From Mycobacterium sp. HUMS_12744610 (GTDB lineage: Bacteria > Actinomycetota > Actinomycetes > Mycobacteriales > Mycobacteriaceae), in the NCBI RefSeq assembly GCF_041206865.1, contig NZ_JBGEDP010000003.1, positions 1-64,000 of the forward strand: DNA of 64,000 nt. Reading direction: 5' to 3'. The position numbers and the translations under genes are program-made. Shown here one piece after another: positions 1-64,000 of this stretch. The notes under the pieces were generated by a model. The model was not told where the DNA came from. It saw nothing but the letters and a program-made list of their open reading frames with translations, and did not search any database. Numbering within the stretch: position 1 is the stretch's first letter; each line of letters opens with the position of its first letter.

Positions 1-350
1 TCGCCGGCTGCGCCGGCTCCTCCTACCGGGCGGGCAAGCCCGCCCGCGAGATGTGCTGTTCGCCAACCGCTTTCGCGGTTGACTCGTATTTTATTGTGCC
101 GCAACATTTTTGGTTATGCGCCGCTGACGCGGCGCTGCTGACAGCTCCTTTATCGTTGTGGCTGAATCGCTTTCGCGATTCAATGAGTGACACGATACGC
201 CGCGCTCCGCGACGGCTGCCTCTTGCCATACTCACGATAGTTACTCCTATTTCGTTGCTATACAATAGCTTTCACTTACCATACCATAACTATGGTTATC
301 CCACAGCCGTTTTAACAGAAGCAGCGTCCCAATTATTGATTATATAATCG
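1..350. repeat. Telomere-like palindrome cluster of a linear replicon
   Basis: Back-to-back palindromes lie at 3-17 (GCCGGC/GCCGGC, loop tgc), 27-46 (CGGGCGGGC/GCCCGCCCG, loop aa), 65-80 (AACCGC/GCGGTT, loop tttc), 118-135 (GCGCCGC/GCGGCGC, loop tgac) and 164-181 (GAATCGC/GCGATTC, loop tttc), with a weaker one at 201-211. The centres at 7-13 (GCTGCGC) and 204-210 (GCTCCGC) match the GCTNCGC motif described for linear-plasmid telomeres of Rhodococcus and relatives. From about 230 to 350 the DNA turns A/T-rich. Packed hairpins at the extreme end are what invertron telomeres look like. I see no coding potential here. The terminal protein attachment cannot be seen in sequence. Confidence 0.72.
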
Positions 351-680
351 GTTTATCACCGGGGACATCCCGACGCGCTCTCCGCTGATCCTTCGTCGCG
401 GCCCGCCCCGGCATCGCATCAAACACCCGACCCCCTGCCGACGCTCACGCGCCGGCCACACCGCGGCACCGAGCCCACCCCGACAACCTCACCCAGCCAC
501 CGGCAGGCCACACCCCACCACGCTTACCGCAGCACCCCACACCCGCTACAGCACCACCAGCCAGCCACCCCATCACACGCCACCGCACCCCACAGGCCAC
601 ACAGCCCACCAGAGACCCCTCGGCCCCCGAACCACCCCAGGTCGCTTAACCCACCCCCGACCCAGCCCACACCAAGCCCA
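351..680. other. C-rich subtelomeric non-coding stretch
   Basis: The plus strand here is dominated by C and A, with few G and T, and is made of short C-runs separated by A (ccca, cacc, acca). No reading frame with ribosome-binding site or recognisable protein was found on either strand. I take it as spacer DNA between the terminal palindromes and the first genes. Confidence 0.5.
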
Positions 681-947
681 CTACCCCGTCACCAACCACG
701 GATTAGCCCGCACCAACAACACATCGGCATGACACGCCAACCCCAACGGACCCGCCGCCGTATCGGCATCAGTCCATGCCTCCAACGACGTCGACATTGT
801 GTCCGTCATTTCTCTCTCCTCGCTAATTGACTCTCCGTACCTTCAACGGACATCTGTTTGATGTCGTTAATGCCGGCCCGCTCCACGTCACGGCCGAATA
901 GACCCAGCGCTGTGGTCTTGGCACGCCAGGCCAATGTGTTTTGCGTC
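681..947 (-). pseudogene. Open frame ending at 681 and cut by the IS3 element
   Basis: On the minus strand a frame is open from the left edge of the IS3-family element to a TAG at 681-683, about 88 codons. It includes LAWRAKTTALGLFGRDVERAG and an internal ATG at 809 preceded by gaggaga. On the other side of the element a minus-strand frame ending around 2474 (containing TEEWVRFLWREVEALRRG) could be the matching upstream part, but the join is not exact and no target duplication was found. Family not recognised. It may instead be a 42-codon gene starting at 809. Confidence 0.3.
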
Positions 948-1024
948 TGACTTCGCGATAGAGATCGGTGTGTCGATCAGACGACATCCGACGGGTTCTC
1001 CGAGCTCTCTTGGAGGATCTGATC

Positions 1025-1369
1025 ATGTCCGAAGCAAACTCTGGTGGCGACCGCTCGCACCGTCGCCCGAAGCGGTTCTTGAGCCCGTCGCAGAAGTACG
1101 AGATATGGCTGCAGCTGGTACGCCAGGAGGTGACGATCGCCGAGGCCGCCGCCAACCATCAGGTGGATCGCACGACGATCATGCGCATCCGCACGATCGC
1201 CAAGGAAGGTGCGCTGGCCGCGCTGGCGGCAGCCAAGCCAGGCGCGGCGGCCCGCCAACGCGACTACGAACTCGATGCCGCCAAGGCCGAGAACGCGCGG
1301 CTGTCCGAGGCACTCAAGGAGATGGCCGTGCGGCTGACGTTGGTCGAGGGAAAAGGGCGCTGGGGCTAA
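1025..1369 (+). CDS. IS3-family OrfA, helix-turn-helix protein
   Basis: A 114-residue basic protein starting at ATG 1025. Residues ~18-65 (LSPSQKYEIWLQ ... TIAEAAANHQVDRTTIMRIR) form the helix-turn-helix typical of IS3 OrfA, which binds the element's ends, followed by a helical stretch that mediates oligomerisation in the family. The frame stops at 1367-1369, shortly after the slippery site, so translation gives either OrfA alone or, after a -1 shift, the OrfAB transposase. A start at 968 is open but lies closer to the inverted repeat and lacks support. Confidence 0.8.
   Translation: MSEANSGGDRSHRRPKRFLSPSQKYEIWLQLVRQEVTIAEAAANHQVDRTTIMRIRTIAKEGALAALAAAKPGAAARQRDYELDAAKAENARLSEALKEMAVRLTLVEGKGRWG
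1348..1354 (+). promoter_or_regulatory. Programmed -1 frameshift heptamer
   Basis: The heptamer G_GGA_AAA is in the OrfA reading phase (codons gag gga aaa) and fits the X_XXY_YYZ rule for tandem tRNA slippage into the -1 frame, which is the OrfB frame. The same heptamer sits at the equivalent position in the second copy (32344-32350), although the sequence around it differs, supporting its functional role. Confidence 0.75.
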
Positions 1370-2445
1370 GTGGCCGAGTCCCACACCGTGTCGACGTGGC
1401 CACCAAGACGGCGCTGTTGGGCTTGCTCGACCAGGCGGTCGATGAAGGTTGGACACTGCGCCAGGCATGCCATGCGTTGGAGCTCGGCGAGCTGCGGGCA
1501 CATCGCTGGATCGCTCGCCGAGCGATCGGCCAGCTGGTCGACAAGATCCCTGGTGGGTCGCCCATGCATGGGCTGCTCGACGAAGAAGTCAGCGAGATCT
1601 TGGCGTTGTTCGACCAGTGGGGCGAGACCGACCGCTCGCACCGCAAGCTTGCTCACCGCGGCTCTTATCTGGGCCGGGTATGGGTGTCACCGTCGAGTGT
1701 TCGTCGGGTCCTGTTCTTGGCGGACAAGCACTTTCGACCACTTCCCAAGCCTGGACGTTCTCAACGCAAGCCCTTCCCGGATTGGGTGGACTACAAGCCG
1801 AACTCGATCTGGATTTACGATACGACGCACTTCACCAGGGCGGGGATGGCAGTGTTGATCATTCAGGATTTGGTCTCGCGCAAGTGGATCACCGAGGTCG
1901 TCTCCGCTGAGGAAACCTCCACCCAGGTCGAGATCGGGTTCACCGACGCGCTCGACATCGAGGGACTCCTGCAGGCCGTTGAGCGACGCGCCGACGGCCT
2001 GGTCGATATCGGCATCGACGACCAGGCCCGGCCGATCCTGCTCGCGGTGTCCGATAACGGTCCCCAGATGACGTCGGGCTCGACGCGGGAGTTCATGGCC
2101 ATGTCTGCGATCGCCCAGCACTTCGGACGCCCCGGAACGCCGACCGATCAAGCCTGGATCGAGAGTTTCAACGGGCACCTCAAGGCCGAGTTCCCGCACC
2201 TGCTCGCGATCGAGGACCCCGCCACCCTGCGCGCCGAACTTGCCGTCACCCGCCAATTCTGGAACGGAGTCCGGTTGCACGCCGGCATCGGCTATGTCAC
2301 GCCCAACGACGAACACGAAGGACGAGGGGAGGCCATCCGCAAAGCACGCCAAGCCGGGCTCGAATCCGCCCGCAACCGCCGACTTGCCTGGCACCGCCAG
2401 CAAAGGCACACTCAACCCATACAGGATCCCGACGATGTTGTCTGA
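1354..2445 (+). CDS. IS3-family OrfB, DDE transposase domain
   Basis: The catalytic half of the transposase, reached by the -1 frameshift. The retroviral-integrase-type DDE core is visible: D in IYDTTHFTRAG, D in AVSDNGPQM, and E in DQAWIESFNGHLK. The frame is open upstream of the slippery site, but that part is the shadow of OrfA. Length and motifs look intact, so the element may still be active. It shares blocks such as LGLSG, RSHRKLAHRGSY and YVTP with the second copy at 32350-33432. Confidence 0.82.
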   Translation, partial: RALGLSGRVPHRVDVATKTALLGLLDQAVDEGWTLRQACHALELGELRAHRWIARRAIGQLVDKIPGGSPMHGLLDEEVSEILALFDQWGETDRSHRKLAHRGSYLGRVWVSPSSVRRVLFLADKHFRPLPKPGRSQRKPFPDWVDYKPNSIWIYDTTHFTRAGMAVLIIQDLVSRKWITEVVSAEETSTQVEIGFTDALDIEGLLQAVERRADGLVDIGIDDQARPILLAVSDNGPQMTSGSTREFMAMSAIAQHFGRPGTPTDQAWIESFNGHLKAEFPHLLAIEDPATLRAELAVTRQFWNGVRLHAGIGYVTPNDEHEGRGEAIRKARQAGLESARNRRLAWHRQQRHTQPIQDPDDVV

Positions 2446-2652
2446 TCAAACGCGAATGTCTATCGCAAAGTCACCAGGACCGAGGCGAGCCCACCCCTGG
2501 CGACCTCGCCGGAGCGCTTCGACTTCTCGCCACAAGAATCGAACCCACTCCTCAGTTGGATACCCGTTGAAGGTAGATCGGAGCAAACATAAATGCCCCA
2601 CAGCACAACTGACGAGCGTTATGGATTTGAGAGTCCACTTGTCGAGCGACTT

Positions 2653-2982
2653 CTACATGCGGTGGACTCCGTCTCCCACGCCTGACCACGCTGTCTTCCA
2701 ACGCCGTGACCGCCTCCACGATGTGGGCGTGCCAGGGTGCACAACGATGACCGAGCGCTCCGGAAGTCCTTCCAGCGCGCTCGCCGAAGTAATCAGTTCA
2801 GCTGTGGGGGACCATAATTCGGCGACCACCAACTGCTCAGTCTGCCGCCGCCACTCGTCCTCGCTGGTCACGATCAGACCGCAGCCACAACGCCCCTGCT
2901 CGCCATCGCCAACCATCCAGTCGCAGTCATGAGCGCTGACAATGGATTCGGTGCGCGTGCGATCGGGTGTGGTGATCGTCAT
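2653..2982 (-). CDS. Small hypothetical protein, operon with the gene upstream
   Basis: A 109-residue protein. The centre contains HDCDWMVGDGEQGRCGCGLIV followed by EDEWRRQTEQLV, resembling the short Cys-containing hypothetical proteins common in mycobacteriophages and mycobacterial plasmids; a CxC pair is visible but not a full zinc ribbon. It starts 16 bases after the end of the gene at 2999-3397, same strand, so the two are probably co-transcribed. The C-terminal ~25 residues are Arg/Trp-rich. Function unknown. The stretch between the IS (2474) and this gene holds nothing else I can support. Confidence 0.5.
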   Translation of the reverse strand: MTITTPDRTRTESIVSAHDCDWMVGDGEQGRCGCGLIVTSEDEWRRQTEQLVVAELWSPTAELITSASALEGLPERSVIVVHPGTPTSWRRSRRWKTAWSGVGDGVHRM

Positions 2983-2998
2983 TGCCCGCCTCGAGTCT

Positions 2999-3397
2999 TT
3001 ACGGGTTGGTTGATGTGAGCACCGTGAGCGCTCGGTCGTAGCTGTGAATCGCGGCGCGCATACTTGTGACCGAGGCTAGGTGCGCCTGCGCGGCGGCGAC
3101 GTGAGATTCAGCAGCTCCCACCGCGGAGTCCGCCATCACTGCGACCGCGGCCCGTAACGATGACAGCGCGTCGAGCAGGTCGGCCGTCGCGCCAGCCTTC
3201 CGTAACTCATTCGTCATCGCTAATGTCCATGTCCGCGGCCCGGCGTAGCGGTCGCTCAAATACGCGACGATCCTGGACTGTGCATCCGGCGGCAACGGAG
3301 CGACAACATCGACGATGACGGCCAGCGCCCCTACTTCCTCGTCGATCTGCTCGTCGACAGATTCGTCACCCGCCGAGCCGCTATCTACTAGCTCCAT
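2999..3397 (-). CDS. Hypothetical helical protein
   Basis: The start at 3397 (MELVDSGSAG) is chosen because AAGGAGGC lies just upstream (plus strand 3403-3412). This gives 132 residues; the longer frame up to 3694 runs through a repeated DNA element and is unlikely to be translated. The protein has an acidic N-terminus (DESVDEQIDEEV), then Ala-rich helices (SSLRAAVAVMADSAVGAAESHVAAAQAHL) that look like a helical bundle. No family recognised. First gene of a probable two-gene operon with 2653-2982. Confidence 0.55.
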   Translation of the reverse strand: MELVDSGSAGDESVDEQIDEEVGALAVIVDVVAPLPPDAQSRIVAYLSDRYAGPRTWTLAMTNELRKAGATADLLDALSSLRAAVAVMADSAVGAAESHVAAAQAHLASVTSMRAAIHSYDRALTVLTSTNP

Positions 3398-3601
3398 GTG
3401 GCGTTGCCTCCTTAATCGGTAGGACATTTCGGATCGATGCAGCCCTGACAGCGCGGCCCGCCCCATCACCGCAACGTCCTCACCTGCAGCATTGACGGCC
3501 AGCAACCTTCTACCGGGTGGCAGTGCCGAGTGCGACGCGACACCGGGGCACAATCGGTGTCCACCCGAGGCTGAATAAGAGTCGCGCGCGCCATGCCCAG
3601 C

Positions 3602-3646
3602 AATGTAAACCCGAGGAGCGACAGTTACCGACAGCCGAAGAAGCGG
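3602..3646. repeat. Repeated element, copy A (GACAGTTACCGACAG core)
   Basis: Bases 3620-3646 match 60579-60605 at 26 of 27 positions (one C/G difference). The adjoining left part, from AATGTAAACCC at 3602, matches 35219-35244 with the same spacing to GACAGTTA (21 of 26). It lies in the ~350-base gap between divergent genes. It may be a promoter or operator (read on the minus strand it gives TAACTGTC then GGGTTTACATT) or a remnant of a recombination site. Confidence 0.6.
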
Positions 3647-3755
3647 GCATACAAGAATTACGATTCGATGCACCGTGCATCGCATTGTGGTCACTGAATG
3701 AGGCCTTCAACCCGTCCGCATAGAAAAAGCCTCGGCGGCCGATAAGACGCGCATC

Positions 3756-4181
3756 TCAGCGGCCCTCGGTCCAAAACTGATTGAGCCGTCCGATTGCCTC
3801 GTCGCGGGTCAGGCCGGCAATATCCTTACGGCTGAGGCCAACTCGGTTGACGAGAAGTGCGGCCACTTCAGCAGGCACCGCCTCGGCGGTTTCTTGAACA
3901 CTCGCCCGCGCCGGGCACTTGTTGTCACGTACCGCGGCCCAGAAAGTGGACTCGTCGACCTGTAACTGATCACGCAAAATATGGGCCCACAGGCGCGGGC
4001 CGTAGGTCTGGCGATTCGGCGGGTGAGAAATGCGAGTCCGAAGGACCCGCCCATCGGGTAGACGGAGTTCGTATGTGATGTGGTGAGTTCCGGTGCGGCC
4101 GAGCGCATCACGGACAGGCGTCCACCCTTCCAGGCGGCAGAAGGCGTCGTGATCCGCCCGAGTGGGTGCGGGCCATGTCAC
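3756..4181 (-). CDS. Putative toxin of a type II toxin-antitoxin pair
   Basis: A 141-residue protein beginning MTWPAPTRADHDAFCRLEGW, with a conserved-looking core GRTGTHHITYELRLPDGRVLRTRISHP. Actinobacterial proteins of this type, as I recall, are annotated as cytotoxic translational repressors of toxin-antitoxin systems. Its ATG overlaps the stop of the gene upstream by four bases (ATGA), so translation is coupled, antitoxin first. The target (probably RNA or ribosome) is inferred from the family label and not visible in the sequence. Confidence 0.6.
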   Translation of the reverse strand: MTWPAPTRADHDAFCRLEGWTPVRDALGRTGTHHITYELRLPDGRVLRTRISHPPNRQTYGPRLWAHILRDQLQVDESTFWAAVRDNKCPARASVQETAEAVPAEVAALLVNRVGLSRKDIAGLTRDEAIGRLNQFWTEGR

Positions 4182-4606
4182 GCCTGGCCTGCCAGTTGTC
4201 CGGCGGTCAGCCAGCTCGAGAGCTCGTCATCGGTAGACACCGCACTGAGTTGCGGAATCCACCAATTATCAGCGTGGTTAGGTGCCGCGTGCAGCCGCTC
4301 AGTCCAGTCGGTCGCGTACTCACGCAGAGCGTCGATCATGTCCGTCGCCGCCTCCGCCAAAGTGGGGCCATCAGCAGAAAGGGGCGTGTTAGGAATGAAG
4401 ATGGACCAGCCGTCAGCTTCGGCGATCACCTCGGGTTGGCGCGCCTGCACCTCGAGGAAACGGCGCAGACGCTCGCCATCGACGAGTGCGAACGCCGCCT
4501 GGTCGCGACGTAGCCCCGCTGGTAGACCGCGCGCCGCCGCGTCGAGCATTTTCCTTAGGTGAGCTCGACCTTCGGTGACGCTGTTGAACCAAGCAGAGGC
4601 TGTCAT
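4178..4606 (-). CDS. Putative antitoxin, autoregulated
   Basis: A 142-residue protein from ATG 4606 (MTASAWFNSVTEG); an ATG six bases earlier (4612) is also possible. The N-terminus resembles a Phd/YefM-like DNA-binding fold (HLRKMLDAAARGLPAGLRRDQAAFALVDGERL). The second half (WSIFIPNTPLSADGPTLAEAATDMIDALREYATDW) resembles HicB-like sensing or binding parts. Three TGTACA hexamers overlap the start codon and are the likely operator. It precedes and overlaps the toxin gene by four bases. Confidence 0.6.
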   Translation of the reverse strand: MTASAWFNSVTEGRAHLRKMLDAAARGLPAGLRRDQAAFALVDGERLRRFLEVQARQPEVIAEADGWSIFIPNTPLSADGPTLAEAATDMIDALREYATDWTERLHAAPNHADNWWIPQLSAVSTDDELSSWLTAGQLAGQA

Positions 4607-4630
4607 GTACATTAGTGTACAGCCTGTACA
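4606..4630. promoter_or_regulatory. Triple TGTACA operator at the antitoxin start
   Basis: TGTACA, a perfect palindromic hexamer, occurs at 4606-4611, 4616-4621 and 4625-4630, that is, at steps of 10 and 9 bases (about one helical turn). The array overlaps the antitoxin start codon and the end of the gene upstream. Such helically phased sites are typical for cooperative autorepression by type II antitoxins. Confidence 0.6.
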
Positions 4631-4640
4631 TGACGCCTTC

Positions 4641-5357
4641 TCATCCGCAATGAGCGGAGGCGACGACCGTGGGCACGAATTCCCGCACCGCCCCACCCGG
4701 CTTTGCCGCGATCGCCCCTGCCGCACCGCGGTTAAAAACCTGGATGCGGCAGCCGAACACAGCTAGATCCTCCTCGGACACCGGCGTATAGCTCGTCAGC
4801 TCGCCGGTGAACGTCACCTGCGTCGCGACAACGAAGTACACCGAATGACCGCGGGCCTGTCCAACGGCCCGCATCGCCGCATCCAGAAACACCACGGTGC
4901 GATCGATACCGCAGTACAGCCCATCGAGGAATACCACAATGGGCTTGCGCTTCCGGGCTTCGTTCACTTGATCACCGAACCGGCCGCCCAACAGCTCCGG
5001 CGCGCCCCCGTGATCGAACGGCTCCACAAAGTGATCGACCGCCGTCCCCAGCACGAAACATTGCTTCTCATCAGCGATCGACCAGCTCTCAACCCACGGG
5101 CATCGCCGCCGAAGATCGGCAGCCATCGATCTCATCAGAGCCGTCTTCCCACCGCCGGTAGTACCGGTAATCAACACGGGGCGTTGGTGATTCAGGTCAA
5201 TCATCAACCGCCGGCGCCGGCGACCGTGGAGGCCAATGGTAATCTTGACGGGCAACAGATGTGGTGCCGCAGTGCGCCGCTTCGCTTCCGGGTAGGGCAT
5301 GTCCGCGTCGCGCGCGAGCTCGCGAGCGGCTTTCTTCCAAGCAGATGAGTCAACCAT
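4641..5357 (-). CDS. FtsK/SpoIIIE-like P-loop ATPase, short form
   Basis: A 238-residue protein. Walker A is GTTGGGKTALMRS at about residues 66-78, and Walker B is IVVFLDGL. The segment VLITGTTGGGKTALMRSMAADL is like the core of FtsK/TraB-type DNA-pumping or coupling ATPases but without the N-terminal membrane domain. The start at ATG 5357 has ggagg upstream; the frame is open to a TTG at 5375. It ends just before the TA operator, on the same strand. It might serve plasmid partition or transfer. Confidence 0.6.
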   Translation of the reverse strand: MVDSSAWKKAARELARDADMPYPEAKRRTAAPHLLPVKITIGLHGRRRRRLMIDLNHQRPVLITGTTGGGKTALMRSMAADLRRRCPWVESWSIADEKQCFVLGTAVDHFVEPFDHGGAPELLGGRFGDQVNEARKRKPIVVFLDGLYCGIDRTVVFLDAAMRAVGQARGHSVYFVVATQVTFTGELTSYTPVSEEDLAVFGCRIQVFNRGAAGAIAAKPGGAVREFVPTVVASAHCG

Positions 5358-5375
5358 GGGGGATTCAGCCTCCAA

Positions 5376-6081
5376 TCAACCGGCGAGCGCGTCCCAGATT
5401 CGCTCTACGCCGTGATCGGTTAGGCGGTACGCATGGCCCAGTGGGTCCTGGTCCCGGAAAGATTATGACTCTCTGATCTGGGCAGTGAGCCGCTAGCATC
5501 GGGATGTCCGCCGTGCGTCGGCGTTGCTGTAAGCATAGCGCCAAGGTGGGACAACCGGCACACGGATCACGGTCCGCGTCGCGGGCACAGGTACGTGATG
5601 ACCTGCTTGCTGGCCGTCGAAAAACTGAGCACCTGATGTCGCACCGTGAAACCTGGGGCCGCAATAGCTGGCGCTACCGATTAGCTGCGTCGGGCGACGA
5701 ATATCCCGAGGTCGAGGCTGATCTCGACACCATCCTTTTCGACGACGATCCGGGAGTTCTGCGCGCCAGTTGCCGACAGATAATCCCGCCGTTGAGTGAC
5801 TCGAGGATTCGTTCTCGTTGTACGGGCGTGCCGGGTTCGGGTTCAACACCGAATTGGACATCGACGCACCTTGGCTCGGCGCCTATTCGATCTGGCAGTG
5901 CGGCCTGCTCCGGGAGCGCCTCCATCGCGATAGCGTAGTCATCGGAGAATGCACAATCGTTCGCGGCGCCAGACGTCGGGATAACTGGCGGGCAACATAA
6001 CGAGGCCGTGTCGCGGGCAGTCGAGGATTATGCATCGAATGGCAGGATCTGATCCTGCCTCTGACGGGGATACTAGGAAAT
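5376..6081. other. Gene-poor spacer with a duplicated gene fragment
   Basis: No frame here has both a plausible start and a recognisable product. A short frame at 5818-6000 plus (GFGFNTELDIDAPWLGAYSIWQ) could be a gene tail. The notable content is the 69-bp segment at 5720-5788 that recurs exactly at 61085-61153. Confidence 0.4.
5720..5788. repeat. 69-bp perfect direct repeat, left copy
   Basis: Identical over 69 bases to 61085-61153, in the same orientation. Read on the minus strand, both copies give DYLSATGAQNSRIVVEKDG, and the frame stays open for a few codons beyond the identity with mostly silent changes. This suggests the tail of a once-coding sequence. Flanks on both sides are unrelated. 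Confidence 0.7.
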
Positions 6082-6555
6082 ATGTCCGAGAAGGAACCTC
6101 ACCGGATTCGAGTGCCGATGCACGCTGCAACGGTACCTTCCGGGCACACCACGATCGCTGTTGAGAACGCGATCACTTTGGCCCGTGCGGTACTTGACTC
6201 AGCACCCGCGCCTTTTTCCCCGAAACTACGCCGCACTCTGTCAGAGGTCGTGTATCGATGCGCGGTCGTGCCTGAGGCCTACGAGAATCCAGAATGGTTA
6301 GCGCTGCGCGATCAAGTCTTGCCGCCCGGCGTCAATCCCCTGCTAGACCTCTTAGGGCAGGTGTTACCGCAAGTCGCCGCGCTGGCCAAGGCAGAACCGA
6401 ATCCTGTGATCGATCAGGCCTTGGCGGAGTTAGGTGATCTACCGGAGAAGCTTCTTGCTAGCTGTCGGGGCGAACCTGTGCCCGCTGCGCTTCAGCGGAT
6501 CTACCTAGTAACGGTGCGTGAGATCCTCCGCCGAGTGCTCGACAGGCCACGATGA
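6082..6555 (+). CDS. Hypothetical protein upstream of the sigma4-nuclease gene
   Basis: A 157-residue protein, ATG at 6082, mostly helical (ITLARAVLDSAPAPFSPKLRRTLSEVV, NPLLDLLGQVLPQVAALAKAEPNPVIDQALAELGDLPEKLL). No catalytic motif, membrane segment or Cys cluster. Same strand as the sigma4-nuclease gene but separated by ~230 bases carrying the CGTGAGA sites, so it may be a partner or be unrelated. Family not recognised. Confidence 0.55.
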   Translation: MSEKEPHRIRVPMHAATVPSGHTTIAVENAITLARAVLDSAPAPFSPKLRRTLSEVVYRCAVVPEAYENPEWLALRDQVLPPGVNPLLDLLGQVLPQVAALAKAEPNPVIDQALAELGDLPEKLLASCRGEPVPAALQRIYLVTVREILRRVLDRPR

Positions 6556-6589
6556 AGAACTCCGGCAGCAGCTTGGGCTTGGCCACTCG

Positions 6590-6722
6590 ACGTGAGATTT
6601 GGGCGCTCTCAATGAGACTCCACACGTATTGTAGGTTCTCACGCTCGACGTCATTTGCCCGACCGCCTGACCTTGATATCCGAACCGTCTCACGTCGACC
6701 GCATGCAGCCTTCGTCTCACGT
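6590..6722. promoter_or_regulatory. CGTGAGA site cluster upstream of the sigma4-nuclease gene
   Basis: The motif (A)CGTGAGA occurs at 6590-6600 and inverted at 6636-6643, 6686-6695 and 6713-6722 (the last two are identical CGTCTCACGT, 27 bases apart). TGTAGGTTCTCACG at 6630-6643 is a perfect inverted match to 8090-8103, beyond the gene. Such sites around a gene for a DNA-binding nuclease could be its operators or element ends. Confidence 0.5.
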
Positions 6723-6789
6723 AAGGGCTTTGACTCCCGCATTTTGCGCGGCCCTCTCATGTCGGAAGTCGCCGTTACCGTTTGATGCT

Positions 6790-8094
6790 ATGGCTGACCC
6801 TCTGCCGTTGTCGCCGCCGCCGCTGGCACATCCCTCTGACGTCGATCAGTTCTGTGTCTGGCTCGATGAGCTGGCCTACGATGTCGCTCCGGTCCACGAT
6901 CTCGTGTCGTCGATGCTCAGCCGCTATTCCCGCGATGACCGCGAGCACGACATCCTGACGAGGCGATTCGGCATAAACGACCGGGATCGCGCCACCTTGC
7001 AGGAGATTGGCCACCAACATGCGATTTCACGCGAGCGGGTCCGCCAACTCGTCGACCGCTCCGTGATGCGGGTGGCCAGCCGGGCGCTCACGTCCGTGGA
7101 GGGCAGAGCTGCCCGCGATATGTTGACTGAACGGTACGGTTCCACCGCGGATATCGAGCCACTTGTTCGGCGGCTCACTCTGGAGGCTTGCGCAACCGAG
7201 ACTGGGCCATTGACAAAGAACTTTGCAGTTCTGAAACTGCGCCTCGCCGGGCACCGTGTGTCTGACACCAACCGACTTGCCAACGAAGTCCGCTCCCGAG
7301 TCGCTAGAGTTCGTAGTCGGCTACGAACTCTAGAGCGTATTGAGCGCAATACGGCCGTAGCCGACAACTACGCAACCTCGCACCTGCAACGCTGGCTCAG
7401 CCACATCGAGTGGCCGGCCGACACCACCCAGTCGCACTGCCCGATTCCCGACCGTGCAGTTCGCCAGGTCGATGTGGATGAAGAAGGGCACGGCGCAACA
7501 TTTCTCGACAAGCTCGGCCGCGATGCCGCGTGGGACAGCCGGTTCGAGGCGCGGCTGTTGCGGATCTTGAATGACAGCCACTTGGTCGCGACGTTTCAAG
7601 AACAACCTGTGCAGGTCCCTTACCAGTGGGGCGGTCACACAAAGTCTTACTACCCCGATGTCGTGGCACAGCTGCACGATGGCCGTACGGTGCTGATCGA
7701 GGCGAAACCGATCTATGAGGTCGCGTATGCGGTCAATCAGGACAAGTTCGACGCGGGACGCGTTTTTGCGCACAGCCGGGGATGGGGCTGGCTGGTGTGG
7801 ACAGACCGATGCAGCATCCCTGAACTGAGACGACGCGATGTTGATCCTGTGCTGGCGGAACGTATTACAGCCGCAGTCATGGCCGGGGGTCTCGATTGGA
7901 GCACCATGCGATGCTTCAAGGCTCAAGGCCTTCGGCTTCTCGACCTGATCACCTTAACGATCGTCAACCGCTGGCGGTGGGAATGCGAACCGTTTCGGCT
8001 CACGGTTACCCGATCTGGAACCAGCGTGTCTCACGAACTTGGCGGATCCGCCATCGCTACGCCATCACTCGTGAGATTCCGCCACGTTCCGTGA
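6790..8094 (+). CDS. Sigma-70 region-4 HTH fused to a TnsA-like nuclease
   Basis: A 434-residue protein from ATG 6790; the frame is open ~45 codons further upstream but that part looks non-coding. Residues ~50-97 match sigma-70 region 4, the -35-binding helix-turn-helix (LTRRFGINDRDRATLQEIG ... SRERVRQLVDRSVMRV). Residues ~250-310 form a PD-(D/E)XK site: E253 in RFEARLLRIL, D290 in SYYPDVVAQL, and E304-A-K306 in VLIEAKP. The region after it (KFDAGRVFAHSRGWGWLVWTD, then a helical LLDLITLTIVNRW) follows TnsA-type nucleases. Regions 1-2 of a sigma factor are absent, so it should not direct transcription alone. Function is inferred: sequence-specific cleavage. Flanked by repeated CGTGAGA motifs. 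Confidence 0.7.
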   Translation: MADPLPLSPPPLAHPSDVDQFCVWLDELAYDVAPVHDLVSSMLSRYSRDDREHDILTRRFGINDRDRATLQEIGHQHAISRERVRQLVDRSVMRVASRALTSVEGRAARDMLTERYGSTADIEPLVRRLTLEACATETGPLTKNFAVLKLRLAGHRVSDTNRLANEVRSRVARVRSRLRTLERIERNTAVADNYATSHLQRWLSHIEWPADTTQSHCPIPDRAVRQVDVDEEGHGATFLDKLGRDAAWDSRFEARLLRILNDSHLVATFQEQPVQVPYQWGGHTKSYYPDVVAQLHDGRTVLIEAKPIYEVAYAVNQDKFDAGRVFAHSRGWGWLVWTDRCSIPELRRRDVDPVLAERITAAVMAGGLDWSTMRCFKAQGLRLLDLITLTIVNRWRWECEPFRLTVTRSGTSVSHELGGSAIATPSLVRFRHVP

Positions 8095-8103
8095 GAACCT
8101 ACA
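8070..8103. repeat. CGTGAGA sites and inverted arm downstream of the sigma4-nuclease gene
   Basis: CGTGAGATT at 8070-8078 and CGTGAGAAC at 8090-8098. CGTGAGAACCTACA (8090-8103) is the perfect reverse complement of 6630-6643, so the gene is bracketed by a 14-bp inverted repeat. It also abuts the end of dnaB (8108). Confidence 0.5.
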
Positions 8104-8107
8104 CGTA

Positions 8108-9511
8108 TCAATAGTGGCGTGGCAGGTCGCGAAACATGCTCATATGCAACATATTTGCCACAGCGATTGTTCGCGGCGCGGGTCCGTTGCGCTGTTTGGC
8201 CAGGACCAGATCTGCTTCTCCAGCTCTGGGGTCAGTGGGATCGTATCCGTCGGGCCGATGGATAAGGATAACCATGTCCGCATCTTGCTCGAGCTGACCA
8301 CTTTCACGTAAGTCTGACAACTGCGGCGTTTTGTCGACGCGTTGTTCGGGACCCCGGTTGAGTTGGGACACCGCGATGACGGGCACGTCGAGTTCTTTGG
8401 CTAAGAGCTTCAGATTGCGCGAGAACTCGGCAACCTCGGCTTGTCGCGATTCGACCTTTTTGCCCGAGGTCATCAGCTGCAGATAGTCGACCACCACAGC
8501 CCGGAGATCGGTTTTCTGCTTGAGCCGACGAGCTTTGGCCCTGATTTCCATCATCGTGAGGTTCGGGGAGTCGTCAATATACAGTGGTGACTCACTGATC
8601 TCGCCCATCCTCCGCGCCATCTTTGTCCAGTCATCGTCACTGAGTCGTCCAGATCGTATGTCCGCCAACTTGATCCTCGCTTCGGCTGACAGTAGGCGCA
8701 TCACGATCTCTGATTTGCTCATCTCTAAGCTGAAGATGACGCTAGGCATTCCATGTTTGATCGAGCAGGATCGTAAAATATCGAGTGCCAGTGTCGATTT
8801 GCCCATACCTGGCCTGCCGGCCACGATGATCATCTGTCCCCCGTGCAGGCCAGTCGTGATTTCATCGAGCTCGGCGAAACCCGTTGGAACACCGTGAGCC
8901 AAGCCGCCACCGGATTGGATAGCGTCAATCTCATCCATCGTCGGTTGCAGCAGGTCCTCGAGCAAGGCAAGGTCATTAGAGCCGCGCTCGTCGGTGACGT
9001 CGTAGATCTCAGCCTGCGCCCGGTCGACCACATCGGCTACGTCGGCGCCCTCCGCGCCTGCGTACCCGTACTGAACAACCCGGGTTCCTGCGATGACTAG
9101 ACGTCGCAGGATCGCCTTCTCGGCAACAATCCCGGCGTAGTAGCCGGCGTTGGCCGCTGTCGGCACTGTCGAGATCAGCGTGTGTAGATACGGGCCCCCT
9201 CCAACCCGCCTGAGCAGTCCGCGGCGGTCGAGCTCGGCGGCCGCCGTCACAGCATCAGCGGGCTCGCCGCGACCGTAAAGGTCCAGGATGGTGTTGTAGA
9301 TGACCTGATGGTTGGGCCGGTAAAAGTCTGCAGGCCGCAACTTTTCGATGACATCGGCGATCGCATCTTTGCTCAGCAGCATTCCACCGAGCACCGACTG
9401 CTCGGCGTCGAGGTCCTGTGGTGGCTGGCGCCGATCGTCGAGATCGGTGTCTGTCTGGCCCGGCGTGCGTCGCTGCTGCGCCGGCGAGATGGGGGTCTCG
9501 ACGTCTGTCAT
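8108..9511 (-). CDS. dnaB: Replicative DNA helicase DnaB
   Basis: A 467-residue protein that unwinds DNA ahead of the replisome as a hexamer. The N-terminal DnaB domain is clear (PPQDLDAEQSVLGGMLLSKDAI). The RecA-like C-terminal domain has Walker A GRPGMGKST, Walker B VVVDYLQLM and the family end GEADLVLAKQRNGP. No intein interrupts the Walker region, unlike several chromosomal mycobacterial dnaB genes. The start at 9511 overlaps the stop of the Rep-like gene in ATGA; the ATG at 9517 is the alternative. A plasmid-borne helicase coupled to a Rep-like gene suggests a self-sufficient replication module. Confidence 0.92.
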   Translation of the reverse strand: MTDVETPISPAQQRRTPGQTDTDLDDRRQPPQDLDAEQSVLGGMLLSKDAIADVIEKLRPADFYRPNHQVIYNTILDLYGRGEPADAVTAAAELDRRGLLRRVGGGPYLHTLISTVPTAANAGYYAGIVAEKAILRRLVIAGTRVVQYGYAGAEGADVADVVDRAQAEIYDVTDERGSNDLALLEDLLQPTMDEIDAIQSGGGLAHGVPTGFAELDEITTGLHGGQMIIVAGRPGMGKSTLALDILRSCSIKHGMPSVIFSLEMSKSEIVMRLLSAEARIKLADIRSGRLSDDDWTKMARRMGEISESPLYIDDSPNLTMMEIRAKARRLKQKTDLRAVVVDYLQLMTSGKKVESRQAEVAEFSRNLKLLAKELDVPVIAVSQLNRGPEQRVDKTPQLSDLRESGQLEQDADMVILIHRPDGYDPTDPRAGEADLVLAKQRNGPAPRTIAVANMLHMSMFRDLPRHY

Positions 9512-10935
9512 GCGCACTCCCTCGCTAGTTCGTCGTCCGCCGGTCCGGCGGTGAAGTCAGCGGCCATTGCGGGCCAGCAGCGGTCGCAGACCGGGGCTGG
9601 CAGCGGCATTTCCGTGCGTAGTGGCGCGTGCGGGTCGTGACACTGAATGCAGCCGTTGACGGCCAGGTCCAACAGCAGGTCCGTCCCGCCAGCAGTCGTG
9701 GCGCTGTCAGCGTCCTGTTCGCCTTGGCTGAGGGTGTCGTGAACCCAGCGGTGCAACGCCGCTGCCAGTGACATTTCAGGGTGAAGCCGCTGCGCTCGCG
9801 CGCCGGCATTGGCTAGCGCCGCGATCGGATCGGGAATCCCCGCACCGAATTTGACCTCGTGTGCTTGCAGAATCGTGCGTCGTTGGTCTGGTGTGGTGAC
9901 GGCGGCCACATCGGAATACCAGCACGTCGTGGCTTGCTTGGCGGCTCGTCGCGCGCGAGCGGCGTCTTCGCGGTCCCATTGCGCCTGAAGGGGTTTCAGG
10001 CGTGGGCCGACGTCGCGCATGTTGTTGCGCAGCCGCCACATCGCCAGCTTGTAGGGCGCACCGAGCCCGGCTGGCAGCTGCTTGCCGAGGATGTGCAGGA
10101 TTTGTTCTGGAAGAAACCCCCGCGAGAGCTTGATCCGGATCTCTCGGCCGAGAAGCCACCGCAGGTGCCGGGGTAGCTCGTCGAGCGGCGCGGGGAGCGA
10201 TCGCAGGATGTAGCTAAGTTCACCCGGGCGAACATCGACCTCAACCGGTCGGGTGGTGTGTGGCTGGGTGCTGCTGCGTGGGCTTGGAGAGTAGTGAGGT
10301 ATTCCCTTCGGGGAAGATATAGGTACACCGTCGGAAAAGGTGACGGATTGGGTGATGACCCGCCCTGATTTGTCTCGTTGCAGGACCGCGATATCGCGGA
10401 CAAATTGCCCGTGGATCGCGACTACAGCAAACCCTCCGCGGCCCTGAGCGGGCTGATAGGAGATGAGCTCGTGGCCGGCTAGGGCGGCCAGGGCGCGGCC
10501 GACGGTCTTGAGGTCATAACGCCGGCCACCGCGGCGGCTGATCTCATCGACAATCTGAGACAGCCGCAACTGATCGTCGGCGATTTTGGTCCACCGCTCA
10601 CACAGCAGCCACAGCACCGCTGTCAGGACCCATTGCCGGGCGCCGCGCAGCCTTAGCTGAGCTGCCTGCTCGACGACGCGCGCATGCACGGTTGCGGCGT
10701 CAGGGGCAGATACGCGATCCCGATGACGCGGTACGTCACGCCGGCGAATTCCACCTTTGCGACACGCCCATGAATCAGGATCATTAACCCTGTTCAAAGG
10801 GTGTTTTTGGGAAACACCGGCGCCAAATGTTGCTTCTACTTCAGGGTAAGAGTTACCCTGAGAACGACCTTGCACGGTTGTTCTCCTCGTTGGCGCGAGG
10901 ATCGAGAGTCGAAGTTGGTAGCTTCGGTTCTGCAC
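9508..10935 (-). CDS. Candidate replication initiator or helicase loader
   Basis: Frame of up to 475 residues, ending in ATGA overlap with dnaB. Residues ~90-170 look like a winged-helix DNA-binding domain (LRLSQIVDEISRRGG ... LKTVGRALAALAGHELISYQ). The C-terminus has a four-Cys zinc site (CIQCHDPH ... CDRCW). Such an arrangement immediately before dnaB suggests a Rep protein or helicase loader; I infer this from context. The start is unclear: the first ~50 codons run through a row of hairpins and probably are leader, and no ATG follows, so a GTG near 10689 is one option. Confidence 0.55.
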   Translation of the reverse strand: MQNRSYQLRLSILAPTRRTTVQGRSQGNSYPEVEATFGAGVSQKHPLNRVNDPDSWACRKGGIRRRDVPRHRDRVSAPDAATVHARVVEQAAQLRLRGARQWVLTAVLWLLCERWTKIADDQLRLSQIVDEISRRGGRRYDLKTVGRALAALAGHELISYQPAQGRGGFAVVAIHGQFVRDIAVLQRDKSGRVITQSVTFSDGVPISSPKGIPHYSPSPRSSTQPHTTRPVEVDVRPGELSYILRSLPAPLDELPRHLRWLLGREIRIKLSRGFLPEQILHILGKQLPAGLGAPYKLAMWRLRNNMRDVGPRLKPLQAQWDREDAARARRAAKQATTCWYSDVAAVTTPDQRRTILQAHEVKFGAGIPDPIAALANAGARAQRLHPEMSLAAALHRWVHDTLSQGEQDADSATTAGGTDLLLDLAVNGCIQCHDPHAPLRTEMPLPAPVCDRCWPAMAADFTAGPADDELARECA

Positions 10936-11000
10936 AGATCGGAGTTGGCAGCTCCGATTTCTGAATCGCTTCCCTTTTGAAAATCCCCTTCGGGGGAGGG
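10801..11000 (-). promoter_or_regulatory. Hairpin-rich leader of the rep-dnaB operon
   Basis: Four stem-loops with unrelated stems but loops all beginning TTGG (plus strand): 10801-10817 (GTGTTT/AAACAC, loop ttggg), 10885-10900 (CCTCG/CGAGG, loop ttggcg), 10910-10926 (CGAAG/CTTCG, loop ttggtag) and 10938-10958 (ATCGGAG/CTCCGAT, loop ttggcag). In addition there is CAGGGTAA/TTACCCTG at 10842-10860 and CCCC-ttc-GGGG at 10985-10995. Conserved loops on changing stems argue for recognition as folded RNA or single-stranded DNA. The last hairpin might be a terminator of the helicase gene upstream. Confidence 0.55.
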
Positions 11001-11388
11001 GATGCGGTTGTGCCCTTTTCAGGCCCGATCCTCTATGTAGTTGTCAAATCCGCAGCAGCGGGAAATAGAACGCTTGTTCGAAAACCTCCTTTACCTAGTC
11101 GTTACCTCTAATCCGACCACGCCACTGGCCGGAGAACTTGTACCGACACACCGCTCCGCAGATCGCCAAAATGCGTCGTCAGCGGCATGGTGTGTACTTC
11201 GCGAGCCGTTGTCAGGGCAGCGGCAGACACTAAAACTCGATGTCACAGCCGTCTCAGTAGCCTCAGCGACGCCGTGTAGAAAAACGTCGGCCCACCTGGA
11301 GCCGGCGTCGCCAATTTGCATCAGGGACCCGCTGAGCTCCGTCCCAGCGGTCTCAGGGCGCTCGGCCAGGAACCGGCTGCCGGCAGGT
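11001..11388. other. Intergenic region between the helicase and rep genes
   Basis: About 390 bases without a supported gene; a 101-codon minus frame overlapping the helicase end has no family features. No clear iterons were seen, although position next to the rep-dnaB genes makes it one possible place for an origin. Confidence 0.35.
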
Positions 11389-13815
11389 CTATGCATGAAC
11401 GGCTCCGTCCGGCGAGCAGATACGGGTGGGATCGCTTGGTGCGCCTTTCAACCCGGCCGCTGGCGTCGACGGGAAGTGAAACCATTTGGGGCCAAAGCGG
11501 TCGGTTAGGGCGCGGGCTCGGTGCGGCGCCAACATTCCGGCGCGGCGGGCGGTCTTCTGGTTGTCGAACCATTTCCCCAGGGGCTCACCGGAAGCTGTGA
11601 CGTAGTCGCGTGCTACACGTAGGTGCCCATGGGCCGCCTCGTAGGCGACGAGCTCAGCCAGCCCCCGCTGCCAGTTGGCCTCGCGGACATCCCATACCCA
11701 TCCGGGCTGAGCTTCCACCGCCGCCCGCTGCTCAGCGGTCAGCTGTGCGTAGCGTCTGCGGACATTCTTGGTCCAGTGGCCCAGTGCGAAATCGGCAGGG
11801 TTGACATAGTTTTGGGGCGGGCAGGCGTGCCCGTAGGTGGCGGCGTATTTGGATAGCGCGACAAGGCCAGCCTCAAAACGGTCATCTGAGGGACGCAGTG
11901 AGAACACCTTGAGAGCACGGAGCGCCGCTTCACGGTCTGCGGGCATTCTCCCGGCGGCGATGTCGGCCCGCTGTACGCTGACCCACTGGTCGAGCGCGAA
12001 ACCGTCAGCGCAACGGTAACGGCGCGGAATGCAGGCGTGACCGTGTTGGTCGATGTAGACACGGAGCCGCTCGTAGGCCTCCCACCAGGCGGCCTCGTGC
12101 AGGTTCCATGCCCAACCGTTTTCTGATTGAAGTTTGGCTACCTGTTCGTGGGTCAACCGATCCCGTTTGTGCCGGTTGCCCCGGACCCATGCACCGAGAG
12201 GGAAGCCGGTGGCGGTGACGTAATTGGCGGGGACCCGGGCGTCGCCGTGCTCGGCGACGTAGGCCTGTAGTTCCTGGTATCCGCGCTCCCAATTCGGCGT
12301 CAGCAGCCGCAGAGACCGTAGTTGCAGCGCGTTGTATAGATCATCGGTGCCAGGTCCGCCGACTGCGTCGAGCAGCACAACCTTCCGGTCCCCTCCACCG
12401 CGGTTCGGCGATGATCCCCGGCGCCGCCGATAGACCATTGACAGTTCGTCGGCGAGCTCGGTGTCCTGATCGGCCAACGCCAACAACGTGCGGTAGACGT
12501 GCCGAAATCGCGACGACGCCACCTGCGCATGGAGATCCGCGGCAGCGTCGAGGAACACCGGAAGAACAACCACAGCCGGGTCTGCACGCTGGGGGTCTAG
12601 GCGCAGGGCCCGACCCACGCATTGGGTGATGTCGAGCTGAGATGTGCGGGGGCCGGCGAACACGACGCCATCGAGAGCAGGAACGTCGATACCTTGACCG
12701 AGGCAGCGAACATTGGACAGAACCGCCAAACCCTGGTCTGGCGGCGCTGCAAGCACCTGGAGGTGCTCGTCGCGTTGAAGGGCCGGTGTGTCACCGTCGA
12801 GGTGCATGGCGACCAGATCTTCGGCGCGCACCCCGCGCCCATCCACAATGGTGGCTAACGTGTCGGTAAAAGCCCGCGAAGCTGCGATGCTGTTGTGGAA
12901 CACCATAATTCGCCGCAGGTCATAAGTTCTTGCGGCGGCTGCTACGGCCAGCTGCACGGCAACCTGTTCGACTGGCAGTGGTTGCTCACCGACCATGACC
13001 GGCGATCCACCAGCGGTGATCGCTTCACGGACGTCGTTGTCGGTAACTGCCACAACGGCGATCAGATAGTCAGACAGCAGGCCGGCGTCGATCGCGGACC
13101 GCACTGACAGCGGCGCCACGATGGGCCCAAATGCGGCCGGATCATCCATGCAGAACGCTGCCTGCGCGGCGTTCTTGCGGACGCGGGGGGTGGCGGTCAA
13201 AAAGATCCGGACCGCCGCCGGAACACGATTGTCGTCAACGACGGTGGCGAACGCTGCCTCGAATTCACCAGCGCAGCAGTGCGCCTCGTCGGCGACCACG
13301 ACGTGCCACGGCGCAAGGTGGTGGTTGCGGTGGGCGTCGGCGATACGCGGGCTCGACTGGTAGGTGGCGAACACCACGACCTGCTCGTCGGAGGGTCCCC
13401 GGCTGGCGCGGCGTGTCCGTGCCAGCCACTCGGCGAGCGCGCCCGGCCGTGTTGACACCGGAACGTGCAGATCGCTGGACGCGATCGTGGTGTCGTGGCA
13501 GAACACGAACGCCGCCACCGGCCGGCGACTGTGCTTAACCCAGGAATCCAGCGTCTGCTTCAGCAGCGCGACTGTCGGTACCAACACCAGGATCGCCGAA
13601 CTGCCGTGACGGGCCTGATGCTGGGCGATCCGCTGCCCCAACAGCGTTTTGCCGGTCCCGCAGGGCATCACGACGGTGACGCGGTCGTGGCTGCGCAGGT
13701 GGCCGTTGGCCTCGTCGAACGCCGATTGCTGGTGTGGTCGCAGCGCTACCGAGACTGAAGGAGCCACAGACAGCGATCCACGGTCGTCCCAGGTAATAAC
13801 CTCTGCCGTGGTCAT
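11389..13815 (-). CDS. SF2 helicase with four helicase-associated repeats
   Basis: An 808-residue DEAH-box helicase. Walker A MPCGTGKT is at about residues 50-57, DEAH at 176-179, and motif VI QCVGRALRLDPQ is present. The C-terminal third carries four helicase-associated (HA) modules of ~65 residues, each with the pattern W/F..G...L..Y...HGHA..P..Y......LG.W (starts WERGYQEL, WWEAYERL, FEAGLVAL and WQRGLAEL). HA-repeat helicases are common on linear actinobacterial replicons, some telomere-linked, where a role in telomere processing or transfer has been suggested. Its ATG overlaps the small gene upstream by four bases. Confidence 0.85.
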   Translation of the reverse strand: MTTAEVITWDDRGSLSVAPSVSVALRPHQQSAFDEANGHLRSHDRVTVVMPCGTGKTLLGQRIAQHQARHGSSAILVLVPTVALLKQTLDSWVKHSRRPVAAFVFCHDTTIASSDLHVPVSTRPGALAEWLARTRRASRGPSDEQVVVFATYQSSPRIADAHRNHHLAPWHVVVADEAHCCAGEFEAAFATVVDDNRVPAAVRIFLTATPRVRKNAAQAAFCMDDPAAFGPIVAPLSVRSAIDAGLLSDYLIAVVAVTDNDVREAITAGGSPVMVGEQPLPVEQVAVQLAVAAAARTYDLRRIMVFHNSIAASRAFTDTLATIVDGRGVRAEDLVAMHLDGDTPALQRDEHLQVLAAPPDQGLAVLSNVRCLGQGIDVPALDGVVFAGPRTSQLDITQCVGRALRLDPQRADPAVVVLPVFLDAAADLHAQVASSRFRHVYRTLLALADQDTELADELSMVYRRRRGSSPNRGGGDRKVVLLDAVGGPGTDDLYNALQLRSLRLLTPNWERGYQELQAYVAEHGDARVPANYVTATGFPLGAWVRGNRHKRDRLTHEQVAKLQSENGWAWNLHEAAWWEAYERLRVYIDQHGHACIPRRYRCADGFALDQWVSVQRADIAAGRMPADREAALRALKVFSLRPSDDRFEAGLVALSKYAATYGHACPPQNYVNPADFALGHWTKNVRRRYAQLTAEQRAAVEAQPGWVWDVREANWQRGLAELVAYEAAHGHLRVARDYVTASGEPLGKWFDNQKTARRAGMLAPHRARALTDRFGPKWFHFPSTPAAGLKGAPSDPTRICSPDGAVHA

Positions 13816-14027
13816 CTGCCGAGATCCGATACTGACGGTGCCGCGCTCAAGGTGTGGTGTGCGCTCACAGCGGTGCCTTCGGCTGAGGGGAAGGACCTGA
13901 CAAGTCGGATGTCAGCAGACCCATCGCCGGTCCAAAAGCGCGACAGAACACGCACTTTGGCCTCGTTAGCTACCGCGTCTGCGCGCATATCGGAGGCCGT
14001 GTCACCGGTCCGCCGCTGGTCAGGCAT
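13812..14027 (-). CDS. Small hypothetical protein
   Basis: A 71-residue protein (MPDQRRTGDTASDMRADAVANEAKVRVLSRFW...). It overlaps the helicase start by ATGA and the end of the gene upstream by eight bases. This coupling pattern, repeated throughout the array, is the main support for it being real. No known domain. Confidence 0.45.
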   Translation of the reverse strand: MPDQRRTGDTASDMRADAVANEAKVRVLSRFWTGDGSADIRLVRSFPSAEGTAVSAHHTLSAAPSVSDLGR

Positions 14028-14472
14028 TGGGCCACCGCGCTCCCTCGATGGCTATGTCGTGTGGGATCCCCGTCTCGGGGACGCGTTCGACCTTGACGTG
14101 CTCCTCGGGGTCGTCATCCTGCAACAGCGACCACCAGTCGGCCCCCGCGGTATGGGGACCGCCGTTGTCGCCTGACCGGACTGCTGAGCCCGCTGGTTCC
14201 GACAGCGCCGCGGCGTTGGCGGGCGCGGCGCATGCTTCTACAGCTGGCGGCGCTGCCGGGCCCGGTGGCGCGGGTGGGGTGTCCAGGTCGACGATGCGGC
14301 GCAGTTCACCGATCTCGTCTTTGGCCGCCCCGGTCGACACCACACCGTCGCTGCGGTGACCGGTGTGCCTCGCGGCCGGCTGCCAGGGGTGACCGTCGGC
14401 GCCGCCCACCGCGTCGGCGGGTATCGGCTCGATCAAGGCGTAGGCGGTGCCGTTCATCGCTGCATCCCTCAT
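14020..14472 (-). CDS. Hypothetical Pro/Ala-rich protein
   Basis: A 150-residue acidic protein. A short N-terminal part (NGTAYALIEPIPADAVGG) is followed by a Pro/Ala-rich linker (DTPPAPPGPAAPPAVEACAAPA) and a C-terminal segment with ADWWSLLQDDDPEEHVKVERVPE. It overlaps neighbours on both sides by a few bases and so belongs to the same minus-strand array. No family recognised. Confidence 0.45.
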   Translation of the reverse strand: MRDAAMNGTAYALIEPIPADAVGGADGHPWQPAARHTGHRSDGVVSTGAAKDEIGELRRIVDLDTPPAPPGPAAPPAVEACAAPANAAALSEPAGSAVRSGDNGGPHTAGADWWSLLQDDDPEEHVKVERVPETGIPHDIAIEGARWPNA

Positions 14473-14852
14473 GACGGTGTCTCCTCATGCGCCTGGCGGG
14501 GACGTCCGAGTGAGACAATTCGTCGGCTCAGGCGGACGGCTCCTATCCGTTTGGAGCGCAGGAACGTCAGGGTGAGGTCGACTCCTTCGATCTCACCGAT
14601 CCAGCCCTCGATCTCGGCGCGTTCGCGGCGCTTGACGAGGTCGGTTTCGATCTCATCAAGGCGGCGGATCATCCTGTGATCGATGTGAAGCATCGGGCAG
14701 CGGATACACGCTTGCTCATGGGTGCAGGGCGTCGCATAGGGGGCGTAGCCGCCAATGGTTGGCGTGCGGCCATGCGAGCAGCGCCCAGCGGTGGCACAAG
14801 CCGCCGCGGCTCTACCTGAGCCAATGTCTTGGTGTGTCGACGATCTCGGCAT
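14469..14852 (-). CDS. Protein related to the zinc-binding tail of tyrosine recombinases
   Basis: A 127-residue protein from ATG 14852 (aggag upstream). Residues ~45-105 (CTHEQACIRCPMLHIDHRMIRRLDEIETDLVKRR ... IEGVDLTLTFLRSKR) resemble the Cys-containing C-terminal tail of certain actinobacterial site-specific recombinases; compare CPHSNACLTCPLF at 54843-55319 in this window. The catalytic recombinase domain is missing, so it is either a detached domain with its own role or a recombinase remnant that kept its place in the operon. Overlaps the next gene in ATGA. Confidence 0.5.
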   Translation of the reverse strand: MPRSSTHQDIGSGRAAAACATAGRCSHGRTPTIGGYAPYATPCTHEQACIRCPMLHIDHRMIRRLDEIETDLVKRRERAEIEGWIGEIEGVDLTLTFLRSKRIGAVRLSRRIVSLGRPRQAHEETPS

Positions 14853-14856
14853 AGGG

Positions 14857-15498
14857 TCACAACTCCTGTCCACCGTGTCCAGCTGTTGCTGGATCGCCGA
14901 CGTCGGCTCGGGCCGCGACGGTTTGCCAGCGCTGCGCGATCACCGCGGACGCCTTTAGTCCGAGCTGATCGGCGGCACCTAGCGCCGACAGGAACACGTC
15001 GCCGAGTTCGGCCACCAGATCGTCGATATCGGCGCGCGCGAGGCCACGTTTAATCAAAGCGCCGATCACCTCGCCGGCCTCCTCGCCGACCTTGGCCACC
15101 CGCAACCAATCCGAGCGTTCGACACCCATGCGGTCCAGACACTCCCCCACGGCCCGAGACAGCGAGTCGATGTCGACCACTGGCGATTCGCTGTCCGCAC
15201 CTATCGGAGAACGCGGATCGGTCTCATCGCGAAGCCGACACGAGATGGGGTCGCGGGGTCGCCGATCGACGCGCAATGGTAAAAGAACGCTGCCGAGCAC
15301 GCCGCGCAGCTGGGTGAGACTCTGACGCATATATGCCATCGGATCCTGTGAGGCCACAAGACCGTACAGGCCGTCATCTTCGAGCTCCCACAGCATGTTT
15401 CGGCGCTCATCGAAAATGTACTCCGGCATCCGCGCCAGCTCCGCGGTGCTGGGATCGTCGACCGAACAGGGCGCAGGGTTCTGTGCGGGGCATGTCAT
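14857..15498 (-). CDS. MazG-like nucleotide pyrophosphohydrolase
   Basis: A 213-residue protein. The C-terminal half has the all-alpha NTP-pyrophosphatase signature: VGEEAGEVIGALIKRG (EExxE), then DDLVAELGDVFLSALGAADQLG (E..D). These residues bind Mg2+ and hydrolyse (d)NTPs to monophosphates in the family. The N-terminal half is not recognised. Start at 15498 is favoured by ggagg six bases upstream. A MazG-like enzyme next to replication genes may clean the nucleotide pool or alter (p)ppGpp levels, but the substrate is unknown. Confidence 0.75.
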   Translation of the reverse strand: MTCPAQNPAPCSVDDPSTAELARMPEYIFDERRNMLWELEDDGLYGLVASQDPMAYMRQSLTQLRGVLGSVLLPLRVDRRPRDPISCRLRDETDPRSPIGADSESPVVDIDSLSRAVGECLDRMGVERSDWLRVAKVGEEAGEVIGALIKRGLARADIDDLVAELGDVFLSALGAADQLGLKASAVIAQRWQTVAARADVGDPATAGHGGQEL

Positions 15499-15541
15499 TG
15501 AGGCCTCCTGGACCATGGAGCCGTTTCGGGTGAGGGCTGGA

Positions 15542-15985
15542 TCAGAAGGCACGGTGAATCCCTTCGGCGTGCGCACAGACCCGTGATTTCGCGCATGACC
15601 GGGCGCGGCGTTCGGCGAAGTCGTACCGCCAATTCAAGATCCACTCGCGGCGCCAGCCCAGGACCGCGCGCAGACGCTCGAGATGATCCTTTGTGAGGTC
15701 AGCTAGCGCCCCAGACGGATTGTGTGCCGCCACCACGATGTCGCCGTACAACAGTGGCACGCTGGACGCACCGTACCGCGTGCTCGCCAGCAAGAGCAGG
15801 TCGGTGGCGAATATGTTCAGCCGTTGCGTGGTAATGAGTGACGGACTGAACCAAAAATCCAAATCATCATGCGCACTGAGGCTTTCGATGTGCCGTTGGC
15901 GCAGTACCTCGGCAATATCGTGCGTGCCGCCGATGGCGATGTCGTGAGCTGTCCGGTTAGTCGTGATGTGAGCTGCTCGGTACAT
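15542..15985 (-). CDS. Hypothetical protein, phage/plasmid type
   Basis: A 147-residue protein from ATG 15985 (MYRAAHITTNRTAHD), preceded by gaggag. Contains HDLDFWFSP-like and LLLLASTRYGASSVPLLYGDIVVAAHNPSG segments, then an Arg-rich C-terminus. Similar small proteins opening with MYRAAHI occur in mycobacteriophages and plasmids, as I recall, without known function. The longer frame to 16171 overlaps the next gene in another phase and is not used. Confidence 0.5.
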   Translation of the reverse strand: MYRAAHITTNRTAHDIAIGGTHDIAEVLRQRHIESLSAHDDLDFWFSPSLITTQRLNIFATDLLLLASTRYGASSVPLLYGDIVVAAHNPSGALADLTKDHLERLRAVLGWRREWILNWRYDFAERRARSCAKSRVCAHAEGIHRAF

Positions 15986-15990
15986 CGTTG

Positions 15991-16380
15991 CTACTCCTCG
16001 ATGTGGCTGTGTCGTGAGACCAACGCGGCCGACTCGCCGCGGACCCGTTGGTAAGCAGCGCCTGTTGCCGTGACAGGCGGAGACGGTGGGTCGCTGCTGA
16101 CGATGGTGATGTGTTCGCCGGGGAACCATGCCTCGATGTCGCGGACACGGCATCCGCCCGACCCGATGCATGCCGCTGCGGCGTCGACGCCGGCGGCAGC
16201 CGACTGCACCGCAACCACGCTGCCTCGGCCAGGGCGACGAACGGCGGAGACTACACGGATAGAACCGTTGGCCACGTCATGAATGCGGCGCGCGAAAAGG
16301 TCTTCGAACAGATCGCGGTCGCTGTCACCGCTATCGGGCCGCCGCAGGATAGGACCGCACACCTCGTTGAGTGCGGTCAT
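15991..16380 (-). CDS. Stand-alone NusA-like KH-domain protein
   Basis: A 129-residue protein. The stretch LFARRIHDVANGSIRVVSAVRRPGRGSVVAVQS then GVDAAAACIGSGGCRVRDI then FPGEHITIV follows the chromosomal NusA region where S1 ends and KH1 begins (compare EVPEIADGSVEI, GHRSKIAVRS, GACIGPMGQRVR and GEKIDI). The NusA N-terminal domain that contacts RNA polymerase is absent. It probably binds RNA through the KH fold. A role in antitermination or in regulating the structured leaders of this plasmid is inference. Overlaps the gene upstream (ATGA). Confidence 0.65.
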   Translation of the reverse strand: MTALNEVCGPILRRPDSGDSDRDLFEDLFARRIHDVANGSIRVVSAVRRPGRGSVVAVQSAAAGVDAAAACIGSGGCRVRDIEAWFPGEHITIVSSDPPSPPVTATGAAYQRVRGESAALVSRHSHIEE

Positions 16381-16628
16381 GCTGAGACCGCAACCAGTTC
16401 GGCGCCGTCGCTGAACAGTTCAGGCCAGCTACCGGCCCGAACTGTCCAACCGTCAGCCACATACCGTTTGCGGATCGCGGCGTTGCGGCCGATGAGCTTC
16501 CACACCGCCGTGATGTCGGTGGCGATCGCCTGGCTGTACCAGGCGTACGCGGCTCCCGTGGGGTCGATGACGAGCCAGCCCGGCGTCAATACCGCCGTCG
16601 AGCGGGAGGCGAGAGCGGACTTAGGCAT
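16377..16628 (-). CDS. Small hypothetical protein
   Basis: An 83-residue protein (MPKSALASRSTAVLTPGWLVIDPTGAAYAWYSQAIATDITAVWKLIGRNAAI...). Trp/Tyr-rich with one short hydrophobic stretch; no clear membrane segment or motif. Overlaps the NusA-like gene by four bases (ATGA), so it belongs to the same transcript. Confidence 0.5.
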   Translation of the reverse strand: MPKSALASRSTAVLTPGWLVIDPTGAAYAWYSQAIATDITAVWKLIGRNAAIRKRYVADGWTVRAGSWPELFSDGAELVAVSA

Positions 16629-16671
16629 AAGAGTCCCTTTCTGAGTCAGGTTGCTTGACAGTCTGTTTCAG

Positions 16672-17235
16672 CTAGCGATGACAATGTCGACGATGTTGCG
16701 GGCCTGCTGACACAGTCGGTCTTTGAATGACTGAACCCGATGCCGGCCAGTAGGGCGGCGGGGGGTCGTTGGTCTCGACCCATGCGGTCGCGACGGCGAC
16801 GTCGTCGCCGACATGTTCACGAAGATGGTCAGCGAGACGGATTCGCCGCTGCGCGGCGATGTGAACGTGTCCCAGGCACGGCGCATCGATAACGACAGGA
16901 CACCGCTTGGCGGTGCGAAACCCCGTGGCCAAAAGGGCCGAGAACGCCTGAAGGGGAAACGTGGTGCGCCTCTGAGCGCCACTGGCGTCGATCTCGACTA
17001 CTTCTGCAAGCCGCGAGGGGGCATGCCGATCGGGCATCGAGGCGTAGGTGTCGGTGTCGAGCACGACAGCGTCGGCGATCTCCGCTAGTCGCGTTGCGAG
17101 CGCGGTCTTCGCGCAGCTGGGATAACCGCAAATGACGACCGCGCACAGGAAGTTGCGATCAACGACGAACTCGCCCAGGCGGACCAGCCCATCTGTCACG
17201 ACCGGTGCCGGGTACGGGTCACCAAATGTGTTCAT
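16672..17235 (-). CDS. P-loop kinase-like ATPase
   Basis: A 187-residue protein from ATG 17235 (MNTFGDPYPAPVVTDGLV). It has a P-loop GYPSCAKTALATRLA at residues ~37-51, followed by DAVVLDTDTYASM, like small-molecule or polynucleotide kinases, and CPVVIDAPCLG further on. The Gly-x4-Gly-Lys form is altered to GYPSCAKT, keeping the key Lys and Thr. The substrate is not predictable. The frame is open far upstream but overlaps the next gene in a different phase. Confidence 0.55.
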   Translation of the reverse strand: MNTFGDPYPAPVVTDGLVRLGEFVVDRNFLCAVVICGYPSCAKTALATRLAEIADAVVLDTDTYASMPDRHAPSRLAEVVEIDASGAQRRTTFPLQAFSALLATGFRTAKRCPVVIDAPCLGHVHIAAQRRIRLADHLREHVGDDVAVATAWVETNDPPPPYWPASGSVIQRPTVSAGPQHRRHCHR

Positions 17236-17284
17236 AGCTTTCTCGGATAGGGCGCGCCGTATCGCGCTGATAGCGACGTGCACG

Positions 17285-17821
17285 TCAGCACCCTGTCTCC
17301 TCGCTTCCAGATGTGATGGCCGAATTCGTGTGTGCGCCTTCGGGACGAAGCTCGACGAGCCCACAAGGCTGCGCGGCGCGCACCGTGATCCGGTCGCCGT
17401 GCCAACGCCCGCACAGCGCAGCCCAGCCATCGGGCAGCACGCGGGGCAGGTGGGAGGCGGCCAGCACAGGCAGCGGGCAACCGTCCCACTGTGCGGCGAC
17501 AAAGAATTCGTCCTTGTCGACGTTGACGACGACCGGGTACGACATCGTCGAGTCGGCAATCCCTTCGGGGATCGTCGATGTCGCGTCGTAGCCCGGGCCG
17601 AGGCGCTGACGCCAGTGGTCAGTCAGGGTGTAGTAGAACGGTGTGTCATCGGCGACCCACCACACCCGCCGCGGTGCCTCCTGGATGAGAGCGAGCACGG
17701 CTCGCGTCCGGAGGTCAGTGACGTCGAGCTGCCACGACAGGTAGAAGCCCTCAGCGTCGGGGTCGATGATCGGGTACGGGCCCTCATCGAGCTCCACGAC
17801 CGGCTCGTAGTACGTGCCCAT
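17285..17821 (-). CDS. Hypothetical protein
   Basis: A 178-residue acidic protein from ATG 17821 (MGTYYEPVVELDEGPYPIIDPDAEGFYLSWQLDVTDLRTR), with a gggtggggg stretch upstream. Rich in Trp/Tyr and beta-type sequence (VWWVADDTPFYYTLTDHW), with GYDATSTIPEGIADS and a C-terminal GDRITVRAAQPCGLVELRPEGAH. No family recognised. It lies between the SNF2 helicase and the P-loop kinase gene on the same strand. Confidence 0.5.
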   Translation of the reverse strand: MGTYYEPVVELDEGPYPIIDPDAEGFYLSWQLDVTDLRTRAVLALIQEAPRRVWWVADDTPFYYTLTDHWRQRLGPGYDATSTIPEGIADSTMSYPVVVNVDKDEFFVAAQWDGCPLPVLAASHLPRVLPDGWAALCGRWHGDRITVRAAQPCGLVELRPEGAHTNSAITSGSEETGC

Positions 17822-17882
17822 CACATCACCCCCACCCACAGGGAGCAGACATTGGAAACCGTTGCTGCATAGGGGTGATCGG

Positions 17883-19628
17883 TCATGCGGACCTCCGCTG
17901 CGAAGACTGCTCGTCGATACTGGCCAGGTAGTTGGCGGCGATGCGCTTGATTTGGTCGTAGCGTTCGACGTGTGGCTCGAGCTGGCCTTGACGCGAATCC
18001 GCGTCAAGGGGGACAGGATCGAGGATCCCGTCGGCCTGCATCTGCTTGAGGTCAAGAGTTTCCACCATGATGGGGTCGGACCCGGAGTCGGTGACACAGA
18101 AGTAGGCCATCGTCGGGACCGTCTGACCGGGCCGGTGTAGCCGCCCCATGGCTTGCTTGTGCGGGCCCGGGGACCAGTCGAGCTCACCGAACACCAGCGT
18201 GGACGCAACTTGCTGCAGTCCATCCACGCCGGCCCCGGAGCGCACCGACATGATCAGAACCCGGCAAGAACCGTTCTTGAAAGCCGCGATGCTGCGCGCC
18301 TTTTGGGTGTTGGTCTGCTCCCCCGTGTACAGCATCGGCTCGTAGTCGGCCAACTGTTCCATCCAGATCCGGTGGCACGCGTGATGCCAACCCAGAAGGA
18401 TGACGCGCTGCTGGCTTTGCAGCACCATCTTGACGAAGTCGGCAACGAACGGGGCCTTGGCGATTCCAGTCTGCTGGCGCATCAGCCAGTCGAACTGCCC
18501 GGCCGCGCTCCACCGCTCACGCGGATTGGCCGACTGATCGAGGATCAACCGCGCCAACTCGACCGCATTGCCCTCAATTTCGGCTAGCACCTTCGGGTCT
18601 GAGGGAACGGGTTGCTCGATCGGATACAGCGGAGGAAGCTCGATACCGATCTCTTCCAGGCTGCGCCGCAACAGTAACCCGTGAGCTTTCAGGTACGAGT
18701 TCAGCGCCGCAGGATCAGCGACCATCGACTTGATATGCAGGCTGGAGGTGTTGCACCACTCGCGGGCGAACTCGTCCCGGGACCCCAACACACCAGGCCG
18801 TAGCGCGTCGATGACGTTGTAGATCTCCGATCCGCCGTAATTGAAGACCGGGGTGTTGGTGATGCCGATACGGAACCGCGCCGCCGACGCCACGCTCATC
18901 GCAGCCTTGTACCGGTTAGAATCGCAACGGCGAAGTTCCTGGGTCTCGTCGAAAATCACTGTTCGCACAAGACCTTTCAACCTGTATTGCCACTTGTCGA
19001 GCTTGGCGTAATTCATCACGATCAGATCAGCTACCCGGCCCCGCACCTTCAACGAGTGCAGCTCACCGGTTCGCACCTCGATCGAGGTCAGCATCGGGTA
19101 GAACTCAGCCAGCTCATCTCGCCACTGCTGACCCATAACGCCGGTCAACGTCACCACCAGCGCCGGCCGCGCTTCGGGCTGCTCCAACAACGCCAGCGAA
19201 GTGACCGTCTTACCCGCGCCCAAAGCGTCGGCGACAAGCACCCCGCCCGACGTCCACACCAGATCCCGGGCGATCCGCTGAGAAGGACGCAACGGCTTAG
19301 TCGACTGCACCCAGCCCGGCCCCTCCCCCACACTGAGAGTTTCGCCGGACATCAACCGCGCTACCGCCGCCTCACTGCGCCGGTGCGCCGCGGCCATTTC
19401 CTGCAGCCGCCGGCGATCCTGCACCGAGGCGCGCATCGGGTGGCGTCCAACGATCATCTCCAGATCGCGGGCGACCTCATCGGTGCCGGTGACGGTGACC
19501 GTGCCGCGGCAGGTGGTGTCGACCCGCGGGAACCACCGCTTGATCCGCATCATCACATCGGGGGTGGCCTCTATTTCCCAAACGCCCTCTGGCAGCCACC
19601 GGTACTGACCCGCTACCCGCGCGCTCAT
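17883..19628 (-). CDS. SNF2-family DNA helicase/translocase
   Basis: A 581-residue SF2 ATPase. Walker A is LVADALGAGKTVTSLALLE, the DExx box is VIFDETQELRR, motif III is GITNTPVFN, and motif VI is QAMGRLHRPGQTVP. This fits a minimal SNF2 translocase core with ~100 unrecognised N-terminal residues. Its start overlaps the stop of a PD-(D/E)XK nuclease gene (ATGA), suggesting a helicase-nuclease pair acting on DNA. Such pairs occur in recombination and in defence systems. Confidence 0.8.
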   Translation of the reverse strand: MSARVAGQYRWLPEGVWEIEATPDVMMRIKRWFPRVDTTCRGTVTVTGTDEVARDLEMIVGRHPMRASVQDRRRLQEMAAAHRRSEAAVARLMSGETLSVGEGPGWVQSTKPLRPSQRIARDLVWTSGGVLVADALGAGKTVTSLALLEQPEARPALVVTLTGVMGQQWRDELAEFYPMLTSIEVRTGELHSLKVRGRVADLIVMNYAKLDKWQYRLKGLVRTVIFDETQELRRCDSNRYKAAMSVASAARFRIGITNTPVFNYGGSEIYNVIDALRPGVLGSRDEFAREWCNTSSLHIKSMVADPAALNSYLKAHGLLLRRSLEEIGIELPPLYPIEQPVPSDPKVLAEIEGNAVELARLILDQSANPRERWSAAGQFDWLMRQQTGIAKAPFVADFVKMVLQSQQRVILLGWHHACHRIWMEQLADYEPMLYTGEQTNTQKARSIAAFKNGSCRVLIMSVRSGAGVDGLQQVASTLVFGELDWSPGPHKQAMGRLHRPGQTVPTMAYFCVTDSGSDPIMVETLDLKQMQADGILDPVPLDADSRQGQLEPHVERYDQIKRIAANYLASIDEQSSQRRSA

Positions 19629-20035
19629 CGCAGCCCCGCCCCCGACAGCCCGACGACACGCACCGCAACCCCGTGGATCATCGACGGGATCCGTGACAGT
19701 GTCGAAAACCGTGGTGAGGCAACAACGATCGCCGCAACGCGCTCATGTGCGGCGTAACGCCCTAACTGCCAGAGCACCTCAGATCCCGATGCCCGCATTT
19801 TGACTTCGATCACCACTCGGCCATCGACGAGAAAGTCCGGGCGGTCTTGCGCCGATAACCGGCACTCGCGCACAACCTCATACCGTGTGGCGGCCCGCAG
19901 GACCTGTTCCACCCCGTCCTGGATCTGGGTTTCCCGTTGCCCGCGAATGATGTGTGACCGCAGCACCCCGACCAGGTCCTCGGCCACCCCGACCGCCGAG
20001 CCGCCCACGCGTGCCATATCGCCGGCGAGCATCAT
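19625..20035 (-). CDS. PD-(D/E)XK nuclease paired with the SNF2 protein
   Basis: A 136-residue protein starting MMLAGDMARVGG at 20035, in ATGA overlap with the membrane-protein gene. The core RECRLSAQDRPDFLVDGRVVIEVKMRASGSEVLWQLGRYA has D in RPDFLV and E-V-K in VIEVK, the metal-binding and catalytic residues of the restriction-endonuclease-like fold, followed by QLGRY. Its four-base overlap with the SNF2 gene argues for a joint function. A longer start (20116) would run deep into the neighbouring gene. Confidence 0.7.
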   Translation of the reverse strand: MMLAGDMARVGGSAVGVAEDLVGVLRSHIIRGQRETQIQDGVEQVLRAATRYEVVRECRLSAQDRPDFLVDGRVVIEVKMRASGSEVLWQLGRYAAHERVAAIVVASPRFSTLSRIPSMIHGVAVRVVGLSGAGLR

Positions 20036-20319
20036 CGGTTCCTGCGTGACCACACCGTCACCGCCCACCGAAGATTGGCATCGGTCAATGACTCGGCGAC
20101 GTAACGCTGCAACCACGCCTCACGGCGGGCCACAAGAGCGCGGGTGCGGGTCCGCCGCCGCCTCCAGATCCACACCGCACCAACTACCAGTAGCCAAGCA
20201 CAACTGGCATGCCATTCCAGGCACAGCCGCACCAGCAGTACGACGCCCAGCGTGAACACCATCAGACGCAACAGACCCAGAACCGGGCCCACACTATGAG
20301 GGCCGTCATGGTGAAACAT
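20032..20319 (-). CDS. Small membrane protein
   Basis: A 95-residue protein from ATG 20319 with ggagg upstream. Two adjoining hydrophobic segments (GLLRLMVFTLGVVLLVRL and ASCAWLLVVGAVWIW) form a transmembrane hairpin, then an Arg-rich cytoplasmic tail (RRRRTRTRALVARREAWLQRYVAESL). Translationally coupled on both sides (14-base overlap with the DUF1643 gene, ATGA with the nuclease gene). Partner or anchor of the nuclease-helicase pair is possible. Confidence 0.55.
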   Translation of the reverse strand: MFHHDGPHSVGPVLGLLRLMVFTLGVVLLVRLCLEWHASCAWLLVVGAVWIWRRRRTRTRALVARREAWLQRYVAESLTDANLRWAVTVWSRRNR

Positions 20320-20911
20320 AGTGGCCTCCAACCCCATAATCAGGTTCGACGCATGACGCGACCAGGTCCGGCCACCGAGGATCGACATCGACGAAATCGG
20401 TGTGCGCCCCACCGCTGAGGCACTGCAATAGGGTGTTGTGATTCACCTCCAACAGGTGGTGCGGTTGGCCACCGGCCGTCCACTGCCACACCGCCAACTG
20501 CCCTCCCGTGCTGCACACCGTGCGCCACAGCCGGGCTGCCACAGCGCGGGCCCGCACCGGATCGGCGCCCTCGCCCCACGCCAACACGATCAGGTCGTGC
20601 TCGTCGGCGGCACGCTGCACATACATGTCGTTTAGCGCGCCGACCGGATCGTCGATCGTGGCAGGATCTTTCGGATCGAAGCCGATACCGGCATACAAGT
20701 TGACGAGTGTGAATCCGCCGTGACCACTGGCCTCAACCAAGCCCAGCAGATGCCGAACCGTCGCATCATTTCGATACACCCCGGCGGTCGACGGCGCGAG
20801 CCCCACCACAGCCAGCATCGGCAGCCGTGGCTTCGGGCAACGAGTCAACTGGTACCGATAACGGCCGTCATCGGAGAACACCGCGTGTGACGCGCTCTTG
20901 AGATGCCCTAG

Positions 20912-22788
20912 CGGGAGTTTCCGGCCTTCGTTGATCGACGGCCTGATTTGCCCTGGTGGGGTTGGGTTTTTGGCAGGGTTGGTGTATTACCCAAGTCGTT
21001 GTGTTGGGCGTTGTTGGTCAGCGGGTGGGTGCGTATTGGTGGATTGCGAACAGGTCGGCGAGTCGCTGTTGGGTGGGGCTGGTGTCGGTGAGCATGCGCT
21101 GCACGCGGGGCCGTCCCTTGCTGCCGTCGTGGTAAATCAACACGGTCTCTTGGATGCCGGAGAGTTCGTCGAGTAGTTCGCGTACCGACAGGTGCAGCCC
21201 GGCGTGCTCGGTCTGGCGGCGCATCAGGTGGGCGACGGCCAGGGCGAGCACGCAGTAGAACACGTGCACCCGGATCTTGGAGTCGGTCCAGTGGTGCATC
21301 GGGCTGAACGAGACTACGTGGGGGTCTTTGAGTTGGCGGAACCCGAATTCGGCGTCGGATTGCGATCGGTAGGCGGCCACCACGTCGGGTACCGGCCAGT
21401 CGCGGTTGGTGAATAGGATGCGCTTGCCGAACAGCCGTTCTTGCAGGCGCTTTCGGGCCTTGGTGTCGGTGCGCCAGGACAGCCTCAATTGGGCGGGCGT
21501 GTCGCCGGTGAGGGTGGTGGTGATGATGTCGGCGACCCAGCGGGGTTTGAGGATCGCGGTGATCTCGGCCTGGACCTGGTCGCGGTCGCGGCGGGTGCGG
21601 CCGCGCGCGAGGCGGGCGGCCAGCTCGGCCAGGCGGCGCCGGGCCTTGGCCAGGGTCTGGTCCAGGCCGCGGGATTGTTTGGCCGCCAGGTTCGCCGAGT
21701 GGGTGAGTACCGCTCGGCGGGTGACGCCGAGCGCGGTGACGGTGGTGTCGACATAGCTCAGCTCGGGGTAGCGGTCGTCGTCCACGGGCCGGTAGTCCCG
21801 GGTCGGGATCTGCAGCAGTTCGGGGTGATCGCTGGGCGGCAGCGAACCGACGAACCCGATCCGGTGCGCCTCCACTACCGCATGGTTGTCGCTGCTGTTT
21901 TGCCCGGCGTCATAGACCACGGTCAGCGACTCCACGTGCTCGACCAGGTCCCGGTAGCGGGTGAGCAGTTCGTCGACGACGGTGCTGAACTGGGTGACAT
22001 CGGGCCGGTCCCCGGGATAGGGGTGGCTGATCACGGGCACCCCGCCGTCGCGGGTGACGACCAGGGCCAGCCCGACCAACCGCAGATCGGTGCGTTTCTG
22101 CTTGGCCTTGCCCCGCTGCGCGATCGGCGCGCGGTCGTTGCCGGTGTCGATGAAGGTGGCGAAGTTGGTCATGTCCAACGCCAGCCCGGTCAAATCCAGC
22201 CCGAACTCGGTCACCATCCGCCGTCCCAGCCGGGTCTCGATCTCACGCAGTTCGGTCTGGCCGAGGCGGTCCATCGCGTCCCAGAACCGGCGATGATCCA
22301 GCGCGGCCCGGTCCAGCTTCACCCACCGTGACCCGGCCGTGGTGGCCCACCAGTCGGCGAAGCCACGCTTGGAACATGGGTCGACAATCCGGTTCGCGCA
22401 CGCCAGGGCCACATAGGTGCCCACCGGTGCGGCCGCGTTCGCGTACCGGGGCGCCACGTCGTTGACGATGCCGGCCACATCCAGCCGGGCCAGCATCGAC
22501 CACACCGCAGCCAGATCCCCGAACTGCTTGTGCTGGCTACGGATCGGCTGCCCGGCCGGCGTCGCCGACAGCTTCGCCATCACCTCCTCCGCGCTGCCCA
22601 AATACTGCTGCGAAACGATGCGCGGCTTACCTTGCACGCGGGCCGATTCCACCAGGTAGTAATAGGTCTGCTTGCCGCGCCGCTTACCCACGATCGACGC
22701 CATATATGGGTAATACACTCCAGCCCCACAAACATCAAGCACCACAACGCAAGACACGCCGATCAGCTACAAAGGCTGGAAACTCCCG
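20912..22788 (-). mobile_element. IS1634-type insertion sequence with CTAG duplication
   Basis: Inverted ends start CGGGAGTTTCC on both sides (left 20912, right ending 22788), with further matches (GCCTT, TGATCG) inside. The flanks are the direct repeat CTAG (20908-20911 and 22789-22792). The element is 1877 bp with one transposase gene. The target gene can be rebuilt exactly in frame after removing the element, which fixes the ends. Confidence 0.85.
21018..22703 (-). CDS. IS1634-family (IS4-type DDE) transposase
   Basis: A 561-residue protein from ATG 22703 (MASIVGKRRGKQTYYYLVESARVQGKPRI). The DDE core is seen as D in LDMTNFATFI, D in VVYDAGQNSSDN, and the Y-(2)-R...E signature in AYRSQSDAEFGFRQLKDP. 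Similar to the IS1549-type transposases of mycobacteria. The frame is undamaged, so the copy may be active. The longer start at 22757 lies inside the IS end and is unlikely. Confidence 0.88.
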   Translation of the reverse strand: MASIVGKRRGKQTYYYLVESARVQGKPRIVSQQYLGSAEEVMAKLSATPAGQPIRSQHKQFGDLAAVWSMLARLDVAGIVNDVAPRYANAAAPVGTYVALACANRIVDPCSKRGFADWWATTAGSRWVKLDRAALDHRRFWDAMDRLGQTELREIETRLGRRMVTEFGLDLTGLALDMTNFATFIDTGNDRAPIAQRGKAKQKRTDLRLVGLALVVTRDGGVPVISHPYPGDRPDVTQFSTVVDELLTRYRDLVEHVESLTVVYDAGQNSSDNHAVVEAHRIGFVGSLPPSDHPELLQIPTRDYRPVDDDRYPELSYVDTTVTALGVTRRAVLTHSANLAAKQSRGLDQTLAKARRRLAELAARLARGRTRRDRDQVQAEITAILKPRWVADIITTTLTGDTPAQLRLSWRTDTKARKRLQERLFGKRILFTNRDWPVPDVVAAYRSQSDAEFGFRQLKDPHVVSFSPMHHWTDSKIRVHVFYCVLALAVAHLMRRQTEHAGLHLSVRELLDELSGIQETVLIYHDGSKGRPRVQRMLTDTSPTQQRLADLFAIHQYAPTR

Positions 22789-22812
22789 CTAGGTGCACGT
22801 TCAACGCAAGAG

Positions 22813-23400
22813 TCATCGCCGAACCCCACTGCCGGACCAACTACCGCGGCTCGTCCATCGCACATCACGGCCGTGCCCGGCCCCCCCAACGCGCCGGATC
22901 AGCCCTCGGCCGGCCAACACGCGCAGCTGCCGATATACCGTCTCGTGAGCCAGACCAGGAAATCCGTGATCGCCCAACCGGATACGAAGCTCGGATGTTG
23001 TGATGAATCGACCTGAGGACAACAACTCCCCCAAAACAACGCGAATAGCTTCGGTATCTTGATGACCGGCCCGCGGGGCCGTCGACTCACCGGCCCGCGC
23101 AGCATCTGCGGCCCGCACAGCCCGCCGCAGCAATGCCGCGTACGCGTCTTTAGTCATCGGCGGCGTCATCGCCGCGCCCAACTCACCCATAGACGAATCA
23201 GGCCGAGCCACACGTAATTCCAGCGCATTCAGCCACTGCTGACGACCACCGCCGGCCCGAAGGACTGCCAGAGCCTCGCGCGCCACATGGGCCTGCCGCC
23301 GCCCGGCCTCAGCCGCCCGGCGCGAATTAGCGCGGGCCCCAGCACCGGACAGCTCGGGATTATTTGCATATCCGCGCGGCCGGCGCGCACCAGCCATCAC
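22813..23400 (-). CDS. WhiA C-terminal-HTH-like regulator with winged helix
   Basis: A 195-residue protein. Residues ~10-95 (YANNPELSGAGARANSRRAAEAGRRQAH ... WLNALELRVARPDSSMGELGAAMTPPMTKDAYAALLRR) parallel the C-terminal DNA-binding part of WhiA (ALELRLEHPDASLSELGELLDPPLTK in chromosomal WhiA). Residues ~115-180 look like a Fur/MarR-type winged helix (AIRVVLGELLSSGRFITTSELRIRLGD ... ETVYRQLRVLAGRGLIRRV). The WhiA LAGLIDADG-like half is encoded separately at 24037-24708. Its stop overlapped the original DUF1643 start. Confidence 0.65.
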   Translation of the reverse strand: MMAGARRPRGYANNPELSGAGARANSRRAAEAGRRQAHVAREALAVLRAGGGRQQWLNALELRVARPDSSMGELGAAMTPPMTKDAYAALLRRAVRAADAARAGESTAPRAGHQDTEAIRVVLGELLSSGRFITTSELRIRLGDHGFPGLAHETVYRQLRVLAGRGLIRRVGGAGHGRDVRWTSRGSWSGSGVRR

Positions 23401-23648
23401 GCCGTCACCCCCACGCGGTCACCGATCCAGGCTGCCCGCCGAGCAGCCCCGGCGGCCGCCGCCGCCACAGGCCCACTGGCCGCATAGACGCTGTGGCAGT
23501 CCGTACACCGTGTCCGACCCGGCGAGTACCGAGTGACAAAGCAGTCGCGGCACAACCCCCGCCGGTACGCCGCGTCGCCATCCGCAGGTAGAGGCCCAAC
23601 CGCGGAAAGACTCGCCGCCACAACAGAGTCCACATGTTGTCTGGTCAT
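23397..23648 (-). CDS. Small zinc-ribbon protein
   Basis: An 83-residue protein from ATG 23648 (MTRQHVDSVVAASLSAVG), in ATGA overlap with the WhiB gene. LCRDCFVTRYSPGRTRCTDCHSVY is a CxxC-x11-CxxC zinc ribbon, followed by an Ala-rich helix. A nucleic-acid-binding or protein-contact role is inferred. The upstream-extended frame (to 23708) overlaps WhiB in another phase. Confidence 0.6.
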   Translation of the reverse strand: MTRQHVDSVVAASLSAVGPLPADGDAAYRRGLCRDCFVTRYSPGRTRCTDCHSVYAASGPVAAAAAGAARRAAWIGDRVGVTA

Positions 23649-24040
23649 GCTGCACGCGTCTTCCGGCGTAACATAGCCCGCCGCTCGGTCTCCGACAGAC
23701 CACCCCACACGCCTACGTCATGCTTGCCGGTCGTCAATCCGTAGGTGCGGCATTGACTCATCACCGGGCATTGCTCGCACAACTGCTTGGCCGCGGCGAT
23801 CCCCGCGGAATCCTCGCGGAACATCACGTCACCTTGGCCCGCACACGCACCCTGCCAGATGAAATCATCAAGCCTGATTGGCGTTTCCAACGTCGGGCAT
23901 GGCTGTGCCAAATAACGAGCGACACTGCGTTTCTCAACTTTGAGATGTTCAGCGATCGCATCAAGCGGAGTGCCCCGCCGCCGCATCGTATGCGCGATAT
24001 AACGCCGGCGAGCCGAATCTACCCGCATAGACCCGCTCAT
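23645..24040 (-). CDS. WhiB-family regulator with N-terminal HTH
   Basis: A 131-residue protein. The N-terminal ~45 residues (ARRRYIAHTMRRRGTPLDAIAEHLKVEKRSVARYL) form a helix-turn-helix not found in small chromosomal WhiB proteins. The WhiB domain follows, with four Cys for the Fe-S cluster (ACAG, LCEQCPVMSQCRTY), the G-W loop GVWGGLSETERRAMLRR and a basic tail. WhiB proteins usually bind the primary sigma factor and act with partners such as WhiA. Overlaps both neighbours by ATGA. Confidence 0.88.
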   Translation of the reverse strand: MSGSMRVDSARRRYIAHTMRRRGTPLDAIAEHLKVEKRSVARYLAQPCPTLETPIRLDDFIWQGACAGQGDVMFREDSAGIAAAKQLCEQCPVMSQCRTYGLTTGKHDVGVWGGLSETERRAMLRRKTRAA

Positions 24041-24708
24041 GATCGTGGGGCCTTCCCGCGCACCACGGTTGTCGCTTCCCGAACCTTCCGGTAGTAGCCC
24101 GCAGCATCATCAACGCCCAGTCGCCCCAACGCACTACCGACGTCATCGCCGTTGGCGCGAATGCGAGTCCTCGGAACACCTCCGCTGGGCACCGCATCGA
24201 TACGCAACCGCCGAAATATCCCGGTAACGGTCAACATCGACGACACCGTCGGGCTGGGCACCACCAAATCGCCCCGCGCAGTAAACACTCCCGCGGCGTG
24301 CACCGCACCGCGTGCGACACCCAGGGCCGTGAGCAAGCCGTGGCTGAACATCCACCGCCCGCGCCGGTAACCATAGCGGCCTAGCACCGTTTGCGGGTTC
24401 CTGATCCGAACGACCGCCCCGGGGCTGTCGACCTCGACGTCAACAGCGGGCTCGGGTAGCCGGCTGGCCAGCCACCGGGCAGTCTTGATGTTGTCCAACG
24501 GCACAGCCATAGCACCGTTTTCATGTCGTACGTCTGCTGTCCAGGCGATCAGTCCCGCGACATGCCCGACAAGCACGTCACCGGATTCAGGCAGCCCGCA
24601 CAGCTCCGCGCGCACCCGCGCAACGACATCGGTATAACGAGGGCTGCCAGTCACGCCCCGCCCCGCCCCGCCGCGCCCATCGACCATGGCTCGAGCCGCC
24701 GCGCTCAT
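24037..24708 (-). CDS. WhiA N-terminal-like (LAGLIDADG-fold) protein
   Basis: A 223-residue protein from ATG 24708. Its layout follows the N-terminal two thirds of WhiA: an opening helix (YTDVVARVRAELCGL), two repeated alpha-beta units (GHVAGLIAWTADVRHENGAMAVPLDNIKTARWLASRL; GRWMFSHGLLTALGVARGAVHAAGVFTARGDLVVPSP), then DVGSALGRLGVDDAAGYYRKVREA, which matches the WhiA linker ([20 protein letters not shown]). The DNA-binding tail is lacking; it is encoded two genes downstream at 22813-23400. ATGA overlaps on both sides. Assignment rests on pattern similarity. Confidence 0.6.
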   Translation of the reverse strand: MSAAARAMVDGRGGAGRGVTGSPRYTDVVARVRAELCGLPESGDVLVGHVAGLIAWTADVRHENGAMAVPLDNIKTARWLASRLPEPAVDVEVDSPGAVVRIRNPQTVLGRYGYRRGRWMFSHGLLTALGVARGAVHAAGVFTARGDLVVPSPTVSSMLTVTGIFRRLRIDAVPSGGVPRTRIRANGDDVGSALGRLGVDDAAGYYRKVREATTVVRGKAPRS

Positions 24709-25001
24709 GCCGGCACCGCCAAGTCCTGGCGGGGCTGGCCGGCGATGATGCCCAGGACATCCATCGCGTCCCGCCGTGCCTTGCCCCGATCCGGAACCCA
24801 GATGCCGGCAATGACTCCGTAGATCAACCCGGACTCGTCGTCCAGCGCCTCTTGAGCGCACGACCGCCGCGCCGGGCAACCGCGGCAGACGCTAGCGAGG
24901 ACCGCCAGCTGCGGTCGGTGCGGCTTCCGCTCGGGCGCCCACATCTCCGGGGCCCCGCCCAGCACGCAGAGCCCCTCGCCCATCGCCGCGCTCATCGCCA
25001 C
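24705..25001 (-). CDS. Second WhiB-like protein
   Basis: A 98-residue protein. Cysteines occur as LCVLGG, VCRGCPARRSC (CxxC-x5-C), the WhiB spacing. The usual G[VI]WGG loop is replaced by GVIAGIWVPDRGKARRDAM, reminiscent of the diverged loop in phage and plasmid WhiB proteins. Probably carries a [4Fe-4S] cluster. Overlaps the WhiA-N-like gene by ATGA, so two WhiB-like proteins and both WhiA-like halves are made from one transcript. Confidence 0.7.
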   Translation of the reverse strand: MAMSAAMGEGLCVLGGAPEMWAPERKPHRPQLAVLASVCRGCPARRSCAQEALDDESGLIYGVIAGIWVPDRGKARRDAMDVLGIIAGQPRQDLAVPA

Positions 25002-25399
25002 GCCCCCAACGCCGACGCCCCCGCAAGCGCCTCATCAGGCCGGCGGCATTCATCGCACGCCGTCTCCCCCGGTAGGCATGCGGCTCCGCAGCAGCCGCAC
25101 GAACTCACACAGCCGCGGCAGGCCAACTGGCCGTCGACAAACACCGGCTCTCCCGGCACCTCACCGCACAGCGGGCAGCCACGACCGGCAGAATCCGCAA
25201 ATGAGCTAATCCGCGCGCTGTGACCGCTGGCATGGACCGTGCTCCGTGTAGCGGAGCTATTCGCGCTGGTCGCAGCAAAGTTCTGAACTACAGGTAGCGA
25301 AACGCTTGCCCCGGCACCGGCGCAGCCTTTACCCTGAGATGGACTTGGCAAAGTCTCTCCTTTAATGGAGACCCCGGGACTGGAAGCGTCACCTTCCAC
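24992..25399 (-). CDS. Cys-rich zinc-ribbon protein
   Basis: Up to 135 residues. The C-terminal half holds three CxxC-type knuckles (CPLCGEVPGEP, ACRGCVSSCGCCG, CLPGETACDEC), probably two or more zinc sites. The N-terminal ~50 codons overlap the structured leader, and no convincing later start is visible, so the true start is uncertain. Overlaps the following WhiB-like gene by ten bases and is the first gene of the whiA/whiB group. Confidence 0.5.
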   Translation of the reverse strand: MEGDASSPGVSIKGETLPSPSQGKGCAGAGASVSLPVVQNFAATSANSSATRSTVHASGHSARISSFADSAGRGCPLCGEVPGEPVFVDGQLACRGCVSSCGCCGAACLPGETACDECRRPDEALAGASALGAWR

Positions 25400-25445
25400 C
25401 CGACCAAAAAGGATCGGAGCGAACCCCCTTCGGGGGGTTTCGTCA
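25240..25445 (-). promoter_or_regulatory. Structured leader of the whiA/whiB operon
   Basis: Contains inverted repeats CTCCG/CGGAG (25242-25256), GACTT/AAGTC (around 25345) and CTCC/GGAG (around 25360), and the hairpin CCCCC-ttc-GGGGG near 25425-25437, which may also terminate the gene at 25505. A block beginning TTACCCTGAGA, followed by GAC.TTG.CA and TCTCC, is shared with the rep-dnaB leader (10853-10886), and both leaders have a G/C hairpin with ttc loop further out. A common RNA-based control is suggested. Confidence 0.4.
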
Positions 25446-25504
25446 CACCTGGGGTCTATATGAACGTGTCCGGCAGGCGCATCAAGAGCCGATACGCCCC
25501 GAAA

Positions 25505-26281
25505 TCACAGCGGTGCGGCATCACCTCCTGAACCGGTCCGCTTAAGCGACGTCGCACCCGCGGCCTGGATCTCGGCAGCCGCGGCATCGACAAGCCCAGT
25601 AAGCAGCGCCCGCTGAGGCAGGGTAAGGCGGTACAGCGCATTGGCCAGAGCCGACGCCTCCGTCCCATCGTGAGGTATCAGACGCGGGTAGATCACCAGC
25701 AGCGGCCCGCCAGGCTCAGGAATCTGGGCAATGAAGCCACCGCGGGCGACCTCTTCGCCCAGGGACTCCAATTGCCACCCATAACCCAAAAGTCGCCGCG
25801 CCCACCAATACAGCACTCGCACAAGCGGTTCGGGCTGATCACGCACACCCGGAATGCTGTGCTCGCACACCGCAAGCGGAGCCAGCGGAGCCGCCCCATT
25901 CAGCAAACCGACCGCACCTGCAAGCTCCTGCACCCACCCGCCGGCGCTGAGCCGCCACACCGCCTCCAACAAGAGCGAGGGCAGGTCGGTGACCACGGGT
26001 GTGTCTTGCGGACGCCGGATCAGCTCCACGACTCGGTGCGACGGCAACTCGACGACGACAACTGCGGTTACCGATTTCAGCTCGAACCGGACCCGGCGCA
26101 CCACGTAACCCTGACGGTTCAACTCTTGCGCCCACCAATACACCGGACGCACCGCCGCAACAGGCTGATTGACGCCGCCACCCGGGACGGGTGCGAACTG
26201 CGGCTCGTAACCGGCCAGCAGCGACAGCTCAGGGATGGGGCGGCCGTCGACACCCCGTCCAATAAGTCGCCGCGCGCTCAT
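25505..26281 (-). CDS. Hypothetical protein with an internal duplication
   Basis: A 258-residue protein from ATG 26281 (MSARRLIGRGVDGRPIPELSLLAGYEPQ), with aagga upstream. Two similar units are visible: VRPVYWWAQELNRQGYVVRRVRFELKSVTAVVVVELPSHRVV and VRVLYWWARRLLGYGWQLESLGEEVARGGFIAQIPEPGGPLLV. No known family, no membrane segment. Divergent from the double-XRE regulator at 26410, which may control it. Confidence 0.5.
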   Translation of the reverse strand: MSARRLIGRGVDGRPIPELSLLAGYEPQFAPVPGGGVNQPVAAVRPVYWWAQELNRQGYVVRRVRFELKSVTAVVVVELPSHRVVELIRRPQDTPVVTDLPSLLLEAVWRLSAGGWVQELAGAVGLLNGAAPLAPLAVCEHSIPGVRDQPEPLVRVLYWWARRLLGYGWQLESLGEEVARGGFIAQIPEPGGPLLVIYPRLIPHDGTEASALANALYRLTLPQRALLTGLVDAAAAEIQAAGATSLKRTGSGGDAAPL

Positions 26282-26409
26282 GTCGAATTCCTTCGTGAGT
26301 ACCGAACAAGCCTGTACTCTACACAAAGACAACTCGATACGACAGCCGTATTAAAAGAAAAGTGGTGACGTCGGTGAACCTGTCTTCCTATGACCGGCGC
26401 AGAACACAC
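26282..26409. promoter_or_regulatory. Divergent promoter region
   Basis: About 80-130 bases, A/T-richer than its surroundings, between the minus-strand array and the plus-strand XRE regulator. It contains the TGTAC..TACACA and TATTAAAAG stretches expected of promoter DNA, but I cannot place -35/-10 boxes with confidence. Confidence 0.4.
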
Positions 26410-26856
26410 ATGACCAGGAAAGTTCTGCGTGGCTTCAGCGCCGCCGCGTTCGCCGACGCCCGCCGCACCCGCGGTCTCAGCGTGTCCGACCTGTCGCGAC
26501 TCGCCGACATCGGCGCATCCACGATCCACTCCTGGGAAGCCGGCACCCGCACGCCGCAGGTCGACCTGCTGGCCAAGGCCATGAAAATCCTCAAAGCGCC
26601 GATCAGCGAAGTCGTGCTGATCGCCCCGCCTGATCGCTATCCCGGCGATTGGCGAGTCATGAACGGCCTGACTCAACCGGAGCTGGCGGCCGCCATAGGA
26701 ATCGCCACGACCACCCTTCGCGGCATCGAACGCGCCGACATCGGACTGACCGATACGAACGCCGCCAATCTGGCTGCACGCTTGGGAATCAGCGTCGACG
26801 AGTACCGTGCGGCCTACAACCGCGCCCGTCAACGGCCGCCAGGCATCCCGGTGTAA
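26410..26856 (+). CDS. Double XRE-type helix-turn-helix regulator
   Basis: A 148-residue protein from ATG 26410 (MTRKVLRGFSAAAFADARRTRGLSVSDLSRLADIGASTIHSWEAG); the start could be 26362. Two Cro/CI-like HTH domains are in tandem: residues ~10-60, and ~75-125 (VMNGLTQPELAAAIGIATTTLRGIER). The C-terminus TNAANLAARLGISVDEYRAAYNRARQRPPG is closely matched by a fragment at 59340-59451. Position suggests control of the divergent array. Confidence 0.75.
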   Translation: MTRKVLRGFSAAAFADARRTRGLSVSDLSRLADIGASTIHSWEAGTRTPQVDLLAKAMKILKAPISEVVLIAPPDRYPGDWRVMNGLTQPELAAAIGIATTTLRGIERADIGLTDTNAANLAARLGISVDEYRAAYNRARQRPPGIPV

Positions 26857-27754
26857 ACCCGGAACGTCGAGCAAACAATGGTCCGCCAGGACCTGACCCG
26901 CAACGCCTATCCGTGCGCGCGATTCTCCGGCATCTGCCCCGCACTCAAACGCCACATTGATTAACTTGGCTGGATGGCCAAGAATGCAGCTAGAGGGCTG
27001 TTTAGGCACTGCCAATCCTTCCTGCGCCGCCGCCGGTGCCGGCGCCTTATCCCGACTCGTACAAAAATTCCAACACGTCACCACCGCAGAAGTCACGTAA
27101 GTTGGCAAACATCGATCCGACAAGTTGGCGGTAACGATTTGATAACAATTACGGAAGGGCTGTGCTGAGCGGCCACTTGTTGTAACCACCCGTGCTGGTA
27201 GTGAGCCCGTGCCGATGAGGCCAAGCTGTGCCGAAATAGACCAGGCCACAATGGATTTGACTGCTCCCGATGTTGTTCTTGCCGGCCAACCGCAGCCCGC
27301 TCGCTCGCATGGGCTCGGCGGTGCGCCCGGGAGCGGGAACAAGCCACAGCCGCGGCGCTGACACGTGCTACTGGACTGCGGAGCGTTCCAACTCCGTCAC
27401 GAACCTGAATTGACACGTCTACACCGCCTTCACTCCCCGAATAGTGCTACATATCAAATCATGTTCCCCAGTAGCAGTGCAACAGGAAATCGAGGCAATC
27501 TTCCTCGCGAAGCATAATCAGCCACCGACCATGCTTGAACAGCAAAAACGCCGCTCTCTGACCGCTGCAGCGACGGGTCAACCAACCCTTCAGATGCTCG
27601 CGCTAGATGACGAAGGGAACACTCGTCTCCTAGAGCGAGCCGACATATCTAGCCCCACCAACGCAAGCCGAATCCGCTACAGCCCGGAGCGGAACCCTGT
27701 GATAGCTTTAGCTGTAGCAGTGATAGCGGGGGCGCAACATTGGAGTGTGATCAC
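26857..27754. other. Intergenic region of ~900 bases
   Basis: No frame with recognisable product on either strand. A plus frame 27444-27758 (104 codons) lacks a ribosome-binding site and overlaps the FHA gene start, so I do not call it. The DNA is locally A/T-rich (27100-27160, 27440-27540), compatible with promoters. Confidence 0.4.
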
Positions 27755-28864
27755 ATGAGGACCATCCAGGAAGCGTCACCACCAGCATTATCCGAGCCGC
27801 GCCGCACACAGTCAGCGCTGGTCATTCACGTTGGGCCAGACACATACACATTCGATACACGCGACGCCCCCATCCTCGTGGGCCGCGAAGCATCCGCCCA
27901 CGTCATCGTGGATGACGACCGAATCTCTCGCACGCACATGCGCCTCGAACACACAGCAGACGACGGATGGGTCGCCTATGACCAAAGCCGCAACGGAATC
28001 TTCGCTGACCGCGTGCAGCACTCCACCATCCCGATCCGCGACGGCATCACGATCCACCTAGGAAATCCTGACGGGATCCCGGTGGCCTTCGGGCCACAAC
28101 CCCCAGCACCGGAACCCACCCTCAACGATGACGACATTAGTGAGCAGTTGCCGGTCAAAGACCCCGGAATCGCGCGCGCGGGCGCAGCGGTCGCCGCACG
28201 CCGCCAAGAACTCAAGCTGACGCAGCGCTATTTAGCCCGCCAAGGCATCATCAACGCAGGCGGACTCATCGAGTTTGAGAAAGGTCGCCGCTGGCCTCGC
28301 AAGGCCACGCGGACCAAACTCGAGGACGCGCTGAACTGGCCGCACGGCGAGATCGCGCGCCGCCGCCGGGAAGGCAACATCACCGCCGCCGACTCCGAAA
28401 ACACCGGCGGCACAACGAATACAGGTCAGGCCTCCCTCATGGCCGATGCCGTCGAGGTGGCACTAGGGACGGTCAACGATGCCATTGAGAAACTGCCGGA
28501 TACCAACGATGCGACCTTCAGCGCCCGCGCCGGGAAACTCTTGGCCGATCTGCGCCGACTAGAGTCCGTCGCAGCCAACGCCGCGGCTACCGCCAAGGGA
28601 AATCCCGATCTGGCGCTCGTGCTCAGCTCCGTCCGCAGACGCTACAAAGACCTCATGTTGCGCGCGGCACGCGCACCCGGTGCCACGCTCGGCCAGCAGC
28701 TCTACGCCGCCAGATACCGCGCCGAGCTGAGCGTGGAGGAAACCGCCAACGCCGCCGGCGTGCCGGCCGAAATGATCACCGCGGCCGAAGCCGAACTTCC
28801 ACTCAACGACAAGACCAAGGCGGCGCTGTCGATGGCGCTCAAAGCGCTCACCCGCCGACGTTAA
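27755..28864 (+). CDS. FHA-domain protein with XRE-like HTH
   Basis: A 369-residue protein from ATG 27755. Residues ~20-105 form a forkhead-associated domain with the conserved phosphothreonine pocket GREASAHVIVDDDRISRTHMRLEH and N at QSRNGIFADR. Residues ~130-190 carry an HTH-like part (GAAVAARRQELKLTQRYLARQGIINAGGLIEFEKGRRWP), and a second such part sits at the end (LGQQLYAARYRAELSVEETANAAGVPAEMI). FHA domains read phosphothreonine; the Ser/Thr kinase gene follows 78 bases downstream, suggesting a kinase-to-regulator signalling pair. Confidence 0.8.
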   Translation: MRTIQEASPPALSEPRRTQSALVIHVGPDTYTFDTRDAPILVGREASAHVIVDDDRISRTHMRLEHTADDGWVAYDQSRNGIFADRVQHSTIPIRDGITIHLGNPDGIPVAFGPQPPAPEPTLNDDDISEQLPVKDPGIARAGAAVAARRQELKLTQRYLARQGIINAGGLIEFEKGRRWPRKATRTKLEDALNWPHGEIARRRREGNITAADSENTGGTTNTGQASLMADAVEVALGTVNDAIEKLPDTNDATFSARAGKLLADLRRLESVAANAAATAKGNPDLALVLSSVRRRYKDLMLRAARAPGATLGQQLYAARYRAELSVEETANAAGVPAEMITAAEAELPLNDKTKAALSMALKALTRRR

Positions 28865-28942
28865 CGCCACCTGAATCAGCGGTGGCACGCACCGGATTAA
28901 ACTCCCGACAAATACCACCGCCACGGTCATCAGGGGGTTACT

Positions 28943-30874
28943 GTGTCGCAGCAGCCGCCCCCCGGCGACACGACCGAATGGCGCAGCGGATCGCGGTTTG
29001 GCCCCTACCTGCTGAAGCGGCTGCTCGGCAGCGGCGGATTCGGCGAAGTGTATGAGGCCTTCGACACTGTCAAAAACCGGACCGTCGCGCTGAAATTGCT
29101 GCCGCCCTCCTATTCAGCCAACCCGACCTTCCGGCAACGCCTCTTTCGGGAAGCCTCCACCGCAGGCCGACTCAACGAACCCCACGTCGTGCCCATTCAC
29201 GACTACGGAGAGATCGACAACCAACTCTTCATCGACATGCGTCTAATCCCGGGCACTGACCTGCGCGCCGTGCTGAACCAGTCCGGGCCACTCGAGCTCA
29301 CCCGAGCGATATCCATCGCCACACAAATCGCCTCCGCGCTGGACGCCGCACATGCCGAAGAAATTGTGCACCGCGACGTCAAGCCAGCGAACATCCTGCT
29401 CACCACCGAGGACTTCGCTTGCCTGGTCGATTTCGGGCTGGCCAACGCCGCCACCGACGCCAAACTCACCAGCGCCGGAACCACCATCGGAACCTTCGCC
29501 TACATGGCCCCCGAACGATTCAACGGGCAAAAGATCGACCGTCGCACTGACGTCTACGCTCTGACCTGCGTGCTCTACGAATGCCTTACCGGCGCACCGC
29601 CTTACGACGCCGACGACCAGGCCGCTCTCGTTGCCGCCCACCTAGCAACACCCATCCCACTACCCAGCCAACACGCGGGTGTGCCAGTCGAACTCGACGA
29701 CGTCATCTCGCGGGGCATGGCCAAAGACCCCGCCGACCGCTACGCCAGTGCAGGCGAGCTAGCTGCCGCGGCTCGCCGCGCACTCACCGCACCACACCAA
29801 TCCAACCTTACGGCGGCCCCCGCCTCATCGGCCCCGCCCGTAGAGATCCCCGCACCCCCGCCGTCTCGCCGCCGCAGGATCGCTGCGCTGGCCGCCGCCG
29901 GAACCATTGCCGCCGGTCTGATCGGGGCGACCCCATTCTGGATGAGCAGTCACAGCCAGCCCGCCACCCCCGCAGCCAGCACGGCCTTCGCCCACGTCAG
30001 CGCCACCATCCCAGTCGGCAAACACCCAGAAGGAGTGGCCGTCGACCCCGCCATTCATTGCGCCTACACCGCTGACTACAGCGCCAACACGGTGTCAGTC
30101 ATCGACACCCGAACCCACACCGTGACCGCGACCATCCCCGTCGGGAGGGGCCCGATCGGGGTGGCCGTCGACACCGCCACCCACACCCTCTACACCGCGA
30201 ACAACCGCGACGACAGCGTGTCAGTCGTCGACCCGATGAGTCGTTCCGTCATCGCCACGATCGCCGCCGGCACAAATCCCTGGGGCATCGCCATCGACAC
30301 GGTGGCCCACACCGCCTTCACGGCCAACAACTGGGATAACACGGTGTCCGTCATCAACATCGACAACCGCAGCGTGATGGCAACCGTCCAGGTCGGCAAG
30401 CACCCAGAAATGGTTGCCGTGGATCCGACGACCCACACCGCCTACGTCACCAACAACAGTGACGGCACCCTGTCAGTGATCGATACCGCGCACGACGCCG
30501 TCACGACCAGCGCGATCAGCGTCGGCAACGGTCCACTCGGAATCGCGGTCGACTCCACCGCACACGCGGCCTACACCGCCAACTACACCGACAACACCGT
30601 GGCCGTCGTCGACATCACCGCCCGCGCCGTCACCGCCACGATCAGAGCGGGCGCGAACCCGTGGGGCATCGCCGTCGACCCCACAACCCATACCGCCTAC
30701 GTCACCAACAGCAGCGACGGGACCGTAGCGACCATCGACACCGCCACCCACACCCTCACGTCGAGCATCAACGTCGGAAACCGGCTGTGGGGCATAGCGA
30801 TCGACCCGAGCACCCACACCGCCTACACCGCCAACAGCAACAACACCATGTCGGTCATCGAGCCCACACGCTGA
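28943..30874 (+). CDS. Receptor Ser/Thr kinase with YVTN beta-propeller
   Basis: A 643-residue protein. The Hanks-type kinase has GSGGFGEVYEAF, the VAIK-type lysine in VALKLLPP, catalytic HRDVKPANIL (143-152), DFG (163-165) and APERF. A Pro-rich juxtamembrane linker and a transmembrane segment (AALAAAGTIAAGLIGATPFWM, ~310-330) follow. The outside domain is about seven ~42-residue YVTN repeats (VGKHPEGVAVDPAIHCAYTADY..NTVSVIDT), predicted to close a beta-propeller. Chromosomal PknD has a similar plan with NHL repeats. The start, GTG at 28943, has a weak aggggg upstream. Confidence 0.9.
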   Translation: MSQQPPPGDTTEWRSGSRFGPYLLKRLLGSGGFGEVYEAFDTVKNRTVALKLLPPSYSANPTFRQRLFREASTAGRLNEPHVVPIHDYGEIDNQLFIDMRLIPGTDLRAVLNQSGPLELTRAISIATQIASALDAAHAEEIVHRDVKPANILLTTEDFACLVDFGLANAATDAKLTSAGTTIGTFAYMAPERFNGQKIDRRTDVYALTCVLYECLTGAPPYDADDQAALVAAHLATPIPLPSQHAGVPVELDDVISRGMAKDPADRYASAGELAAAARRALTAPHQSNLTAAPASSAPPVEIPAPPPSRRRRIAALAAAGTIAAGLIGATPFWMSSHSQPATPAASTAFAHVSATIPVGKHPEGVAVDPAIHCAYTADYSANTVSVIDTRTHTVTATIPVGRGPIGVAVDTATHTLYTANNRDDSVSVVDPMSRSVIATIAAGTNPWGIAIDTVAHTAFTANNWDNTVSVINIDNRSVMATVQVGKHPEMVAVDPTTHTAYVTNNSDGTLSVIDTAHDAVTTSAISVGNGPLGIAVDSTAHAAYTANYTDNTVAVVDITARAVTATIRAGANPWGIAVDPTTHTAYVTNSSDGTVATIDTATHTLTSSINVGNRLWGIAIDPSTHTAYTANSNNTMSVIEPTR

Positions 30875-30917
30875 ACTTCACGAACCAAACGCACAAACAA
30901 AACGGAAGGCAATAGAC

Positions 30918-31700
30918 ATGAGCGACAGCAGCGACCGCACTTTCGATGAACTGATCACCGAAGCCGATGCAGTCGATGTCTCCGGTTGGGACTTCTCCTG
31001 GCTCGACGGCCGCGCAACCGAGCAACGCCCATCCTGGGGGTACCAACGACTACTCAAAGAACGTCTCACGCAGGTCCAATCCGCACTCGACATGTGGACC
31101 GGCGGCGGCGAAGTCCTCGCCGGCGCTGCCCCATTCCCTCCGACCATGGCCGCCACCGAACCCTGGCCACCCAACATCGAGCCAGCCACCCAACTCCTGC
31201 ACCCTCTGGGCGCAGTTCTCGTCGCCACCGGCAACGAACCACCACTACCATTCTCCGACAACGCATTCGAATTCGTCACCAGTCGCCACCCGTCATTTGT
31301 GTGGTGGGACGAGTTCGCCCGGGTCCTCAAGCCCGGCGGAACCTACTTCGCGCAGCACGTCGGCATCATCTACCTACGCACGCTGCGCGAATACTTCCTG
31401 GGCCCCCAACCCAAAGATCGACGAATCCGCGGACAGGTCAACTTTGAAACCGTGGGCGAAGAAATCGCCGCGGCCGGGCTCGAACCCGTCGACATCCGCC
31501 ACGAAGAAATCCAAGAAGAATTCTTCGACATCGGCGCGGTGGTCTACTTTCTCCGCAAACTCAGTTGGGTGGTCCCTGATTTCACCGTCGCCAAATACCG
31601 CGACAAACTGCACGACATGCATGAGCAGATTCGTGCCCAAGGAAGCTTCGTCACCCACAGCTCACGAGTCCTAATCGAAGCCCACAAACCAAAGCTGTAA
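30918..31700 (+). CDS. SAM-dependent methyltransferase
   Basis: A 260-residue class I methyltransferase. Motif I is diverged (ALDMWTGGGEVLAG). ATGNEPPLPFSDNAFEFVTSRHPSFVWWDEFARVLKPGGTYFAQHV gives motifs II-IV (D/N in SDNAFE, LKPGG). The substrate is unknown; the type-11 methyltransferase group acts mostly on small molecules. ATG at 30918 follows 43 bases after the kinase gene with ggaag upstream, so it is likely in the same operon. Confidence 0.75.
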   Translation: MSDSSDRTFDELITEADAVDVSGWDFSWLDGRATEQRPSWGYQRLLKERLTQVQSALDMWTGGGEVLAGAAPFPPTMAATEPWPPNIEPATQLLHPLGAVLVATGNEPPLPFSDNAFEFVTSRHPSFVWWDEFARVLKPGGTYFAQHVGIIYLRTLREYFLGPQPKDRRIRGQVNFETVGEEIAAAGLEPVDIRHEEIQEEFFDIGAVVYFLRKLSWVVPDFTVAKYRDKLHDMHEQIRAQGSFVTHSSRVLIEAHKPKL

Positions 31701-32035
31701 TTAGCTGCACAACACAGCAGTTCGGTGGCACTCGTCAGAAACCAACCACCGTTCAAGACGCTCTATGGTCTCACCGGTGATCGCCTCCACCAGCGCAGAC
31801 ACGATGACCTCGGCGACCGGCGGGGTGACGGCATTACCATACTGACGGACACGCTGACGCTTGTTGCCCACCACCACATAGCTATCCCCAAACGCCATCG
31901 CCCGACCAATCTCGTGCGGTTCAAGCATCCGAAAATAGACATCGGCGTGGTTTGCGTCTGACTTCGCCGCAGAGATCGGGGTGAGAAATTACCCAAGGGT
32001 GGGAGTCTTCTCGGGTGATCCGAGAGGAGCGATCC

Positions 32036-32365
32036 ATGCCCGAGTCGAACGAGTCCGGCCGTCGGCGGCCGATGAAGCTGTCGGCGGAGACGAAGTGGGA
32101 GATCTTCCTGCAGGTCACTGCCGGGGAGATCAGCCAGGCCGAGGCCGCGCGCAGGTGGGCCGTCGACGTGTCAACGGTGATCGGGATACGCCGCACAGTC
32201 AAAGACGCCGCACTGGCCGCCCTGGCCCGCAAGCCGGGGCGTCCTGGCCGGCAACGCGATTGGCAATTGGAGGCGGCACGATCCGAGATCGCGCAGTTGA
32301 CCGAGGCGGTCAAGGCGCAGGCTATCGAGCTGGCGGTTGTGCGGGGAAAATCCGGCTGGGGCTGA
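32036..32365 (+). CDS. IS3-family OrfA, copy 2
   Basis: A 109-residue protein from ATG 32036 (MPESNESGRRRPMKLSAETKWEIFLQ), gaggag upstream. HTH region EISQAEAARRWAVDVSTVIGIRRTV followed by a helical segment (LEAARSEIAQLTEAVKAQAIELAV). Stops at 32363-32365 after the slippery heptamer G_GGA_AAA at 32344-32350. Confidence 0.8.
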   Translation: MPESNESGRRRPMKLSAETKWEIFLQVTAGEISQAEAARRWAVDVSTVIGIRRTVKDAALAALARKPGRPGRQRDWQLEAARSEIAQLTEAVKAQAIELAVVRGKSGWG

Positions 32366-33432
32366 GCGGACCGGTGCCGGCGCGGGTCCCCGCCGAGGCG
32401 AAGGAGCTGGTCCTCAAGACGGTCGACGAGGCGGTCGCAGCCGGGTTCTCCCATAGCTGGGCGTGTGCGCTGTGGCAGGTCTCCGATTCGCGGGTGCACC
32501 GGTGGCGGGCGCGGCGCCGCGACACTGGCACCCTGGTCGACTGCGCCCCGGGCGGGCACCCGATACACGGTTTGCTGCCCGAGGAAGTGGCCGCGATCCT
32601 CGACCTGGTCGAGCAGTGGGGTCCGATCGACCGGTCGCATCGCAAGCTGGCCCACCGCGGCTCCTACCAGCAGCTGGTGTGGGTGGCGCCGGCCACCCTG
32701 CGCCGGGTGCTCATCACCCACGGGCTGAGCCTGCCGGCACCTCAACCACGGCGCCGGTCGGAGAAAAAGCCCTGGCCGGACTGGCTGGTGTGGGCGCCCA
32801 ACCGGATTTGGATCTGGGACGCGACCCACTTCACCCGGGCTCGCCGCGTCGTCTTCGCCATCGTCGATATGGTGTCACGCAAGTGGATCGACACCCTGGT
32901 CAGCGTCGAGGAGACCACCACCCAGGTGCAGGTGGTCTTCGAACACGCCCTCGAAATCGAGGACCTGTTGGATTTGCTGACCGACGAGCGCCTCGACCTC
33001 GACGCGGACGATCCGCGCCGCCCGATCCTACTGGCGGTTTCCGACAACGGGCCGCCGATGACCGCCCACGACACCCGCGCTTTCATGGCCCTGATGGCCA
33101 TCGTCCAACACCATGGTCGCCCCGGCGTGCCACAAGACCAAGCGTGGATCGAATCGTTCTTCGGCCACATCAAGTGCGAGTGGCCGCACCTGGAGGCCAT
33201 CACCGACCCGGCGCTGCTGGAAACCGAACTCGCAAGGGTGCGAACCGAATACAATTGCGTCAGGCTCCACGAAGCGATTGGCTATGTGACCCCCGACGAC
33301 GAGCACGCCGGCCGTGGAGAGGCTATCCGCCAGGCCCGTCGTGACGGCCTCGACCGAGCACGCCAACGCCGCCTGGACTACCATCGTCGAACCAGCACCA
33401 ACCCCACCGGGGAGACGCCATGCATTGGGTAA
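32350..33432 (+). CDS. IS3-family OrfB, copy 2
   Basis: Transposase catalytic half, entered by -1 frameshift at 32344-32350. The DDE residues lie in IWDATHFTRARR (D), LAVSDNGPPM (D) and DQAWIESFFGHIK (E). The N-terminal part contains VHRWRARRRDTGTL. Frame intact to 33432 near the right inverted repeat, so the element looks functional. Confidence 0.82.
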   Translation: MRLGLSGPVPARVPAEAKELVLKTVDEAVAAGFSHSWACALWQVSDSRVHRWRARRRDTGTLVDCAPGGHPIHGLLPEEVAAILDLVEQWGPIDRSHRKLAHRGSYQQLVWVAPATLRRVLITHGLSLPAPQPRRRSEKKPWPDWLVWAPNRIWIWDATHFTRARRVVFAIVDMVSRKWIDTLVSVEETTTQVQVVFEHALEIEDLLDLLTDERLDLDADDPRRPILLAVSDNGPPMTAHDTRAFMALMAIVQHHGRPGVPQDQAWIESFFGHIKCEWPHLEAITDPALLETELARVRTEYNCVRLHEAIGYVTPDDEHAGRGEAIRQARRDGLDRARQRRLDYHRRTSTNPTGETPCIG

Positions 33433-35218
33433 TTTCCCGCGCGATCTCTGCGGTTAAGTCAGAAACACCTCAGGCGAGCTCAACAGGCAGCACCGACGCA
33501 CTCAGCAGCGACTGATGCCCCGACGTGGTGATGGTCCGGACCGGTTCCCAAACCGGAGTGGTCATCTGTCCCTGATCACCACGGGCGGTGTTGTTCCGCA
33601 TCAGCAGGGCGTGTCTGTCGACCGCAGTGACCGTCCCCAGCGGCTGATCAGTGCTGCGCGCTGCACCGTTGCCGTAATAGCTAGTGACCAAGCCGTGATG
33701 GTTACCCGACGCGGTCACGGTCGCAAGCGGATCGGTGACCGGCCGGGCGTCGCTGCCGCCACCCCGGAGCTCGGTAACAAACGGAACATGCTGCACCAAA
33801 GCATGGTTGGCGCCATCAGCCACAATCGTGTTCAGCGGATCCGTCGCCGGCGCAAGGTGACGCGGCCGGTCACGGAACTGCGTCACAAACGGCGGCAACG
33901 CAATGCCGTCACATTCCCGAGTCGTACGCGTGGCCATCGGTTCGCTGATAGAGGCGGCCTGGTCGCGCCATGTCCCACCGCAGGGAACCACCAGCCCGGT
34001 TTCGTTGCGGGTCGTCATCGTCCGCAACGGCGCACCGACCGGCACCGCGGCCTTACCGTCGCGCCCCTCGATGGGCACCACCAACGCCTTCGTGGTCTCG
34101 ATCGTGGTCACCGTCGACAGCGGCTCATCGATCTGACGCACACGGTATTCACCACGCCGGTCGAGAACGAAAGGCCCCCAATAACGCTGCATCCCAGCCA
34201 GAATCCGCGTCATCGTCTTCGGCGCGAGCGGGCCAAAGAACACCTCTCCCGTCTTCTTGTCCTTGAATTCACGCACCGGCTTGTCGCCGATCCGTTCACC
34301 CCGCAGCGCCCAATCGATAGCCTCCGCCGCCGCCAACACCGGCGGTTCGAAGACAGCATTACGACATGTCACGCGTGGACACCGGTACACATACTGTTGC
34401 CGGAAACGACCCATGTCAGCACCCGGCCGCTTGAACACCTGGATCGCCTCAACCCACTCCCCGCACGTCTGACACAGCCCCCGCGGCCGCAACCACTTGT
34501 CCCAATCGGGATCGCGGCGTAATCCACTGTCCCAATAGGCCACATAAAGCCGGTCGCGTGACTGCGGAGCCATCAACGTACGCGCCGACTGGGCGTGCAT
34601 GGAATTCAACGCGATCACGCGGGTCTTGTAACCAAGTTTGCGGATCTCGCCCAGCCACCGATCCCACTGGTCCCATGCCCGCACATCGACAACGTTTTCC
34701 ACCACACCGGCGCGAACCCGCCCGCCCCGCTCGATCACCCCGCGCAGATACATGGGCACCTCTTCCATCAAGGCCCGGGAGCGCTCGGCCTCCTCGTCGC
34801 GCGGAGTATCGAAAAGATCACCCTGCAATGTGGCATCGAAGTCGCGCCGCTTCCCACGCGCCACCGTCCACTGCGGGCACTCCGGGGACGCCCAGAACAG
34901 GTCCGCGACCGGCCACTTCTCCACCGGCGCCTCACGGATATCCCCCAGATAGTGATCGGCCTCGGGAAAGTTCGCTGAATGTGACTCGATCGCCTTGCCC
35001 CAATGGTTGGCCGCCCGGGCTACCCGCACATGCGGGACAGCCTCGATGCCTTGCGACGAGCCACCCGCACCGCAGAACCAATCCATCACTTCCAGCACAG
35101 AACAACACCGTTCGCGATGATCGGCCTTATCAACCCTGCGTGGACGTGCCCGTACCGTCGGCCGGTGCGACCAACGCCCGTCACACGCCGGCCGCCATGC
35201 CCGTAATCCATGCCGCGG

Positions 35219-35244
35219 AATGTAAACCCAGCGACGGACAGTTA
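35219..35244. repeat. Repeated element, copy B
   Basis: AATGTAAACCC followed by GACAGTTA at the same spacing as at 3602-3627 (21 of 26 identical). It lies ~120 bases upstream of the methyltransferase start codon on the minus strand, and ~50 bases upstream of the exonuclease gene on the plus strand, so a promoter or operator role is plausible. Confidence 0.4.
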
Positions 35245-35293
35245 AGAGCAGGCTATTTTTCCCCATGTCGGTGGTGGTCGCCATGCTGAGTCC

Positions 35294-35875
35294 ATGAGTA
35301 ATCGAGCACAGTGGGCGGTCGTCGACGTCGAAACCTCAGGCACCAGCCCCGAGCATTGCCGCATCATCAGCATCGCGGCGTTGGCCGTCGACGACCACGC
35401 AACGATCACCGACGCCGTTGTCACGCTGCTCAATCCAGGCGTGCACCCAGGCCCGACAAACATTCACGGCATCACAGCCGAGATGCTGATCAGTCAACCG
35501 CAATTCGCCGATATCACCACCCGCCTGACTGCACTGCTAGCTGGCCGCACACTGGTCGCACACAACGTCGCCTTCGATTACGCGTTCCTAGCCAACGAAT
35601 TCCGCCGTACAGCCGTGCCGTGCCCTGTCGACGCGGTGATGTGCACCGTCGAGTTGTCCAACCACCTGCACCTACCCGTCGACAACCACAAACTGGCAAC
35701 CCTTGCACGCCACTGGCGGGTGCCCCAGACCCGCCCCCACGACGCCCTCGACGACGCACACGTCCTCACACGGATCCTGACCCATTCGATCGAGCGCGCC
35801 CGGGCACACGGTGTGCCGCTGCCGGTCCGCCCGCCCACCTCGCTGCGGCCGCCGCTGTTCTCGGCGGCCGCATGA
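35294..35875 (+). CDS. DnaQ-like DEDDh 3'-5' exonuclease
   Basis: A 193-residue protein related to the epsilon proofreading subunit. Exo I is VVDVETSGTSPEHCRIISIA (D, E), exo II HNVAFDYAFL (D), and exo III RPHDALDDAHV (H, D). The NIHGITAEML block is typical of the family. It is a stand-alone exonuclease without polymerase or helicase domain. Its product could act in plasmid DNA repair or in degrading nucleic acid ends. Divergent from the methyltransferase gene. Confidence 0.87.
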   Translation: MSNRAQWAVVDVETSGTSPEHCRIISIAALAVDDHATITDAVVTLLNPGVHPGPTNIHGITAEMLISQPQFADITTRLTALLAGRTLVAHNVAFDYAFLANEFRRTAVPCPVDAVMCTVELSNHLHLPVDNHKLATLARHWRVPQTRPHDALDDAHVLTRILTHSIERARAHGVPLPVRPPTSLRPPLFSAAA

Positions 35876-35933
35876 CTGCACGCATCGTCGGGCGTGCCGT
35901 TACTGTCCGTCGCCGCGCTTATTATTCCGCGCC

Positions 35934-36644
35934 ATGAACGTGCTCAGGCGAATCCCACCTCTCGGGCGTATCGGACGTGGCCGCGCCACTGGTGCTTGGG
36001 CTGCCGCGGCCATGGCGGCGGCGGCGGCCTGGCTGCTGCACCCCGGGCTCGGCCACGAAGCCACCGCGGCGCAACCGCCCGTAGCAGCTGCCGGCGGCCA
36101 ACTGACTGATCTGCTCCACCGCGTCACGATCGTCGATCACCTCGACCAGGCCGACGGCTATGACCGCAGCTGCCGCAAAGGCCACTTGTGCGATTTCGGT
36201 CCGGCGTGGGATGACCCCACCGACCATTCCGGCTGCAACACCCGCGACCGGGTATTGAGCAAACAACTCAGCGACATCAAATATAAACCCGGAACACACG
36301 AATGCAAAGTGATGGCTGGGGAATTAATTGATCCATACACCGGAGAGACCATCCAATTGGCAAACGTTGCTATCGATCATCTGGTCCCGTTGCATCGCGC
36401 GTGGAACGCGGGTGCATCGAAGTGGAGTTTGCAGCAGCGCAGGATCTTCGCCAACGATCCAGTTGAACTCCTCGCGGTCTCCGCTCAAGCCAATGAGGCC
36501 AAGAAAGACAGCGGATTAGATCGCTGGCTCCCCGTCTACCAGCCATGCAGCTACGTCACCAAATACCTGACCGTGGCGGCGAAATACCAACTGCCTATCA
36601 CCACCGCAGAACGTGACGCCGCAGTTCACGCCTGCACGACATAA
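35934..36644 (+). CDS. Secreted HNH (DUF1524-type) nuclease
   Basis: A 236-residue protein from ATG 35934 with an N-terminal signal peptide (RATGAWAAAAMAAAAAWLL, then AAQPPVAAAG). The C-terminal half fits the DUF1524/GmrSD-C HNH pattern: ANVAIDHLVPLHRAWNAGASKW (D-H-x4-H), FANDPVELLAVSAQANEAKKDSGLDRWLP (N, N-x3-K). Four or more Cys (CRKGHLC, C in SGCNTR, ECKV, QPC) may form disulphides outside the cell. Probably exported DNase; target unknown. Confidence 0.8.
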   Translation: MNVLRRIPPLGRIGRGRATGAWAAAAMAAAAAWLLHPGLGHEATAAQPPVAAAGGQLTDLLHRVTIVDHLDQADGYDRSCRKGHLCDFGPAWDDPTDHSGCNTRDRVLSKQLSDIKYKPGTHECKVMAGELIDPYTGETIQLANVAIDHLVPLHRAWNAGASKWSLQQRRIFANDPVELLAVSAQANEAKKDSGLDRWLPVYQPCSYVTKYLTVAAKYQLPITTAERDAAVHACTT

Positions 36645-36672
36645 CCATCGGACTGCAATGAGAGGTAGACCA

Positions 36673-37089
36673 ATGACGAACATGACCGACTATCTTTGGT
36701 CGAGACGCCAGCGAAACATCGGCATTGGCCTCGTGACGTGCAGCGCTGCCTTCGCCGTCGTGCTCGCGATGTCGGGCACACACGATGCCCGGATGTTTGT
36801 GGTCGCGGGAACGGCAGCAGCATGGGGCATGGTCATGGCCGTTCACCGCGGCTGGCGCGCACACAAACTCGGCAAGCGTCCCCCGAACGCGACGGTCGAT
36901 CTCACCGATCGCGAACAAGCAAATCTATACGAGGCCCTCGCCGAGGGCGCCGTTGTCGCGGTCGGCGGCGGCGCGGCGCTTGCCACCCAACTTGGCAGCA
37001 GCATTCCCGCCATTATCGGGGCCGCCGTCGCGCTGGCGCTGTTCCTAGCGGGCGTGACTCTGCCAAACCTAGGTTCGCGTCATGAGTGA
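36673..37089 (+). CDS. Membrane protein with about four helices
   Basis: A 138-residue protein from ATG 36673, gagagg upstream. Hydrophobic segments are IGIGLVTCSAAFAVVLAM, MFVVAGTAAAWGMVMAV, AVVAVGGGAALATQL and IPAIIGAAVALALFLAGVTL, with a basic cytoplasmic loop HRGWRAHKLGKRPPN between pairs. No known family. It follows the secreted nuclease gene by 28 bases; an immunity role against it is possible but unsupported. Confidence 0.6.
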   Translation: MTNMTDYLWSRRQRNIGIGLVTCSAAFAVVLAMSGTHDARMFVVAGTAAAWGMVMAVHRGWRAHKLGKRPPNATVDLTDREQANLYEALAEGAVVAVGGGAALATQLGSSIPAIIGAAVALALFLAGVTLPNLGSRHE

Positions 37090-37126
37090 GCGGGCAGCGG
37101 TGATCATCGACTATCAGAACACATGA
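37082..37126 (+). pseudogene. Truncated start of a NYN-domain gene
   Basis: ATG 37082 overlaps the previous gene and gives only MSERAAVIIDYQNT before a stop. This is the beginning of NYN (PIN-like ribonuclease) proteins, whose first strand carries the catalytic Asp in V-x-I-D-x-x-N. The rest of the gene is missing; the following ~270 bases show no continuation in any frame. A deletion remnant, most likely. Confidence 0.4.
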
Positions 37127-37393
37127 GAAATTCTGCGGGGCGAAACCTCGCGGTAGAGCCCAACTTTCTAAGTTTGCAAGAGGGGCGACCGTAGCGAAAA
37201 TCGCGTTCGTCGCGCAGACGACAATGATTGCGCTGTCCTGGCAGCAATCCCGACAAGCCAGCTACGGAATCAACGACTCCTTCGGCCCCAGGCGATATGA
37301 GGACCATGTCCCCCATTCAGATTCGCCGAGCTGTCCGCCCGACGTGGCATACTGAACCGCAGCAGGCCATCTACCAGCAACAACAGAGGAATC
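37127..37393. other. Non-coding gap after the NYN remnant
   Basis: About 270 bases without a supported gene. The last ~30 bases provide the promoter-proximal region and ribosome-binding site (gagga) of the HerA-like gene. Confidence 0.4.
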
Positions 37394-39103
37394 ATGGTCG
37401 AGACAATGACGGCGGACACTACGTCGGAGATTGTGCTCGCAGACGACTTCATACTGCCTCTGGACACTGCGACCGCCACCTTCGGGATTCTCGGCAAGAA
37501 AGGCCGCGGCAAAACACACACCGCCGCTGTCCTCACTGAAGGACTGATCAAGGCTGGCGTGCCGACAACAGTCCTCGACCCGACAGGGGCGTGGTACGGG
37601 CTGCGGTCATCCGCAGACGGGAAAGCCCCAGGCCTGCCAGTGGTGATCTTCGGCGGTGAACATGGCGATGCGCCGCTGACCGCCACAATGGGGACCCGCA
37701 TCGCGGAAATCCTTGTCGAGCGCCGCTTTCCGGCGGTGCTGGATCTGTCGGTGCTCCGCAAAAACGAACGCCGCCACTTCGCAACCGCCTTCCTCGAAAC
37801 CCTGTACCAACAAAATCGGTTGGCCCACCACGTCGTCATCGACGAATCCGACGAATTCGCGCCCCAACGATCCTATGCAGGAGTTGAACGACTACTCGGC
37901 GCAGCAGAGGACATCGTGCGCCGCGGACGCATCCGCGGTTTAGGGGTCACAATGATCAGCCAGCGGCCCGCCTCGCTCTCGAAATCAGTTCTCTCGCAGG
38001 TTGATGCCCTGATCGTGCTCGGATTGACCGCGCCGCAAGACGTCTCCGCCGTCGATGACTGGGTCAGCTCGCACTCCGACCCGAAAGAGGCGCGACAGTT
38101 GAAGGCCTCACTGCCATCGCTGCCTGTCGGCCAAGCCTGGGTCTGGTCCCCCGAATGGCTCGGTGTCACCCAGCGGATCCACGTACACCGACGCACTACC
38201 TTCGACTCCAGCGCAACTCCGAAGGCCGGCGCCCGACGAGTCGTACCTACCGAGTGGGCCCACGTCGACGTCGCAGAAATCCACGACACACTCACCGCCA
38301 CCACCACCTCCCCCACCCCGTCATCCGGCGCGAACGCCCGCATCCACGAACTCGAACAGCAGCTCGCCGCCGCACGCAATCAACCACCCCAAATCCTGCG
38401 CGAGGAGATCCCGGTCCTCGCCGACACCGACATCACCCGCCTCCACGACATCGTCGCTCAACTCGCCGCCCTGGGCCGCGAACTCACCGCCACAGCAGCC
38501 GACCTCACCTCGGCACTCTCACGCGCCGCGAAACCCGCCCAGCCGCCCCACCGACAGCCCGCAGGCGCCGATCCAAAACCGGCACCGCTCAACCAGGTCA
38601 GCACCAACGGTGCGTCCTCAGCCCCGACCCACCTCGGCAAAGCCGAACGCGAAATCCTGACCGTATTGGCCCAACACGGCCCGCGCACCACAACACAGGT
38701 CGCACTACTCACCCGCCGCAGCCACAAAAGCGGAGGATTCCGCAACAGCCTGTCCAAGCTGCGCACCGCCGGCCTCATCGAGGGCCGCGGTGAAATCGCC
38801 ATCACCGCCGCCGGCAAGGACGCCTTAGGCACCTGGAAGCCACTGCCGCAAGGTGCCGAGCTGATCGTTTGGTGGGCAACGCATCTCGGCAAAGCCGAAC
38901 GCCTCATCCTAGACTATCTCGCCATCCACCCCGACCGCGACGTACCTGTCGACGAAATCGCCAAAGCGACCGGCTACAGCCCCACATCGGGCGGATTCCG
39001 CAACAGCCTGTCGCGGTTGAGATCCCTCGAACTCGCCACCGGCCGCGGCGCCCTACGAATCTCCACCACGCTCGTGAACTGTCACCCACGTGAATCCCAA
39101 TGA
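37394..39103 (+). CDS. HerA/FtsK-like ATPase with tandem winged helices
   Basis: A 569-residue protein from ATG 37394. An N-terminal strand region (IVLADDFILPLDTATATFGILGKKGRGKTHTAAVL) has Walker A GKKGRGKT; Walker B is HHVVIDESDEF, followed by EDIVRRGRIRGLGVTMISQRPASL, typical of HerA-type DNA translocases. A coiled-coil/Pro-rich linker follows (~310-410). The C-terminus holds two near-identical winged-helix units (THLGKAEREILTVLAQ ... SGGFRNSLSKLRTAGLIEGRG; THLGKAERLILDYLAI ... SGGFRNSLSRLRSLELATGRG). HerA proteins pump DNA or work with nucleases; the partner is not evident. Confidence 0.8.
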   Translation: MVETMTADTTSEIVLADDFILPLDTATATFGILGKKGRGKTHTAAVLTEGLIKAGVPTTVLDPTGAWYGLRSSADGKAPGLPVVIFGGEHGDAPLTATMGTRIAEILVERRFPAVLDLSVLRKNERRHFATAFLETLYQQNRLAHHVVIDESDEFAPQRSYAGVERLLGAAEDIVRRGRIRGLGVTMISQRPASLSKSVLSQVDALIVLGLTAPQDVSAVDDWVSSHSDPKEARQLKASLPSLPVGQAWVWSPEWLGVTQRIHVHRRTTFDSSATPKAGARRVVPTEWAHVDVAEIHDTLTATTTSPTPSSGANARIHELEQQLAAARNQPPQILREEIPVLADTDITRLHDIVAQLAALGRELTATAADLTSALSRAAKPAQPPHRQPAGADPKPAPLNQVSTNGASSAPTHLGKAEREILTVLAQHGPRTTTQVALLTRRSHKSGGFRNSLSKLRTAGLIEGRGEIAITAAGKDALGTWKPLPQGAELIVWWATHLGKAERLILDYLAIHPDRDVPVDEIAKATGYSPTSGGFRNSLSRLRSLELATGRGALRISTTLVNCHPRESQ

Positions 39104-39173
39104 TGGAGTGGTTGCCATCGGCGGTATAGGACAAACGGCCGGCCGGCGCAAGCGTGAGTGGCGGGCATAGGCG

Positions 39174-39725
39174 ATGACTATCAAGCTGATCGTTGCGCAC
39201 GATGAACGCCGCGGAATTGGCCGCGGCGGCACTCTGCCATGGCACATCCCCGGCGAGGCACGATGGACATCCGAAGTCACCCGTACCGCACCCCCAGGTT
39301 CACGAAATGCACTGGTGATGGGACGAACGACGTACTTGTCAATTCCAGAGAAGCGGCGACCCCTCTTCAACCGCTTCAACATCGTCGTCACCTCACGCCA
39401 AAACGCGTTCGACGAAGCCGTTCAGACGGCTCCGAATTTCGTTGAGGCGCTATATCTTGCGTCCGGCATCCACGATGTCAACAACGTCTTCATATTCGGC
39501 GGTGCCTCGATCTACCGGCAAGCGCTAGAGATGCTCGTCGCCGACGAGATCCTGATCTCGGTGGTGGCAGGTAACTACCAGTGCGACACATTTTTCCCCG
39601 AGCTGCCCAGCGCATACCACCTGACATCGACTGCCACCGCCTGGTACGAAAACTCCGAGGTACGACACAACGTCTATTCAACAGTCACGAGCAGAGGCAC
39701 CCGCTCCCGCGCCGGCGGGCGATGA
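39174..39725 (+). CDS. folA: Dihydrofolate reductase
   Basis: A 183-residue enzyme that reduces dihydrofolate with NADPH. IVAHDERRGIGRGGTLPWHIPGEARW holds the Met20-loop equivalent and the LPW motif. ALVMGRTTYLSIPEKRRPLFNRFNIVVTS and VFIFGGASIYRQALEM give the NADPH-binding and GG motifs. The usual acidic residue at the W-x-x-P-x-[DE] position is E in PGEARW. An extra, diverged copy on a plasmid could reduce sensitivity to antifolates or supply deoxynucleotide synthesis; not demonstrable here. Confidence 0.9.
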   Translation: MTIKLIVAHDERRGIGRGGTLPWHIPGEARWTSEVTRTAPPGSRNALVMGRTTYLSIPEKRRPLFNRFNIVVTSRQNAFDEAVQTAPNFVEALYLASGIHDVNNVFIFGGASIYRQALEMLVADEILISVVAGNYQCDTFFPELPSAYHLTSTATAWYENSEVRHNVYSTVTSRGTRSRAGGR

Positions 39726-39922
39726 TTGCGTGGCGTCAGGAAACGAGCGCTGTTACGGTCGCGGTCGTGTCGGCGAGCGCTGCGCCGCCAATGTTGCCGA
39801 TGGGTTCGTCGAGTGCCACGGCAGGAAGCCACTGAATGAGTTCCGGTAAGACAACCTGTGTTGAAACTCCTTGTCGTGACGGCGGATAACTCCGCGCCTG
39901 GGCGATTTTCTGAGGCCGGGTA

Positions 39923-40099
39923 TTAGCTGTCTTTGGTGAGTTCGCGCGCTTGTTCGCCGGTGATCAATTGCCCCGACGGCAGGATGATTCCGCCGTCTCC
40001 GAAATGGGCGTCCTTGAGCATCCGAAGCAGTGCGATGTCTCTGGGGTCGGTGGGGGTTCCCACCAGTGGTGGTGCTTGCGTCCACTCGTTGCTGGTCAT
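39923..40099 (-). CDS. Small hypothetical protein
   Basis: A 58-residue protein from ATG 40099 (MTSNEWTQAPPLVGTPTDPRDIALLRMLKDAHFGDGGIILPSG). A compact, soluble sequence ending QLITGEQARELTKDS. Resembles the short conserved mycobacterial/phage proteins with a PSGQ...G motif, function unknown. The flanking ~200 bases on each side hold nothing else I can support. Confidence 0.45.
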   Translation of the reverse strand: MTSNEWTQAPPLVGTPTDPRDIALLRMLKDAHFGDGGIILPSGQLITGEQARELTKDS

Positions 40100-40270
40100 G
40101 GTGTGATCCTGTCGCGTCGCGGGGCCTGGTGCCAGCGGGTTATGGGTGTGTTCGTCAGTGTGGTCGCCGGTGTCATCGGGGGTGTAGCGGCCACATCTTC
40201 GCGGCAGGCCCGATGCGTTGGCGCGCAACTTGAAGCGACATGACGGTGCCGAGCGCGCACCCAGTGCACA

Positions 40271-40303
40271 GACCGCAGGCGCACGTGTCGCGCGCCTGCG
40301 GTC
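40271..40303 (-). terminator. Strong hairpin downstream of the PPE remnant
   Basis: GACCGCAGGCGC (40271-40282) pairs perfectly with GCGCCTGCGGTC (40292-40303) across a 9-base loop, directly after the stop of the minus-strand PPE fragment. No U-tract is present, as is common in mycobacterial terminators. Confidence 0.5.
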
Positions 40304-40310
40304 AGCTCTG

Positions 40311-40604
40311 CTAATTGGTGGAGCTGACTAACGATGCGGCGAGGCTTTCGAGGGCGCCGATGTTGAGGCGTCCGTAGCCGATGAGGTCGTCGCGGTTGAG
40401 TTTCACGCCGAGGTCGTTGCTGGCCTGGTTGCCGGCCCCGATGTCGGCGCTTCCGGTGTTGCTGATCCCGACGTCGAAGTTGCCGACATTGTTGTAGCCC
40501 AGGGTGTAGGTGCCAGTGTTGCCGATCCCGGCGTTGTAGCTGCCGGTGTTGCCCAGGCCCACATTGACCGCACCCACGTTGGCGGCTCCCAGGGGGCGTG
40601 TCAT
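40311..40604 (-). pseudogene. PPE-MPTR protein remnant
   Basis: 97 codons of Asn/Gly-rich pentapeptide-type repeats (GLGNTGSYNAGIGNTGTYTLGYNNVGNFDVG) of the kind at the end of PPE-MPTR proteins, then a short unique tail (LNRDDLIGYGRLNIGALESLAASLVSSTN). The N-terminal PPE domain is gone; the frame begins at the edge of the IS256-family element (40609). PPE-MPTR proteins are a hallmark of slow-growing mycobacteria and are exported by type VII secretion. Confidence 0.75.
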
Positions 40605-40608
40605 TCCA

Positions 40609-41996
40609 TCTGTGTAAGTCCGGGGTGGTCCATCATCGGACCGCCGTTGGGCGGACAGAAGGAGTGTTTTGTGACCAAGACCATGCAGATGCCGGCTGAG
40701 GAGACGACCGCGGCGCGGCGGCTGGCCGAGATGTTCACCGAAGAGACGCTGGACTCGTTGATTAAGGATGCGGTGAAGACCGGGACCCCGATCGACGGCG
40801 CGGACGGTTTGCTGAACCAGCTGACTAAGGCCGTGCTGGAGCGGGCGCTGAATGCGGAGCTAACCCACCATCTGGGCTATGAGGCCGGCGATCCGGCCGG
40901 ACGCGGATCGGGAAATTCGCGCAACGGCACCACGCCGAAAACGGTGACCACCGTCAACGGCCCGGTGCAGATCGATGCGCCGCGTGATCGCAACGGCTCG
41001 TTTGAGCCGGCGATTGTGCCGAAGAAGACCCGCCGGCTCAACAACATCAATTCGGTGGTGTTGTCGCTGTATTCACGGGGAATGACCACCCGCGATATCG
41101 AAGCCCACCTGCAGGAGGTCTATGGGGCGTCGGTGTCGCGGGAGTTGATCTCCAATATCACCGAGGTGGTGGTCGATGAGATCAAGGCCTGGCAGGCCCG
41201 CCCGCTCGATGAGGTCTACCCGATCCTCTACATCGATGGGCTGCGGCTGCGGATCGGCGACAACGGGGTCATCACCACCAAGGTCGCCTATTTGGCCATT
41301 GGCGTGGATCTGGAGGGCCGCAAACACGCCTTGGGCTGCTGGATCCAGGACTCCGAGGGGGCGAAGTTCTGGCAGAAGGTCGTCATCGACCTGCGCAACC
41401 GCGGGGTGCGCGACATCCTCATCGCCTGCTGCGACGGGCTGACCGGTCTGCCTGATGCGATCCGCTCGATCTATCCCGATACCGTGGTGCAGACCTGCGT
41501 CGTGCACGTCATTAGGAATGCGATGCGCTTCGTGTCTTATAAGGACCGCAAGAAGGTCGCCACCGCGATGCGGGCGATCTACAGTGCGCCGACCGTCGAT
41601 GGAGCCGAACTCGCACTCAAGGAGTTCGACCAGCAATTCGGCGCCCAATATCCGGGTGCAATTGACGTGTGGCACAACGCCTGGGGGGAATTCGTTCCGT
41701 TCCTGGACTATCCGGTGGAGTTGCGCAAGATCGTCTACACCACCAATGCGATCGAGTCGATCAACTTCCAGTTGCGCAAGATCACCAAGAACCGTGGTCA
41801 TTTCACGGACAAGGACGCCGCGATGAAGTTGCTGTACCTCGGGCTGCGCAACATCTCCAGCGAGAGAGGAGGCTATTCGGGTACTGGAACGCACAACTGG
41901 ACTGTGGCGCTCAACACACTCGCCAGACTATTCCCTGGGCGAATCCCATTGTGCTAGAATACAACTCGTAGTCAAATCACCTCTGACTTACACAGA
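40609..41996 (+). mobile_element. IS256-family element A
   Basis: The ends are inverted: TCTGTGTAAGTCCGGGGTG from 40609 and, as reverse complement, TCTGTGTAAGTCAGAGGTG ending near 41996. The single transposase gene fills it. The flanks differ (PPE remnant to the left, recombinase remnant to the right) and no 8-9 bp target duplication is present, suggesting a deletion or recombination at its borders. Confidence 0.8.
40671..41957 (+). CDS. IS256-family (mutator-type) transposase
   Basis: A 428-residue protein from GTG 40671 (VTKTMQMPAEETTAARRLAEMF), aaggag upstream. DDE residues: D in ILYIDGLRLR, D in IACCDGLTGLPDAI, and E in TTNAIESINFQLRK, with CVVHVIRNAM between. GSGNSRNGTTPKTVTT is the N-terminal RNG motif of the family. 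The C-terminus ends unusually (ALNTLARLFPGRIPLC) but no stop interrupts the core. Confidence 0.9.
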   Translation: MTKTMQMPAEETTAARRLAEMFTEETLDSLIKDAVKTGTPIDGADGLLNQLTKAVLERALNAELTHHLGYEAGDPAGRGSGNSRNGTTPKTVTTVNGPVQIDAPRDRNGSFEPAIVPKKTRRLNNINSVVLSLYSRGMTTRDIEAHLQEVYGASVSRELISNITEVVVDEIKAWQARPLDEVYPILYIDGLRLRIGDNGVITTKVAYLAIGVDLEGRKHALGCWIQDSEGAKFWQKVVIDLRNRGVRDILIACCDGLTGLPDAIRSIYPDTVVQTCVVHVIRNAMRFVSYKDRKKVATAMRAIYSAPTVDGAELALKEFDQQFGAQYPGAIDVWHNAWGEFVPFLDYPVELRKIVYTTNAIESINFQLRKITKNRGHFTDKDAAMKLLYLGLRNISSERGGYSGTGTHNWTVALNTLARLFPGRIPLC

Positions 41997-42624
41997 AATC
42001 GTGACAGGCTCGGATCCGGGACAGCAAATTCGGCAAGGGCCGGGACCTGCCGGTGTCCCCTTCGACCATCGCGGCGCTGCGCAGCTACGCAGACAGCCGC
42101 GACCACGCCTGGCTGGCGTTGGACATCCAGACTGGACTGCGGGTTTCCGAACTGATCGGGCTGAACTGTGGCGACATCACGTTGGGCCCCGGAGCGCACC
42201 TGAGATGCGAAGGCAAAGGCCGCAAGCAACGCGCCGTTCCGTTGACCGCCACCATCCAGGCGGTACTCGCGAACTGGATCGCCGAGCTCGCCGGCAGGCC
42301 CGGCGATCCGCTATTCCCGACCCGCAGTGGGCGGCGCCTGAGTAGGGACGCGATCGAGCAGCGCATCGCGGTGCACGCCCACAAGGCCGCCCAGAGCTGC
42401 CCCTCTCTGAAGGCCAGACACCTGCACCCCCACGTCCTCAGGCACACCTGCGCCGTCGCACTGCTCCAAGCCGGTGTCGACACCTCCGTGATCGCTCTCT
42501 GGCTTGGTCACGCCGACGTCCGATCAACGAACCCATACCTGCACGCTGACCTGACCATCAAGGAAAAAGCCCTCGCCATAACCGCCCAACCGACCGTCGC
42601 ACCGGGACGCTACCGGCCCTCCGA

Positions 42625-44112
42625 GGTCGCGTCCTGAAACCGGTGTAAATGGGGCCGGGCGTAGGTTCTGCTTCGAGACCTACCAAGTCATCGAAGAAAG
42701 GACCTACGCCCGTGCCTGCACGAGTATTGCCGACCGACCGTGTTCGCGCCAAGATCGACGAGTTGTTCGCCTCCGATCGTGAGCTGCCCGAGATCCTGGA
42801 GGAGGTGGCCCGCCTCGGTGCGCAACTGTTGATGCAGGCCGCGCTGGAAGCCGAGGTGACCGAATTCCTGGGCCGGGAGCGCTACCAACGCACCGCAGCG
42901 ACACCGGATGCCCAGCCGGGGTCACGCAACGGCTATCAGCCGGTGACGGTCAAGACCACCGCTGGCCCGGTCACCTTGGAGCGGCCCAAGCTGCGCGGCA
43001 CGACCGCCGCGTTCGCCTCACGGCTGTTCGGCAAGCACGTCACCAAGACCAACGCGCTGGAATCGCTGGTGATCGCCTCATTCGTGCGTGGATTGTCGGT
43101 GCGCGATGTCGAGGCCACCCTTGCCGATGCGCTCGGTGATCAGGCCGCGATCTCGAAATCAACGGTGTCGCAGGTATGCCAAGCCATCAAGGCCGAGTAC
43201 GACTCCTGGGCGGTCCGCCGCCTCGACGAGGTGGTGCTGGACTACCTGTTCCTGGATGCCTCGTTTTTCCGGATGCATCCCGGCTCGCCGGCCGAGCCGG
43301 TCCTGGCTGTCTGGGGCATCACCACCGACGGCAAGCCCGTCTTCGTGGGCCTGGCCCCCGGCACCGGGGAGTCGACGGATGCCTGGGCCGACTTTTTGAC
43401 CGACCTACGCGACCGTGGGCTGGGGTGCCCGCTGCTGGTGGTCTCCGACGGGGCCCGCGGATTGATCGCGGCTATCGAACAAATCTACCCAAAAGCGTTG
43501 CGCCAGAGATGTCTTATTCACCGGCTGCGCAATATTCTGGCGAAGATCCCGGCGGGGATGCAGGCCGAGATCCGCGACGGCTACTGGGCCTGCTTCGACA
43601 CCGACGGCCTCAACATCGAACCCGGCCCACGCCTGGTCGAGCTCATCGACGCCCGGCTGACCGCGTTCGCCGACCGCTACGCGCCCACCTACCCGGCGGC
43701 GATGAAGATCTTGCTGACCGACCGGGAGGGTCTGACCGCTTATCTGCGGTTCCCGACCGAGCATCATCACCGCATCCGGCACTCGAACTTCATCGAGCGC
43801 ACCTTCGGTGAAACACGCCGTCGCGCAAAGGTTATCGGCCGCTTCCCGGGCGAGACCAGCTGCATCAGCATCGTCTGGGCCGTCCTTGACCGCGCATCGC
43901 GCGGCTGGCGCGGACTGACCATGACCCCCGCCGGGTTACGCCAGCTCCAAGACCTACGCCGTGCCCTGCTGCAACCACCACGGCAACTACGACCCCAGCA
44001 CACCCCGGACTCCGCCACCAACAACCCCGAGCCTGTCAGCGCCACCGCGTAACATCACCCACCGAAGCCAGAACCTGCGCCCGACGATTTACACCAAAAT
44101 CTGGACGCCACC
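42625..44112 (+). mobile_element. IS256-family element B, copy 1
   Basis: 1488 bp, ends GGTCGCGTCC (42625) and GGACGCCACC (44112), imperfect inverted repeats that both continue to GGTGTAAAT. It is bounded by the 9-bp direct repeat GCCCTCCGA (42616-42624 and 44113-44121). An identical copy in opposite orientation lies at 45104-46591. Confidence 0.88.
42712..44052 (+). CDS. IS256-family transposase B1
   Basis: A 446-residue protein from GTG 42712. Catalytic D in FLDASFFRM, D in VVSDGARGLIAAI, E in NFIERTFGETRRR; CLIHRLRNILAK is the conserved C-x2-H block. GSRNGYQPVTVKTTAGPVTLERPKLR is the N-terminal signature. Reading frame intact and identical to the copy at 45164-46504, so either could supply transposase for both. 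Confidence 0.9.
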   Translation: MPARVLPTDRVRAKIDELFASDRELPEILEEVARLGAQLLMQAALEAEVTEFLGRERYQRTAATPDAQPGSRNGYQPVTVKTTAGPVTLERPKLRGTTAAFASRLFGKHVTKTNALESLVIASFVRGLSVRDVEATLADALGDQAAISKSTVSQVCQAIKAEYDSWAVRRLDEVVLDYLFLDASFFRMHPGSPAEPVLAVWGITTDGKPVFVGLAPGTGESTDAWADFLTDLRDRGLGCPLLVVSDGARGLIAAIEQIYPKALRQRCLIHRLRNILAKIPAGMQAEIRDGYWACFDTDGLNIEPGPRLVELIDARLTAFADRYAPTYPAAMKILLTDREGLTAYLRFPTEHHHRIRHSNFIERTFGETRRRAKVIGRFPGETSCISIVWAVLDRASRGWRGLTMTPAGLRQLQDLRRALLQPPRQLRPQHTPDSATNNPEPVSATA

Positions 44113-44152
44113 GCCCTCCGACACCGTCCTCGCCTTCCTCGAAGGCCTGTAA

Positions 44153-44281
44153 CTATGCCGATGCTCGATCCGGTACCGACCCCAGACATGCCGCCCCACA
44201 ACCACTCTCCGCCCGAACACCCACAGACTCGGCATAGTCCCAGCAACGGCATAAGACGGTCTATGCCGATATCGGCATAGA
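44153..44281. promoter_or_regulatory. CTATGCCG palindrome cluster
   Basis: A perfect 22-bp palindrome lies at 44260-44281 (CTATGCCGAT and its mirror). Three more half-sites lie nearby: CTATGCCG 44153-44160, CGGCATAG 44230-44237 and CGGCATAA 44247-44254. No gene starts with a clear link to it other than the ISAs1-type remnant. Possibly an operator that lost its gene. Confidence 0.4.
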
Positions 44282-44283
44282 CG

Positions 44284-44787
44284 GTGAAGGCGAACATGCC
44301 CACCCTGCATCACAAGCTCAAAAAGCTGCCGTGGAAGGACATGCCCGCCACCACGGCGAGGACCACTGACCGCGGCCGGCGGGTTACCCGCACGATCAAG
44401 GTCGCCGATGTTCCCGACTGGATCGATTTCCCCGGTGCGGCCCAAGTCGCCCAACTGCGCCGCACCGTCACCGACAAAACAACCAAGACCGTTGAGGTCG
44501 TCTACCTGATCACCTCCGCGAACCACACCGACGCGCCACCGCAGCGACTCGCCGCCTGGGTACAAGGCCACTGGGGCATAGAAAATCGCCTGCATTGGAT
44601 TCGGGACGTGACGTTCGCAGAGGACGGTTCGCAAGTACGTACCGGACAGGCGCCACGGGTGATGGCCAGCTGCCGCAACTTCGCGATCAGCATGCTGCGG
44701 ATCGCCGGCTGGGACAACATCGCCGCCGGCCTCCGCCACCACGCCAGACACCCAGATCAGGCCCTCGCACTGGTACTGACCTCATGA
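44284..44787 (+). pseudogene. ISAs1-family transposase, C-terminal remnant 1
   Basis: About 165 codons, starting in mid-protein (TLHHKLKKLPWKDMPA), with GRRVTRTIKV, FPGAAQVAQLRRTV and the conserved block [44 protein letters not shown], typical of ISAs1 (H-repeat-type) transposase ends. The N-terminal half with the first catalytic residues is missing. Ends at TCATGAAACGCGAC..., followed by TTCCGGGACCCTGG, likely the old IS end. Confidence 0.75.
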
Positions 44788-44805
44788 AACGCGACTATTC
44801 CGGGA

Positions 44806-45033
44806 CCCTGGGTACAGGGGCACTGGGGCATAGAAAATCGCCTCCACTGGGTGCGTGATGTCACCTTCGACGAGGACCGCTCGCAGGTACGCACCGGGCA
44901 AGCACCACGGGTGATGGCCAGCTGCCGCAACCTCGCGATCAGCATGCTGCGGATCGTCGGCTGGGACAACACCGCCGGCCTACGCCACGCCAGACACCCA
45001 GATCACGCTCTCAAACTGATCCTGACCTCATAA
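44806..45033 (+). pseudogene. ISAs1-family transposase, C-terminal remnant 2
   Basis: A second, shorter copy in tandem: [36 protein letters not shown] to the same end (...LTS*), again followed by TTCCGGGACCCTGG. Very similar to remnant 1 but with a small deletion ([16 protein letters not shown] against NIAAGLRHHARHPDQALA). Two consecutive right ends suggest two successive insertions into, or slippage at, the IS end. Confidence 0.7.
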
Positions 45034-45103
45034 GACGTGACTTTTCCGGGACCCTGGATCCGCACCGCGGCACCTGCGGAAGCCTACGACTTGGGGGTTT
45101 CCG

Positions 45104-46591
45104 GGTGGCGTCCAGATTTTGGTGTAAATCGTCGGGCGCAGGTTCTGGCTTCGGTGGGTGATGTTACGCGGTGGCGCTGACAGGCTCGGGGTTGTTGGTG
45201 GCGGAGTCCGGGGTGTGCTGGGGTCGTAGTTGCCGTGGTGGTTGCAGCAGGGCACGGCGTAGGTCTTGGAGCTGGCGTAACCCGGCGGGGGTCATGGTCA
45301 GTCCGCGCCAGCCGCGCGATGCGCGGTCAAGGACGGCCCAGACGATGCTGATGCAGCTGGTCTCGCCCGGGAAGCGGCCGATAACCTTTGCGCGACGGCG
45401 TGTTTCACCGAAGGTGCGCTCGATGAAGTTCGAGTGCCGGATGCGGTGATGATGCTCGGTCGGGAACCGCAGATAAGCGGTCAGACCCTCCCGGTCGGTC
45501 AGCAAGATCTTCATCGCCGCCGGGTAGGTGGGCGCGTAGCGGTCGGCGAACGCGGTCAGCCGGGCGTCGATGAGCTCGACCAGGCGTGGGCCGGGTTCGA
45601 TGTTGAGGCCGTCGGTGTCGAAGCAGGCCCAGTAGCCGTCGCGGATCTCGGCCTGCATCCCCGCCGGGATCTTCGCCAGAATATTGCGCAGCCGGTGAAT
45701 AAGACATCTCTGGCGCAACGCTTTTGGGTAGATTTGTTCGATAGCCGCGATCAATCCGCGGGCCCCGTCGGAGACCACCAGCAGCGGGCACCCCAGCCCA
45801 CGGTCGCGTAGGTCGGTCAAAAAGTCGGCCCAGGCATCCGTCGACTCCCCGGTGCCGGGGGCCAGGCCCACGAAGACGGGCTTGCCGTCGGTGGTGATGC
45901 CCCAGACAGCCAGGACCGGCTCGGCCGGCGAGCCGGGATGCATCCGGAAAAACGAGGCATCCAGGAACAGGTAGTCCAGCACCACCTCGTCGAGGCGGCG
46001 GACCGCCCAGGAGTCGTACTCGGCCTTGATGGCTTGGCATACCTGCGACACCGTTGATTTCGAGATCGCGGCCTGATCACCGAGCGCATCGGCAAGGGTG
46101 GCCTCGACATCGCGCACCGACAATCCACGCACGAATGAGGCGATCACCAGCGATTCCAGCGCGTTGGTCTTGGTGACGTGCTTGCCGAACAGCCGTGAGG
46201 CGAACGCGGCGGTCGTGCCGCGCAGCTTGGGCCGCTCCAAGGTGACCGGGCCAGCGGTGGTCTTGACCGTCACCGGCTGATAGCCGTTGCGTGACCCCGG
46301 CTGGGCATCCGGTGTCGCTGCGGTGCGTTGGTAGCGCTCCCGGCCCAGGAATTCGGTCACCTCGGCTTCCAGCGCGGCCTGCATCAACAGTTGCGCACCG
46401 AGGCGGGCCACCTCCTCCAGGATCTCGGGCAGCTCACGATCGGAGGCGAACAACTCGTCGATCTTGGCGCGAACACGGTCGGTCGGCAATACTCGTGCAG
46501 GCACGGGCGTAGGTCCTTTCTTCGATGACTTGGTAGGTCTCGAAGCAGAACCTACGCCCGGCCCCATTTACACCGGTTTCAGGACGCGACC
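45104..46591 (-). mobile_element. IS256-family element B, copy 2 (inverted)
   Basis: Same 1488-bp element as 42625-44112 in reverse orientation, to my reading identical. The flanking direct repeat is GGTTTCCG (45096-45103 and 46592-46599). It landed in the last codons of the TerD/FHA membrane-protein gene. The two copies enclose ~1 kb and could form a composite element or invert the DNA between them. Confidence 0.88.
45164..46504 (-). CDS. IS256-family transposase B2
   Basis: 446 residues, same protein as the copy at 42712-44052 with all catalytic residues (FLDAS, VVSDG, FIERTF). Start GTG at 46504. Intact. Confidence 0.9.
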   Translation of the reverse strand: MPARVLPTDRVRAKIDELFASDRELPEILEEVARLGAQLLMQAALEAEVTEFLGRERYQRTAATPDAQPGSRNGYQPVTVKTTAGPVTLERPKLRGTTAAFASRLFGKHVTKTNALESLVIASFVRGLSVRDVEATLADALGDQAAISKSTVSQVCQAIKAEYDSWAVRRLDEVVLDYLFLDASFFRMHPGSPAEPVLAVWGITTDGKPVFVGLAPGTGESTDAWADFLTDLRDRGLGCPLLVVSDGARGLIAAIEQIYPKALRQRCLIHRLRNILAKIPAGMQAEIRDGYWACFDTDGLNIEPGPRLVELIDARLTAFADRYAPTYPAAMKILLTDREGLTAYLRFPTEHHHRIRHSNFIERTFGETRRRAKVIGRFPGETSCISIVWAVLDRASRGWRGLTMTPAGLRQLQDLRRALLQPPRQLRPQHTPDSATNNPEPVSATA

Positions 46592-48118
46592 GGTTTCCGG
46601 CCCGACTTTCCACGGTGGTCCCAGCATCTCTACAGCCTCTTGAGGCGTGACGGCAGCGTTGATGTTGGTGATCGTGGGTTTGCCGCCCTCGAATGAAATC
46701 TTCGCGATCATGATCGTGTTTGTCGGTTTCGTCGCCGTCAACGGGACGACGATCGTGTCACCATTATTGGTCTGCACGGTCACTTTTCCGTCGTAGTCGC
46801 TGAACGAACTCGAAGCCGTGTGATGATAGATTCTCGCCACAATAAAAATTTCCTTGAAGCCATCGAGAGATGACATCTTGATGTTTTCCTGATTGTCTCC
46901 GCCGACTTTACCCACACCGGAATCCTTGTTCAGGAACATCCCCGGTCCAGTTTTTTGTTCCCAGCTAACTTTGCCTACTTTGTTCTCGTCGGAGGACAAG
47001 CGGTAGTCCGCCTCGATATCGAGGTCCACGGGAGCCTGCCACGTCAATCGAACGTTGACTTCGGTGATCGGTTTTGATGTGTCCAGGGTTGCTGACTCGC
47101 CCGCGCTGCCCAACGTCGTGATGCGGCTAGCTCCCGCACTTGCTTGGGTATCGGCTGCGGGTCTGGGTCCGAAGAGGGTAAGCGCGATAGCGGCTATGAC
47201 AACCGTGGCGACTACCGAAATCACGACAGGTAGATTCTGCTTCTTCTGCGCAGCGCCGTTGGTCGTGGGCGCATGGACGACCAACGTCAGTCCGCCGATG
47301 CGCAGGCGGCTACCGTCCTGCAGGGGCGTTCGTTTCCCCGAGGCCGTTTCAACATGCTCGACCTGACCGTCTTTGAATACGAGGCTGGAAACTTGGGGAG
47401 GCAGCCCCTTCTTGAATATGTGTTCCTCGCCTCCACCGCCTACGAATACGGGCTGGGAACCGAGACCAACGTACGACGTTTCATAGGGTGCCCATTCCAC
47501 CTCGACGCTGGCTTCGCGAGCCATGTTCTGGACGAAGTACATCGCCAAGCCGAGCGCCAGTCCTAGCAGCGCTATCCCCACGACCCTTCCCGCGAAGCCT
47601 GGCAGGAACATCGACGCCAAGAGGAAGCCCATGCAGCCGATGGCTCCGCCAATCGCTCCGGCACCGAGACCACGGGCCATGCTGAGGTTGGGGACGGCTC
47701 TCGATAGCAGGGCACCCAGAAGTGCTCCCATCAATGACCACGCCACGATGCGCAGGGCGTAGTACTTCAGTTCGAAGGAGCCGATATCCATGCTGAAGAG
47801 GTACTGGGCGGCGGCACCTGCGACGAAGCCCGCGAGAGCACTCCCGGCGAGGACTTGTGCTGCGCGACTTGGATTCAAATCATGCCGCTGATACCACTCA
47901 CCGGCGATGTACAGTAGAAATCCCAGGATGCTTGCGAACGCGGCTGACCACAGGGCGGTCTCCAGAACCAAACGTAGCTGGCGGGCAGTGCTATCGGCGT
48001 CCAATTGGCTACCGACGACGAGTTCGGCGAACACAGCGCCGAGCGCGCCACCTGAAAAACCCGCAATGGCGTACAGCAGTTGCTGGTTCGACCTCAGCGC
48101 GTTCAGACCACTAGCCAC
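46568..48118 (-). CDS. Membrane protein with FHA-like and TerD-like domains
   Basis: A 516-residue protein. Six or so hydrophobic segments in residues 1-200 (LLYAIAGFSGGALGAVFAELV ... VVGIALLGLALGLAMYFV). Then comes a small beta domain with FHA-like pattern (PVFVGGGGEEHIFKKGLPPQVSSLVFKDGQVEHVETASGKRTPLQDGSRLRIGGLTL). Another membrane segment follows (LPVVISVVATVVIAAIALTLFG), and then a TerD-like C-terminus (VRLTWQAPVDLDIEADYRLSS ... GPGMFLNKDSGVGKVGGDNQENIKMSSLDGFKEIFIVARIYHH). The last residues (GRVLKPV) come from the IS; without it the protein ends VGPETPKS with a stop at 45084-45086. Last gene of the TerY/PP2C/kinase operon. Confidence 0.7.
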   Translation of the reverse strand: MASGLNALRSNQQLLYAIAGFSGGALGAVFAELVVGSQLDADSTARQLRLVLETALWSAAFASILGFLLYIAGEWYQRHDLNPSRAAQVLAGSALAGFVAGAAAQYLFSMDIGSFELKYYALRIVAWSLMGALLGALLSRAVPNLSMARGLGAGAIGGAIGCMGFLLASMFLPGFAGRVVGIALLGLALGLAMYFVQNMAREASVEVEWAPYETSYVGLGSQPVFVGGGGEEHIFKKGLPPQVSSLVFKDGQVEHVETASGKRTPLQDGSRLRIGGLTLVVHAPTTNGAAQKKQNLPVVISVVATVVIAAIALTLFGPRPAADTQASAGASRITTLGSAGESATLDTSKPITEVNVRLTWQAPVDLDIEADYRLSSDENKVGKVSWEQKTGPGMFLNKDSGVGKVGGDNQENIKMSSLDGFKEIFIVARIYHHTASSSFSDYDGKVTVQTNNGDTIVVPLTATKPTNTIMIAKISFEGGKPTITNINAAVTPQEAVEMLGPPWKVGPETGRVLKPV

Positions 48119-48147
48119 GACAACCCCACCTTTTCATCATGATGACT

Positions 48148-49047
48148 TCAGCACTGCACACCGGGGAACGAACCTAGGCGGTCTACAACCCATTTGGATA
48201 GGGCGTCGAGTTGCGCGGTCCCTGTTTGAAAGCCGCCATCGGATGGGAGCGCCGCAATGGCTATCCCCACGGCGCCCGAATCTGTTTTCACCAGCGCGAT
48301 TTGGCGCACCAGGTAGCTGCCTTCCGGCGAAGGACCCCAGCCTCCCTTGACGGCGGCATTCGCGCTGCCCGCCAGTCCCCACTGCTGGTTGCCGCCAATG
48401 CTGCGCATGTCGTTGACTACCGCGTCGCTTTGGTTCAGACACGGCAATTTTGACATGAACTTCGCTTGATTCGCCAGCGACCAGTTCGTTTGCCCGAACG
48501 CCGTGAACTCGCTTCGAGTCTTTTCGGACTGTACGACAGTCGCGGTGTCACCTGCTTCTGCAAGAACAGCACCCACGGACTGTGCCGCTTGTGACGGTTG
48601 ACCTAGCTGACCCCAAAGCGCCTCCGCCGCTGCGTTATCGGAGTCCCTGATGGCGGGCACGACAAGGGGAGCAGCGGCTTTATTCGAGTGGCGAAGCGCG
48701 GCAATAGCCAGAGGCACCTTGATGGTTGACCATGCAGGACCGGTTGTCCATGAGCCAAAACTCCGAACTCCGTTGCCGCTCGCGATAGCTACCCCGACTT
48801 CGCCAGCAATAGCGGTACTCACGGCTTCGAAACTCTGTTGAAGCCCGTCTGCCGTCACCGCATCCGTTGGCGCCGGAGCTGTAGCTGTCGGTGCAGCCGA
48901 TGCTGGTGCGGTCGTTTCCGAAACGCTAGGTGCTTGATCATCGGGTGAATCACCAGTAGCAAGATTCCCACCGGCGCCACACGAAACGGTTCCCACTACG
49001 CACACCAAAGAAAGCGCTAGCGAAAGAGTTCTGCGCCGAGAGCACAC
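48148..49047 (-). CDS. Lipoprotein with beta-lactamase-like serine hydrolase fold
   Basis: A 299-residue protein from GTG 49047, eight bases after the kinase stop. Signal peptide with lipobox (SLALSLVCVVGTVSC), a Thr/Ala/Pro-rich linker, then a class A beta-lactamase/PBP-like domain: SxxK as WSTIKVPLAIAAL, S-D-N as IRDSDNAAAEALW, and KGG as AAVKGGWGP. The Glu166 region is not obvious, so lactamase activity is doubtful; a peptidoglycan-binding or sensing role is more likely. Membrane-anchored outside the cell. Confidence 0.75.
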   Translation of the reverse strand: MCSRRRTLSLALSLVCVVGTVSCGAGGNLATGDSPDDQAPSVSETTAPASAAPTATAPAPTDAVTADGLQQSFEAVSTAIAGEVGVAIASGNGVRSFGSWTTGPAWSTIKVPLAIAALRHSNKAAAPLVVPAIRDSDNAAAEALWGQLGQPSQAAQSVGAVLAEAGDTATVVQSEKTRSEFTAFGQTNWSLANQAKFMSKLPCLNQSDAVVNDMRSIGGNQQWGLAGSANAAVKGGWGPSPEGSYLVRQIALVKTDSGAVGIAIAALPSDGGFQTGTAQLDALSKWVVDRLGSFPGVQC

Positions 49048-49054
49048 AGAATGA

Positions 49055-50722
49055 TTAATAGAGGTACACCTCCGCCCCAACGCCACCTTCACAGGTGATC
49101 CAATCTTCACCAGCATCAGCCTGGCAGGTCACCTCGTACAATCGACCGCCCGGCGCACAGGATGCCCCGGCAACACTGTCGCAGCGGACCGAACCAGCTA
49201 CTTCCATGTCGCGGCGTTCTCTGGACGGTTCACCGAAAGTGTTCCAGTACGCGATGAGGACGCTCTCGGTGAACTTGCACGAAGTTCGTGCGGTTCCCCG
49301 TATGGCCTTCGTTGCCCACCCCGACCGATCCGTCAGGCTATAGCCGCCGCTACATGATTCCCCGGTCGGGTCTGGCCCCGAAGCCCCCGGAGGCGGGATC
49401 ACGTTAACAGGAGTAGGCGATGTGGTGGTCGTGCGTGGCGGAACCGTGGAGGTGGAAGTCCACGTTGGCGCGGTGGTTCTCGTCGTCGTACTCGCAGTGG
49501 TGCGTTTATCAGCGGCTTGCGCGCTATCCGAAAACCACGCGGGATCAAATTTCGCAGCCAGAACCAGCGCTCCGAATACAACGGGGACCAGCAGCCAAGC
49601 AAGCTTCCCTGAAGACTTGGAGTACTGCGGGGACGGTGTCGGTGGCTGCGGATAGTACTGCGGGGACGGTGTCGGTGGCTGCGGATAGTACTGCGGCGTG
49701 GGCATACCTGGTGGATTGCGTGGCTGCACAACAGGAATCGGTGCAGGCGGCGGCATGCCGTGCATGGGTATCGCCGATGGCGGAGATGGTGGTGGAATCA
49801 CCTGCACAGGTATCACCCGCGGAGTCGGGGGTGGCGGAGGAGGCGGCGGAGCATTCACTGGAGCCGCCTGCCATGCCTGTTCTAGTGCTGAATCCCAGGT
49901 AGAGAGGTTCGGTCGATTCGCTGCGGGCTGGGTGAGCGTATTCGTGATGACCTGACGCAAGACAGGGTGAACCGAAGCAGGCAATCGAGCAGGGTCCTTT
50001 GCGTCTTGGCTGCCGACGATCAAGCGTAGTGCGAGAAGCCCGAGTTTGTAACGGTCTGAGAAGGTTGTCGCTTTCTCCTCCCCGGTGGGAACCTCCCATC
50101 CGGGGGTCTCCAACTGCGTGGTCAACGACACGCCGTTGACACGCATCGCATCGCAGTCAATGAAGTACGTTTCAGGGTTGTTGCCTGATAGCGAAAACAG
50201 AAGATTCTTCGGCGAGAGGTCACCAACACAGATGCCGTGTCCGTGGAGAAACGTCAAAGCGGAGACCAAGCTGCGTAGCAGCCCGTACCGCTGACGGTCC
50301 GATATCATCTGCCCGCCGAAACTTCTTGCCAGCACGTGCGGCTCGTTCAGAAGATGCTGGAACTCTGCGGCGATCTTCGACGGACCCTTGACCGTCCAGA
50401 AGTCGGTAAAGAACTCATCGGGAATGGTTGGCATCACGAAGCCTGTAGCTCTGCCGTTGTCCTCCACAACGCGGCAAGGCCACGCCGCAATGCTGATGAG
50501 CCGCGCCCCTTCGCCATAGGGAAGCGACTCGAGACACGCAGGCATCGCCTTGAGTGCATTCACATCCAGCGCAGCCAACGCCGCCTGCTTGTACTCCTTA
50601 TAAACCATGGACTTTGCGAAAGGAATACTTATTTGGGGTGCTTTGTAGACGACCCCTTGACCGCCTTGGCTTATCTTCACCAAGGTTGCCGAAATACGGG
50701 AGAGTTCGATGGACTTAGTCAC
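49055..50722 (-). CDS. Divergent membrane protein kinase of the TerY-P type
   Basis: A 555-residue protein. The N-terminal ~270 residues are a protein-kinase fold with altered motifs: GGQGVVYKA (glycine loop), YKEY (Lys), HGHGICVGDLSPKNLLF (HRD region with D and N kept) and YFIDCDAMRV (DFG to DCD), typical of kinases in TerY-phosphorylation triads. A Pro-rich linker has an 11-residue tandem repeat (QYYPQPPTPSP twice). One transmembrane segment (LAWLLVPVVFGALVLAAKF), a Thr-rich stalk, and a Cys-containing extracellular domain (ESCSGGYSL ... SCKFTESV ... RCDSVAGASCAPGG) follow. Confidence 0.78.
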   Translation of the reverse strand: MTKSIELSRISATLVKISQGGQGVVYKAPQISIPFAKSMVYKEYKQAALAALDVNALKAMPACLESLPYGEGARLISIAAWPCRVVEDNGRATGFVMPTIPDEFFTDFWTVKGPSKIAAEFQHLLNEPHVLARSFGGQMISDRQRYGLLRSLVSALTFLHGHGICVGDLSPKNLLFSLSGNNPETYFIDCDAMRVNGVSLTTQLETPGWEVPTGEEKATTFSDRYKLGLLALRLIVGSQDAKDPARLPASVHPVLRQVITNTLTQPAANRPNLSTWDSALEQAWQAAPVNAPPPPPPPPTPRVIPVQVIPPPSPPSAIPMHGMPPPAPIPVVQPRNPPGMPTPQYYPQPPTPSPQYYPQPPTPSPQYSKSSGKLAWLLVPVVFGALVLAAKFDPAWFSDSAQAADKRTTASTTTRTTAPTWTSTSTVPPRTTTTSPTPVNVIPPPGASGPDPTGESCSGGYSLTDRSGWATKAIRGTARTSCKFTESVLIAYWNTFGEPSRERRDMEVAGSVRCDSVAGASCAPGGRLYEVTCQADAGEDWITCEGGVGAEVYLY

Positions 50723-50786
50723 TGATCTAAGCCCCTGCGTTCACGAGCACTACCGTCATCTCCCCGCTGCACCACAACATCGGAAC

Positions 50787-52013
50787 TCACTCGGATGGAC
50801 GGAAACGCGGACTGATAGCAACCAGCGTGCGGTCGTCATCGAATGTCTCACGACTGAAATCCACCGCATGCGCGAACTCGATGAGCGACGGTGGGGTTGA
50901 TCCACCAAGCAGCTCCCTGAAGAGATTTCCCACGCCGCCCTGTCCTTCGCCCAGTGGATCACCGATCCCATCGGTACCGAGCAACAACACGTCCCCATGC
51001 CCGAACTCCACCACCGAGGGCTCCACCTGGGCAGGAACGCGCGGCAAACCTGAGACCGCCGATGAGGAAATACCCCCTTCGCCAACCGTTTTACCGTCGA
51101 GCACAGCGTGAAACTGACCGTCGTGCAGAAGCCACGCGCCGGAGTCCCCCACACCAATGACGAAAGCTCGATACGCGTCCGGAGCTACTGCCTCCACCAC
51201 CGCGCAAGTCAGCGTGGTGGCTAGCTCTTTCTCAGCCAAACCTGGATCAGGATCAGGTGTCTTGAAGAGAACCTGCGCGCGCTCCGTCAACGCCCAGGCC
51301 GTGCTTTTCACGAGGGCTTCCCAGTCTGTCTCTTCAGAGTCGCTGGGAGCTTGGGACAGCAGCCACTGCGCGGCGTAGTTGACCACGGCGCTTGATCCGA
51401 GGTGCGATTGGGTAGCAGCAGATACCCCATCGGCAACAACCGCAATGATGCGACCGTCCGGCATTAGATGAATCGCGAAGTCGTCCTGCCGAGGAGCGCC
51501 GTTATACCTGTGGAAGTGCCCCCGCAGGGATGCCCCCAGCACCGTCATCGCATCGCTCGACCACCCATCAATAACGGTGTCAGGGCGAAACGGTACCGAC
51601 CGAAATGCATCGCCTATCGGGCCGGGCTCGACATCAGGTGAGGCAGTACCGATCACCAACTGCGGCACCCCGATAGGTCCAGAAATCTCCGCTACCGCAC
51701 CCTGGGGGGAATCTGCGGGCTTAGTCTCCAACGCGACCGTATCGCTAACCGGCGGTCCTTCATCGTTGAATACCGCATCAGTACCATCACCAGCCCCGAC
51801 AATCACACTCGGAGGACGATGCTCACTCTTCGGAGGGCGCGGCGCCTTGTCGGTCCCACCCGTGCTCTCCGAGGCGTCAGGGTCCGTCGCTATCTCGACA
51901 GCGAAATCCCCAGACCGTTTGAACGCGGCGGGAGATCCAGCCTCAGCGTCAGTATCCGTCCCGTCCTGCGACTTCGACCGCTTTCCCCAACGACGTTTCG
52001 GCGTGTCAGCCAT
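50787..52013 (-). CDS. PP2C-type protein phosphatase
   Basis: A 408-residue protein. The first ~140 residues are a low-complexity acidic and Pro-rich tail. The PP2C core then shows NGAPRQDDFAIHLMPDGRIIAVVADGVSAATQSHLGSSAVV (metal-binding Asp in QDDF and ADG), FVIGVGDSGAWLL, LLLGTDGIGD and DDRTLVAIS. It would remove phosphates placed by the kinase next door. 14 bases separate it from the vWA gene upstream. Confidence 0.88.
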   Translation of the reverse strand: MADTPKRRWGKRSKSQDGTDTDAEAGSPAAFKRSGDFAVEIATDPDASESTGGTDKAPRPPKSEHRPPSVIVGAGDGTDAVFNDEGPPVSDTVALETKPADSPQGAVAEISGPIGVPQLVIGTASPDVEPGPIGDAFRSVPFRPDTVIDGWSSDAMTVLGASLRGHFHRYNGAPRQDDFAIHLMPDGRIIAVVADGVSAATQSHLGSSAVVNYAAQWLLSQAPSDSEETDWEALVKSTAWALTERAQVLFKTPDPDPGLAEKELATTLTCAVVEAVAPDAYRAFVIGVGDSGAWLLHDGQFHAVLDGKTVGEGGISSSAVSGLPRVPAQVEPSVVEFGHGDVLLLGTDGIGDPLGEGQGGVGNLFRELLGGSTPPSLIEFAHAVDFSRETFDDDRTLVAISPRFRPSE

Positions 52014-52026
52014 ATCCGTTTAGCCG

Positions 52027-52707
52027 CTACAGAATATCGACGGCCAACGAGAAACCTTCGGGCTTCTCCATCTGCAGCTCCGCAGAACCCGATGCCAACG
52101 CCTGACCTGAGCTAATCACCGACTGCGTCAACGAGGTAATGAACTCACTGATCGCCGCCCCGGTATCAACACCTTTGGCAGCGATAAACGCATACTCCGG
52201 TTTGGTGGCAATCTCTTTCACCGTGGCGGCATCCGCCTCACCGATTCCGAAAGCGAGGATGTTCGGGCGACCATGCTGCGCGAGCAGATTCGAGCGGGCA
52301 GCCTGCCAGTCATCTCCCACATTTGGCTGACCATCGGTCAGAAAGAACACGGCAGGTCGGTTCACCGCGAACCCCTGAGACTTCAGATTGGGAACGTCCT
52401 GATTGACACGCGTAATGAGCTCGTTAAACGCCGCAGCGTAGGAAGTCATACCCCGCGCTTGCAGGTTCGGCATTGCTGGCAATTCACGCAGATCGCTCGG
52501 CTCAAGATAAGTGTGGGCAGTGTCGGAGAACCCGACGACCGCAAAACGCACCTTGGCAGCAGCAAAAGATTCCTTCTGCAACGAGTCCTGGAGTGTCACC
52601 AGCCCCTCATTGAGTTCCGCGATGTTGGGTGTCATCGACCCCGACTCATCTGCGACGAAATACACCGGAAGTACCGTGCCCTGTGGTTCCACCCTCAGCC
52701 CCTTCAC
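52027..52707 (-). CDS. terY-like: TerY-like von Willebrand A domain protein
   Basis: A 226-residue protein, nearly all one vWA domain. The MIDAS metal site is complete: D-x-S-x-S as VADESGSM (residues 20-24), T in ARGMTSYAAAF, and D in FFLTDGQPNVGDDW. Closest in layout to TerY of tellurite-resistance-type loci, which bind a Ca2+/Mg2+-dependent partner. First gene of the five-gene operon; the ~50 bases upstream give way to IS remnants, so its promoter may have been altered. Confidence 0.82.
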   Translation of the reverse strand: MKGLRVEPQGTVLPVYFVADESGSMTPNIAELNEGLVTLQDSLQKESFAAAKVRFAVVGFSDTAHTYLEPSDLRELPAMPNLQARGMTSYAAAFNELITRVNQDVPNLKSQGFAVNRPAVFFLTDGQPNVGDDWQAARSNLLAQHGRPNILAFGIGEADAATVKEIATKPEYAFIAAKGVDTGAAISEFITSLTQSVISSGQALASGSAELQMEKPEGFSLAVDIL

Positions 52708-52754
52708 TGCTTTGCTCAGCGCCTTGAAGCATCCCCGGTTTCATGCACACCTCG

Positions 52755-52871
52755 TTACGTGTGACCGGTGTGCTCTCCGGCCTCGAGTCGAGCACAGTAC
52801 TCGGCTTCGGCTTCGGCCGGTGGGATGCGGCCCAGGCGGTGCATGAGCCTGCGCTCATTGTACCAGCTAAC
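52755..52871 (-). pseudogene. IS3-family OrfB tail
   Basis: The minus-strand frame SWYNERRLMHRLGRIPPAEAEAEYCARLEAGEHTGHT is the C-terminal end of an IS3 OrfB (Y-x-x-x-R-x-H...L...P..E). It is cut at 52872 by the next IS3 element, and its remaining part is not found at the far side (59343). Confidence 0.7.
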
Positions 52872-52925
52872 TGAATCGCCCTGGAAATGCTGGAGACTCC
52901 TGACCTTGGAAACGAGGATGCAGGT

Positions 52926-53207
52926 ATGCCGAAGGAACAGTCGCCAGGGAAGCCGACGACGCGTAGGTACAGCCCGGAGGAGAAGGCCGCTGCGGTGCGG
53001 ATGGTGCGCACCTTGCGGGCCGAGTTGGGCACCGAGCACGGCACGGTGCAGCGGGTCGCTCGCCAGCTCGGCTATGGCGTGGAGTCGGTGCGCTCGTGGG
53101 TGCGCCAGGCCGACATCGACGATGGATATGCTCCAGGTGTCTCGACCGCGGAGTCCGCGCGGATCAAGGATCTCGAGCAGGAAGTCCGAGAACTCAAGCG
53201 CGCCAAC
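52926..53207 (+). pseudogene. IS3 OrfA, first part
   Basis: From ATG 52926 (MPKEQSPGKPTTRRYSPEEKAAAVRMVRTL), with the HTH VQRVARQLGYGVESVRSWVRQADID and coiled coil SARIKDLEQEVRELKRAN. Interrupted at 53207; the continuation EILKRAASFFGAELDRQHKK* is at 58332-58394, exactly in frame once the inserted element is removed. Confidence 0.82.
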
Positions 53208-53208
53208 G

Positions 53209-53667
53209 TTATCTTGAGCGGATTGGATCATTTGGTGGCGTGACCAGGATGTTTGCATCGTGGACAGTGTCCGCGACGGTGGTGCTGGCGATGCGGCTGG
53301 CGCGAATCTGTCCGTGCAAGTGTGCGATCTGGTTGCGAAGTTGACGGTTCTCTTGGTCGAGTTCGCGGACTCGTTCGTGTGCGAGGGTGAGACGCTGCCG
53401 TAGTGAGGCATCGGATGCGGGCTCGCTTCGAGGGGGTGCCAAGTTGGCCGTTTCAGAGGAAGCGGTTAGTTGGCGGAGGTTGTCGCGAAATTCGGGTTGG
53501 GCGTAGAGCCATGAGCGGGAGACGCCGGCGTGGGCCGCAATCTGGGTGATGGTATGAGGCCGACCGGTTTCACGGAGTTCGTGTAAGGCTCGCCGGGCGC
53601 GTTCGAGAGTGTCGTCGCGACGGCGGTGGGCGGCGGCGACGAGGTGGTGGCTGTTGTCACTGCGCAT
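53209..53667 (-). CDS. TnpC-like accessory protein (DUF6262 type)
   Basis: A 152-residue protein from ATG 53667, ggaggg upstream. N-terminal HTH-like part (RRALHELRETGRPHTITQIAAHAGVSRSWLYAQPEFRDNL), then a C-terminal coiled coil (RQRLTLAHERVRELDQENRQLRNQIAHLHGQI). This is the small third protein that accompanies TnpA/TnpB in Tn554-type transposons, where it influences frequency and orientation of transposition. Its end lies at the element border. Confidence 0.72.
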   Translation of the reverse strand: MRSDNSHHLVAAAHRRRDDTLERARRALHELRETGRPHTITQIAAHAGVSRSWLYAQPEFRDNLRQLTASSETANLAPPRSEPASDASLRQRLTLAHERVRELDQENRQLRNQIAHLHGQIRASRIASTTVADTVHDANILVTPPNDPIRSR

Positions 53668-53733
53668 CTGATGATTCCCTCCTGCAGCATCGAGCAAGTG
53701 TGAAAAGCTTTGGACGGAACGTTGTTTGGCCCT

Positions 53734-54846
53734 TCATTGGGTTGTTCCGAGAGCGTTTTGGATGTCGGTGAGAAGGTCGTCAATGTCCTCGATGCCTAGT
53801 GCGATGCGTGCGAATCCGTCGGCAACGGGGTCGCCCCAGCGGGCCCGGCGATCCACCGAGGTGTGGATGCCACCGAAGCTGGTGGACGCGATTAGCAGCT
53901 CGCTGTGCTGCACCAGTGCGTGGACCGCGGCGGCGTCGGCCAACTCAACCGACACCAGGGCACCGAATCGGCGCATCTGTGCCACGGCCACTGGATGCGC
54001 GGGATCCTGCGGCAACCCCGGGTAGCGCACCTTCCGTACCGCCGGATGGCTAGCCAGCATCGTGGCTAAAGCTTGCGCGTTGAGGCATTGCCGTTCGAAC
54101 CGTAATCCAGCGCTGCCCAGGCTGCGCAGCAGCAACCACGCCTCGAATCCACCTAGGATCGCCCCGGTGAGCAGCCGTTGGCGTTCCACGGCGGCGACCA
54201 ACTCGGGCTGGCTGGTGGCTACGTATCCCGCGACCAGGTCACTGTGACCCGACAGGGCCTTGGTGGCGCTGGCCACCACCACATCAGCACCCAACGACAA
54301 CGGTTGCTGGCTCAGCGGCGTGGCGGTCGTGTTGTCCACGATCAGGCGTGCGCGGCGACCATGGCAGACGGTGGCCAGCCGGCGGAGATCCACCGCATCC
54401 AGTCCCGGATTGGTGGGAGTCTCGGCCAGTACAACGTCGGCACTCGCGGCGGCGTCACAGATTTGCGAACTGGCCGCCTCAATGACCGTCACCCCTACGG
54501 GCACAAGATATTCCGTGGCATAGCGGCGCACCTGGTAGTAGCCGTCGGCCGGCACCACCAACACCGACCCGGGCGTGGCCAGTACGCGCAGTGCAGCGCT
54601 GATGGCCGCCATACCGGAGCCGAACACCAGCGCGCTGGTCGCGCCCTCCAGGTCGGCCAGCGCCGATTCCAGGTGCCGCCAGGTCGGATTGGAGCTGCGG
54701 CCGTAGGTGTCCAGGTCGGGCGTTTCGTCGGTCGACAAGTGGTAGGTGGACGCCAGCACGGCCGACGGCGCCACCGGTTGGCCCGGGATGGCCGCAGAAC
54801 GCACGGCTTTGAGGCTACGAGTGGAATCGCCGTACCGACTGCTCAT
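53734..54846 (-). CDS. Cystathionine gamma-synthase/lyase-like PLP enzyme (cargo)
   Basis: A 370-residue protein of the Cys/Met-metabolism PLP family. TYGRSSNPTWRHLESALADLEGATSALVFGSGMAAISAALR is the N-terminal active-site region (Y, R, and SGMAA phosphate loop). LAETPTNPGL and LIVDNTTATPL (PLP-ring Asp) follow, then the Schiff-base Lys in VVASATKALSGHSDLVAGYV. Substrate preference between synthase and lyase is undecided. Its ATG overlaps the TnpB tail stop (ATGA), so it is expressed with the transposition genes. Confidence 0.85.
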   Translation of the reverse strand: MSSRYGDSTRSLKAVRSAAIPGQPVAPSAVLASTYHLSTDETPDLDTYGRSSNPTWRHLESALADLEGATSALVFGSGMAAISAALRVLATPGSVLVVPADGYYQVRRYATEYLVPVGVTVIEAASSQICDAAASADVVLAETPTNPGLDAVDLRRLATVCHGRRARLIVDNTTATPLSQQPLSLGADVVVASATKALSGHSDLVAGYVATSQPELVAAVERQRLLTGAILGGFEAWLLLRSLGSAGLRFERQCLNAQALATMLASHPAVRKVRYPGLPQDPAHPVAVAQMRRFGALVSVELADAAAVHALVQHSELLIASTSFGGIHTSVDRRARWGDPVADGFARIALGIEDIDDLLTDIQNALGTTQ

Positions 54847-57117
54847 GCGTGTTCACTCCAGCTGGGTGCGGAACCGCGCGTCGCTGCCTGCGTTTCGCTG
54901 CACTCTGCTGTGCACTGGCAGTCGGACCGATCAGCCTCAAGGGTGGTGATGATGGTGAGCAGGTTGGCCTCAACGGTGCGGTTCATCTCGGCCATGCGGG
55001 TGTGACCGTCAGCCTTGGCGCGGGCGATCAATGCGCGGGTGTCGTCGAGCTGCTTGTGGTGTTGGGGTAGGAATTCGGCGGTCGTGATGAACAGCGGGCA
55101 GGTCAGGCACGCGTTGGAGTGCGGGCACGATTTTTGCAGCGGGAGCCCGCAATAGCCGTTGGGCAGTGCCATTTTCGCTCGGGCAAGGTTTTGCTTCATC
55201 CATTCGGCATCGGCGAGCGGTCCGTCGATCGTTGTCTCGACGGGCTCACCACGGATGTTGATCTTTTGAGCGCGTTCCCACTGCTCGCGGATGGTGCTGT
55301 CGGCCAGCCGCTCTGGCATACACGGCGGTCATGGTGTGGCTGGTGTGGTCTAGCAGCCGTCGGACCACTTCCTGCGGCACGTCATGGTTGATCCACCGAG
55401 TGGCGGCTGTGTGCCGGAATTGGTGAGCGGTGACATGCACTGGCTGACCGAGTTCATCTGTGAAACCGCATGTTTCGAGCCACTGCCCGAGCTGGAGGTG
55501 GAACGTCGCGGTGGGAATGGCCAGCCGCCCGTCGGGGTTGGCGCTGCTCCGCGGCAACAGCACTGCGGTAGTTGGGAACCGTTGCCGAGTGCGTGCCTGC
55601 TGCGCCTGGATCATGGTGGCCAGTTCGTCGTCGATGGGCACCATCGCGTCGCGGCGCATCTTGTGGTTGCGGTAGCGCAAATAGACCGCGCCCTGCGGGT
55701 CGCGGATCAGACAGTCCATCTGAAGCCGGGTGGCGTCGCCGATGCGCAGGCCGGTGCGGATAAGGACCTCGACTAGCAGCCGGATCCGTGGGTCGCTGAT
55801 GCGGTCGAGGTTGGCTGAGCTTTCCAGCTGGGCCATGACGAACTCGGGAATCGCCCGCGGTGCCGGTGTCTCGTCGCGGCGGGGTTGGTCGCTGGGATAC
55901 AGTTGCGCCTCGGCCGGCAGCGATGCCCACCGGTGCTGGCGCACCGCGTGGAGAAACCCGGTCACGCAGCCGATGTCGGTGCTGCGGGTCTTCGGGTGCG
56001 GGATTTCGACCGCGAGTTGGGCCAGATAGGCCTCCAGGGCAGCGCGGTCGAGTGCGTTCAGGCCGGGCGAGCTCGCCAATCTCGGTGTCAGCTGCGACAG
56101 CCGCACCAGCGCAATGCGGTCCCGACGTAGCTGCCCCAGCCCGACTCCGCACGACATTCGCCAGCGGCACCACCGTTTGGCCAGCTCTCGCAGCCACAGT
56201 GGTTGCACCGCGGTGAAATCCAGGCGGGCTCCGTCATGGCCGGAAACACCGAGCCGGCGTAGCCGCCACACGTCACGCTGGTATTCGCTGTCCCAGCCGG
56301 TCCCGTCGCGCAGGTCGAGCAGGCACTCGATCGCGTAACCGAGGAACGCGCGCGGTGTGTGCAGCGCGGCCGCTGCCGGCAGTCCGGCCAGCCAGTCATC
56401 GAGTGGATACTCCAGCAGCGATTCGGCCCCGGTCGCCGCCAAGTGGTCCAGCAGTGGCTTGATCGACCGCGGTGTGGTGCGGGTTCGGTTCGCATCGACC
56501 CGGCATTGCAGCGCGTACTGGATCTCAAGCCGCAACTGCGGCGCCAGCAGCCGCAAGTCGAAGCGGTCCTCACCGTAGCTAGCGCAGTAGGCGATGAACT
56601 CCGCCGCCGGCGGGCGACCACGCAGCCGCCACCGCCTGTGGTGGGAATGACACCAGCCCGCGTCCAGTTCGGCCCACAACGCGCACCCCGGGATGGCGCA
56701 CACCGCTGCAGGCGTGCCAGCCACTTGCGGGGTCCACTGATCCACCGCGGGGCGTCCGGCCTTGTCCCAGGCACGAGAATGCATGTAGCACAACCGGTAC
56801 CGATGTTGTCCGAAACCACAATCAGGCACCAGGCACGACTGCAGCGGCCGGTACCCCATCACCTCTGGATCGGCGGTCGCCGCCCACGCTTGCCGGTCCG
56901 GACGACCAGTCTTTCTCCACCGGCCCAGATGGGCCGGGCAGAGTCCGCCGTAGCGACTCGAACGCACACATCCGGGCACCGCGCACGCGGGCGACCCGAG
57001 AATCGGATCGTCCACTGCGGGCACCAGCACCTCGCCCCGAAACTCCGGTCGCACCGCTGCACCCAAATGCGCAACCCAGCCAGACTCGATCGGGGCCGCC
57101 AGCGTCTCGATGCTCAC
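54843..57117 (-). pseudogene. TnpB-type tyrosine recombinase with a frameshift
   Basis: Two frames that belong together. The first (57117-55246, start GTG in GTGA overlap with TnpA) has the catalytic domain: IRTGLRIGDATRLQ (R), ahead of HQFRHTAATRWI (H-x-x-R), LLDHTSHTMTAVYAR (H, Tyr). After VYAR the family continues LADSTIREQWERAQKINIRGEPVE..., which is found in the second frame (55319-54843) together with the zinc tail CPHSNACLTCPLF. The switch is near 55311-55314, where four bases (ctct on plus) look inserted. The catalytic Tyr is kept; the tail is lost unless ribosomes shift. Confidence 0.75.
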
Positions 57118-58256
57118 AGCGGCCCGTCCCGCTCGGCCAGCCACCCTGCAGCCACTAGCGCGCGACGCGTGTCTTCGACCTTCAGATGCGCATACGTGTC
57201 ACTGGTCGTGGCAATCGACGCGTGACCCAGCAGGTGCTGCACTACCTCGACTGACACCTTGCGGCGCAACAACTCTGTCGCATACGAGTGGCGAAAAGTA
57301 TGCGGCCCGAACATAATTCCGGTTCGCTCCCGCAATCGGCAGACCAGATCGTAGACGCTGGCATACGTCAACGGACACCCGGTAGGACCTGACCACAAGT
57401 TCACGAACACGTAGTCGCTGTCCAGCTCGCCGTACTCGCCGTGCAGGTAATCGGCATACAGCCGGATCACCTCGCCCGGCACCGGCACCTGCCGACCTCC
57501 GCCCTTGGCTCGGGCCCGATTCGCATTGACCCGCGGCACCACCGATACCAGCCGCGCCGCGGCGTCAATGTCGCTGTGCCGCAACCCCAACGCCTCACCA
57601 ACCCGCAGCCCCGAAGAAGCGAGCAGAGAAAACAGCAGCCTATCCCGCAGCCGATCACACGCCGCCACGATCGCCGCGGTCTGCTCGCCGTCCAGCGTTT
57701 CCGGGATGCGCCGCTCAGCCCGTAACCGGATCCGCCTGCTGCGTTCCGGTCGAGATCCCAGGTGCGCCAGCAACGGTCGCCACGACCCACCATGCGCCGT
57801 GCGCCGCTGCCAGGTCGTCAGAAGGTCCCCCAGATCCACGCCGTGGCGCTGATGGAACTCATAGAACGCCGAGATCGCCGACAGCTTCCGGTTCACCGTC
57901 GCCTCCGAGCACACGCTCTCCGCGGTCGGCAATACCGCAACGTTGCCTACCCGCGCCGATGCCGGCAACCGCAGCCATGCCACGAACCGGCCCACGTCTT
58001 CCAGCTGCACCCGCGACCACACCACATCGCGCTGATCAAGGAATTCGAACCAATCCCGCAGATCATGGGCGTAGGCCTTCACCGTGTTCGGGGAGCGCTC
58101 GACCGCGTGCAGATGTGCTAAGAACCCCTCGACCGGCTCCACCACCGCCGAATCCTGATCAACCAGGGTCCACGACTGCCGATCACCGAACGGCATCACC
58201 ACCGGCTGCACCCTCAGACCAGGACACGTCATAGATACCGAAGATAACTGGTCCAC
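57114..58256 (-). CDS. TnpA-type tyrosine recombinase
   Basis: A 380-residue protein (GTG 58256; ATG 58232 possible). N-terminal SAM-like core-binding domain (VEGFLAHLHAVERSPNTVKAYAHDLRDWFEFL), catalytic R in SSGLRVGEALGL, H-x-x-R in GPHTFRHSYATEL, H in LGHASIATT, and nucleophile Tyr in SDTYAHLK. All active-site residues are present. Belongs to the TnpA/XerC-like lineage of Tn554 transposons; overlaps TnpB by four bases (GTGA). Confidence 0.87.
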   Translation of the reverse strand: MDQLSSVSMTCPGLRVQPVVMPFGDRQSWTLVDQDSAVVEPVEGFLAHLHAVERSPNTVKAYAHDLRDWFEFLDQRDVVWSRVQLEDVGRFVAWLRLPASARVGNVAVLPTAESVCSEATVNRKLSAISAFYEFHQRHGVDLGDLLTTWQRRTAHGGSWRPLLAHLGSRPERSRRIRLRAERRIPETLDGEQTAAIVAACDRLRDRLLFSLLASSGLRVGEALGLRHSDIDAAARLVSVVPRVNANRARAKGGGRQVPVPGEVIRLYADYLHGEYGELDSDYVFVNLWSGPTGCPLTYASVYDLVCRLRERTGIMFGPHTFRHSYATELLRRKVSVEVVQHLLGHASIATTSDTYAHLKVEDTRRALVAAGWLAERDGPL

Positions 58257-58331
58257 AACGCATTTCCCGGCACCTTGAACAGCGTGTCGTCTACATCGTG
58301 GACGGCCTTATCAGGGCCTCAGATAACCAAC

Positions 58332-58394
58332 GAGATTCTGAAGCGAGCGGCAAGTTTCTTCGGGGCGGAGCTCGACCGCCAACACAAGAAATAG
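58332..58394 (+). pseudogene. IS3 OrfA, last part
   Basis: EILKRAASFFGAELDRQHKK*, the standard OrfA end of this IS3 subgroup, separated from its N-terminus (52926-53207) by the Tn554-like element. Confidence 0.8.
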
Positions 58395-59311
58395 TCGATT
58401 TCATCGACGACAATCGCGGGGAGTTCGGGGTCGAGCCCATCTGCACGGTCCTGCGCAGCGCAGGCTTGCAGGTGGCCCTGAGCACCTACTACGACGCCAA
58501 AGCCCGGGTCCCATCGGCGCGGGCCCTGCGCGACGCCGTCCTCGGGCCGGCGTTGTGCCAGCTCTGGAAAGACAACTACTGCGTCTATGGGGCCCGCAAA
58601 CTCTGGAAAACGGCTCGTCGCGATGGTCATGACGTCGGTCGCGATCAGGTGGCCCGGCTGATGCGGGCCGCAGGCATTGAGGGGGTCCGGCGCGGCAAAC
58701 GGGTGCGGACCACCAAAGCTGACCCAGCCGCGGCGCGGCACCCGGACTTGGTGCACCGCAACTTCGCCGCGGCTGCCCCGAACCAGCTCTGGGTGACCGA
58801 CCTGACATTCGTGCCGACCTGGGCCGGGGTGGCCTACGTGTGCTTCATCATTGACGCACACTCGCGGATGATCGTGGGGTGGCGGGTGGCTTCGCACATG
58901 CGGACCTCGATGGTTCTCGACGCGTTGGAGATGGCGCGTTGGTCACGCGGAACTACATTGCAGGACTTGATATGTCACTCAGATGCCGGGTCGCAATTCA
59001 CGTCCATTCGCTACGGCGAGCGGCTCGCTGAGATCGGCGCAGTCCCGTCAATTGGGACCGTTGGAGATAGTTTCGATAACGCTCTCGCGGAGACAGTCAA
59101 CGGTTACTACAAGGCCGAGCTGATCTACGGGCCGGCTCGAAGCAGACCGTGGAAGACCGTCGAGGACGTAGAACTCGCCACCCTCAGTTGGGTCCACTGG
59201 CACAACACCAGCCGCCTGCACAGCTACCTCGGCGACATCCCACCCACGGAGTTCGAAGCCGCGTTCTACGATGCATACCGGACCGACCAACCCTTGATCG
59301 GAATCCAATAG
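58385..59311 (+). CDS. IS3-family OrfB transposase
   Basis: About 308 residues, read in the -1 frame relative to OrfA. HTH-type start (EIVDFIDDNRGEFGVEPICTVLRSAG). DDE core: D in WVTDLTFVPTWAGVAYVCFIIDAHSRMIVGWR, D in ICHSDAGSQFTS, E in FDNALAETVNGYYKAEL. Catalytic part intact, but the split OrfA should prevent normal OrfAB fusion, so the element is probably immobile unless complemented. Confidence 0.85.
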   Translation, partial: QEIVDFIDDNRGEFGVEPICTVLRSAGLQVALSTYYDAKARVPSARALRDAVLGPALCQLWKDNYCVYGARKLWKTARRDGHDVGRDQVARLMRAAGIEGVRRGKRVRTTKADPAAARHPDLVHRNFAAAAPNQLWVTDLTFVPTWAGVAYVCFIIDAHSRMIVGWRVASHMRTSMVLDALEMARWSRGTTLQDLICHSDAGSQFTSIRYGERLAEIGAVPSIGTVGDSFDNALAETVNGYYKAELIYGPARSRPWKTVEDVELATLSWVHWHNTSRLHSYLGDIPPTEFEAAFYDAYRTDQPLIGIQ

Positions 59312-59339
59312 CCCGAGCCTCCGGGAAACCCAGGGCGCT

Positions 59340-59451
59340 TCACACCGACGCCAACGCCGCCGCCCTGGCACGAGTACTCGCCATCACCGCCAACGAATAC
59401 CGCGAGGCCTACCAACGAGCACGCCGCCGCCCACCCGGAACCCCCGTCTGA
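59340..59451 (+). pseudogene. Remnant of a double-XRE regulator
   Basis: HTDANAAALARVLAITANEYREAYQRARRRPPGTPV* is nearly the C-terminus of the regulator at 26410-26856 (TDTNAANLAARLGISVDEYRAAYNRARQRPPGIPV). The rest was removed when the IS3 element arrived. It shows that a second copy of that regulator once stood here. Confidence 0.65.
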
Positions 59452-59516
59452 TCGCCGACCGCCGCACATCACCCGATCCGAGCCGAAGACATTCGCAGCA
59501 ACCCAACTCGGCGCTT

Positions 59517-60563
59517 GTGAGCTGCGTGGCAGGTGTGGTGTCGGGCTCTACTCCAACGCTGTCAACTCGACGGCGGGTTCTGATACTTGTGATGATCACT
59601 GCCATGACGGTTGCCGACGGGTGTCAGTCTTCCGGCGACTCTTCGGGTCCGTTGGCCTCCTCAGTCTCCTCATCAGTGGGCCTGAAGGATGCCGGTGAGG
59701 TCATTGCGATGGAGGGTGCACTTAACACTCGTGCTGTCGCGGGATTCAAGATTGCGGATGGTCGCATCATCAAACCCGGAATCCTTTATCGCAGTTCCGC
59801 ATTGACGTATCTGACGGACAAAGACCTCGCAACGCTAACCGATCTGAATATTCGGACAGTGATCGATTTCCGGGGCCCGCAGGAACAAGCCGACGGCCCT
59901 GACCGGCTGCCCGCGGGCACAGCCACGATCAGTGCGCCGGTCAACCAGGACGAACTCGATTTCACCAAGATCGACGCACTACTAGACCAGGACCGATTCT
60001 CCCCGCAGATGCACGACCGCGAGAAGGTCAACAGGTTCGGACCGTTCTACCGGATGTTCACCCTGGTCAACAGCTACGGCGACCCCAGCTTTCTTCCCAA
60101 ACTGGTGGCCTACAAGACCGTCTTCGACCAGCTGCTCGATCCACGTCGCACCGGCGCAGTGTTGATGCACTGCACGGGCGGTCGAGATCGCACTGGCATT
60201 GGTACCGCGATCTTGCTGCGCACCCTCGGAGTCTCCGAGAAAACGATCGAGGCGAACTACCTGGCGTCAAACATTCTCCTGCAACCTGAACGTGAAAACC
60301 CCGACAGCACCTCATTTGAGCGCTTCTCTTTCTCCAGCGTCTACCTACAACCCACTAGCAACAACAAATTCCGCAAAGTAGCCTCCGAACTCGGAGAAAC
60401 CCCACAGCACATCTACGACGCAGTCAAACTCCGACGCGAATACCTCACCACCCTGTGGGCAACAATCGATCGACAGTTCGGCTCTTTCGATGACTTCCTA
60501 TCCACCCAACTCGGCATGACACCCGACCGAGTTACCACTCTGCGGAACCGAATGACGGCCTGA
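59517..60563 (+). CDS. Secreted tyrosine-phosphatase-like protein
   Basis: A 348-residue protein (GTG 59517). The N-terminal signal (RRRVLILVMITAMTVADGC) is possibly a lipoprotein signal. Domain of the Y_phosphatase3 type: EGALNTRAVAGFKIADGRIIKPGILYRSSALTYLTDKDLATL, IRTVIDFRGPQEQ, and the catalytic loop MHCTGGRDRTGIGTAILLRTLG (H-C-x5-R). Related to mycobacterial PtpB-like and other atypical dual-specificity phosphatases. It would act outside the cytoplasm. Confidence 0.82.
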   Translation: MSCVAGVVSGSTPTLSTRRRVLILVMITAMTVADGCQSSGDSSGPLASSVSSSVGLKDAGEVIAMEGALNTRAVAGFKIADGRIIKPGILYRSSALTYLTDKDLATLTDLNIRTVIDFRGPQEQADGPDRLPAGTATISAPVNQDELDFTKIDALLDQDRFSPQMHDREKVNRFGPFYRMFTLVNSYGDPSFLPKLVAYKTVFDQLLDPRRTGAVLMHCTGGRDRTGIGTAILLRTLGVSEKTIEANYLASNILLQPERENPDSTSFERFSFSSVYLQPTSNNKFRKVASELGETPQHIYDAVKLRREYLTTLWATIDRQFGSFDDFLSTQLGMTPDRVTTLRNRMTA

Positions 60564-60578
60564 CGGCTCCCGAATAGA

Positions 60579-60605
60579 GACAGTTACCGACAGGCGAAGA
60601 AGCGG
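60579..60605. repeat. Repeated element, copy C
   Basis: 26 of 27 bases identical to 3620-3646. Here it follows directly after the phosphatase gene, so a promoter role on the minus strand is not needed; a recombination-site or mobile-remnant explanation fits as well. Confidence 0.6.
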
Positions 60606-60694
60606 CTGCAAGCCAAACGTCTCAGCTGCCCCGCCAGTAGACGATGCGCCGCGAGTCGAGCATTCTCACGCAGGACGGTCCTACAATTGAGTTC

Positions 60695-61042
60695 ATGTGG
60701 GCGTTCGAGATCGAGGGGCCTGGGTACATCGGCGGCTACTACACACCGGCCGAGGATTGGGTACGCTCCGACTTGGCCGCAATATGGCTCACGCGGGCAC
60801 TCCACGACTTCGGTGCCATCACGGGCGACAAGGAGATCGAAACGGAGCGGCGCGCGCGAGAACTTGAACCGCTGATCGAACAAGTGACGGGCACCCACAC
60901 GTGGGTGGAAGGCGGCCACACGGTAACCGTGATCCACCTGGATCCATCAGCCAGCGAGCCCGACAAGATGGGCTCCATGGCTTCCCGTCGAAAAGTACGA
61001 CAACGACAACGCGCCGCCTGCGCGCCCGCGCACCACTACTGA
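60695..61042 (+). CDS. Hypothetical protein
   Basis: A 115-residue protein from ATG 60695 (MWAFEIEGPGYIGGYYTPAEDWVRSDLAAIWLTRALHDFGAI). Aromatic-rich start, then an Arg/Glu helix (DKEIETERRARELEPLIEQV) and a beta stretch (HTWVEGGHTVTVIHLDP). The frame closes with a basic tail. No family known; could be a truncated gene, since repeats lie on both sides. Confidence 0.4.
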   Translation: MWAFEIEGPGYIGGYYTPAEDWVRSDLAAIWLTRALHDFGAITGDKEIETERRARELEPLIEQVTGTHTWVEGGHTVTVIHLDPSASEPDKMGSMASRRKVRQRQRAACAPAHHY

Positions 61043-61084
61043 AGCCGTTCAGCTCGTCGTCGAGAATCTATCAAGGTCAAGACC

Positions 61085-61153
61085 GATCTCGACACCATCC
61101 TTTTCGACGACGATCCGGGAGTTCTGCGCGCCAGTTGCCGACAGATAATCCCG
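61085..61153. repeat. 69-bp perfect direct repeat, right copy
   Basis: Identical to 5720-5788. The minus-strand frame TLRDYLSATGAQNSRIVVEKDG continues to a stop after DRFSTTS. It sits ~40 bases before the VapBC operator. Confidence 0.7.
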
Positions 61154-61193
61154 AAGCGTTGACCGGTCACGCAGCGCTTGGCCCCGATGCGCG

Positions 61194-61234
61194 TATGTTG
61201 GTTACATACACGACTCATGTATATCACCAACATA
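61194..61234. promoter_or_regulatory. vapBC operator palindrome
   Basis: TATGTTGGT (61194-61202) pairs with ACCAACATA (61226-61234), and the inner parts (ACATACACG and CATGTATAT) continue the symmetry with few mismatches. It lies 16 bases upstream of the vapB start. Long interrupted palindromes of this kind bind VapB dimers or VapBC complexes. Confidence 0.65.
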
Positions 61235-61249
61235 GCTGAGGAGGCCGAG

Positions 61250-61471
61250 TTGTCGGTGACACAAATCGACCTAGACGACGAGGCGCTGACCCAAGTCATG
61301 CGGATCTCCGGGGTGCACACCAAGAAGGAAGCCGTGAACCTCGCCATGCGCGATTACGTCGAACGCTTCCGCCGCATCGCGGCCTTGGCCCAGTCCCGCG
61401 ATCATGCGAAAGGGTGGGACTACGAGGGCTGGCTCACAGCCCGTGCCGACGAAAAAGCAGCAGGGACTTGA
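61250..61471 (+). CDS. vapB: VapB-type antitoxin
   Basis: A 73-residue protein from TTG 61250, chosen because gaggagg lies five bases upstream; ATG 61217 lies inside the operator. SVTQIDLDDEALTQVMRISGVHTKKEAVNLAMRDYVERFRRI is the ribbon-helix-helix DNA-binding part. The C-terminal AQSRDHAKGWDYEGWLTARADEK wraps the toxin in known family members. The stop overlaps the vapC start (TTGA). Confidence 0.85.
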   Translation: MSVTQIDLDDEALTQVMRISGVHTKKEAVNLAMRDYVERFRRIAALAQSRDHAKGWDYEGWLTARADEKAAGT

Positions 61472-61884
61472 TCTACTTCCTCGCCGACTCCTCCGCTATC
61501 TGGCGGCTCCAACGACAGCCGGAACTCACCGAGGTCTGGAACTCCTCGCTCCTGAGCGGGGCCATCGGATCCTGCGAACCACAACGCGCCGAGTTTCGTC
61601 GATCGGCTCGCAACGAGGACGAATTCAATCAAATGAACCAGGCGTTCCACGACATCTATCCCGATGTGCCCGTGCCGAAATCCGTTTGGCGGTGGATCGA
61701 TTCGGCGCAGCACAAGCTCGCCAGCTTGGGTTTAGTTCGTGCCCTATCGGTTGTTGATCTGCTGGTCTGCGGTACGGCGGCTGCCAAGGGCCTCATCGTG
61801 CTACACGACGACGCTGACTACGAACTCGCGTCGCGCTATCTCCCTGACGTCACGGCGCGGCGCGTCGTGAGCGAGGAACAATAG
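61468..61884 (+). CDS. vapC: VapC-type PIN-domain ribonuclease toxin
   Basis: A 138-residue protein from TTG 61468, overlapping vapB. PIN residues: D in IYFLADSSAIWRL, E in SCEPQRAEF, D in LSVVDLLVCGTAA, D in LHDDADYELASRYL. All acidic residues for Mg2+-dependent RNA cleavage are there, so the toxin should be active. RNA target not predictable. Confidence 0.87.
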   Translation: MIYFLADSSAIWRLQRQPELTEVWNSSLLSGAIGSCEPQRAEFRRSARNEDEFNQMNQAFHDIYPDVPVPKSVWRWIDSAQHKLASLGLVRALSVVDLLVCGTAAAKGLIVLHDDADYELASRYLPDVTARRVVSEEQ

Positions 61885-61984
61885 CAATTCCAACTCGAGG
61901 ATTCATCCGGACAAGCGCCGGCGGGTTGTGAGCAGTTGGTGATTTTGTTGGTCAGCGTTGGACGTGCGGTTTTGTCGGACCTGT

Positions 61985-62428
61985 CTAAGAACGTGGCGCG
62001 GCTGGGCATAGAACGCCGCCGTCATGCAAATAGAAGATGCGGTCGTATTGCCCGCTGGTGTCGAGGATGAATCCGGTTGCGTCGTTACGGATTACCCACA
62101 CAGCACCACCGGACAACGTCTGACTCCCGTTGTCTTTGCTGCTTTCGACATTGATATCGGACTTTTGCGAGCCATCGGCCGGGTGGATGGCGCTGACGCG
62201 GGTCCCGTCTGGCGCAATCAGGGTGATTCGTAGGCCGCGTTTGGTGTTGTCGCACAACACTTTCACGTCTGTGCTATCGAAAGTGTGGCCGTAAAAGTCG
62301 ACTTCGTTGTTGTGTGAGTCGATGATGCCGCTCCACGGTGGTGTGGATGGTTCGGTGTGGCATCCTGTGCCGCCACCGATCACCGCCGTGGCCATCATCG
62401 CCCACACAAACGGCCGCCACACCATCAC
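61985..62428 (-). CDS. Small lipoprotein
   Basis: A 147-residue protein with signal sequence and lipobox (FVWAMMATAVIGGGTGC). The mature part (GIIDSHNNEVDFYGHTFDSTDVKVLC ... IAPDGTRVSA ... SGGAVWVIRNDATGFILDTSGQYDRIFYLHDGGVLC) is beta-rich with two Cys spaced for a disulphide, in the manner of LpqH/19-kDa-type mycobacterial lipoproteins. Overlaps the upstream gene by ATGA. Confidence 0.7.
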   Translation of the reverse strand: MMVWRPFVWAMMATAVIGGGTGCHTEPSTPPWSGIIDSHNNEVDFYGHTFDSTDVKVLCDNTKRGLRITLIAPDGTRVSAIHPADGSQKSDINVESSKDNGSQTLSGGAVWVIRNDATGFILDTSGQYDRIFYLHDGGVLCPAAPRS

Positions 62429-63132
62429 ACGATCTGCGCCACTGGGACGAGTGCGCCCACCAGATGGCCGCGTCGAACTGCGGCGTCGACCTCGTTGCCG
62501 AACTGCGTGTAGTCGTCACTCATCCCGACTGTGCCGGCCCACACCTTCAGGAAACCCCTGGTTAGCGCAGCCTGGGTCCAATCGGGGTCAAATTCCGGCA
62601 ATTGGTCCAGAAGGGGAAGCCGAGAACCATACGGTGCGTCGATCATCAACCGCCCCTTGCCTTGAACGTTGAGTTCAAGGACGCCGGTGCTGATCGGCTG
62701 ACATGGCTGTTCACTGTCGACGATGAGCTGCCAGCCCTGCTCGAGCAAAGCCTGCGTCCACGGATCCTCGAGATCCCCAGTGGGGTGGACACCGACAAGA
62801 CCGCCTGAGTGATCGATCAGCAGCCCGGCCAACAGGCCAGACGGCAACTGCCACTTGAGTTGTCGGCAGACCACATCTTCCCCGCCCGGGCTCGCTGTCA
62901 GCGGCTGGTCGACGTGCACGATCTGAGAGGCAGCACATCGCGCATGCGCTAATCGAACAACGAGCGAGCCGGGGCCCACGTTGACGATCACATTAGTGGG
63001 TTCCCTGGTGGCTTTGCCGGGCTTGTCGCAGCGGACGCACACGTATTCGTTAGCGTCGCGGCACAGCGTGGCCAGCCTTTCGGCGCCGATAACCTCACGG
63101 ACTGCCGGCGACCACGTGATGAAGGAATTCAA
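62425..63132 (-). CDS. Hypothetical protein with a CxxC knuckle
   Basis: A 235-residue protein (MNSFITWSPAVREVIGAERLATLCRDANEYVCVRCDKPGKATREPTNVIVN). One CVRC pair with another Cys nearby (ARCAASQIV) could bind zinc. The rest is mixed alpha-beta (RQLKWQLPSGLLAGLLIDHSGGLVGVHP; LPEFDPDWTQAALTRGFLKVWAG). No function assigned. Operon with the lipoprotein gene and perhaps the gene at 63152. Confidence 0.55.
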   Translation of the reverse strand: MNSFITWSPAVREVIGAERLATLCRDANEYVCVRCDKPGKATREPTNVIVNVGPGSLVVRLAHARCAASQIVHVDQPLTASPGGEDVVCRQLKWQLPSGLLAGLLIDHSGGLVGVHPTGDLEDPWTQALLEQGWQLIVDSEQPCQPISTGVLELNVQGKGRLMIDAPYGSRLPLLDQLPEFDPDWTQAALTRGFLKVWAGTVGMSDDYTQFGNEVDAAVRRGHLVGALVPVAQIV

Positions 63133-63151
63133 CGTCTGACCAGGCCTGAAT

Positions 63152-64000
63152 TCATGCGACGGCGGCCGCCGGGTTCAGCGGCGCCCCCGCAAGCCGCGTC
63201 GCATACAAGATGTCCGCGCAACCGTCAACGGTGTCGTAGTTACGCAGCGCCATAACAACTTCGGCGGCACGCGCTTTCATAAACGCCTGCACAGGATCCC
63301 CTCCCCCGCCGTGCCCGCGCATCCGCATCGCATGCTGATACTCATAGACCGCGGTGTTCCATTCCTTACGCACACCAGCCCACAGCTCGTCACTGATGGG
63401 TTGGTGGTCCTCGAACAGCCGCATCGTTTCTTCGACGGCGACGCCGCTGAGGTGCCCTGACGATACGGCCATGTGCATGTGCCGGGCAGCGACCTGGAAC
63501 CGCTGCTCGACGTCGAACGCTGAAGCTTGCCGCCAATCCCACGACATCGCGGCCGCGCACCGATGTATCAACCCGCCGGCCCCCTCAACGTGTGAGCGGT
63601 CACGCGGGTCGACCAAGGTGGGATCGACCCGCATCGGCTTGGCGCCGATCTCACCAGCCCAATCCGCAACCCTTTGCGCGGGAAGCGATGACGCCAACGC
63701 CAACACCCGGCTACCAGGCGCACCGTCCAGACGTAGGCGGGCGTGGCGCGCCAGGACCTCGAGCGGGTCCCCGCCGCCTGCCGAGTTCTCCCACAACTGA
63801 GTGCCGATAGCCCTATCCGCGACGGCGACCCGAACGTCGGCAGGAACCCGCACACCAAACGGAATATAGGACGGACCCTCATTGGTGGCCAACCACCCAG
63901 TCACCTGCCCGGACCGCTCCAAAATCAGTGACACAGCCCAATCCAAGCCCATATATCCGACACCGCGGGTTTGCGCGACAAGGGCCTGCACGACGCGCGC
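63152..64000 (-). CDS. Partial gene at the window edge, type VII secretion-associated candidate
   Basis: At least 282 residues; the frame stays open to the end of the window, so the start lies outside. Contains ALVAQTRGVGYMGLDWAVSLILERSGQVTGWLATNEGPSYIPFGVRVPADVRVAVAD, then HARLRLDGAPGSRVLALASSLPAQRVADWA, then a helical HAMRMRGHGGGGDP. The layout resembles the C-terminal domains (DUF5631/DUF5632) of mycobacterial proteins linked with ESX secretion; I hold this only loosely. Confidence 0.45.
   Translation of the reverse strand, partial: ARVVQALVAQTRGVGYMGLDWAVSLILERSGQVTGWLATNEGPSYIPFGVRVPADVRVAVADRAIGTQLWENSAGGGDPLEVLARHARLRLDGAPGSRVLALASSLPAQRVADWAGEIGAKPMRVDPTLVDPRDRSHVEGAGGLIHRCAAAMSWDWRQASAFDVEQRFQVAARHMHMAVSSGHLSGVAVEETMRLFEDHQPISDELWAGVRKEWNTAVYEYQHAMRMRGHGGGGDPVQAFMKARAAEVVMALRNYDTVDGCADILYATRLAGAPLNPAAAVA

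What the first reader, a model, noticed from the sequence alone, without database searches (positions are those of the whole stretch)
45084..52707. Membrane-spanning TerY-phosphorylation system
vWA (TerY-like), PP2C and a VGDLSPKN/DCD-type kinase form the core triad known from comparative studies of ter-type stress systems. Here the kinase is a receptor with a Cys-containing outer domain, and the operon adds a beta-lactamase-fold lipoprotein and a membrane protein with FHA-like and TerD-like domains. A signal from the cell wall or antibiotics could be passed inward through phosphorylation to TerD/TerY. The operon is also visibly more A/T-rich than its surroundings. I know of no described system with this set.
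Basis: partly seen in the sequence, partly recalled or inferred. Interest (0 to 1): 0.88.

Follow-up and report, generated by a model that had tools for sequence, protein, structure and literature searches.

The report
Cell-wall-sensing variant of TerY-P triad
A mycobacterial plasmid-like contig carries a five-gene signalling operon that joins a known kinase/phosphatase/vWA module to an outer sensing domain and a cell-wall-enzyme-like lipoprotein, and some related bacteria have other cell-wall enzymes at the same place, which suggests a plug-in system for watching the cell wall.

Summary

New here: the kinase's Cys-rich outer domain is shared with ordinary mycobacterial receptor kinases and lies within 5 kb of a homologue of this lipoprotein at 32 of 52 places (148 genomes), against 0 of 20 control places. 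In YegI-type kinases the directly following gene, where it is a cell-wall hydrolase (14 of 47), goes with the outer-domain type: SxxK hydrolase or amidase, GH3 glycosidase, or PF00144 serine hydrolase. Best reading: a cell-wall surveillance version of the triad. The complete five-gene order was seen only in the window and M. senegalense, whose gene 5 lacks the TerD part. Function is inferred. Counter-evidence: 33 of 47 kinases have no such neighbour directly downstream, and outer domain B elsewhere has no GH3 nearby.

The parts
52027..52707 (-). Gene 1: TerY/YegL-type vWA protein, 226 aa, MIDAS motif DxSxS...T...D present
   Evidence: Pfam VWA 7.7e-11; 31% to E. coli YegL, E 4e-17 in a 3-protein comparison; motif by eye
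50787..52013 (-). Gene 2: PP2C-family phosphatase, 408 aa, metal-site motifs present, ~160-aa N-terminal extension
   Evidence: Pfam PP2C_2 2.2e-21 at 164-357; motif positions
49055..50722 (-). Gene 3: YegI-type receptor kinase, 555 aa: kinase 1-300, low-confidence Pro/Ser-rich stretch with one TM near residues 373-392, outer domain about 443-555
49058..49444 (-). Cys-rich outer domain (type A) of gene 3; no Pfam family and no PDB sequence relative
   Evidence: Pfam none; PDB profile none at E 10; C20, C45, C77, C96, C107 invariant in 13 aligned copies, C85 in 90% or more
48148..49116 (-). Gene 4: exported SxxK serine-hydrolase-like lipoprotein, 322 aa; motifs STIK (130), SDN (159), KGG (257)
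   Evidence: Beta-lactamase2 1.7e-6; SxxK/SDN/KGG kept in 43-44 of 44 homologues; overlaps gene 3 by 62 bp
46592..48118 (-). Gene 5, native part: six N-terminal helices, FHA-fold domain 201-285, TM7 295-316, TerD-fold domain 332-500
   Evidence: model mean pLDDT 74.3; FHA and TerD matches; topology by hydropathy and charge; hhalign to TerA type
46568..46591 (-). Read-through of gene 5 into the IS end: last few residues of the window ORF are IS-encoded
45104..46591 (-). IS256-type element (transposase 45164-46567; family name recalled), inserted at the 3' end of gene 5; not part of the system
   Evidence: inverted identical copy at 42625-44112; 8-9 bp target duplication at 45096-45103 and 46592-46599

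Best explanation
It is an envelope-sensing variant of the TerY-P (YegL-PphC-YegI) phosphorylation triad. Outside the membrane, the SxxK lipoprotein binds or trims peptidoglycan stem peptides (or is acylated by a beta-lactam), and its product, or the lipoprotein itself, is read by the Cys-rich outer domain of the kinase (inferred). This changes the activity of the cytoplasmic YegI-type kinase, which phosphorylates the operon's own proteins, probably the vWA protein, with the PP2C as the off-switch (inferred from the family). The FHA domain of gene 5 docks the phosphorylated partner at the membrane, in the way the FHA protein ArnA binds the phosphosite-bearing end of the vWA protein ArnB in Sulfolobus, and carries an outer TerD-fold domain of unknown ligand (inferred). 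Shown: gene content, order, domain folds by prediction, hydropathy topology, conserved catalytic motifs, and the genomic linkage of outer domain A and of part of the YegI-type kinases to cell-wall enzymes. Not shown: any activity, ligand, phosphosite or phenotype.
For: Outer domain A and the lipoprotein family are neighbours: 32 of 52 outer-domain places in 148 genomes lie within 5 kb of a lipoprotein homologue, against 0 of 20 control places with another outer domain (type B) and 6-kb flanks (Fisher p 5e-7, ignoring relatedness). Same-strand and convergent layouts both occur, so it is not one inherited block. In 5 of 5 upstream-layout loci read, an Amidase_3 gene joins the pair (background 2 of 20). 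Of 15 lipoprotein-less outer-domain loci looked at, 4 have an LpqI-like GH3 gene and 1 an Amidase_2 gene next door; GH3 background 0 of 20. The outer domain sits on both YegI-type and canonical HRD/DFG kinases (4 and 20 of 33 proteins read, 9 unassigned). Of 47 YegI-type kinases with an outer part of 60 aa or more, 14 are directly followed by a cell-wall hydrolase gene, and its family follows the outer-domain cluster: A (11) 5 lipoprotein and 1 amidase, B (4) 3 GH3, C (5, Nocardia) 5 PF00144 (Pfam). Catalytic motifs kept in 43-44 of 44 lipoproteins. FHA fold. ArnA-ArnB abstract (PMC6509490).
Against: 33 of those 47 kinases have none of the probed hydrolases directly downstream, among them the seven named Micromonosporaceae and Streptomyces loci in the set (L017-L020, L022-L024). 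Outer domain B on other proteins has no GH3 within about 1.5 kb at 28 of 28 loci (19 with a canonical kinase, 9 unassigned) nor within 5 kb at 20 of 20, so pairing is not strict. Of 81 lipoprotein rows 49 have no outer domain A within 5 kb, so that family also works without it. Of 15 lipoprotein-less outer-domain loci looked at, 10 show no probed hydrolase; 5 more were not looked at. Nocardia copies are related, and at least L012/L027 and L005/L140 are near duplicates. A shared neighbourhood shows a link, not its direction: the kinase might control the enzymes rather than sense their products. Gene 5 is rare: own and one other of 394 genomes of the order.
Confidence: 0.5

Rival explanations
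1. Anti-phage (biological conflict) system: the triad senses infection and gene 5 or another target acts as effector; the outer parts only anchor or tune it.
For: TerY-P is reported as a stand-alone anti-phage system and as part of CoCoNuT operons (passages of PMC7699616, and PMC11090510). Low G+C, plasmid-size contig and IS copies beside it. In a Streptomyces triad locus a Pycsar effector-type gene is near (PycTM 1.9e-17, L022).
Against: PADLOC matches only the kinase, at best MkoA 1.1e-7, STK_OB 0.018; vWA, PP2C, genes 4 and 5 have none. The form reported to defend has an OB fold, and the CoCoNuT one a zinc ribbon, where this kinase has a membrane helix and outer domain. Neighbours of the outer domain include many cell-wall enzymes; nucleases were not searched for.
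Confidence: 0.2
2. Beta-lactam sensor-responder of the BlaR/MecR kind built on a kinase: the lipoprotein is the drug-binding part and the output raises tolerance.
For: Penicillin-recognising SxxK/SDN/KGG motifs nearly invariant; Nocardia triads carry a different PF00144 serine hydrolase in the same place.
Against: GH3 glycosidases and an Amidase_3 gene, not expected to bind beta-lactams, occupy the same place elsewhere. The stretch after SDN shows no conserved class A general-base Glu by eye.
Confidence: 0.12
3. Ter-type tellurite, metal or oxidant resistance system.
For: TerD fold of gene 5, TerY-like vWA.
Against: No PF02342 match in the genome; the TerD-fold domain is absent from gene 5 homologues P0025 and P0026 and predicted outside.
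Confidence: 0.06
4. Decaying passenger of a mobile element without current function.
For: IS insertion in gene 5 and a second IS copy nearby; IS-like reading frames on both sides (by eye).
Against: All five reading frames are open, catalytic motifs are present, and the insertion touches only the last residues of gene 5.
Confidence: 0.06

Closest known systems
TerY-P triad (Anantharaman 2012 and Gao 2020, seen only as cited in PMC11090510 and PMC7699616)
   Same: TerY-type vWA, PP2C and Ser/Thr kinase encoded together
   Different: Kinase C-terminus is a membrane helix and outer domain instead of zinc ribbon or OB fold; two added genes with envelope-facing parts
E. coli YegL-PphC-YegI
   Same: Gene order vWA, PP2C, kinase (with yegJ between on the other strand); kinase and vWA homologous; membrane kinase
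   Different: YegI has a Cys pair, hydrophobic stretches and a helix-hairpin-helix-like end (by eye); no cell-wall enzyme among the neighbours in the 20 kb shown; PphC did not align well with gene 2 by BLASTP
Mycobacterial canonical receptor kinases with outer domain A
   Same: Same Cys-rich outer domain, often the same neighbouring SxxK lipoprotein
   Different: Canonical HRD/DFG kinase; no vWA or PP2C match beside them in 7 of 8 such loci read; the eighth, L144, has a divergent vWA/PP2C/kinase set about 5 kb away
ArnA-ArnB (FHA/vWA) of Sulfolobus
   Same: FHA protein and vWA protein as partners under phosphorylation control (abstract, PMC6509490)
   Different: Archaeal, regulates the archaellum; only an analogy

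Membership tests
TerY-P triad | TerY-like vWA with MIDAS motif | tested here: met
   Pfam VWA 7.7e-11; YegL 31%; motif
TerY-P triad | PP2C phosphatase adjacent | tested here: met
   PP2C_2 2.2e-21, 13 bp from vWA
TerY-P triad | Ser/Thr kinase adjacent | tested here: met
   kinase fold, YegI homology
TerY-P triad | Kinase fused at its C-terminus to a zinc ribbon (CoCoNuT form) or OB fold (anti-phage form) | tested here: not met
   sequence and model show a low-confidence linker, TM and a Cys-rich outer domain; definition from passages of PMC11090510
TerY-P triad (defence form) | Protects against phage | not testable with these tools
   needs an experiment
YegL-PphC-YegI type triad | Homologous kinase without canonical HRD/DFG motifs, with a hydrophobic stretch, plus vWA and PP2C genes | tested here: met
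   PP2C by family, not by match to PphC; the family name Yegi1 is from a table in PMC12599244
Canonical ter gene cluster | TerD-family genes present | tested here: not met
   0 PF02342 matches in the whole genome; TerC not searched
TerD fold family (gene 5 C-terminus) | TerD fold | tested here: met
FHA domain (gene 5) | FHA beta-sandwich | tested here: met
FHA domain (gene 5) | phosphothreonine-binding residues | tested here: inconclusive
   canonical motif (recalled) not obvious by eye
Class A beta-lactamase (gene 4) | SxxK, SDN, K-x-G motifs | tested here: met
   43-44 of 44 homologues
Class A beta-lactamase (gene 4) | scores above NCBI class A cut-off | tested here: not met
   21.7 bits against 200

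The most novel reading that the evidence does not exclude
Mycobacteria, Nocardia and their kin have a modular cell-wall surveillance class: a fixed cytoplasmic triad (vWA, PP2C, YegI-type kinase) whose outer domain and adjacent secreted peptidoglycan enzyme change together, with outer domains exchanged with ordinary receptor kinases; in the window's branch an FHA membrane protein displays a TerD-fold domain on the outside of the cell, the first TerD-type domain placed there as far as I recall.
Probability: 0.35. Interest if true: 0.78.

Novelty: new variant of a known kind. Interest (0 to 1): 0.6.

Why it matters
What turns on bacterial receptor kinases and what TerY-P/YegI triads sense are, as far as I recall, open questions. 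The linkage found here names a testable candidate: the outer domain reads the product, or the state, of the cell-wall enzyme encoded beside it. It would place a module known from stress and phage defence into envelope monitoring, and would give a setting in which a TerD fold works outside the membrane. The outer-domain family, with no Pfam match and no solved relative by sequence, is present in 46 of 148 genomes of the genus sampled.

Tried and rejected
Canonical ter cluster: rejected, no TerD in the genome. Known defence family by PADLOC: only weak kinase matches. Strict one-to-one pairing of outer domain and enzyme: rejected for outer domain B. Relation of the outer domain to solved structures: no sequence match; the fold comparison of the kinase model was filled by kinase domains, so the outer domain was in effect not compared. 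The Foldseek 'pdb' search never got a place in the queue. Plasmid collection: no DNA match, kinase in 2 of 72,556 records, Streptomyces and Embleya, gene 5 in none. Papers: listings showed no title or abstract start on this gene set or linkage (14, 69, 108 gave no papers); subscription papers are mostly not held, and the YegI paper was not held. A hand-picked 29 of 64 kinase rows was clustered first; all 47 rows with an outer part of 60 aa or more were then done and are what the counts use. Rows left out: lipoprotein matches weaker than about E 1e-39 were not used (81 rows used).
Full report
WHAT IS THERE. The window is the first 64,000 bases of a 145,953-base contig in a 6.4-Mb, three-contig genome, plasmid-like by size; no replication gene was looked for. 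Relatives place it among the mycobacteria. The five-gene order was found again only in Mycolicibacterium senegalense (L001) among the 27 loci and the genome loci held; there gene 5 is 317 aa and lacks the TerD part. On the minus strand the genes follow closely: vWA, 13 bp, PP2C, 64 bp, kinase, 62-bp overlap, lipoprotein, 29 bp, membrane protein. Pfam names the vWA, PP2C and beta-lactamase-type domains; the kinase scores below Pfam's cut-off and the membrane protein has no family. The operon has 59.4% G+C against 63.5% for the rest. The reported span also takes in an IS256-type element at 45104-46591, identical to an inverted copy at 42625-44112. It entered the last codons of gene 5 and made an 8-9 bp target duplication; P0001 agrees with gene 5 up to that point and ends differently.

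THE OUTER DOMAIN AND CELL-WALL ENZYMES. The outer domain (type A) occurs in 46 of 148 genomes, at 52 places. Of 33 distinct proteins read, 20 have a canonical HRD/DFG kinase, 4 a YegI-type kinase and 9 could not be assigned or were cut; two of the nine, scanned with Pfam, are partial kinase matches. 32 of the 52 places lie within 5 kb of a homologue of gene 4 (81 lipoprotein rows used); seen from the other side, 32 of 81 lipoprotein rows have the outer domain nearby and 49 do not. The layouts are same-strand downstream, convergent, and same-strand upstream. Five upstream-layout loci were read and all five have Amidase_3, lipoprotein and the outer-domain gene side by side (Pfam for L200 only); L152 is alike, and L139 and L142 have the amidase between kinase and lipoprotein. 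Of 20 places without the lipoprotein, 15 were looked at: 4 have an LpqI-like GH3 gene next door (Pfam run on one, L210), 1 an Amidase_2 gene, 10 none of the probes. Control: 20 places of another outer domain (type B) with about 6 kb on each side show the lipoprotein 0 of 20, GH3 0 of 20 and Amidase_3 2 of 20 within 5 kb (one stretch is cut by its contig end). 32 of 52 against 0 of 20 gives p 5e-7, without correction for relatedness.

THE SAME TREND IN YEGI-TYPE KINASES. Of 64 YegI-type kinase rows in the loci held, 47 have an outer part of at least 60 residues. 14 of 47 are directly followed by a probed cell-wall enzyme. Cluster A (11): 5 lipoprotein, 1 amidase, 5 neither directly downstream, though a lipoprotein homologue is within 4 kb in all 11. 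Cluster B (4): 3 GH3 (Pfam E 1e-83 or better); the fourth is cut by the locus end. Cluster C (5, Nocardia): 5 PF00144. The other 27 have none directly downstream; in one, a Micromonospora, the next gene is a CRP-like regulator (L017). At least two pairs in clusters A and C are near duplicates (L005/L140, L012/L027), so the independent cases are fewer. Outer domain B away from YegI-type kinases has no GH3 beside it (0 of 28 with short flanks; 0 of 20 with long flanks), so this trend is not a strict rule.

GENE 4. Its SxxK, SDN and KGG motifs are kept in 43-44 of 44 homologues, so it is probably an active acyl-enzyme, but it is far below the class A beta-lactamase cut-off and its only PDB match is weak (LRA-5, E 0.29). 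The family is common: 90 of 148 genomes.

READING. A fixed inner triad with a changeable outer domain and neighbouring peptidoglycan enzyme is most simply a cell-wall surveillance device. The FHA domain of gene 5 offers a docking site for a phosphorylated partner, by analogy with ArnA-ArnB (abstract). The direction of control (sensing the enzyme's product, or regulating the enzyme) is not decided by these data. Phage defence remains a serious rival because related triads are reported to defend against phages. No listing showed a description of this arrangement, in a library that lacks most subscription papers.

Noticed in passing
L139:7045-9693, L003:6978-9533: Single proteins that fuse a canonical HRD/DFG kinase to a YegI-type kinase (882 aa in L139; L003 inferred from length and match position).
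   Followed up: partly
L207, L210, L211, L215: Outer domain A beside an LpqI-like GH3 gene and a large gene that resembles aftD (names LpqI and aftD recalled); in L210 and L215 the outer-domain protein is only a partial kinase match.
   Followed up: partly
L022:10317-10826, L017:8547-9239: A Streptomyces triad lies near a PycTM (Pycsar effector-type) gene and a Micromonospora triad is followed by a CRP-like regulator.
   Followed up: no
L002, L138, L139, L141 and P0060: Proteins with a DUF2510-like GWYDDP start recur near these triads (by eye); one gene 5 homologue (P0060) carries PF10708.
   Followed up: no
L014:6199-6875: Two small secreted proteins that resemble the outer domain by eye lie just after the lipoprotein gene.
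   Followed up: no
window 53734-58256: Cystathionine-lyase-like gene followed by what looks like a Tn554-type recombinase set; IS-like frames on both sides of the operon (names recalled, by eye, not tested).
   Followed up: no
L154, L155: Mycobacterial ter genes (TerD 6.5e-85 in L155) with a TerA-type protein, in other species of the genus.
   Followed up: partly
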